From Aeromicrobium sp. IC_218 (GTDB lineage Bacteria > Actinomycetota > Actinomycetes > Propionibacteriales > Nocardioidaceae), in assembly GCF_004336805.1 (NCBI RefSeq), contig NZ_SJXM01000001.1:1-64000 (forward strand): a DNA stretch of 64,000 bases, in the 5' to 3' direction. Position numbers and translations under genes: made by a program. This document shows positions 1-64,000 of the stretch, piece after piece. Positions within the stretch are counted from its first letter, which is position 1; every line of letters starts with the position of its first letter. The notes below the pieces were generated by a model. The model was given only the letters and a program-made list of their open reading frames with translations. It was not told the origin of the DNA and did not search any database.

Positions 1-448
1 GGGTGGGGGTCGAGCCGTCGGTCACCGAGATGACGTTGAGCATGGGGACCTTGGTGCCGGCCACGTCCAGGACGGGTCCGGTCGCCTCGAAGGTGACACC
101 GCTGACGGTGCCGGTGAGGGTCTTCTTGGGGTCGGCGGGGTCGGGGTAGCTGACCGTGCGGCCGACCAGGCTGCTGGCGCCGAAGGCCATCTGCGACGAC
201 TGCAGCGCCGACAGCTGGCTGGCCACGTCCTGCATGACCTCCAGCGACTGGAACTGGGCGGTCTGGGCCATGAACTCCGAGGAGTCCGTGGGGTTCATGG
301 GGTCCTGGTACCGCAGCTGGGTGACGAGCAGGTTCAGGAACATGCTCTTGTCGTTGGCGGTGGTGGACTCGACGCCACCGCTGGTGCCGTTGGCGGTGTT
401 CGTCCAGCGTCCGGTCGCGTCGACCGGGACGACGGAGTTGACGGGCAT
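1..448 (-). CDS. flgD: Flagellar hook-capping protein FlgD, partial (C-terminus beyond the left edge)
   Basis: FlgD forms the scaffold cap under which hook subunits assemble. The visible 149 residues start with MPVNSVVPVD and contain the family signature FLNLLVTQLRYQDPMNPTD (about residues 37-55), then FMAQTAQFQSLEVMQ and the start of the beta-rich half (SLVGRTVSYPD). Translation continues off the window, so the length cannot be judged. It follows fliK by 15 bases and an AGGAAGGACC ribosome site precedes the ATG. It is the last visible gene of the long minus-strand flagellar operon; flgE would be expected just outside. Confidence 0.93.
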   Translation of the reverse strand, partial: MPVNSVVPVDATGRWTNTANGTSGGVESTTANDKSMFLNLLVTQLRYQDPMNPTDSSEFMAQTAQFQSLEVMQDVASQLSALQSSQMAFGASSLVGRTVSYPDPADPKKTLTGTVSGVTFEATGPVLDVAGTKVPMLNVISVTDGSTPT

Positions 449-463
449 GGTGGTCCTTCCTCG

Positions 464-1639
464 TCAGATGGTCAGGTCGAGGCCGGCGGAGACCGCTGCC
501 GTGACCGGGGTTCGGGTGGGGACGGCGTCGCCGCGCACCGGGCCGCTGACGGCCGGGACGAACGTCCGCGGAGCCTGGTCGCGCAGGCTTTCGCCGCTGG
601 CCTGGCCGCCGCGCTGGTCGCTGGCCCCGCCGGCGCCGGAGTCGGTGATGGTGACCCGGGCCTCGGGCAGGCCCACCGCGTCCAGCAGGCGGCGCAGCTC
701 GGGGCTGCCCTGCTGGAGCGCCGCACGGGCACCCTCGGACGCGCTCAGCACGACGTGCATCTCGTCGTGGCGCTGGACGAGCACGACGCGCACCTGGCCG
801 AGCTCGGCCGGGTCCAGGGTCAGGCTCAGGCGGTGCACGCCCGGGCCGGCCTCGGCCAGGCTCGTGACGTGCGGCGCGATCTGGTCGACCACGGCCGCCG
901 GGGTGACCGAGACGGTCGGCGTGACCGCCGTGGGGGCGACCGGCGCGCTGACCGGGGCGAGCGCGGTGAGTCCGGCCGGGGCCTCGACGCGCGCCACGGG
1001 GGCGAGCGGCGCGGCCGGGTCGGCCGGCTCGGTCGCGGGCTGCGCGACCGGGGCGGCGACCGGCACCAGCGCGTCCGGCTCGGCGACGATGACGGCGGAC
1101 GGGCCGGCGGCCGCGTCCTGGGGAGCGGCCGGCACGGTGCCGCGCGCCACGACCGGGGCCGTGACGTCGGTGCCCTCGGCCGGAGCCGGGAGCGTGGCGC
1201 CGGGCAGCGCCGGGGCGTCGTCGCCGGGCGCCGGGGCGAGCAGGCCCTCGGCGCCGTCGACGGCGTCCACGACCTGCTGCGCGGCGGCCTGGTCGAGACC
1301 GGCCAGCGCGAGGGCCGGGGCCTGCGCCGGCACCACCGCGGTGGGCGTGGCGACGGTGCCGGTCACCGCGTTGGTCAGCAGGAAGGCGTCCAGGAGCGTG
1401 GAGTCCGGGTCGGCCGTGGCGTCGCCGGTCTCCGGCTCGGACGCGCCGGCCTCGTCGGTCTCCTCGGCCGGACGGCCGAAGGCGGGCACGGTGCCCGGCA
1501 CGGCGCCGGGGAGCGTCGCCGGGGCGAGCGCGGCGGCCAGCATGGCGCCGAAGCCCGCGGTGGGGGCGGTGGCGCCACCGGTGGCCTCGGGCGTGGGCGC
1601 CGTCGCCAGCGGCAGGGCGCTGATCATCGGGGTCGTCAT
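464..1639 (-). CDS. fliK: Flagellar hook-length control protein FliK
   Basis: FliK is the exported molecular ruler that fixes hook length and switches export specificity at FlhB. The 391-residue protein has the typical layout. Residues 1-245 are a long, low-complexity Ala/Pro/Thr/Val-rich region. Residues 245-332 are a compact C-terminal domain with the conserved HRLSLTLDPAELGQVRV stretch and the following ELRRLLDAVGLPEARVTI. The remaining 60 residues are a disordered tail. Its ATG overlaps the stop of the upstream hydrolase gene by four bases. The N-terminal half is poorly conserved in this family, so the call rests on the C-terminal domain and on position between fliJ and flgD. Confidence 0.9.
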   Translation of the reverse strand: MTTPMISALPLATAPTPEATGGATAPTAGFGAMLAAALAPATLPGAVPGTVPAFGRPAEETDEAGASEPETGDATADPDSTLLDAFLLTNAVTGTVATPTAVVPAQAPALALAGLDQAAAQQVVDAVDGAEGLLAPAPGDDAPALPGATLPAPAEGTDVTAPVVARGTVPAAPQDAAAGPSAVIVAEPDALVPVAAPVAQPATEPADPAAPLAPVARVEAPAGLTALAPVSAPVAPTAVTPTVSVTPAAVVDQIAPHVTSLAEAGPGVHRLSLTLDPAELGQVRVVLVQRHDEMHVVLSASEGARAALQQGSPELRRLLDAVGLPEARVTITDSGAGGASDQRGGQASGESLRDQAPRTFVPAVSGPVRGDAVPTRTPVTAAVSAGLDLTI

Positions 1640-2583
1640 CGGGCACCTTCCAGGTCGGCCATGATCGATCGGACGTAGTGGCGGGTCTCGGCGTACGGGG
1701 GCACGCCGTCGTAGCGCATGACCGCGCCGGGGCCGGCGTTGTACGCGGCCAGGGCGAGCTCGGTCGAGCCGAAGCGCTGGGTCAGGTCACGCAGCAGGCG
1801 GGCCGCGCCGTCGACCGCCTGGGCGGGGTCGAAGGCGTCGGTGACGCCGAGTCCGCGGGCGGTGGCGGGCATGAGCTGCATGAGCCCCTGCGCACCGGCC
1901 GGGCTGACCGCGGTCGCGTCGAAGCCGGACTCCTGCTTGGCCACGGCGGCCAGCAGGCCGGCGTCCACGCCGTAGCGCGCCTCGGCCCGCTCGAACAGCA
2001 CGCCGTAGGAGCCCGCGGCCGCCGGGGCGGACGAGCCGGAGGTGGCCGACTCGGCGCCGATCACCCGGCGGATCGCGGTCGGGGTGTCGTAGACGTCCTC
2101 GATGCGGACCTTCTCGCCCGGCTTCGGGGCGTGGATCATCTTGCCGTCGCCGACGTAGATGCCGATGTGCGTGACCGGGGAGTTGAACGCGAGCAGGTCG
2201 CCGGGGCGGGCCTGGTCCAGGCTCGGGACGGCGGTGCCCACCTTGGCCTGGTCGCGCGAGACGCGCGGCAGGTCGTAGCCGAGCTCGCCGTAGACCTGCT
2301 GCACGAGGCCGGAGCAGTCCAGCCCCTTCGCCGGGTCGGTGCCGCCCCACACGTAGGGCACGCCCAGGTACTTCTTGGCGGTGTCGACGACGGCCTGGCC
2401 GTCGCCGGACGAGCCCGCGGCCTGCGCGTCGGCCAGCTGCGTCGCGAACGGCGTGGCCGACGCGGACGACGTGGCGGACGCGCCGGCGGCGCGGCCGGAC
2501 GCGAGGCTGGCGACCCGGCCGTCCAGCGTGGCCAGGTAGGACTCGATCTGCCCGATGCGGGCCTGGACCTCGGTCACGCTCAT
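1636..2583 (-). CDS. Bifunctional flagellar peptidoglycan hydrolase: NlpC/P60 endopeptidase plus SLT transglycosylase
   Basis: This 315-residue protein probably opens peptidoglycan for the rod, the job FlgJ does in proteobacteria. An N-terminal helix (1-35) leads to an NlpC/P60 domain (65-175) with catalytic Cys90 in GLDCSGLV, His139 in THIGIYVG and His151. A Goose-type lytic transglycosylase domain (195-312) follows, with catalytic Glu218 in KQESGFD, then GLMQLMPATA and AAYNAGPGAV. No classical signal peptide is visible, so export is probably through the flagellar apparatus (inference). I chose the ATG at 2583 because translation from further upstream gives low-complexity residues. The gene lies between fliJ and fliK and overlaps fliK by four bases. 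Confidence 0.88.
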   Translation of the reverse strand: MSVTEVQARIGQIESYLATLDGRVASLASGRAAGASATSSASATPFATQLADAQAAGSSGDGQAVVDTAKKYLGVPYVWGGTDPAKGLDCSGLVQQVYGELGYDLPRVSRDQAKVGTAVPSLDQARPGDLLAFNSPVTHIGIYVGDGKMIHAPKPGEKVRIEDVYDTPTAIRRVIGAESATSGSSAPAAAGSYGVLFERAEARYGVDAGLLAAVAKQESGFDATAVSPAGAQGLMQLMPATARGLGVTDAFDPAQAVDGAARLLRDLTQRFGSTELALAAYNAGPGAVMRYDGVPPYAETRHYVRSIMADLEGAR

Positions 2584-2662
2584 GCGCGGACCTCCGAGGG
2601 AAGAGCACGGTACGAAGGCCCGCACATGAGGACGGCGTCCATGGATCGCTCGCTGCGCTCGC

Positions 2663-3100
2663 TCATGCGTTCTCACCCCGTCCGAAGCGGGCCGACGTGA
2701 GGTCGTCGGCCTCCTTGGCCTCCGCGCGACGGCGCTCGGCGGCACGCTCGGCGGCGCGGCGCTCGAGCAGCATCTCGACCGCGCGCTCGCGCGAGCGGTC
2801 CGCGGCGTGACGGGCCCGGGCCTGGTCGGCGACGGTGCCGCGCCAGGACACCTCCTCGCTCATCTCGCCCAGGCGGGCCGAGACGCCGGCGACCGACTGG
2901 CGCAGCGCCAGGAAGGCGGCGGCCCCCACCTGGTCGAGGGCGGGCGACTGGGCGACGGCGTCGTGCAGGCCGGCCAGGGCCTGCTGGGCGCCGGCCTGCT
3001 CGGCCAGCGCCTGCTGCAGGCCCAGGCGGCTGTCGCGCTCACGGACCGAGCGGACGCGGAGCACCGCGTGCAGCCCGGCGTCGTGCTTCACGGCGCTCAT
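2663..3100 (-). CDS. fliJ: Flagellar export chaperone FliJ
   Basis: A 145-residue, almost entirely helical and highly charged protein with Arg/Glu/Ala-rich heptads, as expected for the FliJ coiled coil that sits in the FliI hexamer and links it to FlhA. The start ATG overlaps the last codons of fliI by four bases (ATGA), the usual fliI-fliJ coupling. FliJ sequences are weakly conserved, so the assignment depends on length, coiled-coil composition and position directly after fliI. A gap of about 80 bases separates it from the next gene. Confidence 0.85.
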   Translation of the reverse strand: MSAVKHDAGLHAVLRVRSVRERDSRLGLQQALAEQAGAQQALAGLHDAVAQSPALDQVGAAAFLALRQSVAGVSARLGEMSEEVSWRGTVADQARARHAADRSRERAVEMLLERRAAERAAERRRAEAKEADDLTSARFGRGENA

Positions 3101-4401
3101 GCCGCCACCACCTGACGCAGGCGGTTCCACGCGTCGGGCGTGGGCGTCTGGTCGTCCATCGACTGCTGCAGGAAGCCGTCGATGGCGCCCATGGAGGCGA
3201 GCGCGGCGTCGGCGTCGGGGTCCGAGCCGGACGCGTAGGCGCCGATCTCGACGAGCTCGCGCACGTCGCGGTGGGCGGCGAGCAGCTTGCGCAGCCGGCG
3301 GGCGGCCTGCTGCTGCTCGGGGTCGGTGATCCGCGACGTGGTGCGCGAGATGGACTCGAGCACGTCGATCGACGGGAAGTGCCCGGCCGTCGCCAGGCGA
3401 CGGGACAGGACGACGTGGCCGTCCAGGATCGACCGGGCGGTGTCGCCGATCGGGTCCTGCAGGTCGTCGCCCTCGATGAGCACGGTGTACAGGCCGGTGA
3501 TGCTGCCGTGCGGCGAGGTGCCGGCCCGCTCCAGCAGGCGGGGCATGAGGCCGAAGACGCTCGGCGGGTAGCCGCGCGTGGCCGGGGGCTCGCCGGCCGA
3601 CAGGCCGATCTCGCGCTGGGCCATGGACACGCGGGTGAGCGAGTCCATCATCAGCACGACGTCCTTGCCCTGGTCGCGGAACCACTCGGCGATGCGGGTG
3701 GCGACGAACGCCGAGCGCATGCGCTCGACGGCCGGCGCGTCCGAGGTGGCCACGACGACGACCGAGCGGGCCAGGCCCTCGGGGCCGAGGTCGTGGTGGA
3801 TGAACTCCGAGACCTCGCGGCCACGCTCGCCCACCAGGGCGATGACGTTGACGTCGGCGTCGGTGCCGCGGGCGATCATCGAGAGCAGGCTGGACTTGCC
3901 GACGCCCGAGCCGGCCATGATGCCGAGGCGCTGACCACGGCCGCAGGGCACGAGGGTGTCGAGCGCGCGCACGCCGAGGCCGAGCTGGCGGTCGATGCGC
4001 GGACGGTCGAGGGCGTTCGGCGCCTCGTGGTCGACGCCCACGCGCTCGAGCCCGTCGGGCAGCGCGCGGCCGTCGATCGGGCGGCCGAGGCCGTCGAGCA
4101 CGCGGCCGAGCAGCTGCTCGCCGACCGCGACGGTCAGCGGGCCACCGGTGGCGCGCACGGCGGCGCCCACCTGGACGCCCTCGACGGGCGCGAGCGGCAG
4201 GCAGGTCAGGCCCTCGCGGTCGACGGCGGTGACCTCGGCGAGCACGGGGCTCGGGCCCTGCACCTCGACCAGGTCGGACACGGCGGCGTCCAGCCCGACG
4301 ACGCGGACCTTGAGGCCCAGCACGCCGGCGACGCGGCCCATGGCCTGCGGCGGGATCGCGTCCATGGCCCGCTTCGCGACCTCGGCGGTCAGCACGCTCA
4401 T
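3097..4401 (-). CDS. fliI: Flagellum-specific ATPase FliI
   Basis: FliI is the hexameric ATPase that energises unfolding and delivery of substrates to the flagellar type III export gate. The 434-residue protein has an F1-beta-like N-terminal domain, Walker A GSGVGKS (164-170), the Walker B region VVLMMDSLTRV and the GEPPATRGYPPSVF segment typical of FliI/YscN. The length matches the family. It is coupled to fliH upstream and fliJ downstream by four-base overlaps. Confidence 0.97.
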   Translation of the reverse strand: MSVLTAEVAKRAMDAIPPQAMGRVAGVLGLKVRVVGLDAAVSDLVEVQGPSPVLAEVTAVDREGLTCLPLAPVEGVQVGAAVRATGGPLTVAVGEQLLGRVLDGLGRPIDGRALPDGLERVGVDHEAPNALDRPRIDRQLGLGVRALDTLVPCGRGQRLGIMAGSGVGKSSLLSMIARGTDADVNVIALVGERGREVSEFIHHDLGPEGLARSVVVVATSDAPAVERMRSAFVATRIAEWFRDQGKDVVLMMDSLTRVSMAQREIGLSAGEPPATRGYPPSVFGLMPRLLERAGTSPHGSITGLYTVLIEGDDLQDPIGDTARSILDGHVVLSRRLATAGHFPSIDVLESISRTTSRITDPEQQQAARRLRKLLAAHRDVRELVEIGAYASGSDPDADAALASMGAIDGFLQQSMDDQTPTPDAWNRLRQVVAA

Positions 4402-5093
4402 CGGAGCACCTCGCGGACCCGGTCGAGCGCCGACGACAGGCGCAGGTCGACGACCTGCTCGTCGGTCTCGACGACGGAGTCGATCCGGCCGAGCGAGGGG
4501 TCGGGCACGACGGTGACGCCGCGCTGGGCGAGCGCCTCGTGGTCGGCGCCCTCGGCGGCGTCCGGGTGCAGCCGCAGCCGGACGAACGGGGACTCGGGCA
4601 TGAGCGCGAGCGCCCGGCGCACGGACGTGATGCCCGGCTCCTGGCAGATCGCGACGGTCTCGCCGACCAGCGTCTCGGTGAGGTCGCTGGCCAGGTCGGT
4701 CGCGGCCTCCTCCACCTGCGCGCAGACGGCGGCGACCACGGCGCGCACGCGGCCGGCGGCCGCGGTCAGCGCCTCGATCGCGGCGGCGTGCTCGGCGTCG
4801 TGGCGCTCCTGCTCGACCCGGGCCTGCTGGGCCAGGCGCATGCGCTCCTCGGCCAGCACGGCCTGGGCCTCGCGGCGTCCGTCGGTCCAGCCCTGGACGT
4901 AGCCCTGGGACTGGGCCGCCTTGCGCGTGCGCTCGGCGACGACGGCCAGCGTGTTCTCGGTGGCGCCGTCGGCCAGGCCGCTGTCGGGACCCAGCCGGGT
5001 CCAGGCACCCTGCCTCAGGTCGGGGACGCGCAGGGCCTGCGCCCCGCTCGCCACCTGTCCGCGGACGACGGGCGAGTCACTCGATGAACTCAT
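4398..5093 (-). CDS. fliH: Flagellar assembly protein FliH
   Basis: FliH is the stator-like regulator that binds FliI and docks it to the C-ring. The 231-residue reading frame starts at the ATG at 5093 (MSSSSDSPVV), inside the end of fliG. The central part is a long Glu/Ala/Arg-rich coiled coil, and the C-terminal half (about 130-225) is the FliH/HrpE-type domain. It overlaps fliG by 17 bases and fliI by four. A longer upstream reading is possible, but it is Arg/Ser-rich antisense-like sequence and was not used. Confidence 0.9.
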   Translation of the reverse strand: MSSSSDSPVVRGQVASGAQALRVPDLRQGAWTRLGPDSGLADGATENTLAVVAERTRKAAQSQGYVQGWTDGRREAQAVLAEERMRLAQQARVEQERHDAEHAAAIEALTAAAGRVRAVVAAVCAQVEEAATDLASDLTETLVGETVAICQEPGITSVRRALALMPESPFVRLRLHPDAAEGADHEALAQRGVTVVPDPSLGRIDSVVETDEQVVDLRLSSALDRVREVLR

Positions 5094-6093
5094 CGTCGTT
5101 CCCTCGTCGCAGCATGATCTGGCCCTGCTCCTCGAGCTGGCGGATCGTGCGGATGATGGACTGCTGGGCCTCCTCGACCTGGCGCAGGCGCACCGTGCCC
5201 AGGATCTCGACCTCGTCGGCGAGCGACTCGGCCGCACGCTCGGACATGTTGCGCATGATCTTCTCGCGCACCGGCTCGGTGACGCCCTTGAGCGCCATGG
5301 CCAGCTCGCCGGTGTCGACCTGGCGCAGCACCTGCTGCACCGACCGGTCGTCCAGCGACACGATGTCCTCGAACATGAACATCCGGCTCTTGACCTCGTC
5401 GGCCAGGTCGGGGTCGAGCGCCTCCAGGCCCTCGACGATCTGGCGCTCGGTCGAGCGGTCCGAACGGTTGATGATGTTGACCAGCGGGTCGATGCCGCCC
5501 ACGCGGGAGGTCTCGGTCGGCTGCAGCATCGTCGAGAGCTTGCGCTCCAGCGTCCGCTCGACGACCTGGATGATCTCCGGCGACGTGCGGTCCATGACCG
5601 CGATGCGGTGCGCGACGACGGCCTGCTCCTCGGGCGGGAGGCTGGCCAGCAGCATGAGCGCCTTCTCCGGCGTCATGTGGGCCAGCACCAGGGCGATGAT
5701 CTGCGGGTGCTCGTCCGCGACGAACGAGCGCAGCTGCGCGGGGTCGGCGTGACGCAGGAACTGGAACGGCAGCTGCACGGCGGCGGCGTTGAGCCGGTCC
5801 ATGATCTCGGCCGCGCGCTCCTCGCCGAGCGACTTCTCCAGCAGCTGGCGAGCGTAGTCCAGGCCGCCGCGGGCGATGTGGCCGCGGGCGGTGAGCATCT
5901 CGTGGAACTCGCCGAGCACGGCGTCGGACTCGGTGCGGTCCACCGACTCCAGGCGCGCGACCTCGGTCGAGACCTCCTCGACCTCGGCCGGGCTCATGTG
6001 GCTCATGACCGCGGACGCCTTCTCCGGGCCGAGCGAGATGAGCAGGACGGCGGCCTTGTGGACGCCCAGGCGGGCGGTCATCGTGGCGGTCAT
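5077..6093 (-). CDS. fliG: Flagellar motor switch protein FliG
   Basis: FliG is the C-ring protein that contacts MotA and generates torque. The 338-residue protein shows the N-terminal KAAVLLISLGPEKASAVM segment that binds FliF, the middle domain with the EHPQIIALVLAHM motif, and a C-terminal torque domain with FMFEDIVSLDDRSVQQVLR, which keeps the charged residues used for stator contact. The length is normal. It overlaps fliF by four bases and fliH by 17. Confidence 0.97.
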   Translation of the reverse strand: MTATMTARLGVHKAAVLLISLGPEKASAVMSHMSPAEVEEVSTEVARLESVDRTESDAVLGEFHEMLTARGHIARGGLDYARQLLEKSLGEERAAEIMDRLNAAAVQLPFQFLRHADPAQLRSFVADEHPQIIALVLAHMTPEKALMLLASLPPEEQAVVAHRIAVMDRTSPEIIQVVERTLERKLSTMLQPTETSRVGGIDPLVNIINRSDRSTERQIVEGLEALDPDLADEVKSRMFMFEDIVSLDDRSVQQVLRQVDTGELAMALKGVTEPVREKIMRNMSERAAESLADEVEILGTVRLRQVEEAQQSIIRTIRQLEEQGQIMLRRGNDDEFIE

Positions 6094-7676
6094 CGGCGCT
6101 CCACCAGCCAGCCGCGCAGCAGGTTCGCGACGTCCTCGGGCTGCTTCTCCACGAGGTCGGCGATCTCCTCACGCATCCGCTCGGCCTCGAGCTCCTCCTC
6201 GCTGGCCATGACCTCGACGGCCGGGCTGACCGCGGTCGCGTCGGCGGCGGCCTGGTCGCGGCGCAGCTGCTCCACGAGGTTGTCCGCGGCCTCCTTGCGG
6301 TCGCGGGCGTTGCGCCGGCTGCGGAGCCAGAAGACACCCAGGACGATCGCGACCAGCAGGACGATGCCGGCGGTCTTGGCGGTGTCCCAGATCCGGTCCC
6401 AGCGCTCGGCGGCGGCGGCGTCGGCGAGCGCCTGGGCCGCGGCCTCCTCGCCGGTGCGGTCGAAGGCCATGGACGAGACCTCGATGGTGTCGCCGCGGTC
6501 CTCGTCGGTGCCGATCGCGGCGGCGATCAGGTCGTTGACCTGGGCCGTGGTGGCCGCGCCCTGGTTGGCGCTGTCGAGGACGACGCCGACGTGCAGCGAC
6601 TCCACGCCACCGGGCGCCTGCTCGCGCTGCTCGACGGTCTTGTCGATCGCGTTGTCCGACGTCCGCTCGTTCTTGGTGTAGTTGCCGTTGCCGTTCGCGC
6701 CACCGCCGGTGACGGTGTCCTCCATCTGGCCGTCGGGACCGACGACGCCGGTGGAGCCGCCGTCGCCGCCCGTGCCCTGGTAGGTCTCGGTCTTGGTGGT
6801 CTCCGACAGCGCCGGGATGTTGGTCGCGCGGAAGTAGCGGGTGGTCTCGCTGACCGACTTGTCGAAGTCCAGGTTCGCGGTCACCTGCACGGTGGAGTTG
6901 CCCGGGCCGAGGACGCGGTCGAGCATCGTCTGCACGCGGGTCTGCATGTTGGTCTGGAACTGGTCGACCTGCTTGAGCTGCGAGCCCGAGCCGGCCTGCG
7001 CCGAGCCGTCGGAGGTCGACAGCACCTGGCCGCTGGAGTCGGTGACCGTCACCTTGTCGGGCTTGAGCCCGTCGACGCTGGACGCGACGAGGTGGACGAT
7101 CGCCTGCACCTGGTCCTCGGGCAGCTGCTCGCCACGGCGCGGCTTGACCAGCACCGAGGCGGTGGCCGGCTGCTGCTCGGCGGCGAAGACGACCTTCTCG
7201 GGCAGCGCGAGGTGCACGGTGGCGACGTCGACGGAGTCCAGCGACTCGATCGTGTTGGTGAGCTCGCCCTCCATCGCCCGCTTGTAGTCGGTCTGCTCCT
7301 TGAAGTCCGACGCGGCGACGCCCTGCTTGTCCAGGATCGAGTAGCCGTCGCTGGACGACGACGGGATGCCCTCGCCGCTCATGGTGATGCGGGTCTTGTG
7401 GACGACGTCGTCCGGCACCATGATCGTGCCGCCGCCGTCGGCGATCTCGTAGGGCGTGCCGGCGGCGTCGAGCTCCTCGACGACCTGCGAGGCGTCCTCG
7501 GACGACAGCCCGCTGAACAGCGGGGCGTAGCTCGGGGTGGACGCCCAGCGGAACGCCAGGAACGCCGCCAAGAGCACCGCGGCGCCACCGACGACGACCG
7601 TGGCCTTCTGGCCGCTCGTGTAGCCGGCGAACGTCTCGCGGACGCTCGTGAGCCGGCGCATGACCTCGTTCTTCAT
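6090..7676 (-). CDS. fliF: Flagellar MS-ring protein FliF
   Basis: FliF builds the MS-ring in the cytoplasmic membrane, the base on which C-ring and export gate assemble. The 528-residue protein has an N-terminal membrane segment (about 26-44) and ring-building motifs, including the YAPLFSGLSSEDASQVVEEL region and an RVQTMLDRVLGPGNSTVQV segment. It also has a Gly/Asn-rich periplasmic loop, a second membrane helix (about 433-450), and a cytoplasmic tail ending in EDVANLLRGWLVERR that binds FliG. Both ends overlap neighbours by four bases. Confidence 0.97.
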   Translation of the reverse strand: MKNEVMRRLTSVRETFAGYTSGQKATVVVGGAAVLLAAFLAFRWASTPSYAPLFSGLSSEDASQVVEELDAAGTPYEIADGGGTIMVPDDVVHKTRITMSGEGIPSSSSDGYSILDKQGVAASDFKEQTDYKRAMEGELTNTIESLDSVDVATVHLALPEKVVFAAEQQPATASVLVKPRRGEQLPEDQVQAIVHLVASSVDGLKPDKVTVTDSSGQVLSTSDGSAQAGSGSQLKQVDQFQTNMQTRVQTMLDRVLGPGNSTVQVTANLDFDKSVSETTRYFRATNIPALSETTKTETYQGTGGDGGSTGVVGPDGQMEDTVTGGGANGNGNYTKNERTSDNAIDKTVEQREQAPGGVESLHVGVVLDSANQGAATTAQVNDLIAAAIGTDEDRGDTIEVSSMAFDRTGEEAAAQALADAAAAERWDRIWDTAKTAGIVLLVAIVLGVFWLRSRRNARDRKEAADNLVEQLRRDQAAADATAVSPAVEVMASEEELEAERMREEIADLVEKQPEDVANLLRGWLVERR

Positions 7677-8029
7677 CCGATCGGGGTCCGCATGATCTCG
7701 GTGAACGCCTCGACGGCCTTGTTGCGCATGGCGACCGTGAGCTGCGTCGTCATCTGCGTCTCGGCGGCGGCGATCGTGTAGTCGTGGATGTTCTTCAGGT
7801 CACCGGTGGTCGCCTGGACGGCCAGGTCGTCGGTGCGGTCGTTCATGGCCTCCAGGCCCTCGATCTTGTCCGCGAGCAGCGAGCCGAAGCTCGTGCCGGC
7901 GACCGACTGGGCGCCGGAGACGCCCTGGGGGCCGGCCGCACCGCGCACGGCGGTGACGTCGGGATCGATCTGCAGGGGCTGCATCGGCGTGAAGCCGCCG
8001 ACGGGCTCGATGGCGGGGATGCTCATCAC
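7673..8029 (-). CDS. fliE: Flagellar hook-basal body complex protein FliE
   Basis: A 118-residue protein matching FliE, the adaptor between MS-ring and rod. The C-terminal half is diagnostic: LKNIHDYTIAAAETQMTTQL followed by TVAMRNKAVEAFTEIMRTPI. The N-terminus is slightly longer and less ordered than in enterobacteria. It has four-base overlaps with flgC upstream and fliF downstream. Confidence 0.94.
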   Translation of the reverse strand: MMSIPAIEPVGGFTPMQPLQIDPDVTAVRGAAGPQGVSGAQSVAGTSFGSLLADKIEGLEAMNDRTDDLAVQATTGDLKNIHDYTIAAAETQMTTQLTVAMRNKAVEAFTEIMRTPIG

Positions 8030-8415
8030 TTTCCGATCTGCAGGGCGCTGGTGTACGCGTCCTGCGCGGTCTTGGTGACGGACACCGAGGCCTGGTAGCC
8101 GCGCTGGGCCATGATGAGCTGGCTCATCTGGCTGTTCATGTCCGTGTCGGGGGTGCGCACGTAGCCGTCCTCGTCGGCCAGCGGGTGGCTCGGGTCGTGG
8201 ACGACCCGGCCCTCGGCGGAGGTCTCGGCCACGCCGGAGACCTCGACGCCGCCGCCCTCGGAGGAGCGCAGCATCAGCATCTGGGCCTGGAACGCGTCCT
8301 GGTCGGTCGAGCTGACGGTGTTGACGTTGGCGATGTTGGTCGCGAGGGTGTCCAGCCAGGTCTGGTGGACGCCGAGGCTGCTGTTCGCGATGCGCAGCGC
8401 GTCGAAGGCGCTCAT
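8026..8415 (-). CDS. flgC: Flagellar proximal rod protein FlgC
   Basis: FlgC is a rod subunit secreted through the flagellar export gate. The 129-residue protein has the N-terminal rod/hook signature SSLGVHQTWLDTLATNIANVN, a short middle containing VVHDPSHPLADEDGYV, and the C-terminal helix MSQLIMAQRGYQASVSVTK. Its start and the flgB stop share one base (ATGA-type junction). Confidence 0.96.
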   Translation of the reverse strand: MSAFDALRIANSSLGVHQTWLDTLATNIANVNTVSSTDQDAFQAQMLMLRSSEGGGVEVSGVAETSAEGRVVHDPSHPLADEDGYVRTPDTDMNSQMSQLIMAQRGYQASVSVTKTAQDAYTSALQIGK

Positions 8416-8771
8416 CAGCGGGCGTTCGCAGCCGTGATGATCAGGTTGTGGCGGTCCGAGATGGCCCGGCCCACGACCTGCTGCTGGTAGCTGGTCTGCA
8501 TCGCGGCCATCGTCTCCTTGCGGAGGTCGACGTTGTTGCCGTTCGCGCCGACCGGGGTGGAGGTGGCGACGGTGTCGATGCCGGGGGCGTCCAGCTCGGC
8601 GGCGGAGCCGCTCTCGATGGCGCGACGCAGGTTGGTCTCGAAGTCGACCGTGGTCGCCCGGTAGTTGGGCGTGTCCACGTTGGCGATGTTGTCGGCGATG
8701 ACGGTCTGGCGCATGGCCAGGCCGTCCAGGGCGCTGTGCAGCACAGAGCCGACCGGATCGACGAACGACAC
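8415..8771 (-). CDS. flgB: Flagellar proximal rod protein FlgB
   Basis: FlgB is the most membrane-proximal rod subunit. I start it at the GTG at 8771, because AGGAGG lies seven bases upstream and translation from there gives VSFVDPVGSVLHSALDGL, a normal FlgB N-terminus of 118 residues. An ATG 54 bases further upstream lacks a ribosome site. Family motifs are AMRQTVIADNIANVDTPNYR and the end MQTSYQQQVVGRAISD. It is the first gene of the basal-body operon, and a sigma-28-like promoter lies 77 bases upstream. Confidence 0.94.
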   Translation of the reverse strand: MSFVDPVGSVLHSALDGLAMRQTVIADNIANVDTPNYRATTVDFETNLRRAIESGSAAELDAPGIDTVATSTPVGANGNNVDLRKETMAAMQTSYQQQVVGRAISDRHNLIITAANAR

Positions 8772-8847
8772 GGGGTGTCCTCCTGGGAAGGGAACGTCAG
8801 GGTCGCGCCGATCCGTCGGCATCACGAGCCGTCCTGGCTCGCTGACC

Positions 8848-8874
8848 CTTTCGGCCCCGTCGAGGACGAGTTGA
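8848..8874 (-). promoter_or_regulatory. Sigma-28-like promoter of the flgB operon
   Basis: On the minus strand the sequence reads TCAA, 15 bases, then GCCGAAAG. The known flagellar sigma consensus is TAAA-N15-GCCGATAA, so nine of 12 positions match at the exact spacing. The same TCAA-N15-RCCGAWAG pattern occurs before fliC. Transcription would begin about 70 bases before the flgB GTG. Confidence 0.6.
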
Positions 8875-8882
8875 GAGTTTTC

Positions 8883-8897
8883 CGCGAAACTTTCGCG
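8883..8897. promoter_or_regulatory. Palindrome upstream of the flgB promoter
   Basis: The 15-base palindrome CGCGAAA-C-TTTCGCG lies just beyond the stop of the FliT-like gene and immediately upstream of the flgB promoter. It could be an operator or a weak terminator; no U-rich tract follows it. The role is inferred from position only. Confidence 0.35.
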
Positions 8898-8903
8898 CGG
8901 GTC

Positions 8904-9227
8904 TCAGGCGTCGAGGTCGACGTAGCGCGCGGCGGCCTGCTTCGTGCGGCCGGGCGCTGCGAAACGCTGCGCGGAGCGCGCGGTCGTGAGCTTGGAGCGC
9001 GCGTCGTCGCGCAGCGCGGCGAGGTGCCGGGTGAGCTCCTGCTGGGCGTCCAGCAGCTGCTCGGCCTCCGCGCGCAGGCGCTCGGGCAGCGGCGGGAGGC
9101 CCGCCGGGGGGTGCCAGTCGTCGCCGGGCTCACGGCCGGCGCGCACGTCCTCGACCGTCGCCATGAGGCGCTCGGTCAGGTCGTCCAGGACCGGTCGCCA
9201 TGCGGCGACCGCAGCGTCGTCATGCAC
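8904..9227 (-). CDS. Small helical protein after fliS, possible FliT-type chaperone
   Basis: A 107-residue, charged, largely helical protein (MHDDAAVAAW...) with a central Leu/Glu/Arg-rich stretch, LRAEAEQLLDAQQELTRHLA. I do not recognise its family from sequence. Its position directly after fliD-fliS, with an eight-base overlap with fliS, is where many flagellar loci keep FliT, the chaperone of the cap protein FliD. A FliT-like role is therefore plausible, but it is inferred from context and size only. Confidence 0.55.
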   Translation of the reverse strand: MHDDAAVAAWRPVLDDLTERLMATVEDVRAGREPGDDWHPPAGLPPLPERLRAEAEQLLDAQQELTRHLAALRDDARSKLTTARSAQRFAAPGRTKQAAARYVDLDA

Positions 9228-9603
9228 TCTGCTTGGCCACCTCGAGCGCGGCGGTGCGCCACGTGTCGGCCACCTGGCGCGACAGGTCCAGGCAGTGCTG
9301 GGCGACGGTCGTGCTGTGCTCGACGTTGGCGCGCACGAGCTGCGACAGCAGCCAGGCGTACACCGAGTTGAGCGCCTCGGCGCCGTCCCACAGCTCGGCC
9401 TTGAGGCTGGACTGGAGCGCGGCGACGATGTCCTGCGCGTGCAGGAAGTGCTGGTGGGAGTCCTGCGTCCGGCCCTGCTCGAGGGCGTCGATGGCCTGCT
9501 CGACGTCGCGCACCAGGCGGTCCACGAGCATGACGAGCAGGCGCTCGGGGCTCGCGGTCTGGACGCTGGCCTGGAGGTAGGCGTTCTGGGGGTTCGGGGT
9601 CAT
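9220..9603 (-). CDS. fliS: Flagellin export chaperone FliS
   Basis: FliS binds the disordered C-terminus of unexported flagellin and also takes part in the FliW/CsrA feedback circuit of Bacillus. The 127-residue protein begins at ATG 9603 and has the family start QNAYLQASVQTASPERLLVML, then the four-helix body ending in VADTWRTAALEVAKQSA. An in-frame extension upstream is antisense to fliD and was excluded. It lies eight bases after fliD. Confidence 0.93.
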   Translation of the reverse strand: MTPNPQNAYLQASVQTASPERLLVMLVDRLVRDVEQAIDALEQGRTQDSHQHFLHAQDIVAALQSSLKAELWDGAEALNSVYAWLLSQLVRANVEHSTTVAQHCLDLSRQVADTWRTAALEVAKQSA

Positions 9604-9611
9604 GACTCTCC

Positions 9612-10958
9612 TCAGCTCGTGGAGTAGCCCGGCAGCGAGGCGATCTGCCCCGACAGCCAGCTGCCCACGTTCTGCCACTGGTTCATGAAGGTGTCGAGGG
9701 CGGTGAACTGGCGCGTCATCGTCTTCTCGCGCAGCTCCAGGCGGACGTCCCAGGAGGCGATCGAGGTCTCGAGCTGCTTGATCGTGGCCTGGCGGCCCTC
9801 GACGGCGCGGGTCAGGTTGCCGTCGACGGAGTCGCTGGCGTCCTTGGCGACCTTCTCGTAGCGCTGCACCAGGCCGGTGCCCGCCTCGTTGGCGAACGCG
9901 GCCTGCACCGCGACCGGGTCGGCGCTGTAGGAGTCGGTGAACTTCTTCTCGTCGAAGACGACGTTGCCGTAGCGGTCCAGCTGCACGCCCATGTACGCCA
10001 TCGAGGTGCCGTCGGGCGGGAAGACCGCGCTGAGCAGGCTCGAGCGCAGGTCGCGGACCGAGCCCTCGCGCGACAGCACGCCGGCGAGCTTGGTGGTCTC
10101 GTTGTACGAGGCCTGGGCGTCGATGTCGTCCAGGATCGCGTTGATCTGGCCGACGAAGCTCTTCATGGTGGCCGTCATCGCCGTGGCGTCGCCGCTGACC
10201 TCGACGGTGATGTCGGTGTCGATCGGGGTGCCCGAGCCCAGCACGACCGACAGGCCGGTGCCCAGGCCCGAGACGGTGTTCGTGGCCGAGGTGACCTCGT
10301 CGCCGCCGACGACCAGACGGGCGTCCTTGCCGGTGACGGTGCGGGTGGCGTCGACGCCGCCCAGGACGGTGCCGGCCGCGCTGGTCAGGGTGAACGCGGA
10401 CTCCGCGCCGGTCTCCTTGGCGGTGACACGCAGGCGGTAGCCGTCCACCGTGCTGACGGTGGTGGCGGTGACGCCCGCGGAGGAACGGTTGAGCGCGGCG
10501 ACGAGCGCGCCGAGGGAGCCGTCGCCGGCGTCGACCTCGACCGGGCCGTCGGCGCCGGTGATGGTGACCAGGTGCTTGCCGTCGGCGTCCGCGGGGACGA
10601 CCACGTCGGTGAGCGCGCCGGCCAGCTCGGTCAGCTGGACCGAGTGCGCGACGGCGAGGTTCTTGACCTGGAAGGTGGTGGAGCCGGTGCTGGCGCCGTT
10701 GGTGGCGCTGACGGCCACCTTGTCGTTGCTGGACGTCGCCTTGACCGGCGCCCAGGCGGTGGGCTTGGCCAGGTCGGCGGCGGTGGTGGCGAGGGTGGCG
10801 AGCTTCGCGTTGAGCTTCTGCAGGGCGGTGACGACGGTCCCGTGCTGGGTGACCTTCGTCTTCAGCGCCGTCTGCTGCTTCGCCTCGAGCGCCATCAGCT
10901 GGGCGATCGTGGCGCTGTCGACGCCGCTGATGATGCCGGGCATGCTGGCGGTGGCCAT
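9612..10958 (-). CDS. fliD: Flagellar filament cap protein FliD (HAP2)
   Basis: FliD caps the filament and catalyses flagellin insertion. The 448-residue protein starts MATASMPGIISGVDSATIAQ, the typical FliD N-terminus, with a following helix LMALEAKQQTALKTKV. The Thr/Val/Ala-rich middle carries the beta-domains. The C-terminal helix (EKTMTRQFTALDTFMNQWQN) resembles the D0/D1 end. It lies 83 bases downstream of fliC, after a hairpin terminator, so some of its expression may be read-through. Confidence 0.93.
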   Translation of the reverse strand: MATASMPGIISGVDSATIAQLMALEAKQQTALKTKVTQHGTVVTALQKLNAKLATLATTAADLAKPTAWAPVKATSSNDKVAVSATNGASTGSTTFQVKNLAVAHSVQLTELAGALTDVVVPADADGKHLVTITGADGPVEVDAGDGSLGALVAALNRSSAGVTATTVSTVDGYRLRVTAKETGAESAFTLTSAAGTVLGGVDATRTVTGKDARLVVGGDEVTSATNTVSGLGTGLSVVLGSGTPIDTDITVEVSGDATAMTATMKSFVGQINAILDDIDAQASYNETTKLAGVLSREGSVRDLRSSLLSAVFPPDGTSMAYMGVQLDRYGNVVFDEKKFTDSYSADPVAVQAAFANEAGTGLVQRYEKVAKDASDSVDGNLTRAVEGRQATIKQLETSIASWDVRLELREKTMTRQFTALDTFMNQWQNVGSWLSGQIASLPGYSTS

Positions 10959-11001
10959 GGATGCTCCCCTCGGGTACGTCAGGTGTGGTGCTGGTGCACG
11001 A

Positions 11002-11031
11002 AGGGCGGCCCCCGTGGTGGCGGGCCGCCCT
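11002..11031 (-). terminator. Hairpin terminator after fliC
   Basis: Ten-base-pair GC stem, AGGGCGGCCC paired with GGGCCGCCCT, with a 10-base loop, lying 11 bases beyond the fliC stop. No long U tract follows, which is common in high-GC actinobacteria. It would partly insulate the highly expressed flagellin gene from fliD. Confidence 0.6.
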
Positions 11032-11041
11032 CCGTCTCAGA

Positions 11042-11827
11042 TCAGCGCAGGAGCTGCAGGACGCCCTGCGGGACCTGGTTGGCCTGAGCCAGCATGGCCG
11101 TGCCGGCCTGCGACAGGATCTGGCTGCGGGTCAGGTTCATCATCTCCGAAGCCATGTCGGTGTCGCGGATGCGCGACTCCGACGCCGACAGGTTCTCGAT
11201 CGCGACGTTCACCGAGTTGATGGTGTGCTCGAAGCGGTTCTGGATCGCACCGAGCTCGGCGCGCTGCGTCGAGATGGTGGTGATCGCGGCCTGGACGGTG
11301 TTGCTGTCCGTGATGACCGCGGCCGAGACGTCGATGCCGGCCAGGGCCGTGTCCGAGATCTCGATCGTGTCGGCCGAGTCGTAGCCGGTCTGGAAGGTCA
11401 GCGCGGCGTCGCCGAAGAGCGCGATGCCGTTGAACTTCGTGTTGGCCTCGATGCGCTCGATCTCGGTGTGCAGCTGCGTGAACTCCGCCGACAGGGCCGC
11501 CTGCGACTCGGTGCTCTGCGTGCCGTTGTTGTGCTGGACGGCGAGGTCGTTCATGCGCTGGAGCATGGAGTGGACCTCGGTCAGCGCACCTTCAGCGGTC
11601 TGCGCGACGGAGATGCCGTCCTGGGCGTTGCGGACGGCGATCTTGAGTCCGCCGACCTGCGAGCGCAGGCCCTCGGAGATCGCGAGGCCGGCAGCGTCGT
11701 CGGCGGCGCGGTTGATGCGGAAGCCGCTGGACAGCTTCTCCAGGGACTTCGACTGAGCGTTCTGGGTGCTCGACAGGTTGCGGTACGAGTTCAGAGCGTC
11801 GATGTTCTGGTTGATGCGAAGACTCAT
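11042..11827 (-). CDS. fliC: Flagellin
   Basis: The filament subunit, 261 residues. The N-terminal D0/D1 region begins MSLRINQNIDALNSYRNLSS and contains KLSSGFRINRAADDAAGLAI. The C-terminal D1/D0 ends ESRIRDTDMASEMMNLTRSQ and then QAGTAMLAQANQVPQGVLQLL. The middle domain is very short, so this is a minimal flagellin like Bacillus Hag rather than the 500-residue enterobacterial type. AGGAGGG sits six bases before ATG. The 5' leader carries a CsrA-type hairpin (separate entry), and a sigma-28-like promoter overlaps the end of the sigma-factor gene. Confidence 0.97.
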   Translation of the reverse strand: MSLRINQNIDALNSYRNLSSTQNAQSKSLEKLSSGFRINRAADDAAGLAISEGLRSQVGGLKIAVRNAQDGISVAQTAEGALTEVHSMLQRMNDLAVQHNNGTQSTESQAALSAEFTQLHTEIERIEANTKFNGIALFGDAALTFQTGYDSADTIEISDTALAGIDVSAAVITDSNTVQAAITTISTQRAELGAIQNRFEHTINSVNVAIENLSASESRIRDTDMASEMMNLTRSQILSQAGTAMLAQANQVPQGVLQLLR

Positions 11828-11861
11828 GGGAAACCCTCCTGGTTGAGTGAGTCGTGCTGTG

Positions 11862-11889
11862 CCGAGGAACCCGTCCGTGGGCGCCTCGG
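11862..11889 (-). promoter_or_regulatory. Candidate CsrA-binding hairpin in the fliC leader
   Basis: Read on the transcript strand, CCGAGG pairs with CCTCGG; a small internal loop then leads to CCC paired with GGG, closing a six-base loop ACGGAC. The loop presents ACGGA, the ANGGA core recognised by CsrA. The second GGA is in the Shine-Dalgarno AGGAGGG at 11834-11840, 34-38 bases downstream. Bacillus hag has the same two-site layout. The csrA and fliW genes lie 4.5 kb away. Confidence 0.6.
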
Positions 11890-11895
11890 GGTGAC

Positions 11896-11922
11896 CTATC
11901 GGTCGGTCCCGGCTCCGCTTGA
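11896..11922 (-). promoter_or_regulatory. Sigma-28-like promoter of fliC
   Basis: Minus strand TCAA, 15 bases, ACCGATAG; it overlaps the last codons and stop of the sigma-factor gene. Spacing equals the flagellar sigma consensus (TAAA-N15-GCCGATAA), with nine of 12 positions matching. The implied start near 11888 would give a leader of about 60 bases containing the CsrA-type hairpin. Confidence 0.6.
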
Positions 11923-12777
11923 GGAGTCGGAAGAACTTTTTTTCAGGCCGACGCGTCGAGCGCGACGGCGGGGGGGGACCGCGACGGCGGGGCGGGCCAC
12001 CGCGGCGTGGCGCGCGGCGACCGCCGCGACGTACGCCTCGCGGCGACGCGCGGCGCAGCCGGCCTTCTTCTCCGCGGCCTGGTCCGTCAGCTCGGGGGAG
12101 AGCAGACGGCGCAGGGCCTCACGGAGCAGGACGAGCGCCTCGGCGCGCATCTGCGAGACGCGCGACTCGGTCACGCCGAGGGTCTCGGCGATCTCGGCCA
12201 TCGGGCGCTCGGCCAGGAAGTACTGCTCCACGACGTGGCGCAGGCGCTCGGGCAGCTCGGCGACCGCGTCGACGAGGTACTCCATCTCCTCACGGCCGAG
12301 CAGCGACTCGTCCGGGCGGGGAGAGCGGCTGACCAGCTGGTCGGCGAGCGTGAAGTCGCCGGCGCCGTCGAGCGAGAAGACCTGCGAGCGAGCGACGTCG
12401 CCCTGGTTCGCGGCCACCTCGTCCTCGCGCAGGCCGGCCGCGCTGGCCAGCTCGGCGGTGCTCGGCGCGCGGCCGAGGGTGGACGTGAGGGTGGCGCGGG
12501 TCGCCTCCAGCTCACGCGCCCGGCGGCGGACGCTGCGCGACGCCCAGTCCAGGCCGCGCAGCTCGTCCAGGACCGCGCCGCGGATGCGGGTGGCGGCGTA
12601 GCGGGCGAACGGGACGCCGCGCTCCTCCTGGAACGACTGTGCCGCCTGCACCAGCGCCAGCATCCCGGCCGAGGTGAGGTCGTCACGGCTCACGTGGCTC
12701 GGCACCCGCCCCATCGTCTCGCGGACGATGTGACCGACCAGTGCCAAATTCGACGTGACCAGCTCGTGGTTGTTCAT
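11896..12777 (-). CDS. Flagellar-type RNA polymerase sigma factor (FliA/WhiG family)
   Basis: A 293-residue sigma-70 family protein lacking region 1. Region 2 spans about residues 5-75 (NLALVGHIVRETMGRV, then VPFARYAATRIRGAVLDELR). Region 3 is around 80-130, and region 4 has a helix-turn-helix at 194-213 (AEIAETLGVTESRVSQMRAE). It is expected to read the TCAA-N15-RCCGA sites found before fliC and flgB. An unusual tail (about 232-293) is rich in Ala/Arg and ends in Lys/Ser; normal FliA stops near residue 240-260. The start at 12777 has GGAAAGGGG upstream. Confidence 0.88.
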   Translation of the reverse strand: MNNHELVTSNLALVGHIVRETMGRVPSHVSRDDLTSAGMLALVQAAQSFQEERGVPFARYAATRIRGAVLDELRGLDWASRSVRRRARELEATRATLTSTLGRAPSTAELASAAGLREDEVAANQGDVARSQVFSLDGAGDFTLADQLVSRSPRPDESLLGREEMEYLVDAVAELPERLRHVVEQYFLAERPMAEIAETLGVTESRVSQMRAEALVLLREALRRLLSPELTDQAAEKKAGCAARRREAYVAAVAARHAAVARPAVAVPPRRRARRVGLKKSSSDSSSGAGTDR

Positions 12778-13098
12778 GGTTTTGCCCCTTTCCACGAAAA
12801 ATCTTTGTCGCTTCAAGCACCTCGAAGCGCCAAAATCGGGCAAATGAGCCTAAGGACCTCTTAGATTGGGCCCTTTACGGGACCCATTCGGGACCTGTGC
12901 GGTTTGACAGCGGGACCTAGGGCCCGTAACCCCTTGCGAAAACTTGCGCGAAACCTGGGCATTGGCTGAGTTTTGGCCGACCGCGGCCACCTCGTGCCCA
13001 CAAAGCGCTCAGGACGGCCGGGCACCGCCCGATGGAAGGGTCCGACCGTCCACGTGCGTCCTGCGGGTGGAGGTCCGCACGAAAGGGAGCGGTACCCC
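12778..13098. promoter_or_regulatory. Divergent control region between the sigma gene and flgN
   Basis: This 321-base stretch encodes no protein I can support. It must hold promoters for the sigma gene (minus) and flgN-flgK-flgL-fliW-csrA (plus). Direct repeats of CGGGACC lie at 12878, 12889 and 12911, that is 11 and 22 bases apart and so on the same DNA face. The sequence around 12935-12952 contains a GCGCGAAA motif also present near the flgB promoter. I found no clear sigma-28-like site here. Confidence 0.5.
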
Positions 13099-13578
13099 GT
13101 GGAGGAGCTGTCACTCATCCTCGCCGACGAGCGAGAGGCCCTCGAGCGTCTGCAGTTCGCGCTCGAGACCGAGCGTCTCGTGCTCGCGAGCGGACGCACG
13201 CGCTGGTTGATGCGCGCCGCCAAGGGCGTCGAGGACGTGCTGGAGGAGCTCCGCGCCGTCGAGGTCATGCGCGCCGTCGCCGCCGACCAGGCCGCCGAGG
13301 CGCTGGGCCTGCCCAGCAACCCGAGCCTGCAGGCGCTGGCCGAGGCCGCCGACGAGCCGTGGCGCACGATCCTGCTGGACCACCACAGCGCCTTCGTCTC
13401 CACCGTGCACGAGGTCACCGACCTCGCCGAGAACAACCGTGAGCTCATCACGTCCGGCTACACCTCGGCCCGCGAGACGCTCCTGGCGCTCGGCAAGGGC
13501 GCCGAGGGCTACAGCCCCGACGGCACCGCGGCCGTCATCGCCTCCACCCCGCACCGACTCGTCGACAGGACCCTGTGA
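13099..13578 (+). CDS. flgN: FlgN-type flagellar chaperone
   Basis: A 159-residue helical protein of the FlgN type, which keeps the hook-associated proteins FlgK and FlgL soluble before export. It starts VEELSLILADEREALERLQF and is all-helical and Glu/Ala/Leu-rich. The C-terminal SGYTSARETLLALGKGAEGY is followed by a tail. I chose the GTG at 13099 because AAAGGGAG lies nine bases upstream; longer readings run into the control region. FlgN proteins diverge strongly, and position directly before flgK supports the call. Confidence 0.82.
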   Translation: MEELSLILADEREALERLQFALETERLVLASGRTRWLMRAAKGVEDVLEELRAVEVMRAVAADQAAEALGLPSNPSLQALAEAADEPWRTILLDHHSAFVSTVHEVTDLAENNRELITSGYTSARETLLALGKGAEGYSPDGTAAVIASTPHRLVDRTL

Positions 13579-13579
13579 C

Positions 13580-14974
13580 ATGGCCGGCACCTTCTCCTCC
13601 TTCGGCAGCGCCCTCTCGGGCCTGCGCTACGGCCAGACGGCCATGGACGTCGCGAGCCTGAACCTCGCGAACGTCGACTCCAAGGGCTACACCCGCCAGC
13701 GCGTCGAGGCCTCGGCGTCGACCAGCGCGGCCAACGCCGCGATGTACGCCCGCGGCAACAGCTACGGCGACGGCGTCGCGGTCGACGGCGTCTCGCGCGC
13801 GGTCGACCTGCTGCTGAACAGCCGGGCCCGCACCGAGCACGCCACCCAGCAGTTCCTCGACATCCAGGCCGACGTGCTCAAGCGCGTCGAGGCCGGCGTC
13901 AGCGAGCCGGGCAAGACCGGCCTCAACTCCGCCCTCGACGGCTTCCGCAAGTCGTGGGGCGACCTGGTCAACGCGCCGGACCAGAGCGCCGCGCGCTCGC
14001 AGGTCATCGCCGCGGCGAACACGCTCAGCGAGGCGCTGCGCTCGCAGGCCCGCATGCTGCAGGGCGAGGACACCGACGCCCGCCTGCGCGTGGTCGACAA
14101 CGTCGACAAGATCAACACGATCGCCGGCGAGATGGCTGCGCTGAACGAGAAGATCCAGATCGCCTCGTTCGACGGCACCGCGAACAACACGCTGCTGGAC
14201 CGCCGCGACCAGCTCATGCTCGAGCTGAGCCAGCTCGGCGGCGCCGAGTCGACCATCCAGTCCAACGGCACCGTCCAGGTGAACCTCGGCGGTCTGGCCC
14301 TGGTCAGCGGCAAGACCGCCTCGACGCTCTCGGTCAGCACGGGCATCGCGGCCGACGGCACGGCGACCGGTGACCCGATCACCTTCGACCTCAGCCAGGG
14401 CGGCACGTCCCTGGGCAGCCCGACCATCGCCACCGGCACGGTCGGCGGCCTGGTGCGCTCGGTCGACGTGACGATCGCCGGCATGCGCGACGAGCTGAAC
14501 ACGATCGCCGCGACGTTCGCCGACACGGTCAACGGCCGCCACACCGGCGGCTTCGACCAGGACGGCGCCGCGGGCGAGGCGATGTTCTCCTACACGGCCG
14601 GCAACGCGGCGGCCACGATCACCGTGGCGATCACCGACCCGCGCAAGGTCGCGGCGTCGTCGGTCGGCGGCGGCGTGCTCAACACCGACAACGCCAACTG
14701 GCTGGGCAACAACAAGACGGTCGAGGGCGCCTACCAGTCCTGGGTCGCCACGCTCGGCTCCTCGGTCTCGGCGGCGACCCGCCTGTCGACCAACCAGAAG
14801 GCCCTGACGAACCAGGTCGACGGCGCCATCGAGCAGCTCGGCGGCGTCAGCATCGACGAGGAGATGGTCAACCTCGTGAGCGCCCAGCGCATCTACGAGG
14901 CCGCCGCCCGCGTCATGACGACGCTCGACTCGGTCCTGGACACCCTGATCAACCGAACCGGAGTGACCCGCTGA
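13580..14974 (+). CDS. flgK: Flagellar hook-associated protein 1, FlgK
   Basis: FlgK forms the first hook-filament junction ring. From ATG 13580 it has 464 residues. The N-terminal signature is ALSGLRYGQTAMDVASLNLANVDSKGYTR (split here across residues 10-38). The C-terminal helix is SIDEEMVNLVSAQRIYEAAA, then RVMTTLDSVLDTLINR. The central part is a Thr/Gly/Ser-rich beta region. An upstream extension overlaps flgN in another frame and is spurious. The stop overlaps the flgL start by one base. Confidence 0.96.
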   Translation: MAGTFSSFGSALSGLRYGQTAMDVASLNLANVDSKGYTRQRVEASASTSAANAAMYARGNSYGDGVAVDGVSRAVDLLLNSRARTEHATQQFLDIQADVLKRVEAGVSEPGKTGLNSALDGFRKSWGDLVNAPDQSAARSQVIAAANTLSEALRSQARMLQGEDTDARLRVVDNVDKINTIAGEMAALNEKIQIASFDGTANNTLLDRRDQLMLELSQLGGAESTIQSNGTVQVNLGGLALVSGKTASTLSVSTGIAADGTATGDPITFDLSQGGTSLGSPTIATGTVGGLVRSVDVTIAGMRDELNTIAATFADTVNGRHTGGFDQDGAAGEAMFSYTAGNAAATITVAITDPRKVAASSVGGGVLNTDNANWLGNNKTVEGAYQSWVATLGSSVSAATRLSTNQKALTNQVDGAIEQLGGVSIDEEMVNLVSAQRIYEAAARVMTTLDSVLDTLINRTGVTR

Positions 14975-15861
14975 TGAGCATCGGACGCGTGACGCACGGC
15001 AGCATGACCCAGTCGAGCCTGGCCAACCTGCAGGCCTCGCTGGGCCGGCTGGCGCAGAGCCAGGAGCAGCTGACCACCGGCAAGCGGATCAACCGCGCCT
15101 CGGACGACCCGACCGACGCCGCGCGTGCCATGCGCACCCGCAGCGCGCTGGCCGACCAGGAGCAGTACGCCCGCAACGGCCAGGACGGCGCCACCTGGAT
15201 GAACCTGACGGACTCGCGCCTGCAGTCGATGAACTCCTCGCTGCTCCGCGTGCGCGAGATCGGCCTCATCGGCGGCACCGACACCAACACCGGCACGGCC
15301 CGCGAGGCGCTGGCCGTCGAGGTCGAGCAGCTGCGCGACAAGCTGCTCACCGAGGCCAACGCCACCTACCTGGGCCGCCCGATCTTCGGCGGCATCACCG
15401 CCGGCGACAAGGCCTTCGCCGACGACGGCACGTTCATCGGCACCACCGGCGCCGTGCAGCGCACGGTCGCCGACGGCGTCGACGTGACGATCAACTCCGA
15501 CGGTGCCGCGCTGTTCGGCAGCGGCGCGACCTCGATGTTCGCCGAGCTCGACGCGCTGGCCAACGCGATCCGAGCCGGGGACAAGACCGCGATCCAGGCC
15601 GGCATCGACCAGGTCGACGCCCGCAAGGGCAAGATCATCGACGAGCTGTCGTCGGTGGGCACCCGCACCAACCGCGTCGAGAGCGCGATCGACGCGGCCA
15701 AGGACTCGGTGCTGTCCCTCAACTCCAACGTCTCCGAGCTCGAGAACGTCGAGCTGGCCGAGGCGATGATGCAGGTGCAGATGCACCAGGTGTCCTACCA
15801 GGCGGCCCTGGCCGCGACCTCCAAGGTCATCCAGCCCAGCCTCATGGACTTCCTGCGATGA
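14974..15861 (+). CDS. flgL: Flagellar hook-associated protein 3, FlgL
   Basis: FlgL is the second junction protein and resembles flagellin at its ends. The 295-residue product starts MSIGRVTHGSMTQSSLANLQ and contains EQLTTGKRINRASDDPTDAA, the flagellin-like N-terminal motif. It ends MHQVSYQAALAATSKVIQPS followed by LMDFLR. The length is normal. The ATG overlaps the flgK stop, and the stop overlaps fliW by four bases. Confidence 0.95.
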   Translation: MSIGRVTHGSMTQSSLANLQASLGRLAQSQEQLTTGKRINRASDDPTDAARAMRTRSALADQEQYARNGQDGATWMNLTDSRLQSMNSSLLRVREIGLIGGTDTNTGTAREALAVEVEQLRDKLLTEANATYLGRPIFGGITAGDKAFADDGTFIGTTGAVQRTVADGVDVTINSDGAALFGSGATSMFAELDALANAIRAGDKTAIQAGIDQVDARKGKIIDELSSVGTRTNRVESAIDAAKDSVLSLNSNVSELENVELAEAMMQVQMHQVSYQAALAATSKVIQPSLMDFLR

Positions 15862-16301
15862 GCGGCCCGACGACGAAGGTGCGTGACATGACTGCAGCGA
15901 CGACCGAGGCGCCCGCCGTCGAGACCGTCCCCACGCTCGAGATGGTCCAGCCGATCCTCGGCTTCCCGGCCGCCCGGCACTTCACGATCGTGGACCACCA
16001 CGACAGCCTGCTGCGCACGCTGCAGTGCCTGGACGACACCGACCTGCGCTTCCTGGTCGTGCCGCCGAACGTCTTCTACCCCGACTACGCCCCGGTCGTC
16101 AGCGACCAGGTCGTCGAGGACCTGGAGATCACCGCCGAGAGCGACGTGCTGCTGCTCGTCCTGCTCAGCGCGCCCGACGGCCTGGCCACCGCCACGGTCA
16201 ACCTGCGCGCCCCGCTGGTCATCAACGTCCGCACGCGCCGGGCCGCCCAGGTCGTCCTGGAGGACCAGGACCACCCCTTGGCTGCGCCTCTCCAGTCCTA
16301 G
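15858..16301 (+). CDS. fliW: Flagellar assembly factor FliW
   Basis: FliW binds either flagellin or CsrA; when free flagellin has been exported, FliW releases from it and sequesters CsrA, relieving repression of flagellin translation. The 147-residue protein matches FliW in length and layout: GFPAARHFTIVDHHDSLLR, LRFLVVPPNVFYPDYAP and a closing LRAPLVINVRTRRAAQVVL. Its N-terminal 30 residues are a variable extension. It overlaps flgL by four bases and is 18 bases before csrA. Confidence 0.93.
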   Translation: MSGPTTKVRDMTAATTEAPAVETVPTLEMVQPILGFPAARHFTIVDHHDSLLRTLQCLDDTDLRFLVVPPNVFYPDYAPVVSDQVVEDLEITAESDVLLLVLLSAPDGLATATVNLRAPLVINVRTRRAAQVVLEDQDHPLAAPLQS

Positions 16302-16319
16302 TCGCGGTAGGCTCGCACG

Positions 16320-16589
16320 GTGCTGGTTCTGAGCCGCCGCGCAGGCGAGAGCATCGCCATCGGCGATGACGTGACGATCACGGTGCTCGACGTCCGCGGT
16401 GACGTCGTCCGCATCGGCATCGACGCGCCGCGTTCCGTGGCGGTCCACCGCACCGAGGTGCTTGTCCAGGTCGAGGCCAGCAACAAGGCCGCCGCCTCCC
16501 CCGACGACGACGTCGTGTCGTCGCTGTCGCAGGCCCTGCGCAAGCCGGCCGACGACGACGAGACCCCCGAGGACGACGCCCGGGCCTGA
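16320..16589 (+). CDS. csrA: Translational regulator CsrA
   Basis: CsrA is a small dimeric RNA-binding protein that blocks translation at ANGGA sites; its likely target here is the fliC leader. The GTG-started 89-residue protein has the invariant MLVLSRRAGESIAIGDDVTI start, with Arg6 used for RNA binding, and GIDAPRSVAVHRTEV, which contains the second RNA-contact region. A 30-residue acidic tail (ending DDDETPEDDARA) is longer than in Bacillus CsrA. It is directly downstream of fliW, the usual antagonist pair. Confidence 0.95.
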   Translation: MLVLSRRAGESIAIGDDVTITVLDVRGDVVRIGIDAPRSVAVHRTEVLVQVEASNKAAASPDDDVVSSLSQALRKPADDDETPEDDARA

Positions 16590-16674
16590 ACGCCCCTCCC
16601 GGCCTCGAACTGTGCTCGGCCCGTCCCCGCCCTAGGGTGTCGGTCACAAGCACCACTCGGGGAAGGGGCCGGCA

Positions 16675-17883
16675 GTGGCACTCGTGTCGGACGGGCTCGG
16701 GCCGGTCGACGAACGACGACAGCGCGTCGTCGAGAGCGTCGGCATCCTCGACCAGGCCCACCAGGAGCGGCTCGACCGCATCACCCGCATGGCGACCGTC
16801 GCGTTCGGGGTCCCGCTGGCCTCCATCACGATGCTCGACGGCGAGCTCGTGCGCTTCCCCTCCGCGATCGGCATGGAGGCGCGTCCGATGGCCCGGCGCG
16901 ACACCTTCTGCGACCGCTCGGTCCGCATCGGCGGCAGCGTGGTCTCCCGCGACACCCTGACCGACCCCCGCTTCCGCGACCTCGCGCTGGTCCACGCCGA
17001 CCCGCCGTTCCGCTTCTACGCCGCCCATCCGCTGTGCGACCCGTTCGGCAACGTGATGGGCACGTTCTGCGTCTACGACCACGAGCCGCGAGAGTTCGAC
17101 GAGCGCGACCAGCGGCTGCTGGCCGAGATGGGCGCCTGGGCCGAGGTCGAGGTGCTCGCCCTGGCCGAGATGTCCCGCGCGCACGACGCCCAGGTCTCGA
17201 TGCTCCCCTCGGCCCCGATCGACCGCGGCTCGTGGCACGTCGACGGCATCTGCCTGCCCGCCCTGTCGGTCGGCGGCGACTACTTCGACTACGCGCTCGA
17301 GGACGAGGTCCTGCACTTCGGCCTCGGCGACGTGATGGGCAAGGGCACCGCGGCCGCCCTCATCGGCGCCGGCATGCGGGTCGCGCTGCGCTCGGCCCAC
17401 CTCGCCGTCGTCCACGGTGCCGACCTCGGGCTCGTGCTCGACCGGCTCGAGCAGGGCGCGGCGTCCGACCTGGACCGGGCCGGCTCGTTCGTCACCCTGT
17501 TCGAGGGCGTGGTCGACCTGACCACGGGGAACCTGCGCTACGCCGACGCCGGGCTCGGCCTGGCGCTCCTCGTGCGGGCCGACGGCAGCTACGAGCAGCT
17601 CTCGGGCGGCGACCTGCCGATCGGCGTCATGCCGGGCTCGGGGTTCCACCAGCACGAGCGCACCGTCGAGGACGGCGACCGCGTCCTCGTCTTCAGCGAC
17701 GGGGTGCTCGACCTGCTCGACGACCCGGACGACTGGATGCCTCCCCTGGCGGCCCTGCTCCACAGCGCGGACGACCCGCGCGACGTCCTCGGCCAGATCA
17801 TGATGCTGGCGATCGACCGCACCCCGGTCGACGACGTGACCGCCCTGGTGGTGTGCCGCCGTCCGGCCGGGCGGTCCGCGTGA
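16675..17883 (+). CDS. GAF-domain PP2C (SpoIIE-type) serine phosphatase
   Basis: A 402-residue cytoplasmic phosphatase. Residues about 34-165 are a GAF sensor domain (ASITMLDGELVRFPSAIG, then HPLCDPFGNVMGTFCVYDH). Residues about 190-395 are the SpoIIE/RsbU-type catalytic domain with metal-binding aspartates in GGDYFD (200-205), GDVMGKG (218-224), VFSDGVLDL and DDVTALVV. The family dephosphorylates STAS-domain anti-sigma antagonists; such a protein is encoded two genes downstream. It starts at GTG after GGGGAAGGGG, and its stop overlaps the glycosyltransferase start (GTGA). The sensed ligand is unknown. Confidence 0.9.
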   Translation: MALVSDGLGPVDERRQRVVESVGILDQAHQERLDRITRMATVAFGVPLASITMLDGELVRFPSAIGMEARPMARRDTFCDRSVRIGGSVVSRDTLTDPRFRDLALVHADPPFRFYAAHPLCDPFGNVMGTFCVYDHEPREFDERDQRLLAEMGAWAEVEVLALAEMSRAHDAQVSMLPSAPIDRGSWHVDGICLPALSVGGDYFDYALEDEVLHFGLGDVMGKGTAAALIGAGMRVALRSAHLAVVHGADLGLVLDRLEQGAASDLDRAGSFVTLFEGVVDLTTGNLRYADAGLGLALLVRADGSYEQLSGGDLPIGVMPGSGFHQHERTVEDGDRVLVFSDGVLDLLDDPDDWMPPLAALLHSADDPRDVLGQIMMLAIDRTPVDDVTALVVCRRPAGRSA

Positions 17884-19850
17884 GCCGCCGCCTCCTGCTG
17901 ATCCGGGTCATCGTCGTCCTCACGGCGGTCCTGGGCGTCAACTACGTGCTGTGGCGCTGGCTGTTCTCGGTGCACTGGTCGGCGTGGTGGATCGCCGTCC
18001 CGCTCGTCGTCGCCGAGACCTACAGCCTCATCGACTCGCTGCTGTTCGGCATGACCATGTGGCGGCTCAAGGAGCGCGGCGAGCCGCCGGCCCCGCCCGA
18101 GGACGCCACGGTCGACGTCTTCATCACGACCTACAACGAGCCGATCGAGCTGGTCATGCGCACCGCCCGTGCCGCGCAGGCCATCAGCTACCCGCACACG
18201 ACCTGGATCCTGGACGACGGCAACCGCGACGACCTGCGCGCGGTCGCCGAGGCCGAGGGCATCGGGGTGATCAACCGCTCGGGCGACTGGACCCCCGACC
18301 GTCCGCGGCACGCGAAGGCCGGCAACCTCAACAACGCGCTGCTGGCCACCGAGGGTGAGTTCCTGCTGATCCTGGACGCCGACCAGGTGCCCAAGCCCGA
18401 GATCCTCGACCGCACCCTCGGCTGGTTCCGCGACGACCAGATGGCCCTGGTGCAGACCCCGCAGTGGTTCGAGAACGTCCCCGACGACGACCCGCTCGGC
18501 AGCCAGGCGCCGCTGTTCTACGGCCCGATCCAGCAGGGCAAGGACGGCTGGAACGCGGCGTTCTTCTGCGGCTCCAACGCCGTCATCCGGCGTGAGGCGC
18601 TCATGATGCTCGGCGTCACGCGCTACGCCGGCGAGGTCGAGATCGGCGTCCACCGCGCCCTGCGCACCGCCAAGCGGGTCCTGGCCCGGGCCCGCAAGGA
18701 GCTCGGCCCCGACGACGAGACGGCCCGCCGCGCGCTCGACCTGGTCGGCTACGAGATCGGCCGGGCCCGGCGCGAGATCGCCCGCGGCATCGCGCTGGCC
18801 GACGTCACCTACCGCTTCCAGCGCCGCATGGACGACGTGCGGCGCACCCTGGTCGACGCCGACCTGCAGGCGCTGCAGGCCGACCTGGCCGAGATCGCGG
18901 CGATGGAGCAGCAGGCCGACGCCCAGGGCGGCACCGGCCTGGCCACCATCGACGAGACGACGCTGGAGCACATGGCCTCGCGCGACTGGTCGCCGCTGGG
19001 CGCGGTCGAGACCGTCTCCGCGCTGGTGTCGGCGGTCGACGTCGACCGCGGCGAGGAGGCCCAGCCGGTCATGCCGCTGGCCACCATCTCGGTCACCGAG
19101 GACATGGCCACCTGCATGCGGCTGCACGGCCTGGGCTGGCGCACCGCGTACCACGACGAGGTGCTCGCGCACGGCCTCGCGCCCGAGGACCTGCCCACGA
19201 TGCTGACCCAGCGCCTGCGCTGGGCGCAGGGCACGATGCAGGTCCTGTTCCGCGAGAACCCGCTCGCCCAGCGCCGGCTGAGGTGGTCGCAGCGGCTGAT
19301 GTACTTCGCCACCATGTGGTCGTACCTCTCGGGCTTCGCCGCGCTGGTCTACCTCGCCGCACCGATCCTGTACCTGGCCGTCGGGGTGCTGCCGGTCCAG
19401 GCCTACGGGCCGGACTTCTTCATCCGGCTCGTCCCGTTCCTGATCGTCAACCAGCTGCTGTTCGTGGTGGTGGCGGCCGGACGCCCGACGTGGCGCGGGC
19501 AGCAGTACTCGCTGGCGCTGTTCCCGACCTGGATCAAGGCGTTCACCTCGGCCTTCGGCAACGTGTTCCTGCGCCGCGACCTCGACTTCGCCGTCACCCC
19601 CAAGACCCGGCCGGCCAGCACCGGCCCGGCCTGGCACCTGGTGCGCCCGCAGCTGTGGGCCATGGGTGCGCTCGCCGGCGCCGCCGTCATCGGCGCGGTG
19701 CGGTACGCCGTGGGCCAGGCGACGCTCGTGGGCTGGTCGCTGAACACCCTCTGGGTGATCTTCGACCTGGCCATCTTCAGCATCATCATCCGCGCGGCTC
19801 GCTACCGAGGGTTCGAGCCCGACCTCGAGGAGGACCATGACCGACTTTGA
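17880..19850 (+). CDS. Cellulose-synthase-like membrane glycosyltransferase (GT2) with a helical insertion
   Basis: A 656-residue processive-type GT2 enzyme. Two N-terminal membrane helices (about 5-55) precede the catalytic domain. It carries DDG (112-114), DAD (166-168), QTPQWF (192), FFCGSNAVIRR (228-238), TED (406-408) and QRLRW (444-448), the complete set for a CesA-like synthase. Several membrane helices follow (470-535, 590-640). Between NAVIRR and TED, normally about 30 residues apart, sits a Glu/Arg/Ala-rich helical insert of about 150 residues (246-400). No PilZ domain is seen, so direct c-di-GMP control is unlikely. The product sugar cannot be told from sequence. Confidence 0.88.
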   Translation: MSRRLLLIRVIVVLTAVLGVNYVLWRWLFSVHWSAWWIAVPLVVAETYSLIDSLLFGMTMWRLKERGEPPAPPEDATVDVFITTYNEPIELVMRTARAAQAISYPHTTWILDDGNRDDLRAVAEAEGIGVINRSGDWTPDRPRHAKAGNLNNALLATEGEFLLILDADQVPKPEILDRTLGWFRDDQMALVQTPQWFENVPDDDPLGSQAPLFYGPIQQGKDGWNAAFFCGSNAVIRREALMMLGVTRYAGEVEIGVHRALRTAKRVLARARKELGPDDETARRALDLVGYEIGRARREIARGIALADVTYRFQRRMDDVRRTLVDADLQALQADLAEIAAMEQQADAQGGTGLATIDETTLEHMASRDWSPLGAVETVSALVSAVDVDRGEEAQPVMPLATISVTEDMATCMRLHGLGWRTAYHDEVLAHGLAPEDLPTMLTQRLRWAQGTMQVLFRENPLAQRRLRWSQRLMYFATMWSYLSGFAALVYLAAPILYLAVGVLPVQAYGPDFFIRLVPFLIVNQLLFVVVAAGRPTWRGQQYSLALFPTWIKAFTSAFGNVFLRRDLDFAVTPKTRPASTGPAWHLVRPQLWAMGALAGAAVIGAVRYAVGQATLVGWSLNTLWVIFDLAIFSIIIRAARYRGFEPDLEEDHDRL

Positions 19851-20172
19851 CGTGAGGACCGATGCCCGGGGCATCGGGATCGTGACGCCGAAGGGGCGGC
19901 TGAACATGGTCTCGGCCAAGCAGCTGCGCACCGCGGTCGCCGAGCTCGTCGACGCCGGCACCACCAAGGTGGTCGTCGACCTGGCCGAGACGACGTTCCT
20001 GGACTCGTCCGGGCTCGGCGCCCTGGTCGCCGGGCTCAAGTCCGCCCGGCAGGCCGGCGGCGACCTGCGGATCGCCCGGCCGACCCAGCAGGTGGTGACC
20101 GTCCTCGGACTCACCAACATGGACAAGGTCCTGCGCCCGCGGGAGTCGGTGGACGGAGCCTTCGATGGCTGA
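19837..20172 (+). CDS. STAS-domain anti-sigma-factor-antagonist-type protein
   Basis: A 111-residue single-domain STAS protein of the SpoIIAA/RsbV type. The phosphorylation loop FLDSSGLGALV places the conserved phosphorylatable serine at residue 58, as in SpoIIAA. The family binds a GHKL kinase when unphosphorylated, is phosphorylated by it and is reset by a PP2C phosphatase. Both partners are encoded in this operon. It overlaps the glycosyltransferase gene by 14 bases and the kinase gene by eight. No sigma gene is present in the unit, so its output target is open. Confidence 0.92.
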   Translation: MTDFDVRTDARGIGIVTPKGRLNMVSAKQLRTAVAELVDAGTTKVVVDLAETTFLDSSGLGALVAGLKSARQAGGDLRIARPTQQVVTVLGLTNMDKVLRPRESVDGAFDG

Positions 20173-20596
20173 GCCGGTGCGCCTCACCCTCGCGACCGGC
20201 GTCGAGGAGACCGCGGTCGACCAGACCCACGACCTGCTGCAGGAGCTGTGGGAGCAGGTGCCCGACGTCGGCGACCTCGACCGCATCCGGGTGGAGACGG
20301 CGGTCGCCGAGATCATCGGCAACATCGTCCGGCACACCCGCCGGCTCGACGCCCCCGGCTCGGACAGCCGCCGGGTGCAGGTGTCGGTCTGGTGCAGCCC
20401 CGACGAGGTCGGTGCCGAGTTCGTCGACAACGGCCTGCCGGCGGCGATCGACCTGAGCGACGTGACGATGCCCGACCTGGACGCCGAGTCCGGCCGCGGG
20501 CTCGCGCTCGCCCTGGCCGCGGTCGACCAGCTCGACTACGAGCGGTCCTCGGGACGCAACCTGTGGCGGCTGAGCTGCCGGCGGGGCGGCGCGTGA
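20165..20596 (+). CDS. RsbW/SpoIIAB-type histidine-kinase-like ATPase (serine kinase)
   Basis: A 143-residue GHKL ATPase. The N-box is ETAVAEIIGNIVRHT, the G1 box lies in EFVDNGLP and the G2 box in ESGRGLALAL. Together they give the nucleotide pocket of anti-sigma serine kinases. Its expected substrate is the STAS protein encoded just upstream. It overlaps both neighbours (eight bases upstream; GTGA downstream), so stoichiometric co-expression is likely. Which protein it sequesters when not bound to the antagonist is unknown. Confidence 0.9.
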   Translation: MAEPVRLTLATGVEETAVDQTHDLLQELWEQVPDVGDLDRIRVETAVAEIIGNIVRHTRRLDAPGSDSRRVQVSVWCSPDEVGAEFVDNGLPAAIDLSDVTMPDLDAESGRGLALALAAVDQLDYERSSGRNLWRLSCRRGGA

Positions 20597-23061
20597 GCGG
20601 TCGTCCCCCCACGACCGTCCACGTCCTGCTCGCCGCTCTCGTCGGCCTGCTCCTGACCCTCGTCGGCGCGCCCGCCCAGGCCGTCCCGGACGGGCCCGAC
20701 GCGGACCGTGCCTGGTTCGGCCCGAACCTGGACTGGGAGAAGCAGACCGCCACGGGCTACGCCGAGCACCTGGGGGCGAGCCCGTCGCTGTACGCGCAGC
20801 GCGTCCACTACCCGCTCGCCGCCGACGACGTCACCTACCTGGACCAGTTCGTCCAGCAGGCCACCTCGCAGGGTGCCGTGGCCGTCGTGGAGCTGCAGCC
20901 GCAGGTGCCGCTGGACCAGCTCACCGAGGCCGACGCCGAGCGCCTTGCCGACCGGCTGGCCGGGCTCGAGCGGGAGCGTGACGCCGAGGTGCTCGTGCGC
21001 TTCGCTCCCGAGATGAACGCCAGCTGGGTCACCTGGGGCCAGTCGCCCACCGACTACCGGCGCGCCTTCCGCGTCGTGGCCGACGCCGTCCACGCCGACG
21101 CGCCGAACGCGGCCATGGTCTGGTCGCCGGCCTACGGCGCCGGCTACCCGTACGGCACCGCGTACGGCGCCCTGGAGTCGGTCGACCCCGAGCGGTCCGC
21201 CGCCCTCGACACGGACGACGACGGCGACGTCACCGAGGCCGACGACCCCTACGGGCCGTACTACCCCGGCGACGAGGCGGTCGACTGGGTCGGCCTGTCG
21301 CTGTACCACTTCGGCGAGGTGCAGGACTTCGGCGAGAACGTCCGGCCCGACGACGGCGACTTCGCCGCCCGGCTGGACGAGCAGGCCGGCTACGGCGACG
21401 AGCGCCGCCGCCGATCCTTCTACGACCGGTTCGCCGAGGGTCGCGACAAGCCGATGCTGGTCGAGACCGGCGCGCTCTACAACGTCGAGGCGCGCGGCGG
21501 CGACGGCGAGCTCGACGTCAAGCGCACGTGGTGGCGCCAGGTGCTCGCCGAGCTGCCGTCGCACCCGCAGGTCGACGGCGTCACCTGGCTCGAGCTGCGC
21601 CGCCAGGAGGCCGAGGCCGACGGCGACGTGGTCGACTGGCGCGCCGTCCACCGCGACGACCTGGCCGACGACCTGCGTGCCGACCTCGAGGACTCGAGCG
21701 TCGACCTGGGCCCGGTCACCCGGGTGCTGGACCAGGAGTCCGGCAACGAGGCGAGCCAGCAGGGCTGGCAGCCCGACGACGTCAGCGCCGAGATGGGCTG
21801 GATCGTCCTCTGCGTCGTCCTGCTCGCCGTCGCCTACCTGTTCTCCGGGTTCGCCGGCCGGTACCTCCGGTCGTGGCGGTACCCGGACGAGGACGACCCG
21901 CGCGACCGGCGGCTGGACCTGTTCCGCGGCTGGATCATCCTCGCCGTGGTCATCACCCACATCGAGGTCAGCGGTCCGTACTCGTACGTCACGCTCAACG
22001 CGATCGGCGCGATCACCGGCGCGGAGATGTTCGTGCTGCTCTCCGGCGTCGTGCTGGGCATGATCTACGCCCCCACCGTGAAGCGGTTCGGCGAGTGGGC
22101 CACCGCGGTGATGATGCTGCGCCGCGCCCGCAAGCAGTACCTCGTGGCCCTGGCCGTGGTGATGATCGTCTACCTCCTCAGCCTGCTGCCGTTCGTCGAC
22201 GCCTCGGTGATCACCACGTTCACCGACCGCGGCACGGGCAGCGAGGGCGAGGGCGCGCAGGGCCTCGTCTACGACCTGTACGCCAACGCGCCGCGGCTGT
22301 TCGACTACCCGCCGCCCTGGTACGCGGTGAAGCAGCTCCTGCTCCTGCAGATCGGTCCGTGGGTCTTCAACATCATGGGCCTGTTCGTGGTCCTGAGCCT
22401 GCTGCTGCCGGTCATCATGTGGTTCGTCCGGCGCGGCATGTGGTGGCTCGTGCTGGCCGTGAGCTGGGGGCTGTACCTGCTCGACGCGGCGTACAGCGTC
22501 CGCGTGCTGCCCTCGCAGTTCCAGGACGTCTTCCCGCTGCTGACCTGGCAGCTGCCGTTCATGCACGGGCTCGTGCTGGGGCACTACCGGCGCCATGTCC
22601 AGCGGGCGCTCACCACGCGCCTGGGCAAGGTGCTGGTGGGCGTCGTGGTCGTCGGGTACGCCGCCGCGCTGGGCTACCTGTGGCTGTGCCACCGCGTCGA
22701 GGTACGACCGGACCTGCTCCCCGCGAACGCCTACGGGTACCTGTACGACCACGCGTACATCCGCGTGTTCCTGCAGTGGGGCCGCCTGCTCGACCTCGCC
22801 GTCATGCTCGTGGTCGCGTACGCGTTCCTGACCACGTGCTGGAAGCCGGTGAACGCCGTGATCGGCTGGCTGTGGATCCCGCTCGGCCAGGCCAGCCTGT
22901 ACGTGTTCATCGTCCACGTGTTCTTCGTGCTCGCCGTGGGCAACATCCCCGGCCTGGACCGCATGAGCATCTGGCAGGGCGTGCTGGTCCACACCGTCGT
23001 CATCCTGACCCTCTGGGTCATGGTGAAGAAGAAGTTCCTGTTCTCGGTCATCCCACGCTGA
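20593..23061 (+). CDS. Secreted GH26-like domain fused to an OpgC-type membrane acyltransferase
   Basis: An 822-residue two-part protein. A signal peptide or membrane anchor (1-30) precedes an extracellular glycoside-hydrolase-like domain (about 40-345). Its VRFAPEMNASWVTWG (Glu140) and KPMLVETGALY (Glu291) fit the acid/base and nucleophile pair of clan A, closest to GH26. An EF-hand-like DTDDDGDVTEAD (206-217) lies inside it. After a membrane helix (402-420) comes an OpgC-like domain (RRLDLFRGWIILAVVITHIE) with about nine more helices, a family that puts succinyl or acyl groups on surface glucans. It likely trims and decorates the product of the upstream synthase (inference). Confidence 0.8.
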   Translation: MSGRPPTTVHVLLAALVGLLLTLVGAPAQAVPDGPDADRAWFGPNLDWEKQTATGYAEHLGASPSLYAQRVHYPLAADDVTYLDQFVQQATSQGAVAVVELQPQVPLDQLTEADAERLADRLAGLERERDAEVLVRFAPEMNASWVTWGQSPTDYRRAFRVVADAVHADAPNAAMVWSPAYGAGYPYGTAYGALESVDPERSAALDTDDDGDVTEADDPYGPYYPGDEAVDWVGLSLYHFGEVQDFGENVRPDDGDFAARLDEQAGYGDERRRRSFYDRFAEGRDKPMLVETGALYNVEARGGDGELDVKRTWWRQVLAELPSHPQVDGVTWLELRRQEAEADGDVVDWRAVHRDDLADDLRADLEDSSVDLGPVTRVLDQESGNEASQQGWQPDDVSAEMGWIVLCVVLLAVAYLFSGFAGRYLRSWRYPDEDDPRDRRLDLFRGWIILAVVITHIEVSGPYSYVTLNAIGAITGAEMFVLLSGVVLGMIYAPTVKRFGEWATAVMMLRRARKQYLVALAVVMIVYLLSLLPFVDASVITTFTDRGTGSEGEGAQGLVYDLYANAPRLFDYPPPWYAVKQLLLLQIGPWVFNIMGLFVVLSLLLPVIMWFVRRGMWWLVLAVSWGLYLLDAAYSVRVLPSQFQDVFPLLTWQLPFMHGLVLGHYRRHVQRALTTRLGKVLVGVVVVGYAAALGYLWLCHRVEVRPDLLPANAYGYLYDHAYIRVFLQWGRLLDLAVMLVVAYAFLTTCWKPVNAVIGWLWIPLGQASLYVFIVHVFFVLAVGNIPGLDRMSIWQGVLVHTVVILTLWVMVKKKFLFSVIPR

Positions 23062-23128
23062 GCGGTCCGGTCCTCCGGCCGGCGCGGACGCCCTAGGCTC
23101 GTCGCGTCCCGCGCCGATCGGAGGGTGC

Positions 23129-24328
23129 ATGCGCGACAGCCGTCCGTACGTCGCCGGGCTGGTGGCCGCCCTCGTGGGGTTCACCAGCTCCTTCGCCGTC
23201 GTCCTCGCCGGCCTCGTCGCGGTGGGCGCCTCGACCGAGCAGGCGGCTTCCGGCCTGCTGGTGCTGTGCGCGGTCCAGGGCGTGGGCATGCTCGTGCTCG
23301 CGCTGCGCACCCGGCAGCCGCTCACGCTGGCCTGGTCCACGCCCGGCGCCGCCCTGCTGGCCTCGACCGGCACGGTCGACGGTGGGTGGGCCGCCGCGGT
23401 CGGTGGCTTCGGCGTCTGCGGGCTGCTCGTGCTCCTGACCGCGCTGTGGCCGGCGCTCGGCGGGCTGGTCGCCCGCGTGCCAGTGCCCGTGGCCCAGGCG
23501 ATGCTGGCCGGCGTGGTGCTGCCGCTGTGCCTGGCCCCGGTGCGCTCGCTCGAGCAGGACGCCTGGCCGGTGGTGCCGGTGCTGGCCACCTGGCTCGTGC
23601 TGGTGCTGCTGTCGCCGCGCTGGGCCGCGCCCGGCGCCCTCGTGGCCGCGCTCGTCGTCGCGGTCGCGGCCGGGCCGGACGCGTCCCTGGTCGTCGCCCC
23701 CGACCTGTCGTGGACCACGCCGGTGCTCACGGTCGGCGGTGTGGTCGGCGTGGCCCTGCCCCTGTTCGTGGTGACCATGGCGTCGCAGAACGTCCCGGGC
23801 GTCGCGGTCATGAAGGCGCACGGCTACGACGTCCCGTGGCGCCCGGCGATGCTGACCACGGGCCTGGGCACCGCCGTGGCCGCGCCGTTCGGCGGGCACG
23901 CGGTGAACCTGGCCGCGATCAGCGCCGCGCTCGCCGCCGGGCCGGACGCCGGGCCCGACCCCAGCCGTCGCTGGCGGGCCGCCGTGTCGGCGGGCGGGGC
24001 GTACCTCGTGCTCGCCGTCGTCTCGGCCTCGCTCGTCGGCCTCGTGACGTCCGCCCCCGCGGGCGTCGTGCAGGCCGCGGCCGGCCTCGCCCTCGTCCCG
24101 GTGCTGGGGGCCGCGCTCGCCGCGGCCACGTCCGACCCCGCGTCGCGCGAGGCCGCCGTGGTCACCTTCGTCGTCGCCGCGTCGGGCACCGCGCTGGCCG
24201 GGGTGGGGGCCGCGTTCTGGTCGCTGGTGGCGGGCGTCGCGGTCCACCTGCTCGTCCGGACGCGGACGCTTCGAGAGGCGCGCCGAGCCGACCCGTCGCA
24301 CGATGGAGGTCCGCCCACCGACTCATAG
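23129..24328 (+). CDS. BenE-family benzoate/proton symporter-like transporter
   Basis: A 399-residue membrane protein with about twelve hydrophobic helices. The family hallmarks are GFTSSFAVVLAGLVAVGAS near the start, the AWSTPGAALLAS loop, and MASQNVPGVAVMKAHGY followed by FGGHAVNLAAISAALAAGP. The BenE family includes benzoate transporters, but substrate is often unproven, and no benzoate catabolic gene lies nearby. It starts at ATG 23129 with GGAGGG upstream, 67 bases after the OpgC gene, so it may be separately expressed. Confidence 0.88.
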   Translation: MRDSRPYVAGLVAALVGFTSSFAVVLAGLVAVGASTEQAASGLLVLCAVQGVGMLVLALRTRQPLTLAWSTPGAALLASTGTVDGGWAAAVGGFGVCGLLVLLTALWPALGGLVARVPVPVAQAMLAGVVLPLCLAPVRSLEQDAWPVVPVLATWLVLVLLSPRWAAPGALVAALVVAVAAGPDASLVVAPDLSWTTPVLTVGGVVGVALPLFVVTMASQNVPGVAVMKAHGYDVPWRPAMLTTGLGTAVAAPFGGHAVNLAAISAALAAGPDAGPDPSRRWRAAVSAGGAYLVLAVVSASLVGLVTSAPAGVVQAAAGLALVPVLGAALAAATSDPASREAAVVTFVVAASGTALAGVGAAFWSLVAGVAVHLLVRTRTLREARRADPSHDGGPPTDS

Positions 24329-24339
24329 GAGTGGTACGA

Positions 24340-24672
24340 GTGAAGAAGATCACCCTGCTGGCCTCGGCCGGCATCGGCTACGTGCTGGGCACCCGCGCAG
24401 GCCGCGAGCGCTACGAGCAGATCAAGAGCCAGGCCGACAAGATCTGGCGCAAGCCCCAGGTGCAGTCCGCCGTCGACGACGCGACCACCTACGCCAAGAG
24501 CACCGCCAGCGACCTGGGCAGCAAGGCCTCGGACGCCGCGTCGCAGGCCAAGGACGCCGCGAGCAGCAAGCTGTCCGGCTCCTCGGACTCCGGCTCCGGC
24601 TCGAGCCCGTCCGGCTCCGCCGGCAGCCCGTCGTCGACCCACGGCGACCCGGTCGATCCCCAGCAGCCGTGA
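24340..24672 (+). CDS. YtxH-like small membrane-associated protein
   Basis: A 110-residue protein: one hydrophobic N-terminal segment (TLLASAGIGYVLGTRAGRER), then a helical Ala/Lys/Asp/Ser repeat region and a Ser/Gly-rich tail. This resembles YtxH/late-embryogenesis-like stress proteins common in actinobacteria. The GTG at 24340 is preferred because AGGAG lies eight bases upstream. It overlaps the next gene (GTGA), so the three small envelope genes here probably form one operon. The function is not established. Confidence 0.75.
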   Translation: MKKITLLASAGIGYVLGTRAGRERYEQIKSQADKIWRKPQVQSAVDDATTYAKSTASDLGSKASDAASQAKDAASSKLSGSSDSGSGSSPSGSAGSPSSTHGDPVDPQQP

Positions 24673-25061
24673 CCGGCGCGCCGCAGGACCGCTCGACCGG
24701 TGAGCTGCTCAGCGCGCTGAGCGAGCAGGTCTCGACCCTCGTGCGGGACGAGATGCGCCTGGCGCGCGCCGAGATGAGCGAGGCCGGCAAGCGCTACGGG
24801 ATCGGGGCCGGCATGTTCGGCGGCGCCGGGCTCGTCGCGCTCTACGGCCTGGGCGTGCTCATCGCCGCCGCCGTCCTGGGGCTCGCCGCCGCGGTCGACG
24901 CCTGGTTGGCCGCGCTGATCGTCGCCGTCGTGCTGTTCGTCGTCGCCGGCGTCCTGGCGCTCGTCGGCAAGAAGAACGTCGACAAGGCGCCGAGCTTCCC
25001 GGGCAACCGGGTCGAGAGCGTGAAGGCCGACGTCGAGGCCGCGAAGGAGCGTCATGTCTGA
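24669..25061 (+). CDS. Actinobacterial holin-X-type membrane protein
   Basis: A 130-residue protein. A conserved amphipathic region (STGELLSALSEQVSTLVRDE, then MRLARAEMSEAGKRYG) precedes two closely spaced membrane helices (about 48-100). This is the layout of the phage_holin_3_6 / Holin-X family, widespread on actinobacterial chromosomes and usually not phage-derived. There are no phage genes nearby, so a general envelope role is more likely. It overlaps its neighbours at both ends and precedes a DUF3618 gene, the usual partner. Confidence 0.8.
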   Translation: MTGAPQDRSTGELLSALSEQVSTLVRDEMRLARAEMSEAGKRYGIGAGMFGGAGLVALYGLGVLIAAAVLGLAAAVDAWLAALIVAVVLFVVAGVLALVGKKNVDKAPSFPGNRVESVKADVEAAKERHV

Positions 25062-25239
25062 GACCACCCGCATCGAGCACGAGATCGAGCAGACCCGGGC
25101 CGACCTGGCCGCCACGGTCGACGCCCTGGCCGCCAAGGTCGAGGCGACCGAGCAGCGGCTCAAGGCCCCGCTCGTCGTCGTCGCCGGCATCGCCGCCGGC
25201 GCCGTCGTCGGCCTGGTCGTGCAGCACCTGCGGCGCTAG
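25054..25239 (+). CDS. DUF3618-type small membrane protein
   Basis: A 61-residue protein with the DUF3618 start TTRIEHEIEQTRADLAATVD, a short coiled coil and one C-terminal membrane helix (VVAGIAAGAVVGLVVQHL) ending in RR. Genes of this family commonly sit after Holin-X and YtxH-like genes in actinobacteria, as here. Its role is unknown. It overlaps the upstream gene by eight bases and is followed by a strong terminator. Confidence 0.82.
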   Translation: MSETTRIEHEIEQTRADLAATVDALAAKVEATEQRLKAPLVVVAGIAAGAVVGLVVQHLRR

Positions 25240-25252
25240 ACCGCGCCGTCCC

Positions 25253-25286
25253 GGCGGGCCCCGCACCTCCTGGTGCGGGGCCCGCC
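25253..25286 (+). terminator. Strong hairpin terminator after the DUF3618 gene
   Basis: A perfect 15-base-pair stem (GGCGGGCCCCGCACC with its complement) closes a TCCT loop, 13 bases beyond the stop codon. No U tract follows, as usual for this genome. It ends the BenE/YtxH/holin-X/DUF3618 transcript. Confidence 0.8.
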
Positions 25287-25481
25287 TGCGTCTGCTTGCG
25301 GCCTCCCGTCCACCCCGGGCGGGGGGCCGCAGTCTTGTCCGGTTCTCGTTGACCCTGCCGGACGCCGACTCGACGGTGGGAGAGCCGCCTGACCCTGCCC
25401 CGGCCGAGCCGGACGGCGACCGTCCGGCCCGCCGACGAACGTCCACCCCGGCGGCGGGCTCCAGCAGACAAGGAGCACCCC
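25287..25481 (+). promoter_or_regulatory. Leader of the deacetylase gene
   Basis: This 195-base non-coding stretch lies between the terminator and the deacetylase start. TTGACC at 25357-25362 could be a -35 element. A stable hairpin (GCCGGACG paired with CGTCCGGC) spans 25408-25428, and AAGGAG at 25470-25475 is the ribosome site. The leader may be structured, but I could not match it to a known riboswitch. Confidence 0.35.
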
Positions 25482-28400
25482 GTGCACTCGACATCCATCC
25501 CCCGCGCCCGCTCCGCGCGCACGTCCACCGCCCTCGTGGCGGTGCTCGCGCTCGTGGCGGGCTTCCTGTCGGTCGTGGTCTCGGCGACCGCGGCCAGCGC
25601 CGCCGGTACCGCGGTCGTGAGCCTCACGTTCGACGACGGCAACGTCGACCAGAAGACCGCTGCGGACCTGCTGTCCGCCCGCGGCCAGGTCGGCACCTTC
25701 TACGTCAACTCCGGCACCATCGGCACCGCCGGCTTCATGTCCAAGGCCGACCTGCTCGCGCTCGAGGCCGCCGGCCACGAGGTCGGCGGCCACACCGTCA
25801 CCCACCCGGACCTGGCCACCCTCCCCGCCGCCGAGGTGAAGCGCGAGGTCTGCCAGGACCGCTCCACCCTCAAGGGCTGGGGGCTGAAGGTCCGCAGCTT
25901 CGCGTACCCGTTCGCATCCATGTCGGCGACGGCGAAGCAGACGGTCAAGGACTGCGGCTACAACAGCGCCCGCAACCTCGGTGACATCGAGTCGCGATTC
26001 GGCTGCGCCGGCTGCGCCAAGGCCGAGACCATCCCGCCGGCCGACCCCTACGAGACCAAGGCGCTCGACCAGCACGACGACACCTGGACCCTGGACGACC
26101 TCAAGGCCGGCGTCACGAACGCCGAGGCCGCAAGCGGCGGCTGGGTGCAGTACACGTTCCACCGGGTGTGCGCGAGCGGCTGCGGGGAGCTCAACGTCAC
26201 CCCGACGGTGCTGGCCCAGTTCCTGGACTGGCTCAAGGCCCGCGGCACCGAGACCCGGACCGTGGGTGCGGTCGTCGGCGGCGACGACAAGCCCGCGGTC
26301 GACGGCGGCACCTCCACCCCGAACCCCGACGCGAGCGGGCTGACCAACCCCGGCTTCGAGACGCTCGTCGAGGCCGGCAAGCCGGTCTGCTGGCAGACCA
26401 ACGGCTGGGGCAGCAACACCGCCGCGTTCGACCTGGTCAGCCCCGGCCGCACCGGCAGCCGGGCCGGCCGCGTCAGGATGACCGCCTACACCGACGGTGA
26501 CGCCAAGTGGACGCCCGCGCTCGACCTGGGCAGCTGTGCGCCCGAGGCGGTCAAGGGTGCCCAGTACGCGATCCGCGGCTGGTACAAGTCCACGGTGCCG
26601 ACCCAGTACGAGGTCTACCTGCGCAACACCGCCGGCACCTGGAGCTACTGGACGTCCAGCCCGTCGTTCCCGGCCAGTGCCGGCTGGTCGTCGGCGGCGT
26701 TCACCACGCCGGCCATCCCCGACGACACCACCGGCATCAGCTTCGGTCTCAACATCGGGGCGGTCGGCGAGATCGTCGTGGACGACTTCTCGATCGCGTC
26801 CACGAAGCCGCTGAGCGCGGCCACGGTGGCGCCGACGGCTCCCGACGGCACGGACGGCTGGTACCGCACGGCGCCGAAGGTCACCGTGACGACGAGCACC
26901 GCCAACGCGTCGCGTGAGTACTCGGTCGTCAGCGGCCAGTGGCGCACGTACACCGCGCCGGTGACCATCGCCGAGGGCCCGTCGACCTTCGCCCACCGGG
27001 CGCGGACGTTCAACGCGACCGGGGACGCCACGACGATGACGTTCAAGGTCGACACCGTGAAGCCGACGGTGAGCGGCACCTTCGACGCCGCGACCCGCAA
27101 GGCGACGGTCAACGCCCTGGACGCGACGTCCGGCGTCGCGACCCGTGAGTACAGGATCGACGCGGGAGCCTGGACGCCGTACACCGCGGCGTTCGCCCTC
27201 GACGGCGGTGCCCACACCGTGACGATGCGGGCGACCGACGCCGCCGGCAACGTCTCGGACGAGAAGACGCTGGCCGTCGCGAAGGCCCCGGTCGTCACCT
27301 CGGCGACCGTCGCTCCTGCGACCGCGAACGGGCAGAACGGCTGGTACTCCAGCGCACCGAAGGTGACGCTCGAGGTGGAGTCGGGCGCGCCCGGCACCGT
27401 CGCCGAGTACCGCCTCGGTAACGGTCCGTGGACGGCGTACTCCGCGCCGTTCACCGTCCCCGACGGCGACGCGGCGGTGCAGTACCGCGGCCGTGACGCG
27501 TCCGAGACGGAGGCCGCGCACACGCTCGCGCTCAAGGTCGACACCACGGCGCCGACGCTCGACACCGCCTTCGACGACGAGACGCGCAGGCTGACCGTCA
27601 CCGCGGGCGACGTCACCTCGGGCCTGGCCTCGGTCCAGTACCGGATCGGCACCGGCCCCTGGACGGACTACACCGAGCCGGTGGCCGTCGGCACCAAGGC
27701 CACGAGCGTCGACGTCCGGGCGACGGACAAGGCCGGTCACGTCACCGACCGCTCCGTGCCGGTCGCGAAGGTCGTGCTGCAGAGCAAGGCGGCGCTCGAC
27801 CCGAAGGATCCCGACGGCAAGGCCGGCTGGTACGTCAAGGCGCCCCAGCTCGTCCTGTCCGTGCTGCGCGGCGGCGACGACGCCCGGCTGGAGTACTCGC
27901 TCGACGGCACCACGTGGAAGAGCTACTCCGCGCCGGTCGCCCTCCCCGAGGGACGCACGAAGGTCGAGTACCGCAGCGTCGACGACTCCGAGACCGAGCC
28001 GACGCGCTCCCTCGACGTCGCCGTCGACACCAAGGCGCCGAAGGTGACCGCGACCTGGGACGCCTCCTCGCGGGCGGTCACGGTCGAGGCCACCGACGAC
28101 GGCTCCGGCGTCGCCTCGGTCGAGTACCGGGTCGGCGACGGCGCCTGGACGCCGTACACGAAGCCGGTCCCGGCCGGTGACGAGGCGGCGACGATCGAGG
28201 CCCGGGCCACGGACGAGGCGGGCAACGTGTCCGACCCGACCTCGGTCAAGGCCCCGGTGAAGGTGGACGCGGCGCGGATCACGGTCCGGCTGTCGGACTC
28301 CTCGGTGCGGCTCGGGACGAAGGTCGCCGGCATCGTCGCCGTCGGCTCGGCCCGCGGCGCCTCGAGCGGCACGGTCGACGTGCTGGTGGACGGGCGCAAG

Positions 28401-28844
28401 GTGTCGCGGCTGACGCTGCGCAAGGGTGCGGCGGCGTTCTCGCTGCGGACCGACCGGCTCAGGGTCGGACGCCACGCGCTCACCTTCCGCTACGCCGGCG
28501 ACCGGGTCACCTCCGCCGGCGAGAAGAAGGTCGCGCTGGCGATCGGCAAGGCGCGGCCGAAGGTCGAGCTCACGCTCAACCGTCGCTCGGCCGGCACCGG
28601 TGACCGGCTCGTGGCCAAGGTCCGGCTGAGCGTGGCCGGCACCAGCCTGCGGCCCACCGGCACCGTCCGGCTCTCGATCGGCGGACGCACGGTCACCGTG
28701 CGGGTCTCCGAGCGGGACCGGGGCCGGGTCAGCCTCCGGCTGCGGGCACCGAGCCGGCCGGGCTCCTTCACGGTGAAGGCGTCCTACCGCGGCTCGTCGT
28801 CGTACCTGAAGGCGGACGACACGGTCCGGCTGCGGGTGCGCTGA
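25482..28844 (+). CDS. Large secreted polysaccharide deacetylase with binding and Ig-like repeat domains
   Basis: A 1120-residue exported protein. The signal peptide ends near ATAASA (residue 40). A NodB/CE4 deacetylase domain (about 43-265) carries TFDDG (49-53) and the metal-binding HTVTH (104-108), which point to metal-dependent de-N-acetylation of chitin-like or peptidoglycan sugars. Residues about 280-430 look like a carbohydrate-binding beta-sandwich. Three repeat units of about 161 residues follow, each opening with a GWY-AP motif and containing a VDT-PT strand, resembling OmpL47/Ig-like repeats. Two further Ig-like domains close the protein. No sortase signal or membrane anchor is seen. 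It starts at GTG after AAGGAG. Confidence 0.88.
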   Translation: MHSTSIPRARSARTSTALVAVLALVAGFLSVVVSATAASAAGTAVVSLTFDDGNVDQKTAADLLSARGQVGTFYVNSGTIGTAGFMSKADLLALEAAGHEVGGHTVTHPDLATLPAAEVKREVCQDRSTLKGWGLKVRSFAYPFASMSATAKQTVKDCGYNSARNLGDIESRFGCAGCAKAETIPPADPYETKALDQHDDTWTLDDLKAGVTNAEAASGGWVQYTFHRVCASGCGELNVTPTVLAQFLDWLKARGTETRTVGAVVGGDDKPAVDGGTSTPNPDASGLTNPGFETLVEAGKPVCWQTNGWGSNTAAFDLVSPGRTGSRAGRVRMTAYTDGDAKWTPALDLGSCAPEAVKGAQYAIRGWYKSTVPTQYEVYLRNTAGTWSYWTSSPSFPASAGWSSAAFTTPAIPDDTTGISFGLNIGAVGEIVVDDFSIASTKPLSAATVAPTAPDGTDGWYRTAPKVTVTTSTANASREYSVVSGQWRTYTAPVTIAEGPSTFAHRARTFNATGDATTMTFKVDTVKPTVSGTFDAATRKATVNALDATSGVATREYRIDAGAWTPYTAAFALDGGAHTVTMRATDAAGNVSDEKTLAVAKAPVVTSATVAPATANGQNGWYSSAPKVTLEVESGAPGTVAEYRLGNGPWTAYSAPFTVPDGDAAVQYRGRDASETEAAHTLALKVDTTAPTLDTAFDDETRRLTVTAGDVTSGLASVQYRIGTGPWTDYTEPVAVGTKATSVDVRATDKAGHVTDRSVPVAKVVLQSKAALDPKDPDGKAGWYVKAPQLVLSVLRGGDDARLEYSLDGTTWKSYSAPVALPEGRTKVEYRSVDDSETEPTRSLDVAVDTKAPKVTATWDASSRAVTVEATDDGSGVASVEYRVGDGAWTPYTKPVPAGDEAATIEARATDEAGNVSDPTSVKAPVKVDAARITVRLSDSSVRLGTKVAGIVAVGSARGASSGTVDVLVDGRKVSRLTLRKGAAAFSLRTDRLRVGRHALTFRYAGDRVTSAGEKKVALAIGKARPKVELTLNRRSAGTGDRLVAKVRLSVAGTSLRPTGTVRLSIGGRTVTVRVSERDRGRVSLRLRAPSRPGSFTVKASYRGSSSYLKADDTVRLRVR
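26856..28270 (+). repeat. Three tandem protein-coding repeats of about 484 bases
   Basis: Units begin near 26856, 27339 and 27823, at the codons for the GWY-AP motif, giving a period of 483-484 bases. Each encodes two beta-domain halves with recurring WTPYT/WTAY, REYR/VEYR and ATD-AGNV-D motifs. The third unit ends near 28270. Confidence 0.75.
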
Positions 28845-28852
28845 CACCGAGA

Positions 28853-28890
28853 CCGACGGCCCGCGCCCCTCGGGGGACGCGGGCCGTCGG
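28853..28890 (+). terminator. Hairpin terminator after the deacetylase gene
   Basis: CCGACGGCCCGCG pairs with CGCGGGCCGTCGG (13 base pairs), and four more C-G pairs inside extend the stem. It begins nine bases after the stop. Confidence 0.75.
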
Positions 28891-28926
28891 CGCGCCCGGC
28901 TCGAGGCCCTGGGCCACGACGCAGAA

Positions 28927-28955
28927 AGGACCGCCGGTCGTCGACCGGCGGTCCT
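28927..28955 (-). terminator. Terminator of the tRNA-Ala transcript
   Basis: A 14-base-pair inverted repeat (AGGACCGCCGGTCG and its complement around one central base) followed on the minus strand by TTTCTGC. It lies 11 bases past the tRNA-Ala 3' end. Confidence 0.7.
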
Positions 28956-28965
28956 GTTCATCGGG

Positions 28966-29038
28966 TGGAGCCGAGGGGACTCGAACCCCTAACCCCCTGC
29001 ATGCAAGGCAGGTACGCTACCAATTGCGCCACGGCCCC
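28966..29038 (-). tRNA. tRNA-Ala (anticodon TGC)
   Basis: A 73-base cloverleaf. The acceptor GGGGCCG pairs with CGGCTCC, the anticodon stem CCTGC/GCAGG encloses loop CTTGCAT with anticodon TGC, and the T-arm carries GTTCGAGTC. The 3' CCA is not encoded (ACCC follows). It lies close to tRNA-Ile and gyrA, the usual actinobacterial arrangement. Confidence 0.95.
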
Positions 29039-29051
29039 GTGGCGGTCCGGC

Positions 29052-29159
29052 TCAGATGGAGTCGGTTCCCTGTGCCCACGCGTCGGTGCTGCTCGCCTTG
29101 CGACGGCGGGCCATAAACACCAGGCCGCCGACGGCCAGGACCGCGAGAATCTTCTTCAT
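29052..29159 (-). CDS. DLW-39 family micro-protein
   Basis: A 35-residue peptide beginning MKKILAVLAVGGLVFMARRR, with one hydrophobic N-terminal helix, then a basic cluster and ASSTDAWAQGTDSI. Tiny proteins of this kind, named for a DLW motif, are conserved next to gyrA, tRNA-Ile and tRNA-Ala in actinobacteria. Here the motif reads DAW. AGGAGG lies five bases before the ATG, which supports translation. Its function is unknown. Confidence 0.8.
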   Translation of the reverse strand: MKKILAVLAVGGLVFMARRRKASSTDAWAQGTDSI

Positions 29160-29186
29160 GGGGTCCTCCTGGAGGGGTGGGGATGG

Positions 29187-29261
29187 TGGGCCTAGCTGGA
29201 CTTGAACCAGCGACCTCTTCCTTATCAGGGAAGCGCTCTAACCAAGCTGAGCTATAGGCCC
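29187..29261 (-). tRNA. tRNA-Ile (anticodon GAT)
   Basis: A 75-base cloverleaf. The acceptor GGGCCTA pairs with TAGGCCC, the anticodon stem CTTCC/GGAAG encloses CTGATAA with anticodon GAT, and the T-arm carries GTTCAAGTCC. It lies between the DLW-39 gene and the gyrA operon. Confidence 0.96.
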
Positions 29262-29335
29262 GTACCGACGAGAAACACTACCCCACGCACCTCGCGGTCC
29301 CCAATCCGGGGTGGGGGTGGTGCTCCCGTCGCGCC

Positions 29336-29886
29336 TCAGGCGTCCTCGGCCAGCGTGACCGTGATGCCGCCGAGCAGCTGCGCGGCGAGGTTGTACAGGT
29401 GCGCCGCGATGGCCGCGACGGCGGTGGAGATCAGGACGTTGATCGCCGAGATCACCAGGGTGAGCCCGACCAGGCGGCCGAAGCCGAGGTAGTCCTTGAT
29501 GTCGAAGGAGCCGCTGTCGTCGCTCAGGACGGCGGTGACGGTCGAGTTGACCTGGTCCCACACGCCGGCGATCGACAGCACCGACCACAGCACGGTCATG
29601 GCCACGACGGCCACGATCATGAGCGCCACCGACAGGGTGAAGACGGTCTTCACGACCGACCACGGGTCGAGCCGCACCAGGCGAAGCCGCGCCTCGCGGC
29701 TCGCGCCGGCCTTAGCGGTCGGAGCGGCGTCGGTGGACGCCTTGCCCGCCGCGGCCGAGCGGTCGCCCTGCTCGTCGCGGATGACCGGGATGACCGCGGT
29801 CTCGTCGGCGCGTCCGGCACCCGAGCGCGGCCGCGACACGGCGGTCACGTCCTGGCGGCCGAGCCCTCGGCTGGCCTGCTGGTCGC

Positions 29887-29890
<4 letters not shown>
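29336..29890 (-). CDS. DUF3566 membrane protein
   Basis: A 184-residue protein. A disordered N-terminal region (1-65) precedes the DUF3566 domain, [20 protein letters not shown], with two membrane helices (about 77-100 and 138-165) and a polar loop between them. The family is found directly after gyrA in actinobacteria; its function is not known, though cell-envelope or division links have been suggested from context. Its ATG overlaps the gyrA stop, so it is co-translated with gyrase. Confidence 0.88.
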
Positions 29891-32433
<2,543 letters not shown>

Positions 32434-32485
32434 GGTTCAGGTGCTCCTGTGGAGTGCGGTGGAAGGTCGACGGGACGCGGCGGCG

Positions 32486-35456
<2,971 letters not shown>

Positions 35457-35460
<4 letters not shown>

Positions 35461-36026
35461 CCGTAGGTGTCGCGCGGGCCGCGCCCGCCCCGCACCGACC
35501 GGCGGCCCGTCTTCCAGCTCGGTCCCTGGGGTCCGCGGACGTCCAGGAAGATGACCGAGCCCTGCCCGATCTCCTCGTTCAGCCGGGCCAGGATGCGTGG
35601 GGCCAGCAGCTTGATCTGCGTCGCCCACGCGGTCGAGTCCGCCTGCACGGTGAGCCGGCCGTCCTCGATCTCGACCGCGTGGCAGTGCTGCGCCACCTCG
35701 TCGCCGACGATGCGCGGCCAGTCGCCGATCGCCCGGTGGGTCGCGAGGTCGTCGGTCCAGCCCTGCGACGAGACGAGCGCGTCCAGGTGCTGCGCGAGCG
35801 GGGACGCGTCCTCCCGCTGCGGCCGGTAGGGCTTGGCCGCGCGTCCGCCGGACCGGCGCCGGCGGCGCGGCTGGCTCGGGGTGGTGCGGTAGGCGTCGGC
35901 GATCTCGCGGGCCAGCGACAGCCCGTCCTCGGGCTCGGGCGCGGCCGGGGAGGGCTCGGCCGGGGAGGGCTCGGCCGGGGCGGGATCCGCCGGACGCTCG
36001 GGGGTCGCGTCGGGTCCGTCAGTCAC
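35457..36026 (-). CDS. dciA: DciA-type DUF721 protein (replicative helicase loader)
   Basis: A 189-residue protein. The N-terminal 70 residues are disordered and Pro/Ala-rich, with repeated PAEPSPAE units and a basic RRRRRSGG stretch. The C-terminal DUF721 domain (about 85-175) contains [20 protein letters not shown] and [20 protein letters not shown]. DciA loads DnaB in bacteria that lack DnaC/DnaI; position after recF and near dnaA is typical. It overlaps recF by eight bases. Confidence 0.9.
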
Positions 36027-37140
36027 GCTTCACCACCCCCTGTTCCACGTGGAACACCTGTCCCGTCAGCCCGCCGGGGACGTCCTCCAGCACGGCGGCG
36101 GTGACCAGCACCTGCTCGGCGTCGCCGACCAGGGCGGCCAGCTGGTCGCGGCGTCCGCGGTCGAGCTCGGCGAAGACGTCGTCCAGCACGAGCACCGGGT
36201 CGTCGCCGTCCTCGCGCAGCAGGGCGAACGACGCCAGCCGGAGCGCGAGCGCGAACGACCACGACTCGCCGTGGCTGGCGTACCCCTTCGCCGGGAGGTC
36301 GCCCAGGGTCAGCACGACCTCGTCGCGGTGCGGGCCGACCAGGCTGACGCCGCGCTCGAGCTCGTCGGGACGGCGGCGCTCGATCTGGGCGAGCATCGCC
36401 TCGCGCAGCTCGGCCGGCTCGCGCGCGTCGGCCAGGTCGAACGACGGTCGGTAGGTGGCGGTCGCGGTGCGGCGGTCCGCGGCGGCCAGGGCCGCGACGT
36501 TCACGTACGCCTCGGCCAGGTGCGGGGCGAGCGCGTCGAGCAGCCGGATGCGCGCGGCCATCAGCTCCCCGCCCGCGGTGGCCAGGTTCTCGTCCCAGAT
36601 GTCCAGGGTGCTCAGCTCGGCACGCCGGTTGCGGCCGGCGGTCTTCAGCAGCGTGTTGCGCTGGCGCAGGATGCGGTCGTACTCGGCCCGCGTGCCGGCC
36701 AGCCGCGGGGTCTGCAGCACCATGAGCGCGTCCAGGAACGCGCGCCGGTCGGACGGGTCGCTCTTGACGAGGGCGAGGTCCTCGGGCGAGAAGATCACCG
36801 TGCGCAGGATGCCGACGACGTCGCGCACCCGAGGCAGCGGCGAGCGGTTGACCCGGGCACGGTTCGACTTGCCCGGCAGCAGCTCGACCTCGAGCAGCGC
36901 CGACCGGTCGCCGCGCTGCACCTCGACGCGGACGACCGCGCTGTCGGCGCCGGCCCGCACCAGGGGAGCGTCCGAGGACACCCGGTGCGAGGCCAGCGTC
37001 GCGACGTAGTCGATGGACTCGACCAGGTTGGTCTTGCCCTGCCCGTTGGCGCCGACGAAGACCGAGACTCCCGGGTCGAGCTCGATCTCGACCGAGTCGT
37101 AGGAGCGGAAGTCGTGCAGGGCCAGACGGGTGACGTGCAT
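36019..37140 (-). CDS. recF: DNA replication and repair protein RecF
   Basis: The 373-residue SMC-like ATPase that helps RecOR load RecA at gaps. The Walker A is [14 protein letters not shown]; the signature segment lies in [18 protein letters not shown], and Walker B is [12 protein letters not shown]. The length is normal. The C-terminal codons for VFHVEQ contain a parS-like palindrome (separate entry). It starts two bases after the gnd stop. Confidence 0.97.
36042..36055. promoter_or_regulatory. parS-like site in the 3' end of recF
   Basis: Perfect palindrome GTTCCACGTGGAAC, two symmetric changes from the ParB-binding core GTTTCACGTGAAAC. It encodes VFHVE near the RecF C-terminus and lies 8 kb from the parAB genes. 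Confidence 0.5.
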
Positions 37141-37141
37141 G

Positions 37142-38071
37142 TCAGACGGGGTCGGAGGCGTCCGCCGAGGCGGGGTCCAGGCCCTCCTCCTGCGCCGCGC
37201 GCACCGCGTGACCGCCGAACTGCTGACGCATGGCGGCGACCGCCTTCATGGCGGGGGACTCCTCCTGGCGCGAGACGAAGCGCGCGAACAGGGAGGCGGC
37301 GATGGTCGGGGTGGCGACGGCGTTCTCGATGGCCGCCTCGACCGTCCAGCGTCCCTCGCCGGAGTCCTCGGCGTAGCCGCGGATCTTCGACAGGCCCGGG
37401 TCCTCCTCGAGCGCCTTGACCAGCAGGTCCAGCAGCCAGGAGCGGACGACGGTGCCCTCGCGCCAGGAGTCCATCACCTCGGTGACGTTGTCGACGAGGT
37501 CGACCTTCTCCAGCAGCTCCCAGCCCTCGGCGTAGGCCTGCATCATCGCGTACTCGATGCCGTTGTGGACCATCTTGGAGAAGTGGCCCGCGCCCACACG
37601 ACCGGCGTGGACGAAGCCGGAGTCGCCCTCGGGCTTGAGCGCGTCGAAGGCGAACTGCACCTTGGCGATGTCGTCGGCCGAGCCGCCGGCCATGAGCGCG
37701 TAGCCGTTGTCCAGGCCCCAGACGCCGCCGCTGACGCCGCAGTCGACGAAGCCGACCCCGCGCTCGTCGAGCACCTGGGCGTTGATCTCGTCGTCGGTCC
37801 AGCGCGAGTTGCCGCCGTCGACGACCACGTCGCCCTCGCGGAGCAGGGCGCCGACCGCGCGGACGGTCTCCCGGGTGGGGTCGCCGGCCGGGACCATCAC
37901 CCACACGACGCGCGGGGCGTCGGCGGGCAGCGCCTCGACGAGCGCCTCGAGCGAGTCGACGTCACGGACGTCGGGGTTGTGGTCGAACCCGACGACGGTG
38001 ACGCCGGCGTTGCGCAGACGGGTGCGCATGTTGCCGCCCATCTTGCCGAGACCGATGAGGCCGATGTGCAC
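37142..38071 (-). CDS. gnd: 6-phosphogluconate dehydrogenase, decarboxylating (short form)
   Basis: Oxidises and decarboxylates 6-phosphogluconate to ribulose 5-phosphate in the pentose phosphate pathway. The 309-residue protein has the Rossmann start [45 protein letters not shown] and the catalytic [21 protein letters not shown]. It is the short, about 300-residue form found between dnaN and recF in many actinobacteria. The segment after the first beta strand reads GFDHNPD, with no Arg of the NADP-binding type, so NAD use is possible. It has a GTG start. Confidence 0.94.
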
Positions 38072-38117
38072 GCGGACCAGAGCTCCTCGCGGGGGTGGGG
38101 GTGGGTGGTGGACCGGG

Positions 38118-39260
38118 TCAGCTCTGCAGCCGGACCGGCATGATCAGGTAGCGGAACGCGAAGTCGGGGACGGCCCCGACCTCGGGGACGCCGGCCAGGG
38201 CGGCCGGCTTCGTGTGCTGGGTGAAGGCCAGGTGGACCACCGGCTCCTGCATGACCGACAGGCCCTCGAGCAGGTAGCTGGGGTTGAAGCCGATCGAGAT
38301 GTCCGGGCCCTCGATGGTCGCCTCTATCGACTCCGAGGCCTGCGCCTCGTCGCCGCTGCCCGCCTCGAGCAGCAGGCTGCCGTCGGAGAACGTCAGGCGG
38401 ACCGGGGTGTTGCGCTCGGCCACCAGCGAGACGCGGCGGACGGCCTCGACCAGCGACTGGGTCGCGACGTAGGCGACCGTCTCGCCCTGGGTGGCGAACA
38501 GCTGGCGCACCCGCGGGAAGTCGCCCTCGAGCAGACGGGTCGTGGTGCGGCGGGTGCCGGTGCCGACCGTGCCCTCGAAGCCGATGAGCCCGTCGCCGGT
38601 GTCGCCGGTGGCGATCGCGATGGTCACGTCGCTGCCCGAGACGAGCGACTTCGCGGTGTCGGTGAGCACGCGGGCCGGGACGAGCGCGTGGGCGGTGACG
38701 TCGTTCTGCTCGGGGGCCCAGACCACGTCGCGCAGGCTGGCGCGGAAGCGGTCGGTCGCCATGAGCGAGATCGTCGAGCCCTCCATCTCCAGGCGGATGC
38801 CGGTGAGCAGCGGCAGCATCTCGTCGCGACCGGCGGCGGCACCGGCCTGGGCGACGGCCTGGGCGAACTCGTCGGACTTCACGGTGCCCGACGAGCTGGG
38901 CATCGTCGGCAGCTGCGGGTACTCCTCGACCGGGAGCGTCTGCAGGCTGAAGCGCGAGGCGCCGCACGTGAGCGCGACCTTCGTGCCGTCCAGCGTCAGC
39001 TCGACCGGCTTGTTCGGCAGCGACTTCACGATCTCGGCGAGCAGACGGCCCGAGACGAGCACGCGGCCGTCGTCGATGACCTCGGCGGGGAGCGTGGCGC
39101 GGGTGGACGTCTCGTAGTCGAAGCCCGAGAGCGTGAGCCCGTCCGGACCGGTCTCGACGAGCAGGCCGGCGAGGACCGGGACGCTCGGACGGTGGGGCAG
39201 GCTGCGGGCCGTCCATGCCACGGCGTCGGCGAGCGCGTCGCGTTCGATCCGGAATCTCAC
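38118..39260 (-). CDS. dnaN: DNA polymerase III beta sliding clamp
   Basis: The 380-residue ring-forming processivity clamp. Three repeated clamp folds are visible. Characteristic segments are VLAGLLVETGPDGLTLSGFDYE in domain I, split by the usual strands, EMLPLLTGIRLEMEGSTISL in domain II, and the C-terminal DFAFRYLIMPVRLQS, which forms the peptide-binding end. It has a GTG start. It follows dnaA after the 425-base origin region and precedes gnd. Confidence 0.97.
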   Translation of the reverse strand: MRFRIERDALADAVAWTARSLPHRPSVPVLAGLLVETGPDGLTLSGFDYETSTRATLPAEVIDDGRVLVSGRLLAEIVKSLPNKPVELTLDGTKVALTCGASRFSLQTLPVEEYPQLPTMPSSSGTVKSDEFAQAVAQAGAAAGRDEMLPLLTGIRLEMEGSTISLMATDRFRASLRDVVWAPEQNDVTAHALVPARVLTDTAKSLVSGSDVTIAIATGDTGDGLIGFEGTVGTGTRRTTTRLLEGDFPRVRQLFATQGETVAYVATQSLVEAVRRVSLVAERNTPVRLTFSDGSLLLEAGSGDEAQASESIEATIEGPDISIGFNPSYLLEGLSVMQEPVVHLAFTQHTKPAALAGVPEVGAVPDFAFRYLIMPVRLQS

Positions 39261-39685
39261 CTGGTGTCGCCTCTCGGAAGGTCGTGCTGCGGGGGAACGA
39301 CACGAATCCTGCCACGGCTCCGGGGGTCGGGGATACCGGACCTCGGCGGCCCGACGTCCACAGGAACACGGGTCGTCCTGCTTTGGCCCTTCGCCCGGTA
39401 TGTAGTTCTGTCGTAGTCGTAGTAGCCGGTGTGGATGTCGTGGAAAACCGCTGTTTGTGCAGGTGGGAGCTGGTGCCGGGCCGTGGACAGGGTTGCGGGC
39501 GGTCGCGTGGACGACGCCCCGTCGGGTGTGGACGTGTCATTCGTCCCCACACGCGACCCACCGTCGTCCCCCGTCGCGTCCACAGCCGTCCGGCGATGTG
39601 CACAGGTCTGTCCCCAGCTGTGTAAACACAAAAAAAGTGCCTCCCGGGTGATTCGGGGAGGCACTTTCGGGTCGATCGGGACGGT
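39261..39685. other. Probable origin of replication (oriC), dnaA-dnaN intergenic region
   Basis: 425 bases without a gene, at the position of oriC in Streptomyces and Mycobacterium. DnaA-box-like nonamers, consensus TTRTCCACA, occur on both strands: 39354-39362, 39430-39438, 39439-39447, 39482-39490, 39527-39535, 39576-39584 and 39596-39604 (ATGTGCACA, near TTGTGCACA). Most match seven or eight of nine positions. An A-rich run sits near 39628-39636. The dnaA terminator occupies 39634-39667. The exact unwinding element cannot be fixed by eye. Confidence 0.75.
39634..39667 (-). terminator. Intrinsic terminator of dnaA
   Basis: A perfect 12-base-pair stem, AAAGTGCCTCCC with GGGAGGCACTTT, and a 10-base loop. 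On the minus strand it is followed by more T residues, forming a T7 run. It begins 18 bases after the dnaA stop and is one of the few textbook U-tract terminators in the window. Confidence 0.88.
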
Positions 39686-41161
39686 TCAGCCCTGCTTCGC
39701 CTGCTGCTTGATGCGGTTGGTGAGCTCGGTGACCTGGTTGTAGACGGCGTGCTTCTCGGCCATGAGCTTGCGGATCTTGCGCTCGGCGTGCATCACCGTG
39801 GTGTGGTCGCGTCCGCCGAACTCCTGGCCGATCTTGGGCAGCGACATGTCGGTGAGCTCGCGGCACAGGTACATGGCGATCTGGCGCGCCTGCACGAGGT
39901 TGCGGCTGCGGTTGGTGCCGCACAGCTCGTCGATGGAGAAGTTCGAGTAGGCGGCGGTCTGGGCCATGATCAGCCCGGCCGTGACGTCCGGCTCGCCACC
40001 CTCGGGGATGAGGTCCTTCAGCACGATCTGGGCCAGCTGCAGGTCGACCGTCTGGTTGTTGAGGTTGGCGAACGCCGTCGCGCGGATCAGCGCACCCTCG
40101 AGCTCACGGATGTTCGTCTGGACCTTGCTGGCGATGAACTCCAGCACGTCCGCCGGCGCCGTCAGCTTCTCGATGGCCGCCTTCTTGCGCAGGATCGCGA
40201 TGCGGGTCTCGAGGTCGGGCGGCTGGACGTCGGTCGTCAGGCCCCACTGGAACCGCGTGCGCAGGCGCTCCTCGAGGTGGTCCAGGTACCGCGGGTGGCG
40301 GTCGGAGGTCATGACGATCTGCTTGTTCTCGTTGTGGAGCACGTTGAAGGTGTGGAAGAACTCCTCCTGCGTCTCCTTCTTGTTCTCCAGGAACTGCATG
40401 TCGTCGACGAGCAGGACGTCGGTCTCGCGGTACTTGCGCTTGAACGCGGCCTGGCGGTTGTCGCCGATGGAGTTGATGAAGTCGTTCGTGAACTCCTCGC
40501 AGTTCACGTAGCGCACGCGCGTGCCCGGGTAGAGGTGGAGCACGTAGTGGCCGATGGCGTGCAGCAGGTGGGTCTTGCCCAGTCCGGAGTCGCCGTAGAT
40601 CATCAGCGGGTTGTACGCCTTGCCCGGCGCCTCGGCGACCGCGACGGCAGCGGCGTGCGCGAAGCGGTTGGACGAGCCGATGACGAAGCGGTCGAAGATG
40701 TAGCGCTGGTTGAGCCGGGCCTCGGCGGCCGAGCCGCTGCGGGGCGGGGCCGCGGTCTGGCGACCGGCCCAGCTGGGGACGAACTCCTCGTCCTCGTCGT
40801 CCTCGTCGTCGTCCTCCACCTCGGCCACGGACGGCTCCGGCGTCTTGACGTCAAATCTATTTGTCGACAAGTCGTTATGACTACTGCCAGGCTGCTCGGC
40901 GATCGACGGGTCCACCGTGACCCCCAGGCGGATCGGCTGCCCGTAGGCGGCGCTCAGCGACTCCTCCAGCGCGGCCCGCACGCGGGTCTCGAGCTGGGTG
41001 CGGGTGAGGTCGTCGGGCACGGCCACGATGAGCGTGTTGCCGTGGAGGGTGACCGGCCGGGCGGAGTAGACCCACACCTTCATCCCCGGGGACAGCGTCT
41101 CGACGGTGCGCGACCACGCCTCGACGGCGTCGTTCTCGTCGGTGGTCCCCGGATCGCTCAT
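39686..41161 (-). CDS. dnaA: Chromosomal replication initiator DnaA
   Basis: The 491-residue AAA+ initiator. Domain I (1-80) includes LSPGMKVWVYSARPVTL. Domain II (about 85-145) is an acidic linker with a run of Asp/Glu at 116-126. Domain III has Walker A GDSGLGKTH (190-198) and VLLVDDMQFLENK. Domain IV has the DnaA-box-reading motif GGRDHTTVMHAE. I start at ATG 41161, after AAGGGGAG; the frame is open upstream but crosses the DnaA-box region. Upstream boxes at 41188 and 41233 suggest autoregulation. Confidence 0.97.
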   Translation of the reverse strand: MSDPGTTDENDAVEAWSRTVETLSPGMKVWVYSARPVTLHGNTLIVAVPDDLTRTQLETRVRAALEESLSAAYGQPIRLGVTVDPSIAEQPGSSHNDLSTNRFDVKTPEPSVAEVEDDDEDDEDEEFVPSWAGRQTAAPPRSGSAAEARLNQRYIFDRFVIGSSNRFAHAAAVAVAEAPGKAYNPLMIYGDSGLGKTHLLHAIGHYVLHLYPGTRVRYVNCEEFTNDFINSIGDNRQAAFKRKYRETDVLLVDDMQFLENKKETQEEFFHTFNVLHNENKQIVMTSDRHPRYLDHLEERLRTRFQWGLTTDVQPPDLETRIAILRKKAAIEKLTAPADVLEFIASKVQTNIRELEGALIRATAFANLNNQTVDLQLAQIVLKDLIPEGGEPDVTAGLIMAQTAAYSNFSIDELCGTNRSRNLVQARQIAMYLCRELTDMSLPKIGQEFGGRDHTTVMHAERKIRKLMAEKHAVYNQVTELTNRIKQQAKQG

Positions 41162-41505
41162 GTCTCCCCTTGTTCGCATCCACATGATTTTCCACAAGGT
41201 GTGCATGTCCGGGGCCTCCGGGCCCTCGATGCTGTGGAAAAGCCCCCGCGACCCGGCGACGCTAGCAGCGTCGAGCGCTCGGTCACAAGTGGTTCGCTGG
41301 TTGAGGGGTCCACGGTACGGCGTGTCGTCTGGACGCTCGACGTCGGATCGTCTATTGCGCGCGAGTTTGACCGGACGGGAGGGCACCCGTACCGTTGGAT
41401 AGTCGTTGTCACGACCACTGCCGCCTGCCCGCAGGACGTCTTGTCCGCGGGCGAGCGGTGGCGATCGAGCACCACGCCGCCCGTCGACGAAGAACAGGAT
41501 CTCCC
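41162..41505. promoter_or_regulatory. Divergent dnaA-rpmH control region with DnaA boxes
   Basis: 344 bases between the divergent dnaA and rpmH genes, with no protein I can support. Two identical boxes in opposite orientation, TTTTCCACA at 41188-41196 and TGTGGAAAA at 41233-41241, match eight of nine positions of TTATCCACA; GCATCCACA at 41176-41184 is weaker. These probably mediate DnaA autoregulation or form a second origin lobe. An rpmH promoter lies at 41367-41395. Confidence 0.65.
41367..41395 (+). promoter_or_regulatory. Probable rpmH promoter
   Basis: TTGACC, 17 bases, TACCGT: near-consensus vegetative -35 and -10 elements at ideal spacing, about 110 bases upstream of rpmH. It would drive rpmH-rnpA-yidD-yidC. 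Confidence 0.6.
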
Positions 41506-41643
41506 GTGAGCAAGCGCACCTACCAGCCGAACAACCGCCGTCGCGCCAAGAAGCACGGCTTCCGCCTCCGCATGCGCACGCGTGCCGGTCGCGCCATCCT
41601 CGCCTCGCGCCGCCGCAAGGGCCGCGCCGAGCTGTCTGCCTGA
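41506..41643 (+). CDS. rpmH: 50S ribosomal protein L34
   Basis: A 45-residue, very basic ribosomal protein: [20 protein letters not shown], then [20 protein letters not shown]. The GTG at 41506 is right because the L34 sequence begins immediately; longer readings add unrelated residues. It heads the conserved rpmH-rnpA-yidD-yidC-jag-rsmG-parAB order next to dnaA. Confidence 0.98.
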
Positions 41644-41646
41644 GCC

Positions 41647-41991
41647 TTGCTCCCGCGTGCGCACCGCATGCGGGCGAGTGCGAGCTTCCGGTCCGTCGTG
41701 CGCTCCGGCGTGCGTGCGGGCCGTTCGCATCTCGTGGTGCATGCGTCCACGGCCCCGGGCCCGGTCGAGGTCGGCTTCGTCGTGAGCCGCCGCGTGGGTC
41801 CGGCCGTGGTGCGCAACCGCGTCAAGCGCCGGCTGCGTGAGCTGGTGCGCGAGCGCCTCGACACGCTGCCCGCGGACGCGCACCTGGTGGTGCGCGCGCA
41901 TCCCTCGGCCGCCCAAGCCACCTCGGCCGAGCTCGGCGCGGACCTCGACTCCGCCCTCTCGACCGTCGCGCGACGTCTGGTGACGTCGTGA
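41647..41991 (+). CDS. rnpA: Ribonuclease P protein component
   Basis: The 114-residue protein subunit of RNase P, which matures tRNA 5' ends. It starts at a TTG directly after rpmH, giving [20 protein letters not shown], the usual RnpA beginning. The RNR motif region is [20 protein letters not shown]. Its stop overlaps yidD (GTGA). Confidence 0.96.
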
Positions 41992-42230
41992 AGCACGTCC
42001 TGGTCGCGCTGCTCAAGGGGTACCGGCTGGTGATCAGCCCGATGTACGGCGACGTCTGCCGCTACTACCCCACCTGCTCGGCCTACGCCCTCGAGGCGGT
42101 GCAGACCCACGGCTCCGTGCGCGGCAGCTGGTACGCGGTCCGCCGTCTCGCTCGTTGCCATCCCTGGAGCGCCGGCGGTCTCGACCCGGTGCCCGTCCGT
42201 CACGGAGGAACTGAATGCTCGACTTCCTAG
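41988..42230 (+). CDS. yidD: Membrane protein insertion efficiency factor YidD
   Basis: An 80-residue protein with the family core [20 protein letters not shown] followed by [20 protein letters not shown] and [14 protein letters not shown]; the three conserved cysteines are present. YidD assists YidC-dependent insertion. It overlaps rnpA by four bases and yidC by 16. Confidence 0.95.
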
Positions 42231-43195
42231 GGTCGATCGGCTCGGCCATCATGACGCCGCTGTACTACGCGGTGTCCGGCGTGCTGCTCGCCTGGCACTG
42301 GCTGTTCGCCCAGGTGCTGGACCCCGACTCCGGCTGGACCTGGGCGCTGTCGATCGTCGGCCTGACGGTCACGATCCGTGCGCTGCTCATCCCGCTGTTC
42401 GTCAAGCAGATCAAGAGCAGCCGGAACATGCAGCTGCTGCAGCCCAAGATCAAGGAGCTGCAGAAGAAGTACGGCCACGACCGCGAGCGCCTGGCCCAGG
42501 AGCAGATGAAGCTGTTCCAGGAGACCGGCACCAACCCGCTGGCCTCGTGCCTGCCGATCCTCGTGCAGATGCCGATCTTCTTCGCCCTGTTCCGCGTGCT
42601 CGACCAGGCGGCCAAGAACGGTGCCGAGGGTGCGCGCGGCTTCCTGTCCGGCGAGCAGGCCGAGAGCCTGTCCAACGCGATCCTGCTCGGCGGCAAGATC
42701 GCCGACACCTTCGTCAACACGAACCTGTGGGAGACCCGCATCCTCGCGGTGTTCCTCGTCGTGGCGATGTGCGCCACGCAGTTCACCACGCAGCGCCAGC
42801 TCATGGCCAAGAACATGCCGGCCGAGGCCCTCAACGGTCCCTACGCCCAGCAGCAGAAGCTGCTGCTCTACGTGCTGCCGTTCGTGTTCGCCATCTCCGG
42901 CGTCGCCTTCCCCATCGGCGTCCTCATCTACTGGACCACCACCAACCTGTGGACCATGGGTCAGCAGTTCTACGTGATCCGCCGCAACCCGGCGCCCGGC
43001 ACGCCGGCGTTCGCCGCGAAGCAGGAGCGCGACAAGGCCAAGGGCAAGGTCGTCAAGGGCGAGGTCGTCCCGGCCGAGGAGCCGGAGACCCCCGAGCAGC
43101 AGCTGCGCCAGCGTCAGCAGCCGAAGAAGCAGCCGCGCAGCCAGCGCAAGAAGGGCCAGAACCCGCCGAACGGCGGAGGGAAGGGGAATCGATGA
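42215..43195 (+). CDS. yidC: Membrane protein insertase YidC
   Basis: The 326-residue Oxa1/YidC-family insertase. Five membrane helices are expected. The conserved core includes [40 protein letters not shown] and [20 protein letters not shown], and the C-terminal helix [20 protein letters not shown] basic, Gln/Lys-rich tail follows, which in Gram-positives binds ribosomes. It overlaps jag by four bases. Confidence 0.97.
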
Positions 43196-43656
43196 GCCAG
43201 GACAAGCTGATCCGCGAGGGTGACGTCGCGGCCGACTTCCTCGAGGGCCTGCTGGACATCGCGGACCTCGACGGCGACATCGACATGGACGTCGACGGAG
43301 ACCGAGCCTCGGTGTCCGTGGTCGGTGGCGACCTCCGGTCGCTCGTCGGGCGTGACGGCGAGGTGCTCGACGCGCTGCAGGAGCTGTGCCGTCTCGCGGT
43401 CTACCGCGAGACCGGCGAGCGCAGCCGTCTGATGCTGGACGTCGACGGCCACCGTGCCGCCCGCCGGGCCGAGCTCGTGAAGCTGGCCGAGGAGGCTGTC
43501 GCGCAGGTCAAGGAGTCCGGCGAGCGCGTCGCCCTGGCCCCGATGTCGCCGTTCGAGCGCAAGGTCGTCCACGACGTCGTGGCCGAGGCCGGCCTCGGCA
43601 GCGAGTCCGAGGGCCTCGAGGCCTCGCGTCACGTGGTCGTGCTGCCCGCGTCGTGA
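43192..43656 (+). CDS. jag: Jag/KhpB-type KH-R3H RNA-binding protein
   Basis: A 154-residue protein with a KH-like domain (about 10-85, VGRDGEVLDALQELCRLAV) and an R3H domain (about 90-150, APMSPFERKVVHDVVAEAGL, then SEGLEASRHVVVLP). The N-terminal Jag domain of firmicutes is absent, as usual in actinobacteria. KhpB proteins bind RNA and influence cell division and wall growth. It sits between yidC and rsmG with overlaps at both ends. Confidence 0.94.
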   Translation: MSQDKLIREGDVAADFLEGLLDIADLDGDIDMDVDGDRASVSVVGGDLRSLVGRDGEVLDALQELCRLAVYRETGERSRLMLDVDGHRAARRAELVKLAEEAVAQVKESGERVALAPMSPFERKVVHDVVAEAGLGSESEGLEASRHVVVLPAS

Positions 43657-44273
43657 CGGTTTCACGTGAAACGACTCCCCCGCCCGCCGCGCACGAGCTG
43701 TTCGGCGACCGGCTGGCGCCCATGGGCGTCTACGCCGACCGGCTGGCGACCGACGGGGTCGAGCGCGGGCTGATCGGACCACGCGAGGTGCCGCGGCTGT
43801 GGGAGCGGCACCTGGTCAACTGCGCCGTCGTGCTGCCGCGCGTGGCCGAGGGCGTCACGGTCGCCGACGTCGGCACGGGCGCGGGGCTGCCCGGCCTGGT
43901 CTGGGCCATCGCCCGCCCCGACCTGCAGGTGACGCTCATCGAGACCCTGCAGCGACGCACGATCTTCCTCCAGGAGGTCGTCGACCAGCTGGAGCTCAGC
44001 AACGTCCGTGTGCTGCGTTCTCGCGCCGAGGACGTGCACGAGACGTACGACGTCGTCACGGCGCGGGCCGTGGCCCCGCTGGCCCGCCTCGGCCGGTGGT
44101 GCCTGCCGCTGGTGGCGCCCGGTGGGGTGCTGCTCGCACTCAAGGGACGCTCGGCCGCGGACGAGGTCGACCGCGACGGAGCCGTGCTCACGAAGCTCGG
44201 TGCCCGGTCTATCGTGGTGACGACGTACGGCCCGCAGGACGACCCGACGACCGTGGTGGAGGTGGCGCGATGA
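43653..44273 (+). CDS. rsmG: 16S rRNA (guanine-N7) methyltransferase RsmG
   Basis: Methylates G527 of 16S rRNA using S-adenosylmethionine. The 206-residue protein has VTVADVGTGAGLPGLVWAIA as its SAM motif, then LIETLQRRTIFLQEVVDQL and VTARAVAPLARLGRW. The GTG at 43653 overlaps the jag stop. The first codons (VTVSRET) carry a parS site, the common actinobacterial VSRET arrangement. Confidence 0.96.
   Translation: MTVSRETTPPPAAHELFGDRLAPMGVYADRLATDGVERGLIGPREVPRLWERHLVNCAVVLPRVAEGVTVADVGTGAGLPGLVWAIARPDLQVTLIETLQRRTIFLQEVVDQLELSNVRVLRSRAEDVHETYDVVTARAVAPLARLGRWCLPLVAPGGVLLALKGRSAADEVDRDGAVLTKLGARSIVVTTYGPQDDPTTVVEVAR
43659..43672. promoter_or_regulatory. parS site, perfect core
   Basis: GTTTCACGTGAAAC, identical to the 14-base core of the ParB-binding consensus TGTTTCACGTGAAACA (flanks here are G and G). 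It lies in the 5' end of rsmG, 0.7 kb before parA. Confidence 0.92.
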
Positions 44274-44371
44274 GCGAGCCGACCGGATGGCCCTGGACGA
44301 CGCCGCCGTCGCCCCAGCCCGTGGGCTGGCAGCCGACCGTTCCACGTGAAACGCAGGAGCCGCCTCGATGA
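44270..44371 (+). CDS. 33-residue micro-ORF between rsmG and parA
   Basis: A short frame, [20 protein letters not shown] and so on to QEPPR, rich in Trp and Pro. Its ATG overlaps the rsmG stop (ATGA) and its stop overlaps the parA ATG (ATGA), so it would couple translation of the two genes. A parS-like site lies in its last third and encodes PRET. It may be a coupling leader peptide rather than a functional protein. I do not recognise a family. Confidence 0.5.
44339..44352. promoter_or_regulatory. parS-like site just upstream of parA
   Basis: GTTCCACGTGAAAC, one change from the perfect parS core, 16 bases before the parA ATG. ParB bound here could repress or organise the parAB operon. Confidence 0.75.
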
Positions 44372-45324
44372 ACAACCCGCTCGGCGCACCGTCGGCCGGC
44401 GCCCTGGCCGGACCCGGCGCGGGTCTCGGACTGGACGACGCCACTCCCCTCGCACGCGAGGCCGCCGACCACGTGCAGCTCGCCGCCCGAGTCGAGCGCA
44501 CGCAGCGCTTCGACCGTCCGGCGGACACCCGCATCTTCGTGGTCGCGAACCAGAAGGGCGGGGTCGGCAAGACCACGACGACCGTGAACGTCGCCGCCGC
44601 CCTGGCCATGCGGGGTCTGCAGGTGCTGGTCGTCGACCTCGACCCGCAGGGCAACGCGTCCACCGCCCTCAACATCCCGCACGCGGAGGGCACGCCCGGC
44701 GTGTACGAGGCGATCGTCGAGGGCGACGACATCGTCGACCTGGTGCAGACGTGCCCGGAGCACCCGACGCTCGACGTGCTGCCGGCCTCGATCGACCTCG
44801 CCGGCGCCGAGATCGAGCTGGTCTCGCTCGTGGCTCGCGAGTCCCGCCTGGACAAGGCGCTCCAGAGCTACCTGGACGTGCGCGAGCGGGCCGGGCGCCG
44901 GGTCGACTACGTGCTGATCGACTGTCCGCCGTCGCTGGGCCTGCTGACGGTCAACGCGATGGTGGCGGGCCGCGAGGTGCTGATCCCGATCCAGTGCGAG
45001 TACTACGCGCTGGAGGGCCTGGGGCAGCTGCTGCGCAACATCGACCTCGTCCAGGCGCACCTCAACCCGCGCCTGCAGGTCACCACGATCCTGCTGACGA
45101 TGTTCGACGCCCGCACGAACCTCTCGGCCGGTGTGGCGCAGGAGGTGCGCGAGCACTTCCACGAGAAGGTGCTGCGCACGGCGATCCCCCGATCGGTGCG
45201 CATCTCCGAGGCGCCGAGCTACCAGCAGACCGTCCTCACCTACGACCCCACGTCCTCCGGGGCCCTGTCGTACCTGGAGGCGGCCCGCGAGATCACCGTC
45301 ATGGCGAAACGGCTGGAGGACTGA
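44368..45324 (+). CDS. parA: Chromosome-partitioning ATPase ParA
   Basis: A 318-residue deviant-Walker ATPase that forms a DNA-bound gradient pulling ParB-parS complexes apart. A 50-residue N-terminal extension precedes the motif [20 protein letters not shown], with the signature lysine, then [11 protein letters not shown] and [16 protein letters not shown]. The C-terminal region contains [19 protein letters not shown]. The ATG overlaps the micro-ORF stop, and the stop overlaps parB. Confidence 0.97.
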
Positions 45325-46208
45325 TGGCACGACGTGGACTGGGCCGTGGGCTCGAGGCACTGATCCCGGCGACGCCGGCAGAGGCGCAGGAGGCCGGGCT
45401 GCAGGAGATCGAGGGCGCCCGCTTCGCCGAGATCCCGCTGGGCCAGATCGTGCCCAACCCGCGCCAGCCGCGCCAGGTGTTCGACGAGGAGCACATGGCC
45501 GAGCTCGTGCACTCGATCCAGGAGATCGGGCTGCTCCAGCCGGTCGTGGTGCGCCAGACCGGCACCGACGCCTACGAGCTGATCATGGGCGAGCGCCGCT
45601 GGCGCGCCCACCAGCAGGCCGGCCTGGACACCATCGCGGCCGTCGTCCGGGAGACCCAGGACGAGGACCTTCTCCGGGACGCGCTCCTGGAGAACCTCCA
45701 CCGCAGCCAGCTCAACCCGCTGGAGGAGGCGGCTGCCTACGAGGCGCTGCTCGACGACTTCGGCTGCACCCAGGAGGAGCTTGCTCGGCGGATCGGCCGC
45801 TCGCGCCCGCAGATCAGCAACACGCTCCGTCTGCTGCGCCTCTCCCCGGCCGTGCAGCGCCGGGTCGCCGCCGGCGTGCTCAGCGCCGGCCACGCCCGCG
45901 CCCTGGTCTCGATCGAGGACGCCGAGGTGCAGGACCGGCTCGCCCAGCGCGTCGTCGCCGAGGGACTGTCGGTGCGGGCCCTGGAGGAGATCGTCACCCT
46001 GGGACCGGACGGACGCGCCGAGCGGCGCACCAGCCGTCCGCGCCCGACGGCTCCCAAGCTGGCCGACGTGTCGGCCCGGCTCTCGGACCGGTTCGAGACC
46101 CGGGTCAAGGTCGACCTCGGTCGCTCCAAGGGCAAGATCACGGTCGAGTTCGCCACGCTCGAGGACCTCGAGCGCATCGTCGCGCTGATGGATCCGAAGA
46201 CGTCCTAG
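45324..46208 (+). CDS. parB: Chromosome-partitioning CTPase ParB
   Basis: A 294-residue parS-binding clamp. The N-terminal basic [14 protein letters not shown] box binds ParA. The CTP-binding domain has [22 protein letters not shown] and [14 protein letters not shown]. The HTH that reads parS is around [20 protein letters not shown]. The C-terminal dimer domain ends [16 protein letters not shown]. The three parS-like sites upstream are its probable targets. Confidence 0.97.
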
Positions 46209-46209
46209 A

Positions 46210-46251
46210 AAAGCAACAAGCCGACAAGTTGCCTTGTCGACTTGTTGCTTT
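46210..46251. terminator. Bidirectional terminator between parB and trxA
   Basis: A long, unusually AT-rich hairpin. AAAGCAACAAG and CGACAAG on the left pair with CTTGTCG and CTTGTTGCTTT on the right, with one mismatch and a TTGC loop. On the minus strand TTTTC follows. It separates the converging parB and trxA genes. Confidence 0.8.
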
Positions 46252-46268
46252 GACGTTCTAGCGACCGC

Positions 46269-46595
46269 TCAGGCGGTGTACTCCTCCAGCTCGGACAGGA
46301 TCGCCGACTTGGGGCGGACTCCCACGATCGACTTCACGACCTCGCCCTTGTAGTACAGGTTGATCGTGGGGAGACCGGTCACGCGGTACTGGGCCGGGGT
46401 GACCGGGTTGGCGTCGGCGTCCATCTTCACGATGGTGAGCTTCTCGCCCTTCTCCGTAGCGATCTCCTCGAGGATCGGGGCGACCTGACGGCACGGGCCG
46501 CACCAGCTGGCCCAGAAGTCGACGAGGACGGGACCGTCGGCCTCGAGCACCTTGCTCTGGAAGTCGGCGTCGGTGACAGCTTCGATGTTGGCCAC
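46269..46595 (-). CDS. trxA: Thioredoxin
   Basis: A 108-residue thioredoxin with the redox motif in FWASWCGPCRQVAPIL, the cis-proline in VTGLPTINLYY and normal family length. I use the GTG at 46595, six bases after AAGGAG (VANIEAVTDADF); longer readings are not thioredoxin-like. It is reduced by TrxB, encoded 26 bases upstream in the same operon, the usual pairing next to parB in actinobacteria. Confidence 0.96.
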   Translation of the reverse strand: MANIEAVTDADFQSKVLEADGPVLVDFWASWCGPCRQVAPILEEIATEKGEKLTIVKMDADANPVTPAQYRVTGLPTINLYYKGEVVKSIVGVRPKSAILSELEEYTA

Positions 46596-46621
46596 GAGGG
46601 CTCCTTCGGGTGAGGGGTGGG

Positions 46622-47590
46622 TCAGAGGAGGGACTCGGCCGGCGCGGGGGCACCGGCGAGGGACAGGTCGGCCAGGTAGCGCTCGGCGTCCAGCGCGGCC
46701 GAGCACCCGGTGCCGGCGGCGGTGATCGCCTGGCGGTAGGTGTGGTCGACCAGGTCGCCGGCGGCGAACACGCCCGGCAGGTTGGTGGCGGTGGAGCCAG
46801 GCTGCACGAGCACGTAGCCCTCGTCGTCCAGCTCGACCTGGCCCTTCACCAGCTCCGAGCGCGGGTCGTGGCCGATCGCGATGAACAGCGCCGACGCCGG
46901 GACGCGACGGGTCTCGCCGGTGACCGTGTCACGCAGCGTGACGGCCTCGAGCAGTCCGTCGCCGTGGATCTCGGCGACCTCGGAGTTCCAGGCCATCTCC
47001 AGCTTGGGGTTGGAGAAGGCGCGCTCCTGCATGATCTTGGACGCGCGCAGCTCCTCGCGGCGGTGCACCAGGGTGACCTTGGAGCCGAAGCGGGTCAGGA
47101 AGGTGGCCTCCTCGACGGCGGAGTCGCCGCCGCCCACGACCAGGATCTCCTTGTCGCGGAAGAAGAAGCCGTCGCACGTGGCGCACCAGCTGACGCCGTG
47201 ACCGGACAGGCGGTCCTCACCCTCGATGCCGAGCCGGCGGTAGCCCGAGCCCATGGCCAGGACGACCGTGTGGGCCTGGAAGGTGCGGCCGTCGGCCAGC
47301 GAGACGGTCTTGATCGCGCCGGTGAGGTCGACGGCGGTGACGTCGTCGGCGATCAGCTCGGCGCCGAAGCGCTCGGCCTGCGCACGCATGTTGTCCATGA
47401 GCTCGGGGCCCATGATGCCGGTCGGGAAGCCCGGGAAGTTCTCGACGTCCGTGGTGTTCATGAGGGCGCCACCGGCGGTGACCGACCCCTCGAACACGAG
47501 CGGGTTCAGGTTGGCCCGGGCGGCGTACACCGCAGCGGTGTAACCCGAGGGGCCCGACCCGATGATGATCAGGTTGCGAACGTCGGACAT
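46622..47590 (-). CDS. trxB: Thioredoxin reductase
   Basis: A 322-residue FAD/NADPH flavoenzyme that reduces TrxA. The FAD motif is [20 protein letters not shown], the redox-active pair is in [13 protein letters not shown], the NADPH motif is [14 protein letters not shown], and the C-terminal FAD motif is [20 protein letters not shown]. The length and order match the low-molecular-weight type. Confidence 0.97.
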
Positions 47591-47675
47591 GGACGACCTT
47601 TCGGTGGACGACCCACGACGGGGTGGTGTGCTGGCGTCAACGCAGTCTAGGCGCTGGGTATTCCGGTCCGTGACG

Positions 47676-49235
47676 TCACGGGCGTCCGCGGACGACGACC
47701 TCCTGGACCTGGCCCTGGAACACCCCGGGACGCACCTCGGGCACCCGCCGCAGCCAGACGACGACGTACCGGCTGAGCACCTGGTCCTCGAGGTCCATCT
47801 TGACCGCGCCGGTGACGTTGCGCCGGCTCGCGACCAGCCGCATGCCGACGGGGGACCGTGGGGCGCTCTTGCGCGTCGACGAGGTGTAGACCGACAGGCT
47901 GGTGGGCCCGGAGCCGACCCGGACCTCCACCGACGTCAGCTCGCGCTGGGCACCGAGGTCCAGCACGAGGCCCACGCCGTCCTTGAGCCCGGCGAAGTCG
48001 GCCGACCCGAAGTACTCCGAGGTGCGCCAGGCGGTCGCGTCCGAGCCGTCGGCGGCGAGGCGCGCGTCGGCGGAGTTCTCGCCGCCGTCGCGTCCCTCGG
48101 GGTCGATCGCGGTCACCTCGGTGACCGGCAGGCGGGTGATCTCCGAGGCCGAGGGCGGCTCGTAGCCGCCGTCGTCGCCCTCGACCTGGGCCGCGAACCA
48201 GCCGAGGGTGCCCGACAGCACGACGGCGACGACCAGGCCGAGCAGCACGAGGGCCCGGTCGCCGTGGGTCATGAGCCGGGCGCGGGCCCGCGCGCGCTGC
48301 CACGCGGTCGGCGGCTTGGGGGCGTACGCCTTGGGCCGCCGGCGCGGGGGCTCCAGGCCGGGAGGCGGGCCGGCCGGGACGACGACGGGGTCGATCCGCA
48401 GCAGGTCCGAGCCGTCCAGGTGCGACATGCTCGGCTGCTCGTCGGGCACGACGTCGTCGCCGACCTCGCGCAGCTCGTGGGCGATGTCGCGGGCGGTCAG
48501 AAGCGGACGGGCTCCGTGGCGCGGCGGGTCGCCGAGGATGCGGTCGCACACGTCGTCGACGTCGCGCGAGACACCGGCGACGACCTGGCGCGGGTGCAGC
48601 ACGTGGCCGTGGACGGTCGGCGCGGCGCGCAGCCCGTCGGTGGGTCCGCCGGGCCAGCGCGCGGCCAGGCAGGCGTACAGCAGCCGGCCGAGGTCGCGGA
48701 CGTCCTCGCGCTCGGGGTCGCGGCCGTCCTCGCGCACGTCCGGACCCGGAGCCAGGGCGTAGGCGACGCCGAGACCGACGATGCGGACGGCGCCGGACTG
48801 CTTCACCAGCACCTGGTGGGGCGTGAGCCGGCGGTGGTGCAGGCCCTGCTCGTGGGCGCTGGCCAGGGCGAGCGCGACCTCGGCGACGACGAGCGCGGCC
48901 CGTCGGTTCGGCAGGGTGCCGTGGCGCAGCAGCTGGTCCAGCGGGAACGCTCGTGCCCACTCGCGGACGACCACGGCGAACCCGGCGTCGTCGTCGAGGA
49001 CGTCCAGGACGCGCAGGAACCGTGGGTCGACCACGACGGTGGAGGCCCGCGCCGCGGCGACGAACGAGGTGGCGCGGGGGTCGTCGGCGGCGAGGGTCTC
49101 GATGCCGACGTTGCGCTCCAGGACGTGGTCGCGGGCCCGCCAGGTGGAGGCGCCGAGGCGTTCGGACACGCGTTCCATCAGCTCGTAGCGTCCCGCGACG
49201 AGGTCCCCTGAGGAGGGGAACCGCGCGTCCGCCAT
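47676..49235 (-). CDS. Membrane pseudokinase with extracellular beta-sandwich (MviN-associated)
   Basis: A 519-residue protein. Residues 15-260 have a protein-kinase fold but lack catalytic residues. The glycine loop is SERLGAST, the VAIK lysine is missing (VGIE), HRD is HRR (in [12 protein letters not shown]), and DFG is GLG. A membrane helix (328-348) leads to an extracellular discoidin-like domain (about 360-519). This equals the C-terminal part of mycobacterial MviN, which is phosphorylated by PknB and recruits FhaA to control murein synthesis; here it is a separate gene upstream of trxB and downstream of murJ. A regulatory role in MurJ function is inferred. Confidence 0.85.
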
Positions 49236-49296
49236 GTCGAGCCCTTTCGCCGCTTGGGCCCAGCCTAGGCAATGGGGCCAGCGGCGCGCGGGCGGA

Positions 49297-50961
49297 CTAG
49301 CGGCGCCGCGCGACGACCTTCAGCACCATGCCGATCTCGGCGATGCGCAGCACCCGGCCGGCGAGCAGGTAGGTGGCCACGCCCAGCACGCCGCCGACGG
49401 CCAGCGCGACCAGGCCGCCACCGCTCTGGTCGACGTCCAGGCCGGCCAGGTCGAGCAGCCGCACCGCGGCCAGGACGACTCCGGCGGTGACGGCCAGCGC
49501 CAGGACGAGCCGCACGAGGAAGCGGAGCGTGACCGGGTCCAGGACGCGACCGATGCGGCGCGACAGCAGCGTCGTCACCACCACCGAGCCGACCAGGTAG
49601 GCGCCGCCGTACGCGAGCGCCAGCGCGGCCGGGACGAGCTCGGGCTCGACCGTGCGGACGAAGGTCACCGCCAGCGTGATGTTCGTGGCGGCGACCAGCA
49701 CCTGCACGAAGAAGGGGGTGCGGGTGTCCTCGTCGGCGTAGAACCCGCGCATCATCACGTAGTGCACGCTGAACAGCACGATCGCCGGCGCGAAGGCCTG
49801 CACCGCGTGACCGATGACCTCGGCGTTGTCGCCGATCGAGCCCCAGGCGTGCAGCGGGGCGATGGCCTGCGGACCCAGGCAGGCGACGCCCACGGCGATC
49901 GGGGCGACGACGGCCAGGGCGAGGCGCAGCGTGCGCATGAGCTCGGCCCGCATCGGGGCGTAGGCCCGGTCGGCGGCCAGGGCCGACAGCGTCGGCATCA
50001 GCGCGGTGGCCAGCGAGACGGTCACGACGCCGTGCGGGACCTGGCTGATGAGGAAGCCCATCTGGTAGACCGCCGAGCCGCCGGCGGTCGAGCCGTCGGT
50101 GGCGCCCGAGACCGTGGCGGACGTGGCCAGGCGGTTCACGACGACGAACGCGACCTGGTTGACCAGGATGAACAGCAGCGTCCAGTAGCCCAGCCGCAGG
50201 GTGTGGCCCAGGCCGGTGCCGCGCAGGTCGAACCGCGGGCGGAACCGGAACCCGACCGAGCGCAGGTAGGGCACCAGCACGAGCGCCTGCACCACGATGC
50301 CGGCCGTCGAGCCGGCGCCGAGGAGCCACGCCTCGCCGGTGGTGAAGCCGTCGACGTCCGTGGTGCCGCGCTCGGCCGCGCCGAAGACGACCGCGTACAC
50401 GACCAGCACGAGGCAGGCGACCAGGTTGTTGACGATCGGCGCCCACATCATCGGGCCGAAGCGCCGCCGCGAGTTGAGGATCTGCCCGGCCAGCACGAAC
50501 GCGCCGTAGAAGAACACCTGCGGCATGCACAGGCGCATCAGCAGCTCGGCGTCGGCGCGCTGGGCGGCGAGCTCGGGCTCGAAGAAGCTGTCGGCGAAGA
50601 CCAGGCGCACCACCCAGGGCGCCGCGGCGACCAGCACGACCGTCGCCAGGGCCAGGACGCCGAGACCGAGCGTCATGATGCGCTGGGCGTAGGCGTCGCC
50701 GCCGTCGGCGTCGTGCTTCATCGCCCGGACCAGCTGCGGCACCAGGACGACGTTGAAGATGCCGCCCGCGACCAGGATGTAGACCGCGTTCGGCACCGTG
50801 TTGGCGTTGTTGAAGATGTCCGCGTCCAGCGCGGAGCCGAGCACGTACGCGAGCAGGAAGAGCCGGACGAACCCGCTCAGCCGCGAGACGATCGTGCCCA
50901 GGGCCATCCAGGCGCTGGCGCGGACGAGCTCGCCGCCGCCCTGCTGCTCGTCGGTGCTCAC
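49297..50961 (-). CDS. murJ: Lipid II flippase MurJ
   Basis: A 554-residue MOP-family flippase with about fourteen membrane helices that moves lipid II to the outer face. Family segments include SWMALGTIVSRLSGFVRLFL-like ASAWMALGTIVSRLSGFVR, GGIFNVVLVPQLVRAM, PHGVVTVSLATALMPTLSAL and RGFYADEDTRTPFF. I start at GTG 50961, which overlaps the DUF6049 stop. The pseudokinase part that is fused to MurJ in mycobacteria is missing and is encoded next door. Confidence 0.93.
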   Translation of the reverse strand: MSTDEQQGGGELVRASAWMALGTIVSRLSGFVRLFLLAYVLGSALDADIFNNANTVPNAVYILVAGGIFNVVLVPQLVRAMKHDADGGDAYAQRIMTLGLGVLALATVVLVAAAPWVVRLVFADSFFEPELAAQRADAELLMRLCMPQVFFYGAFVLAGQILNSRRRFGPMMWAPIVNNLVACLVLVVYAVVFGAAERGTTDVDGFTTGEAWLLGAGSTAGIVVQALVLVPYLRSVGFRFRPRFDLRGTGLGHTLRLGYWTLLFILVNQVAFVVVNRLATSATVSGATDGSTAGGSAVYQMGFLISQVPHGVVTVSLATALMPTLSALAADRAYAPMRAELMRTLRLALAVVAPIAVGVACLGPQAIAPLHAWGSIGDNAEVIGHAVQAFAPAIVLFSVHYVMMRGFYADEDTRTPFFVQVLVAATNITLAVTFVRTVEPELVPAALALAYGGAYLVGSVVVTTLLSRRIGRVLDPVTLRFLVRLVLALAVTAGVVLAAVRLLDLAGLDVDQSGGGLVALAVGGVLGVATYLLAGRVLRIAEIGMVLKVVARRR

Positions 50962-52997
50962 GCGGTGCCCTCCCGGCGGTCGCGGCGGCGGAAGCGGAAG
51001 CGGCGCACGAGCGCGACGACGACGAACAGGCCGGCCAGGCCGATCGCGACCCACAGCACGGAGCCGACGGCGCTGGATCGCACGTTGAAGTCGACCGGGG
51101 TGCCGATGCGGTCGCCGTCCGGCGTGACCAGCGACGCCCGCAGGGTCGAGGAGCCCTGGTCGCCGACGTCGACCTGCACGGTCAACGTGTAGCGCGCCCC
51201 GGCGTCGATGGTGACCGGGTCGACGTCCTCGAGCGTCAGTCCCGGACGGCTGGAGCTGAGCTCGACGCCGACGGTGACCGGGCTGGCGGTGTCGTTGCTG
51301 ATGGTCAGCGGGAACTGCCCCTGGCTGCCGGACAGGGTGACCTGCTGCGGCGTGCCCAGGCTGATGTCGTCGAGCTCGGCGTCGAGTCGGCTCTCGAGCT
51401 CGCGGACGAAGGCCCGTCCGCCGGTGGGGTCGTCGCGCCAACGGGCCGACGCGGCGATGGCGACCAGCTGCTCGTCGGCGAGGGTGTCGTCCTCCTCGCT
51501 GCGCACCGAGCTCAGCGCCTGCTGCCGCTCGGCCAGGCGCTCGGCGGCGCGGACCTGCTCGACGGACAGCGTGTCGACGTCGGACGTGGCCGGCACGGTC
51601 GCCGTCGTGCGCGGGACGGTGCCGCCGAGCCGGGTGTCGAGCGACGCGCCCTGCACCCACGGCAGGTCGTAGAGCTGGCCCAGGTCGCCGGCGGGCCACT
51701 GCGACCCCGGGTCCCAGCCGCGCGGCAGCACGACGACGGCGTCGGTCGTGGCCGCGGGGTCGACGCTGCGCTGCAGCGAGGCCAGGGCCGACTCCGCCGC
51801 CAGCCACTGGCGCAGGCCCACCACCGAGTCCTCGCCCGGCACGCGGTCGAGCACCGAGTCCTGGAGCACGAGCGGGACGGTGCCGCCGTCGGCCTCGTAG
51901 CCGACCACGGAGCCCTGGGACCACTCGGTGTCTTCCAGGGCGTCGCTCGGGACGACGAGCGGGCGGTCGTCCTCGCGCCGGACGTCGGCCACGAGCGCGG
52001 TGTCGACGCCCCGGCTCCACACGACCCGCCGGCCGGAGAGGCCGAGCTCCTCCAGCGTGCGGGACGTGGCGTCGGCGATGACGTCGGGCAGCGCGCCGCT
52101 CGTGGTGTGCCGCGACAGGGCGAGCGCGTCGGGCTCGGCGTAGTCGACGACCCACAGGGAGGTGCGCCGCGCGAAGGCGAGCAGGTCGTCGCGGAAGGAC
52201 GTGACCTGCTGGCGCTGGGCGTCGGTGAGCTCGAGCTCGCCGGGCAGCCGGCGCCCGCGCGCGAGGTCGTCGAGCTCCACGAGCAGCGACGGGTCCAGGA
52301 CCGAGGTGCTCGTGGCCGGCGACGTGCGGGCCAGGTCGAGCACGTGGCGCAGGCGTCCGGCCGGCGACACCGCGGCCAGCAGCGCCTCGGGGTCGCGGTA
52401 GGTGCCGTCGCTGCCCAGGACGTCGGGGTTCGTGAACGGCCAGGCGACCGACACCGGCACGCGCGCCCGGGTGCCGGACAGCTTCGGCAGGAATGTCGTG
52501 GCGCGCGCGACGGCCTGGTTCTCGCGGACGCCCTCGGGGTCGGTGGCCAGCACCTGGACGCCGGTCGGGTAGACGCCGTCGGCGCCGGTGACCCCGAGCA
52601 GGCCGTAGGGGACGCGCAGGGTGAAGGACGTCGTGCTGCCCGGGGCGAGGTCGCCGAGCTGGGCGATCGCGTCGAGCTCGACGACCCGCACGCCGGTGTA
52701 GGCGGTGGAGCTGCGGACGGCGTCGCGCACCTGCGCGCGGGTGGTGAACGGCGAGGGGGCGATGACCAGGTAGGCCTGCGCGTCGGTCCAGGTCTCGCTG
52801 CCGCGGTTGGTGACGGTGCCCGACATCACGAGCGGCGCGCCCTCGACGAGCTGGGTCTGGCTCATCGCCGTCAGCCGCACCTGGAGGTCGTCGGGGTCGG
52901 TGGCGGCGGAGGCGGTGGGGGTCGCGGTGAGGGCCAGCACGGCCGTCGCCAGCACCGCCAGGAGACCCGCGAGTCGACGTCGGGCGGGCGTGGTCAC
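50958..52997 (-). CDS. DUF6049 family secreted membrane-anchored protein
   Basis: A 679-residue exported protein: signal peptide (about 1-32, ending TASAA), a large extracellular region with Ig-like beta stretches at both ends, and a C-terminal membrane helix (about 645-667) with a basic cytoplasmic tail RRFRFRRRDRREG. The gene is conserved just upstream of murJ in actinobacteria and corresponds in position to Rv3909 of M. tuberculosis. Its function is unknown; a cell-wall role with MurJ is likely from synteny. It has a GTG start divergent from the CCA-adding enzyme gene. Confidence 0.85.
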   Translation of the reverse strand: MTTPARRRLAGLLAVLATAVLALTATPTASAATDPDDLQVRLTAMSQTQLVEGAPLVMSGTVTNRGSETWTDAQAYLVIAPSPFTTRAQVRDAVRSSTAYTGVRVVELDAIAQLGDLAPGSTTSFTLRVPYGLLGVTGADGVYPTGVQVLATDPEGVRENQAVARATTFLPKLSGTRARVPVSVAWPFTNPDVLGSDGTYRDPEALLAAVSPAGRLRHVLDLARTSPATSTSVLDPSLLVELDDLARGRRLPGELELTDAQRQQVTSFRDDLLAFARRTSLWVVDYAEPDALALSRHTTSGALPDVIADATSRTLEELGLSGRRVVWSRGVDTALVADVRREDDRPLVVPSDALEDTEWSQGSVVGYEADGGTVPLVLQDSVLDRVPGEDSVVGLRQWLAAESALASLQRSVDPAATTDAVVVLPRGWDPGSQWPAGDLGQLYDLPWVQGASLDTRLGGTVPRTTATVPATSDVDTLSVEQVRAAERLAERQQALSSVRSEEDDTLADEQLVAIAASARWRDDPTGGRAFVRELESRLDAELDDISLGTPQQVTLSGSQGQFPLTISNDTASPVTVGVELSSSRPGLTLEDVDPVTIDAGARYTLTVQVDVGDQGSSTLRASLVTPDGDRIGTPVDFNVRSSAVGSVLWVAIGLAGLFVVVALVRRFRFRRRDRREGTA

Positions 52998-53038
52998 CCG
53001 GACATCGTAGAGGGGCCGGCCGCGTACAGTGGTCCCTC

Positions 53039-54463
53039 GTGTCCCCGACCCTGAGCCCCGAGCAGCGCGCCGCCGTCGAGCGCCACGTCGCCTCCGCCCC
53101 GCTGCTCGAGCTGGCCGGGCGCTTCGAGGCCGCCGGGCACGAGCTGGCCCTGGTCGGCGGTCCGGTGCGCGACGCGCTCCTCGGACGCCCGGGGGTCGAC
53201 TGGGACCTCACGACGTCCGCGACGCCCGAGCAGGTCGAGCGGGTCGTGGCCGGCTGGGCCGACGCCGTGTGGGACGTGGGCCGCGAGTTCGGCACCATCG
53301 CCCTGCGCAAGGGCGACGACCAGATCGAGATCACCACCTACCGCGCCGACACGTACGACAGCACGTCGCGCAAGCCCTCCGTCGCGTTCGGCGACCACAT
53401 CGAGGGCGACCTGTCGCGGCGCGACTTCGCGGTCAACGCCATGGCCGTCCGGCTCCCGTCGCTGGAGTTCGTCGACCCGTTCGGCGGGCTGGACGACCTG
53501 GCCGCGCAGGTGCTGCGCACGCCGGTGACCGCCGAGCAGTCCTTCGACGACGACCCGCTGCGGATGATGCGGGCGGCGCGCTTCACCTCCCAGCTCGGCT
53601 TCACCGCGGCGCCGGACGTGGTCGAGGCGATGACCGCCATGGCCGGCCGCATCGAGATCGTCTCGGCCGAGCGGGTCCGCGAGGAGCTGTCGAAGCTGGT
53701 GCTGGGCCGTGACCCGCGCGCCGGGCTGACGCTGCTCGTCGACACCGGGCTGGCCGACCACGTGCTGCCCGAGCTGCCGGCGCTGCGCCTGGAGAGCGAC
53801 GAGCACCACCGGCACAAGGACGTCTACGAGCACTCGCTGACCGTGCTGGAGCAGGCGATCGAGCAGGAGGACCGGCTCGGCGGACCCGACCTGGTCGTCC
53901 GGCTCGCCGCGCTGCTGCACGACATCGGCAAGCCGCGCACCCGGCGGTTCCAGCCCGGCGGGGCGGTGACCTTCCACCATCACGACGTCGTCGGCGCGAA
54001 GCTGGCCCGCAAGCGGCTGAAGGCGCTGCGCTACAGCAACGACGTCGTCGACCAGGTGAGCACGCTGGTCGAGCTGCACCTGCGCTTCCACGGCTACGGC
54101 AGCGGCGAGTGGACCGACTCGGCCGTCCGCCGCTACGTCCGCGACGCCGGCGACCAGCTCGAGCGGCTGCACATCCTCACGCGCGCCGACTGCACGACCC
54201 GCAACCAGCGCAAGGCCGCCCGGCTCCGCCGCTCCTACGACCACCTCGAGGAGCGCATCGCGGTGCTCTCGCAGGCCGAGGAGCTCGCGTCCATCCGTCC
54301 GGACCTGGACGGCCAGCAGATCATGACGATCCTCGACCTCGAGCCGGGGCCGGTCGTCGGCGAGGCCTACCGCTTCCTGCTCGACCTGCGCATGGACCGC
54401 GGCCCGATGAGCGAGGACGACGCGGCCGAGGCGCTGCGCGCCTGGTGGGCCGCCCGCGCCTAG
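53039..54463 (+). CDS. pcnA: CCA tRNA nucleotidyltransferase / poly(A) polymerase family
   Basis: A 474-residue class II nucleotidyltransferase that adds or repairs the tRNA 3' CCA. The active-site head is LVGGPVRDALLGRPGVDWDL with the DWDLTT aspartates. RRDFAVNAMA follows, then the ERVREELSKLVLG neck and a C-terminal HD domain, LAALLHDIGKPRTRRF with HHHDVVGAKLA. CCA addition fits the tRNA genes here, which lack an encoded CCA. GTG start, 41 bases from the divergent DUF6049 gene. Confidence 0.94.
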   Translation: MSPTLSPEQRAAVERHVASAPLLELAGRFEAAGHELALVGGPVRDALLGRPGVDWDLTTSATPEQVERVVAGWADAVWDVGREFGTIALRKGDDQIEITTYRADTYDSTSRKPSVAFGDHIEGDLSRRDFAVNAMAVRLPSLEFVDPFGGLDDLAAQVLRTPVTAEQSFDDDPLRMMRAARFTSQLGFTAAPDVVEAMTAMAGRIEIVSAERVREELSKLVLGRDPRAGLTLLVDTGLADHVLPELPALRLESDEHHRHKDVYEHSLTVLEQAIEQEDRLGGPDLVVRLAALLHDIGKPRTRRFQPGGAVTFHHHDVVGAKLARKRLKALRYSNDVVDQVSTLVELHLRFHGYGSGEWTDSAVRRYVRDAGDQLERLHILTRADCTTRNQRKAARLRRSYDHLEERIAVLSQAEELASIRPDLDGQQIMTILDLEPGPVVGEAYRFLLDLRMDRGPMSEDDAAEALRAWWAARA

Positions 54464-54471
54464 ACGTGCGA

Positions 54472-54505
54472 CGACCCCGGTCCGGCGGGTGCCGGACCGG
54501 GGTCG
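54472..54505. terminator. Bidirectional terminator between pcnA and the liv operon
   Basis: A perfect 15-base-pair stem (CGACCCCGGTCCGGC and its complement) with a GGGT loop, between converging stop codons. Confidence 0.82.
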
Positions 54506-54514
54506 CCGGAGGGG

Positions 54515-55810
54515 TCACTGCAGGCTGAAGCAGGGCTCGGAGAAGTCGTAGCCCTCGGCCGTCGGGCCGACCGTCAGCTCCTGCGCCATCGTCACGCCGG
54601 TCGGCGCGGACTCGTCGACCTTGCTGATGACGCTCGCCCGGTAGGCGGTCTCGCTCGGCTCGCCCGTCGTGCGGCCGGCCTCCGGGGGCAGGATGCCCTC
54701 GTAGTCGACCTCGTCGAGGTTCTTGGCCGCCTCGACGATCGCCTCGCGGGTCACGTCACCGTCGTCCGCGGCCTTCTTGATCGCCGCGAGCAGCGGGTAG
54801 CTCCACGTCCAACCGGCGGTGTAGCCGTCGTTGGGCGAGACGTCCTCGCCGATCGCCTGGCGCATCGCCTCGTGGCCGGGCGTGTCGGTGCCGAACGGGC
54901 CCCACGGGCCGGCCTGGAAGTACAGCGCCTTGAGCGCCGGCGCGGCCGCGGAGTCCAGCAGTGCCGGGTTCCAGGTCGGGCTCGAGCCGACGAAGGTGCC
55001 CTTGAAGCCCTGCGCGGCCGTGCCGCCGACGAGCGTCGCCATCTCGGCCGGACCGGTGCTGACGACCACGAGGTCGGGCTTCTCCTTGAGGATCGCCGCC
55101 ACGGCGCCGGCCTGGTTGTCCTGGCCGGTCGGGGTCTCGATCTTCTTGAACTCCAGGCCGTTCGCCTTCGCGGCCGCCTCGACGCCGGCCGCGGCGTCTC
55201 CGCCGTAGTCGCCGGGGTATCCGACCGCGACGACCTTGGCCTTCACGCCGCGGTTCGCGACCGCCCAGTCGACGCCGTTCATGGCCTCGAAGCAGTAGTT
55301 CGCGCCGCTCTCCAGGATCTGGTCCTCGAACTCCCACGCCGAGTTCCACGAGGCCGGGACGCCGATGACGTCGTCGCTCTTCATGTCCTCGAGGATCGCC
55401 AGCGTCTGGGACGAGCCGAGCGTCTGCGCGAGCGCGGCGACGTCCTTGCGCATCTCCTGGTACTTGCGGTTGTGGACCTCGGGGTTGTACTCGGCGTCGG
55501 CGATGTTGCTCTCGACGTCGATGTCGTACCCGCCGACGCCGCCGTCCTCGTTGACCTTCTTCCAGAACGCCTTCTGCGCGTCGGTGATCGGCACGGCGAG
55601 CGGCGCGAACGGGCCCTTGGTGAGGTCGGAGATGACGCCGAGGTAGATGCAGCCGTTGTCGGGGTTGATCTTGGCCGGGCACGCGTCGGAGCTGACGCCG
55701 TCGACGGCGCCACTGCCCTCGTCGTCGCCGCCGCTGCGGCAGCCGGTCAGGACGAGCGCGGTGAGCGTGAGGCCGACGGCCGCACGCAGCACGGGGGTGT
55801 GCAGCTTCAT
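54515..55810 (-). CDS. Substrate-binding lipoprotein of a branched-chain-type ABC importer (LivK-like)
   Basis: A 431-residue lipoprotein: signal with lipobox LTGC (Cys24), then a type I periplasmic-binding fold. Recognisable parts are YLGVISDLTKGPFAPLAVP, IADAEYNPEVHNRKYQEM and VVAVGYPGDYGGDAAAGVEA. Members bind leucine/isoleucine/valine, amides, urea or small carboxylates. The acyl-CoA synthetase in the same operon suggests an organic acid rather than amino acids (inference). It is the last gene of the operon. Confidence 0.88.
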   Translation of the reverse strand: MKLHTPVLRAAVGLTLTALVLTGCRSGGDDEGSGAVDGVSSDACPAKINPDNGCIYLGVISDLTKGPFAPLAVPITDAQKAFWKKVNEDGGVGGYDIDVESNIADAEYNPEVHNRKYQEMRKDVAALAQTLGSSQTLAILEDMKSDDVIGVPASWNSAWEFEDQILESGANYCFEAMNGVDWAVANRGVKAKVVAVGYPGDYGGDAAAGVEAAAKANGLEFKKIETPTGQDNQAGAVAAILKEKPDLVVVSTGPAEMATLVGGTAAQGFKGTFVGSSPTWNPALLDSAAAPALKALYFQAGPWGPFGTDTPGHEAMRQAIGEDVSPNDGYTAGWTWSYPLLAAIKKAADDGDVTREAIVEAAKNLDEVDYEGILPPEAGRTTGEPSETAYRASVISKVDESAPTGVTMAQELTVGPTAEGYDFSEPCFSLQ

Positions 55811-55866
55811 GGAACGGTTCCTTTCGGGGTGGACGGCCGACGGCCGCGCCGGGAGGTGGAGCGGGG

Positions 55867-56985
55867 TCAGTAGGAGAAGGGCCACCCCTTCCAGTAGTTG
55901 CGGACGCGCAGCCAGATGCCGAACAGGCCGCGCGGCTCGAAGATGAGGAAGCCGATGATCAGCAGGCCGTAGAGGATCGCCTCGAGCTGGAAGACCGACA
56001 GCAGGCCCGAGCTGCCCGAGGCGTCGCTGATGAACGGCAGCCAGTGCGCGATCTCGCCGGAGATGCGGCCGAGCGAGGCGATGAACAGGGCGCCCATGAT
56101 CGACCCGCTGATCGTCGCGACGCCGCCGATGAGCACCATCGCCAGGAACTGCACCGACAGCAGCAGGCTGAACGCGCTGGGCTCGAAGACGCCCACGACC
56201 GCGTAGTACAGCGCGCCGCTGACCCCGGCGAAGAAGGACGACATGGAGAAGGCCAGCAGCTTGGTGCGCGTCAGGTCGACGCCGATGACGGCGGCGGCGA
56301 CGTCGCGGTCGCGGACGGCGCCGAACGCGCGTCCGACGCCCGAGCGCGTGATGTTGCGGGCCAGCACGGCGAAGACGACCAGGAACACGAGCGCGAGCAG
56401 GAACTGCAGCTGTCCGCGGGTGAGCACCTCCCCGTCCTGGGAGAAGTCGATGCCGAAGAGCGTCAGCTCCGGGCCACGGCGGCCGACGCCCGGGCCACCG
56501 GTGATCTCGCGGGCCTCCCGGAAGATGTGGTCGCCCAGGAACACCAGGCCGAGCGTGACGATGGCCAGGTACAGGCCGCGCAGCCGGACGGCGAGCGGCC
56601 CGACCAGCAGGCCGGCGACGGCGGCGACCACGCCGGCGGCGGGCAGCCAGATCCACATCGGCAGCCCGTAGCCGAGCACCGGCCCCTCGGGGTCGCCGCC
56701 CAGGACGGCGCCGGTGTAGGCGCCCAGGCCGATGAAGAAGGCGTGCCCGAGCGAGACCTGTCCGGCGTACCCGGTGACGAGGTTGAGACCGATCGCCCCG
56801 ACCGCGGCGATCATGCCGAGGGTCAGCACCAGCAGCAGGTCGTCCGTCACGACGAAGGGCAGCAGCGCGGCGAGCACGACGATCGCCAGCACCGAGCGGC
56901 GCTTCGCCGGGGTGTTGAGCATCGCCATCTCCTGCGTGTACGCGGTGCGCAGGAGCGGACGGTTGCGCAGTGCGGAGCGGCTCAT
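55867..56985 (-). CDS. Branched-chain-type ABC importer permease (LivM-like)
   Basis: A 372-residue permease with about nine membrane helices. The LivM signatures are GLNLVTGYAGQVSLGHAFFI-type (visible as VTGYAGQVSLGHAFF), LRGLYLAIVTLGLVFL and GRAFGAVRDRDVAAAVIGVD, which contains the EAA-like loop. The N-terminal 30 residues are cytoplasmic. Its ATG overlaps the LivH-like stop, and it precedes the binding-protein gene by 56 bases. Confidence 0.92.
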   Translation of the reverse strand: MSRSALRNRPLLRTAYTQEMAMLNTPAKRRSVLAIVVLAALLPFVVTDDLLLVLTLGMIAAVGAIGLNLVTGYAGQVSLGHAFFIGLGAYTGAVLGGDPEGPVLGYGLPMWIWLPAAGVVAAVAGLLVGPLAVRLRGLYLAIVTLGLVFLGDHIFREAREITGGPGVGRRGPELTLFGIDFSQDGEVLTRGQLQFLLALVFLVVFAVLARNITRSGVGRAFGAVRDRDVAAAVIGVDLTRTKLLAFSMSSFFAGVSGALYYAVVGVFEPSAFSLLLSVQFLAMVLIGGVATISGSIMGALFIASLGRISGEIAHWLPFISDASGSSGLLSVFQLEAILYGLLIIGFLIFEPRGLFGIWLRVRNYWKGWPFSY

Positions 56986-57878
56986 ACGCGCTCCACCTCC
57001 TTCTGGCCGAACAGGCCGTACGGACGCACGAGCAGGACGGCGAACATGAGGGCGTAGGGCGCGACGAGGGCGAAGTTGGCGCCCAGCCACGGGGCGACGT
57101 CGGGCTGGTAGACCGCCGTGAGCGCCTCCACGACGCCGACGGCCAGACCGCCGATGACGGCACCGTTGATCGACTCCAGGCCGCCGATGATGATCGCCGG
57201 CAGCGCCTTGAGCGCGATGATCCAGGTGGTCTGCTCGATGCCGGCCGCCTGCGTGGCGACGAAGGTGCCGGCGATCGCGGCCAGGCCGCCGGCGATCGCC
57301 CAGGCCAGCGCGAACATCGTGCCGACCTTGATGCCCTGGGCCAGCGCGGTCTCCTGGTCCAGCGCGGTGGCGCGCATGGCCAGGCCGGTGCGGGACTTGC
57401 GGAAGAAGGTCAGCAGGCCGACCACGACCAGCGCGGTGACGACCATGAGTCCCAGCGTCTGGTGCGAGATCGAGACGCCGCCGACGGAGAGGCGCTCCGA
57501 CCCACCGGGGTACTCGACGATCTTGGACTGCACGCCGATGTACCGGTTGGCGATGATGCGCAGCACGATGTCGACGCCGATGGTGATGATCGCCAGGGTG
57601 AACACCGGCTTGCCGACCATCGGACGCATCGCGAGCCGCTCGACGACCATGCCGAGCACGGCACCGCAGAGGGCGGCCAGGACCAGGCCGATCCAGAACG
57701 GCAGCTCCCACACGCGGGTGAAGTGGTAGGCGAACAGACCGCCGATGATCATCAGCGACGGCTGCGCGAAGCTGATCACCTTCGTGGCCTTGTAGATCAT
57801 GACGTAGCCCAGGGCGAGCAGGGCGTAGACCGAGCCCTGGCCGAGGCCGTTGACGAGCGCCTGCACGAAGTCGGTCAC
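56982..57878 (-). CDS. Branched-chain-type ABC importer permease (LivH-like)
   Basis: A 298-residue permease. It has NGLGQGSVYALLALGYVMIY at the start, a central ERLAMRPMVGKPVFTLAIIT, and GLAMRATALDQETALAQGIK, the cytoplasmic loop that meets the ATPases, then ALPAIIIGGLESINGAVIGG. GTG start at 57878 overlaps the acyl-CoA synthetase stop. It pairs with the LivM-like protein. Confidence 0.92.
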   Translation of the reverse strand: MTDFVQALVNGLGQGSVYALLALGYVMIYKATKVISFAQPSLMIIGGLFAYHFTRVWELPFWIGLVLAALCGAVLGMVVERLAMRPMVGKPVFTLAIITIGVDIVLRIIANRYIGVQSKIVEYPGGSERLSVGGVSISHQTLGLMVVTALVVVGLLTFFRKSRTGLAMRATALDQETALAQGIKVGTMFALAWAIAGGLAAIAGTFVATQAAGIEQTTWIIALKALPAIIIGGLESINGAVIGGLAVGVVEALTAVYQPDVAPWLGANFALVAPYALMFAVLLVRPYGLFGQKEVERV

Positions 57879-59713
57879 TGGGGGCTCCCCGCGTACATCT
57901 GCTCGATCTGGTCGGCGAACCGCTCGGCGACGACCGAGCGCTTCACCTTCTGGGTGGCGGTGAGCTCGCCCTCGTCGTGGTCGAGCTCCTTGGGCAGCAG
58001 CGTGAAGCGCTTGATCGTCTCCACGGCGGCGAAGGCGGTGTTGACCTCGTCGACCACCTGCTGCACCAGCGCGCGGACCTCGGGCTTCTCGGTGAGGTCG
58101 CGGTAGGTGGTGAAGGCCAGGCGCCGCTGCTGGGCCCAGCTGCCGACGGTGTCGAGCTCGATGCCGACCAGCGCGGTCAGGTACTTGCGACGGTCGCCCA
58201 CGACGATCGCCTCCTTGACGTAGGGGGACGCCTTGAGCGCGTTCTCCAGCTCGCTGGGCGAGATGTTCTTGCCGCCGGAGGTGATGATGATGTCCTTGAT
58301 CCGGTCGGTGATCCGCAGGTGCGTGCCGTCGACCCACTCCCCGACGTCGCCGGTGTGCAGCCAGCCGTCCGGGTCGATCGTGCGGGCCGTGGCCTCGGGG
58401 TTGTTCCAGTAGCCGGCGAACGTGCCGTCGTGGCGGGTGAGCACCTCGCCGTCGTCCGCGATCCGCACCTCGACGCCGGGCTGGGCCTCGCCGACGGTGC
58501 CGACCTTGACGCGTCCGGTCATGTTGGCGGTGGCGACGGCGCTGTTCTCGGTCATGCCGTAGACCTCGTGCATCGGCACGCCCAGGCCCATGAAGAAGAC
58601 GAGCACCTCGGGCGAGATCGGGGCGGCGCCCGACGCGGCGTACCGCACGTGCGCCAGGCCGAGCCGCTCCTTGAGCGGGCGGTAGACGAACAGCCAGCCG
58701 GCGGCGTACTTGAGCCGGGTGCGCCAGGTGTGACGGCCCTCGTTCTGGACCAGCTCGCGGCCGATGCCGGCGGCGACCTTCATCCAGAAGCCGAACGTGG
58801 CTCGCTTGAGCCGCGAGGCGCCGGTCATGCGGACGTGGACGCCGGCGACGATCTTCTCCCAGATGCGCGGCACGGCGAACAGCAGCGTCGGCTGCACCTC
58901 GCGCAGGTTCTGCTGGACGGTGTCGATCGACTCGGCGAAGCACACCTGCGTGCCCAGGCCGGCGTTGAACCAGGTCGTGAAGACCCGCTCGGCGACGTGG
59001 CACAGCGGCAGGTAGGACAGCACGACGTCCTTCGGCCCGGCCGGCGGGCTGACGAACGACTCGGACTGCTGGATCGTGTGGACGACGAACTCGACGTTCG
59101 CGACGGTCAGCATCGCGCCCTTGGGCGGGCCCGTGGTGCCGGACGTGTAGACGAGCGTGGCCAGGTCGCCCGGCTCCGCGGCGTCGGTGAGCGCGTCGAC
59201 GGCACCGGGGTGGGCGGCGGCGTGCTCGTCGCCGAGCGCCAGGAAGGCGTCCCACGACATCAGCCGCGGGTCGTCGTAGCGTCCGGTGATGCCGCGGTGC
59301 TCGAGGTGGACGACGTGGCGCAGGTCGGGCAGCTGCTCGATGACCTCCATCGTCTTGTCCAGCTGCTCCTGGTCCTCGACGACGACGACGCAGGCGCCGC
59401 TGTCGCGCAGGACGTGCAGCACCTCCGGCGCCGGGTTCGTCGGGTACAGGCCGACCGTGGCGGCCCGCACCGCGGTGGTGCCGACGTCGGTGTAGAGCCA
59501 CTCGCGCCGGTTCTCGCTGTGGATGGCGACCCGGTCGCCGGGCCGGACGCCGAGCGCGACGAGCGCGTGGCCGACGCGGGCGGCGGTGGACCAGTACCCG
59601 TCCCAGGTCACCTCCTCCCACAGGCCGAGGTTCTTCTCCCGCAGGCACACCCGGTCGGGCGTGCGGCGGGCGTGCTCCCTGACCCGCTGGGCCAGGCTGG
59701 TCGGCTCGCTCAC
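57875..59713 (-). CDS. Long-chain-type acyl-CoA synthetase (AMP-binding)
   Basis: A 612-residue ANL-superfamily enzyme that activates a carboxylic acid to its acyl-CoA through an acyl-AMP. The P-loop is LVYTSGTTGPPKGAMLT, the core motif YGMTENSAVATAN, and the hinge GEWVDGTHLRITDRIKDIII. The catalytic lysine region is in TLTATQKVKRSVV-like ELTATQKVKRSVV. The length fits the FadD15 type. It lies between livG- and livH-type genes with four-base overlaps on both sides, so substrate import and activation are genetically coupled. The actual substrate is unknown. Confidence 0.9.
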   Translation of the reverse strand: MSEPTSLAQRVREHARRTPDRVCLREKNLGLWEEVTWDGYWSTAARVGHALVALGVRPGDRVAIHSENRREWLYTDVGTTAVRAATVGLYPTNPAPEVLHVLRDSGACVVVVEDQEQLDKTMEVIEQLPDLRHVVHLEHRGITGRYDDPRLMSWDAFLALGDEHAAAHPGAVDALTDAAEPGDLATLVYTSGTTGPPKGAMLTVANVEFVVHTIQQSESFVSPPAGPKDVVLSYLPLCHVAERVFTTWFNAGLGTQVCFAESIDTVQQNLREVQPTLLFAVPRIWEKIVAGVHVRMTGASRLKRATFGFWMKVAAGIGRELVQNEGRHTWRTRLKYAAGWLFVYRPLKERLGLAHVRYAASGAAPISPEVLVFFMGLGVPMHEVYGMTENSAVATANMTGRVKVGTVGEAQPGVEVRIADDGEVLTRHDGTFAGYWNNPEATARTIDPDGWLHTGDVGEWVDGTHLRITDRIKDIIITSGGKNISPSELENALKASPYVKEAIVVGDRRKYLTALVGIELDTVGSWAQQRRLAFTTYRDLTEKPEVRALVQQVVDEVNTAFAAVETIKRFTLLPKELDHDEGELTATQKVKRSVVAERFADQIEQMYAGSPQ

Positions 59714-60495
59714 GCGTCCTCCTTCGCGGGCAGGCCGAGGTAGGCCGCCACGACGTCGGGGTGCTCCTGCACCTGGGTGGGGGTGCCGGTGACCAGCGGC
59801 CGGCCGAAGTCCATGGCCATGACCCGGTCGGCCAGGTCCATGACCAGGCCCATGTCGTGCTCGACGAGGATCATGGCGATGCCGAGCTCGTCGCGGACGT
59901 CGAGGATGAACCGGGCCATGTCCTCGGTCTCCTCGCCGTTCATGCCGGCGACCGGCTCGTCGAGCAGGAGCAGCCGCGGCTCCATCGCGAGCGCCCGGCC
60001 GAGCTCGATCCGCTTCTGGACGCCGTACGGCAGCATCCCGACCGGCATGCCGCGGTAGGCCTCGATCTCCAGGAAGTCGACGATCTCCTCGACCCGGCGG
60101 CGGTTGGCGACCTCCGCGTTGCGGGCCTTGCCGAACCAGGCCACGGCGGCGGCCCAGCCGTAGCCGAGGTGGTGGTGGCGCCCGAGCATGAGGTTGTCGA
60201 CCAGGTCGAGGTTCCCGAACAGCTCGATGTTCTGGAACGTGCGGGCCACGCCCATCGCCGCGATGCGGGGCGGGCGGACGCCGACCAGCTCGTGGCCGTC
60301 GAACACGACGCTGCCCTGCTGGGGCCGGTACACGCCGGACAGCACGTTGAAGATGGACGTCTTGCCGGCGCCGTTGGGGCCGATGACGGCGAACAGCTCG
60401 CCGGGCAGGACGTCGAAGGTGACGCCGCTCAGGGCGGTGACGCCGGCGAACCGCAGCTCGACGTCGCGCACCTGCAGGATCGGGTCGGGACTCAT
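59710..60495 (-). CDS. Branched-chain-type ABC importer ATPase (LivG-like)
   Basis: A 261-residue ABC ATPase. Walker A GPNGAGKTS, a signature reading PYGVQKRIELGRALA in place of the usual LSGGQ form (normal for LivG), Walker B LLLLDEPVAGMNGEE and the switch His in ILVEHDMGLVM. I start at ATG 60495, which overlaps the LivF-like stop and follows GAGGTGG; a GTG nine bases upstream is possible. Confidence 0.93.
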   Translation of the reverse strand: MSPDPILQVRDVELRFAGVTALSGVTFDVLPGELFAVIGPNGAGKTSIFNVLSGVYRPQQGSVVFDGHELVGVRPPRIAAMGVARTFQNIELFGNLDLVDNLMLGRHHHLGYGWAAAVAWFGKARNAEVANRRRVEEIVDFLEIEAYRGMPVGMLPYGVQKRIELGRALAMEPRLLLLDEPVAGMNGEETEDMARFILDVRDELGIAMILVEHDMGLVMDLADRVMAMDFGRPLVTGTPTQVQEHPDVVAAYLGLPAKEDA

Positions 60496-61271
60496 GACAA
60501 CCACCTCTTGCGGCGCTTGTAGTGCTTGACGTCGCGGTACGAGGTGGCCAGCTCGCCGCGTCCCAGGTAGAAGTCGCGGATGTCGTCGTCGTCCAGCAGC
60601 GCGGCGGCGGGCTTGTCCATGACGATCTTGCCGTGCTCCATGACGTAGCCGTGCTGGGCGATCGAGAGCGCCATGGTGGCGTTCTGCTCGACCAGCAGCA
60701 CGGTGGTGCCCCGGGCGTTGATCTCCTGCACGATCTCGGCGATCTGCTGCACGATGCGCGGAGCCAGGCCGAGGCTCGGCTCGTCGAGCAGCAGCAGCTT
60801 GGGCCGGGCGACCAGCGCGCGGCCCATGGCGAGCATCTGCTGCTCGCCGCCGGACAGGTAGCCGGCCGTGCGGTCCTTGCGCTCCTTGAGCACCGGGAAG
60901 AGCTCGTACACCTCCCCGATCGCGGCGTCGAGGCCGTCGGGGTGGCTGTGCCCGCCGACCCGCAGGTTCTCCTCGACGGTGAACTCGGCGAAGACGCGGC
61001 GACCCTCCAGCACCTGGCTGAGCCCGGCCTGGACGATGCGCGGGGCCGGCCAGCGCTCGATCGCGGTGCCGTCGAGCAGCACCTGCCCCTTCGTCACCTT
61101 CCCGTCATGGACGTCGAGCAGGCCCGACAGGGCCCGCAGCAGGGTCGTCTTGCCCGCGCCGTTCGCGCCGAGCAGGGCCACGATCGCGCCGTCGGGCACG
61201 TCGAGACTCACTCCTCGCAGCACGAGCACGACGTCGTGGTAGACGACCTCGAGGTTCTGGACCGACAGCAC
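60492..61271 (-). CDS. Branched-chain-type ABC importer ATPase (LivF-like)
   Basis: A 259-residue ABC ATPase: Walker A GANGAGKTT, signature YLSGGEQQMLAMGRAL, Walker B LLLLDEPSLGLAPRI and switch VLLVEQNATMALSIA. The C-terminal 25 residues (ELATSYRDVKHYKRRKRWLS) extend beyond the usual LivF end. First gene of the operon, GTG start after GGAG, divergent from the TetR gene. Confidence 0.93.
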   Translation of the reverse strand: MLSVQNLEVVYHDVVLVLRGVSLDVPDGAIVALLGANGAGKTTLLRALSGLLDVHDGKVTKGQVLLDGTAIERWPAPRIVQAGLSQVLEGRRVFAEFTVEENLRVGGHSHPDGLDAAIGEVYELFPVLKERKDRTAGYLSGGEQQMLAMGRALVARPKLLLLDEPSLGLAPRIVQQIAEIVQEINARGTTVLLVEQNATMALSIAQHGYVMEHGKIVMDKPAAALLDDDDIRDFYLGRGELATSYRDVKHYKRRKRWLS

Positions 61272-61327
61272 GTTCTCTCCCGCCTGGTGGTTGACCGGGA
61301 CGCTAGAGAGTGGTGCGGGTCACTGAC

Positions 61328-61350
61328 AAGTTGCAGGGGTGGTGCAACTT
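61328..61350. promoter_or_regulatory. Inverted repeat, candidate TetR operator
   Basis: AAGTTGCA, seven bases, TGCAACTT: a perfect 8-base inverted repeat 57 bases from the livF-like start and 14 bases before the TetR start. Its size and position fit a TetR-family dimer site controlling both divergent genes. Confidence 0.65.
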
Positions 61351-61363
61351 TGACGAGCAGGGC

Positions 61364-61996
61364 ATGCTGTCCCCCGTGGAACACCCCTCGCCCCGCCTGC
61401 GGCCCGAGGCGCTCCGCCAGCGCGACGGGCGTCGGCTGCGCGGCGAGCGCACCCGGCGCAGCATCGTCGACGCCCATTCCGCGCTGCTGCGCGAGGGCGA
61501 CCTGAAGCCCACCGCGCAGACCATCGCCGAGCGCGCCGGGGTCTCGGTCCGCACCCTCTGGGTCGCGTTCGGCGACATGGAGGGCCTGCTCGACGCGACC
61601 ACCGACTACTGGTTGCGCTCGGACTGGGAGCTGCGCGAGCACGTCGAGCCGTCCCTGGCGCTGGAGGAGCGGCTGGACCGCTTCGTCGCGGAGCGGGCCC
61701 GGCGGCTGGAGAACATCGCCCCGGCCGCGCGCTCGGCCGCGCTGGCCGAGCCGTTCTCGGCGGCGCTCAAGGCCAGCCGCCGTCACCACGTCCAGCGCGT
61801 GCGCGACGACGTCGAGGAGGTCTTCGCCGGCGAGCTGGCCCGGCTCGACCCGGCGGCCCGCGAGACCGAGGCGCTGGCGCTGACCGCGGCGGCCAGCTGG
61901 AACACCTGGTCGATCCTGCGCGACGACCTCGGGCTCGACGTCGCCGCCGCGAGCGCCACCATGCGCCGGACGCTGTCGGCCCTGCTCGCGGGGTAG
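61364..61996 (+). CDS. TetR-family transcriptional regulator
   Basis: A 210-residue regulator. The N-terminal HTH region (about 15-75) includes RGERTRRSIVDAHSALLREG and AQTIAERAGVSVRTLWVAFG, the TetR DNA-binding pattern. The C-terminal helical half would bind an effector such as an acyl-CoA (inference from the neighbouring synthetase). I start at ATG 61364 (MLSPVEHPSP); a GTG at 61376 or an upstream start are alternatives. Divergent from the liv-type operon. Confidence 0.85.
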   Translation: MLSPVEHPSPRLRPEALRQRDGRRLRGERTRRSIVDAHSALLREGDLKPTAQTIAERAGVSVRTLWVAFGDMEGLLDATTDYWLRSDWELREHVEPSLALEERLDRFVAERARRLENIAPAARSAALAEPFSAALKASRRHHVQRVRDDVEEVFAGELARLDPAARETEALALTAAASWNTWSILRDDLGLDVAAASATMRRTLSALLAG

Positions 61997-61997
61997 G

Positions 61998-62978
61998 TCA
62001 GACCAGCGCGAGCACGAGCACCAGCGAGGTGCCGGCGACCGTCGCGGTCGCGACGGCGCTGAGCGCCAGCACGCCCGGTGGCAGGGGCAGCAGGTCGCGC
62101 ACGCGCAGCCCCAGTCCGAGCCCGAACATCGCCGCCGCGAGCAGCACCGACGCCGCCCCGTCGGCGACGTCGAGCACCGGGGCGGGCAGCACGTCCGCGG
62201 TGCGCACGGCGACGGCCGCCGCGAACCCGGCCACGAACCACGGCACCACCGGGGTCCCGCGTGGCCGCCCGCCCGCGCCGGCGCCCCGGGCGACGACCGC
62301 GTACACCGGCGCCAGCAGCAGCACGCGGGTGAGCTTCACGGCGGTGGCCACGGCCAGTGCGCCCGGTCCGAGCAGCGCCGCGGCCGCGACGACCTGGCCG
62401 ACCTCGTGGATGCTGGCGCCCGCCCACACCGCGGCCTGGCGGTCGTCGAGGCCGAGGGCGGCGGCGGCCCACGGGACGAGCAGCACGAGGGCGGTGCCGT
62501 GGACGGTCACGAGCGCCACGGTGACGGCCACGTCGCGCTCGCGCGGCCGCACGGCGTCCTCGACCGCGGCGACGGCCGCCGCGCCGCAGACCGAGAACCC
62601 GGTGGCGACCAGGGCGGTCAGCCGCCGGTCCACGCCCAGCACGCGTCCCGCCGTCGTGGTGACGGCGAACGTCGTGGTGAGCGTCAGCACGACCACGGCG
62701 ACCCCGCCGACCCCGACGTCCGCGACGCGGTCGAGCGGCAGGCGCAGCCCGAGCAGGACGATGCCGCCGCGCAGCAGCGCGCGGGTGACGGGTGCGTGCC
62801 CGGCCAGCGGGCCGCGCCCGGCCCCGGGCGTGGCCGCGACGACCCCGCCCAGGACGAGCGCGAGCAGGAGCGGACCCGCCCACGGGACGACCAGGCTCAG
62901 CCCGAGGGACGCGCCACCGGCGGCCAGCAGGACCACGACGGCGGGGCCGCGACGTGGCGGCGGGGTGGGCTTGAGCAC
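61998..62978 (-). CDS. YeiH/YadS-type putative sulfate or organosulfonate exporter
   Basis: A 326-residue membrane protein with about ten helices of the UPF0324/YeiH family. Key segments are GGIVLLGLRLPLDRVADVGV, FSVCGAAAVAAVEDAVRPRE and WAGASIHEVGQVVAAAALLG, the last being the strongest signature. Family members are annotated as putative sulfate exporters and occur beside LysR genes, as here; transport activity is not well established. GTG start, 70 bases from the divergent LysR gene; tail-to-tail with the TetR gene one base away. Confidence 0.88.
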   Translation of the reverse strand: MLKPTPPPRRGPAVVVLLAAGGASLGLSLVVPWAGPLLLALVLGGVVAATPGAGRGPLAGHAPVTRALLRGGIVLLGLRLPLDRVADVGVGGVAVVVLTLTTTFAVTTTAGRVLGVDRRLTALVATGFSVCGAAAVAAVEDAVRPRERDVAVTVALVTVHGTALVLLVPWAAAALGLDDRQAAVWAGASIHEVGQVVAAAALLGPGALAVATAVKLTRVLLLAPVYAVVARGAGAGGRPRGTPVVPWFVAGFAAAVAVRTADVLPAPVLDVADGAASVLLAAAMFGLGLGLRVRDLLPLPPGVLALSAVATATVAGTSLVLVLALV

Positions 62979-63035
62979 CCGTCCACCGTCGCGCCGACGC
63001 GGCCGTGCCGGTAGACACCGCGACCGGGACGGGGT

Positions 63036-63050
63036 ATCACGTGAGGTGAT
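63036..63050. promoter_or_regulatory. LysR-type operator (ATC-N9-GAT)
   Basis: ATCACGTGAGGTGAT, an interrupted palindrome of the ATC-N9-GAT class used by many LysR regulators. Its right arm overlaps the LysR gene ATG, so bound regulator could repress itself while acting on the divergent permease gene. Confidence 0.55.
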
Positions 63051-63945
63051 GACTCCTCCCGACCTGGACGTGACCACCCTGCGGCTGCTCGTCGCGCTCG
63101 ATGAGCGCGGCAGCATCAACGCCGCCGCGGCGGCGCTCGGGCTCACCCAGCCCGCGGCCAGCGCCCGGGTGCGCGCCTTCGAGACCCGGTGGCGGCTCGC
63201 GGTCGTCCAGCGCTCGGCCCGGGGGTCGACGCTCACCACCGACGGACGCGCGGTGGTCGCCTGGGCGCGCCCGGTGCTGCACCACCTCGACACCATGCGC
63301 GAGGGGCTGGCGGCCATGAGCGCCGAGCGCGGCGGGGAGGTCGCGATCGCGGCGAGCCTCACCGTCGCCGAGTTCCTGCTGCCCCGGTGGATCGCCGAGC
63401 TGCGCTCGCGCCGGCCGGACCTGCAGCCCCGGCTGCAGGTGGTCAACAGCGCCCGCGTCGGCGAGCTCGTCCGCTCCGGGGCCGTCGACGTCGGCTTCAT
63501 CGAGACCGCCGCGCGGCCCACCGACCTGCAGACCCGCACCATCGGCCACGACCGGCTCGTGGTCGTCGTCGCGCCCGGCGACCCCTGGGCCCGGCGCCGG
63601 ACGCCGCTGGGTGCCGACGCGCTCGCCGCCCGGGCGTGGGTCATGCGCGAGCCGGGCAGCGGCACCCGCAGCACCTTCGAGACCGCCGTGCGCCGGCAGG
63701 TGGACGTGGCGCTCGAGGCCAGCAGCACCACCGCCCTCGTCGGCGCCGCCCTGGCCGGCATCGGGCCGGCCGTCGTGCCCGCGCGGGCCGTCGTCGCCGA
63801 GCTCGAGACCGGACGCCTGGTGCAGGTGCCGGTGGGGCTGGACCTGCGTCGTCCGCTCACCGCGGTCTGGCGCCCGCAGGAGCGCCTCCCCGACGCCGTC
63901 GGCGACCTCGTGCTCGTGGCGGTCGAGGCCACCCGGACCCCGTGA
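63049..63945 (+). CDS. LysR-family transcriptional regulator
   Basis: A 298-residue LysR protein. The winged HTH is at residues 1-65 (TLRLLVALDERGSINAAAAA, then LGLTQPAASARVRAFETRW). The effector domain is about 90-295, with VAIAASLTVAEFLLPRWIAE and GAVDVGFIETAAR. The overall type resembles CysL/CbbR-like regulators, which pair with YeiH permeases. I start at ATG 63049; a GTG immediately before is possible. An operator overlaps the start. Confidence 0.9.
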   Translation: MTPPDLDVTTLRLLVALDERGSINAAAAALGLTQPAASARVRAFETRWRLAVVQRSARGSTLTTDGRAVVAWARPVLHHLDTMREGLAAMSAERGGEVAIAASLTVAEFLLPRWIAELRSRRPDLQPRLQVVNSARVGELVRSGAVDVGFIETAARPTDLQTRTIGHDRLVVVVAPGDPWARRRTPLGADALAARAWVMREPGSGTRSTFETAVRRQVDVALEASSTTALVGAALAGIGPAVVPARAVVAELETGRLVQVPVGLDLRRPLTAVWRPQERLPDAVGDLVLVAVEATRTP

Positions 63946-63950
63946 GACGG

Positions 63951-63986
63951 CGACGGGCCCCCGACCAGGTGGTCGGGGGCCCGTCG
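63951..63986 (+). terminator. Hairpin terminator after the LysR gene
   Basis: A perfect 16-base-pair stem (CGACGGGCCCCCGACC and its complement) with an AGGT loop, starting five bases after the stop. Confidence 0.8.
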
Positions 63987-64000
63987 TCAGGCTGCGAGCA

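Follow-up and report, generated by a model that had tools for sequence, protein, structure and literature searches.

In 2008, when FlgM was noted to be absent from the few genomes then known, the question was raised of what controls the late flagellar genes in its place (PMC2587704). The absence has since been stated for later classes (PMC10746217). For Actinoplanes missouriensis, co-transcription of the flagellar genes with no checkpoint has been reported (reviewed in PMC8306008). We analysed a stretch of 64,000 nucleotides from the genome of Aeromicrobium sp. IC_218, called the window below. In the known scheme, CsrA bound to the leader keeps the ribosome off, FliW frees the message, and unexported flagellin captures FliW (PMC7652899, PMC6529632). 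We propose, with considerable confidence, that the 5' leader of fliC is likewise a translational switch operated by CsrA, with release by FliW and feedback by flagellin.

The fliC leader and its surroundings

On the minus strand of the window, the gene order is a sigma-factor gene, fliC, and then fliD and fliS. The fliC gene (11042-11827) encodes a flagellin of 261 amino acids with matches to Flagellin_N (2.8e-43) and Flagellin_C (3.8e-29). The FliC of A. massiliense, the nearest named relative, is 98% identical to it. The next gene upstream (11896-12777, minus strand) encodes a fliA-like sigma factor with matches to Sigma70_r2, r3, and r4. On the plus strand lie flgK (13439-14974; FlgK_D1, 7.2e-52), flgL (14974-15861; Flagellin_N, 3.4e-20, and its place after flgK), fliW (15858-16301; Pfam FliW, 6.7e-33), and csrA (16320-16589; Pfam CsrA, 2.6e-24). 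The ATG of fliW overlaps the flgL stop codon (ATGA). The csrA gene has a GTG start 18 bases past the end of fliW, encodes 89 amino acids, and is the single PF02599 match in the whole genome. This order and the Pfam matches agree with the original prediction, in which fliW and csrA end the adjacent flagellar operon.

The hairpin SL1 lies in the fliC leader at 11862-11889 of the minus strand. Read from 11889 to 11862, it is CCGAGG-C-GCCC-[ACGGAC]-GGGU-U-CCUCGG. The stem has ten pairs, including one G.U, is interrupted by a single C.U mismatch, and closes a loop of six bases. It is present in both the minimum-energy and the centroid structures computed for the leader. From its fold, conservation, and covariation, it is presumed to be a high-affinity CsrA site of the BS1 type. 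The loop ACGGAC (11873-11878, minus strand), read on the sequence, has the form ANGGAN, the hexaloop class that NMR has revealed in RsmE targets of high affinity (PMC7652899). When Rfam covariance models were run over the window, only two tRNAs exceeded the gathering score, and SL1 fell in no Rfam family.

The Shine-Dalgarno sequence AGGAGGG (11834-11840, minus strand), taken from the sequence and the predicted fold, holds a second GGA at 11837-11839. This GGA follows the loop GGA by 37 nt. Both the ACGGAC loop and a second GGA about 35 bases downstream had been predicted from the letters of the window, and both stood when coordinates, letters, and folds were checked. The Shine-Dalgarno copy reads CAGGA, with the GGA core only and no ANGGA, and in the predicted fold the loop AGGAG is flanked by AACC and GGUU. 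GGA is contained in any strong Shine-Dalgarno sequence, so this second site is not diagnostic alone. The leader nevertheless combines an ANGGA inside an upstream hairpin loop with a GGA over the Shine-Dalgarno sequence, as a hag-type leader does.

By eye, a promoter can be recognised upstream of SL1 as CTCA (11920-11923), N17, and CCGAT (11898-11902) on the minus strand (11898-11923). We call it sigma-28-like by comparison with the sigma-28 consensus, and from it the fliC transcript would start near 11891. The sigma-factor gene upstream and the promoter motif (window 11896-11923) overlap at the 3' end of that gene. The same pattern occurs in 59 of 94 flagellin leaders of the comparison described below, against 2.1% of shuffled ones. 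The median distance from the end of the motif to the start of the SL1 stem is 12 nt in those 59, which would put SL1 close to the 5' end of the transcript. SL1 is also an inverted repeat that begins 6 bases past the stop codon of the sigma-factor gene, a position that would suit the terminator of that gene or a palindromic DNA operator. A GC stem with a U run, as in an intrinsic terminator, was not found at SL1, nor was any terminator-like site, and SL1 lies downstream of the presumed transcript start. The covariation of the stem, described below, speaks against the operator form.

Conservation and covariation of SL1

By single-genome evidence, SL1 is unremarkable. The fold-energy z was -1.0 for the leader alone, which is not beyond chance, and -1.9 for a shorter stretch. 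A covariance model of SL1 gave 9 matches at E<=1 in its own genome, and 8 and 5 matches in two genomes of the same genus without a flagellin match. Across 14 genomes, with 150 first-look candidates scored in each, the model matched several times per genome, in flagellated and non-flagellated ones alike. SL1 is the top-ranked of 104 model matches at E<=10 within the window. These weak z values and background-rate matches are what a chance hairpin in GC-rich DNA could give, and the decision between chance and function falls to the comparison of leaders.

Leaders were taken from a scan of named genomes, covering the best 80 of 125 loci, and from the class and phylum samples. Of 118 actinobacterial flagellin leaders in total, 99 remained after a 90% identity cut applied to their last 70 nt. 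A hand list removed matches to flgL, ambiguous starts, and starts that had been read more than once. This list includes L177 and L166, the latter being the orphan flagellin of genome G162, which lacks the hairpin and is counted in the csrA co-occurrence below. Five further leaders (L003, L004, L005, L006, and L009) were dropped because their genomes were already represented, as judged by contig places and not base by base. ANGGA is found at -80 to -28 in 94 of the 99 leaders. The remaining five comprise a Modestobacter copy, one of the six flagellin copies of G135, which has no hairpin, the leaders of the csrA-less genomes G333 and G430, and a wrong start call (L167), where a start at 398 puts the hairpin at -45. 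Among the 94, in which the A, GG, and A of the loop are fixed by the choice of anchor, loop position 2 is C in 76, and all but one (93) have C, U, or A at position 6. The GGA-to-GGA distance ranges from 22 to 52 nt across the leaders.

The stem around the ANGGA loop scored a mean of 5.73 in 62 actinobacterial leaders (before de-duplication, zeros included), against 0.75 with shuffled flanks. A hairpin score of at least 4 was reached by 0.57% of 6000 dinucleotide-shuffled leaders. Covariation was measured in 55 leaders that hold one ANGGA candidate and were anchored blind to the stem. Pairs 1-7 form in 90.4% of 364 cells, compared with 60.6% when partners are shuffled, and both sides have changed in 92 cells versus 30. 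The covariation score is 0.680, against 0.177 for the partner shuffle, which ignores relatedness, and 0.07-0.17 after sliding the 3' strand one to three columns, a control that retains relatedness. The stem is thus kept by compensatory changes, another trait of the hag type. Stem and loop conservation in relatives had been named beforehand as the test of the prediction, and it held, with an ANGGA loop and a covarying stem across many actinobacterial families.

At the level of sequence comparison, conservation and covariation are decisive in putting SL1 far beyond shuffles. They refute a chance hairpin, to which we leave hardly any probability at all. They also bear on the DNA operator. Letters on the two sides of the stem change together around an asymmetric loop that does not vary, which argues for an RNA element rather than a protein-bound DNA palindrome. 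A terminator or operator is therefore disfavoured, and we regard it as very improbable.

The genome-wide model matches were also considered as further CsrA targets and rejected, since they occur regardless of flagellation. The best match in the genome itself (L187) falls within a long reading frame judged by eye to resemble a HAD hydrolase. The best match in A. massiliense (L188) lies elsewhere, and for this reason no additional target is claimed.

The hairpin and its presumed protein partners

In the class sample of 393 genomes, Flagellin_N was matched in 58 and CsrA in 58, with both in 51 and 7 + 7 discordant (Fisher test, 1.8e-48). The hairpin accompanies csrA as well. Counted at a score of at least 4, for which four pairs are enough, it is present in 41 of the 42 csrA-bearing genomes with a readable flagellin leader (33 of the 42 reach at least 5) and in 0 of 2 csrA-less ones. 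The exception is G162, whose orphan flagellin stands beside a gene that by eye is phosphate transporter-like. Nine more csrA-bearing genomes have a Flagellin_N match outside the 42, and these matches are mostly flgL-like or partial only. Among the diverged flagellin-like copies in those nine, G291 (L181) has the hairpin, G422 (L179) has a 3-pair stem, and none was callable in G324 (L177). The seven flagellin-only genomes include four under the family cut-off and G124, whose match is weak. The remaining two, G333 and G430, have no FliW match, no CsrA match, and no hairpin. FliW was matched in 52 of the 58 flagellin-matching genomes, and in three cases (L025, L030, and L073) csrA lies elsewhere in the genome than beside fliW.

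Flagellin without a CsrA match was also found in Sphingomonas (2), a Neisseriaceae isolate (1), and Sulfurivirga (2), and no such hairpin was seen in them. The phylum search covered 58 of 63 genomes, the remaining five belonging to the class sample. CsrA was matched in 54 of the 58 flagellin-matching genomes searched, 57 of which lie outside the class. In several other actinobacterial classes csrA is present, yet many leaders have no SL1. Among 70 leaders inspected by eye, some low-GC phylum members carry UGGC[AAGGAN]GCCA. In seven leaders (L195, L204, L209, L214, L216, L217, and L224) SL1 is absent, and the Shine-Dalgarno sequence itself appears by eye to sit in a short hairpin resembling GAC[ACGGAG]GUC. 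In Pontiellaceae (L081, L082, L085, and L088), some flagellin copies have a hairpin with the loop [AAGGAU] or [AAGGAC] near -48, and others do not.

Two genomes, a MAG (L032) and a draft (L034), have the hairpin and gave no CsrA match in the genome searched. Together with the fact that CsrA binding is a prediction, they leave room for a different RNA-binding protein as the reader of the loop. The loop belongs to the known CsrA/RsmE class, and hairpin and csrA co-occur, and we regard such a reader as very improbable. SL1 is very probably a docking site for CsrA.

The CsrA protein of the window fits this role. Its residues 1-56 align without gaps to solved CsrA/RsmE chains, and it has the RNA-binding R44. 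By plain position, R6 is present in 64 of 64 distinct actinobacterial CsrA proteins, R44 in 62, and N55 in 59. In L019 and L024 an insertion shifts the numbering, so that R44 and N55 are missed while HR and AN are still held, and the other three misses at N55 carry Q55 and belong to Modestobacter. V51 and N55 are FliW-contact residues mapped in Campylobacter. N55 was first found in Bacillus, and it is required for FliW binding in both (PMC7829508). As far as residues go, the window has the hag-type combination of FliW with a CsrA bearing V51 and N55. The 1y00 chain, which we take to be E. coli CsrA, has K at position 55. The best solved match of the window FliW is the FliW chain of 5dmb, an entry that also contains a CsrA chain. 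The covarying stem, the hairpin that tracks csrA, and the arginine and asparagine of CsrA support reading the fliC leader as one of the hag type.

Some csrA genes stand apart from this pattern. A lone csrA without a flagellin match occurs in five genomes of one genus (G184, G367, G406, G419, and G465) and in G310 and G409, and the locus L254:2558-2806 belongs to this set of observations. G351, of the same genus as the G184 group, carries two, a CsrA in the flagellar cluster and a weaker one besides. In L138, L141, and L142, a hairpin with an ANGGA hexaloop lies about 38 nt before the csrA start (in L138, CGGGCGC[ACGGAG]GCGCCCG), which suggests autoregulation of csrA in these three. No such hairpin was seen before csrA in the window.

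A second helix and the proposed switch

Downstream of SL1, the linker word GACUCA (11848-11853, minus strand) is complementary to 11821-11826 and forms the 5' strand of a second helix, SL2. The 3' strand, UGAGUC (11821-11826, minus strand), comprises bases 2-3 of the start codon, codon 2, and the first base of codon 3. In the predicted fold, GACUCA pairs with the UGAGUC of AUGAGUC and encloses the Shine-Dalgarno sequence. Across the 94 leaders the two strands covary. The best helix between linker and start region has a mean weight of 12.9 for a leader's own start, 10.9 with swapped starts (0/300 as high), and 9.2 with shuffled linkers. Pairs such as GACCUA/UGGGUC, GAGCCA/UGGCUC, and UCCCA/UGGGA illustrate the matching. 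The 51 leaders with an ATGGG start give 13.98 against 13.19 swapped (0/300 as high), and folding gives 3.80 expected linker-start pairs for own starts against 2.57 for swapped ones. In 18 phylogenetically independent pairs with different starts, own exceeds swapped in 14, is lower in 3, and ties in 1 (sign test, 0.006; Wilcoxon, 0.006). Control leaders cut to the median linker length gave 7.4 versus 7.5 swapped and 5.95 shuffled for flgL (2/50 shuffles as high), and 9.1 versus 10.5 swapped for csrA.

Other counts temper this result. A stricter count that requires a four-base core first, made among the 82 leaders with such a core, gave no clear excess of observed over permuted at +6 (48 vs 43.4) or +7 (36 vs 36.5). 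Linker-start matches of 6 bp occur in 41 of 94 fliC, 9 of 28 flgL, and 10 of 29 csrA leaders, the control stretches being longer than many fliC linkers. Among leaders that all begin with ATGAGT, the own-versus-swapped test is flat (178/300 swaps as high) because their start regions are alike, and the f27 leaders show little or no SL2. SL2 is thus likely to be real in most but not all lineages. It is moderately supported by the sequence comparison and less certain than SL1.

The switch builds on what was observed: the anatomy of the leader and its conservation, the covariation of SL1 and, more weakly, of SL2, the co-occurrence with csrA, and the key residues. The steps of binding, bridging, repression, release by FliW, and feedback are modelled on Bacillus and Campylobacter. 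A sigma-28 type promoter would start the RNA a few bases upstream of SL1. A CsrA dimer would then place one pocket on the ACGGA loop of SL1 and the other on the GGA of the Shine-Dalgarno sequence, which would be displayed in a loop inside SL2. Since SL2 would also tie up the start codon, ribosomes would be excluded. FliW, encoded beside csrA, would bind CsrA next to the RNA pocket and release the message. Cytoplasmic flagellin awaiting export would capture FliW and in this way shut off its own translation. We propose that with SL1 as its CsrA site, the filament protein is made only at the pace of export.

CsrA could also act on a conserved SL1 through message stability or activation instead of a ribosome block, with the 5' hairpin mainly a stabiliser. 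Hairpins near a 5' end can protect RNA, and SL1 appears to lie near that end in the 59 leaders with a promoter motif. In B. subtilis, CsrA also restricts the hag transcript level (PMC6529632), a further point in favour of this explanation. A plain stabiliser needs no fixed ANGGA loop, however, and SL2 draws the Shine-Dalgarno sequence and the start codon into the design. We consider control by stability unlikely.

Control of translation by CsrA, as proposed here, is of the kind known from Bacillus hag and Campylobacter flaA, and the comparison supports its extension to Actinomycetes at large. The B. subtilis hag system (Yakhnin 2007 and Mukherjee 2011, via PMC7652899, PMC6529632, and PMC2587704) likewise has a flagellin leader with two CsrA sites, one over the Shine-Dalgarno sequence, and a fliW-csrA pair. 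Bacillus differs in having FlgM as well, and in stem sequence and GC content. A hexaloop hairpin like SL1 is found in Paenibacillus and Cohnella leaders, as in UCCAC[AUGGAU]GUGGA at -36/-37 in Paenibacillus. The flaA leader of Campylobacter jejuni also folds into a pair of stem-loops. The second one covers the ribosome-binding site, and compensatory changes are seen among members of the genus (PMC4894983). There, both loops are ANGGA and fliW lies apart from csrA (PMC4894983), whereas the second loop of the Aeromicrobium leader offers a bare Shine-Dalgarno GGA and its helix includes the start codon. RsmE targets share the loop class and differ in the protein, RsmE, and in the antagonists, which in gammaproteobacteria are small RNAs and not FliW (PMC7652899).

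Among actinobacteria, the closest precedent is Kineococcus radiotolerans, which is flagellated, has csrA with the flagellar genes, and was predicted to have hag-like control by CsrA (PMC2587704). That proposal of 2008 was based on a 9-of-12 match to the Shine-Dalgarno site in one genome, and its described evidence includes no upstream hairpin or covariation (PMC2587704). Among the papers listed in searches of the open-access literature, we recognised no account of the actinobacterial form of the leader apart from this genome paper. SL2, as a second covarying helix, is the newest element.

A search for FlgM found it in 0 of the 42 csrA-bearing flagellated Actinomycetes and in three of 14 control genomes, namely E. 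coli, B. subtilis, and T. maritima. With FlgM missing from these 42 genomes, FliW-CsrA may be their main flagellin checkpoint. A covarying putative CsrA site on most actinomycete flagellin messages would be a concrete answer to the question of control without FlgM. CsrA is best studied in small-RNA networks, and the site lends support to flagellin homeostasis as an old, perhaps primary, task of this protein beyond such networks. A more specific form of the proposal takes SL1 and SL2 together as a two-helix device. In it, CsrA would lock a closed state that has already formed, the device would be the main assembly checkpoint in Actinomycetes that lack FlgM, and one Modestobacter copy would escape CsrA. 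The covariation of the linker would span the start codon and codons 2-3 and reach even the third base where codon 2 is glycine. In Modestobacter, FliW has apparently been lost, and one copy has dropped the loop GGA and kept the stem. We advance this form tentatively, as somewhat short of an even chance.

Seven Modestobacter-type genomes (L036, L038, L046, L076, L077, L087, and L090) have csrA and the hairpin and no FliW match, so release by FliW cannot be universal. Three of them (L038, L046, and L077) have a CsrA with Q at residue 55. In four Modestobacter genomes, a flagellin copy beginning MSLVVNSN keeps the stem CCGCCGC/GCGGCGG and has the loop ACGGCU (L038:4592-4702, L046:5891-6001, L076:3715-3825, and L077:4982-5092). 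Only the GGA is lost in these copies, and their sister copies have ACGGAU.
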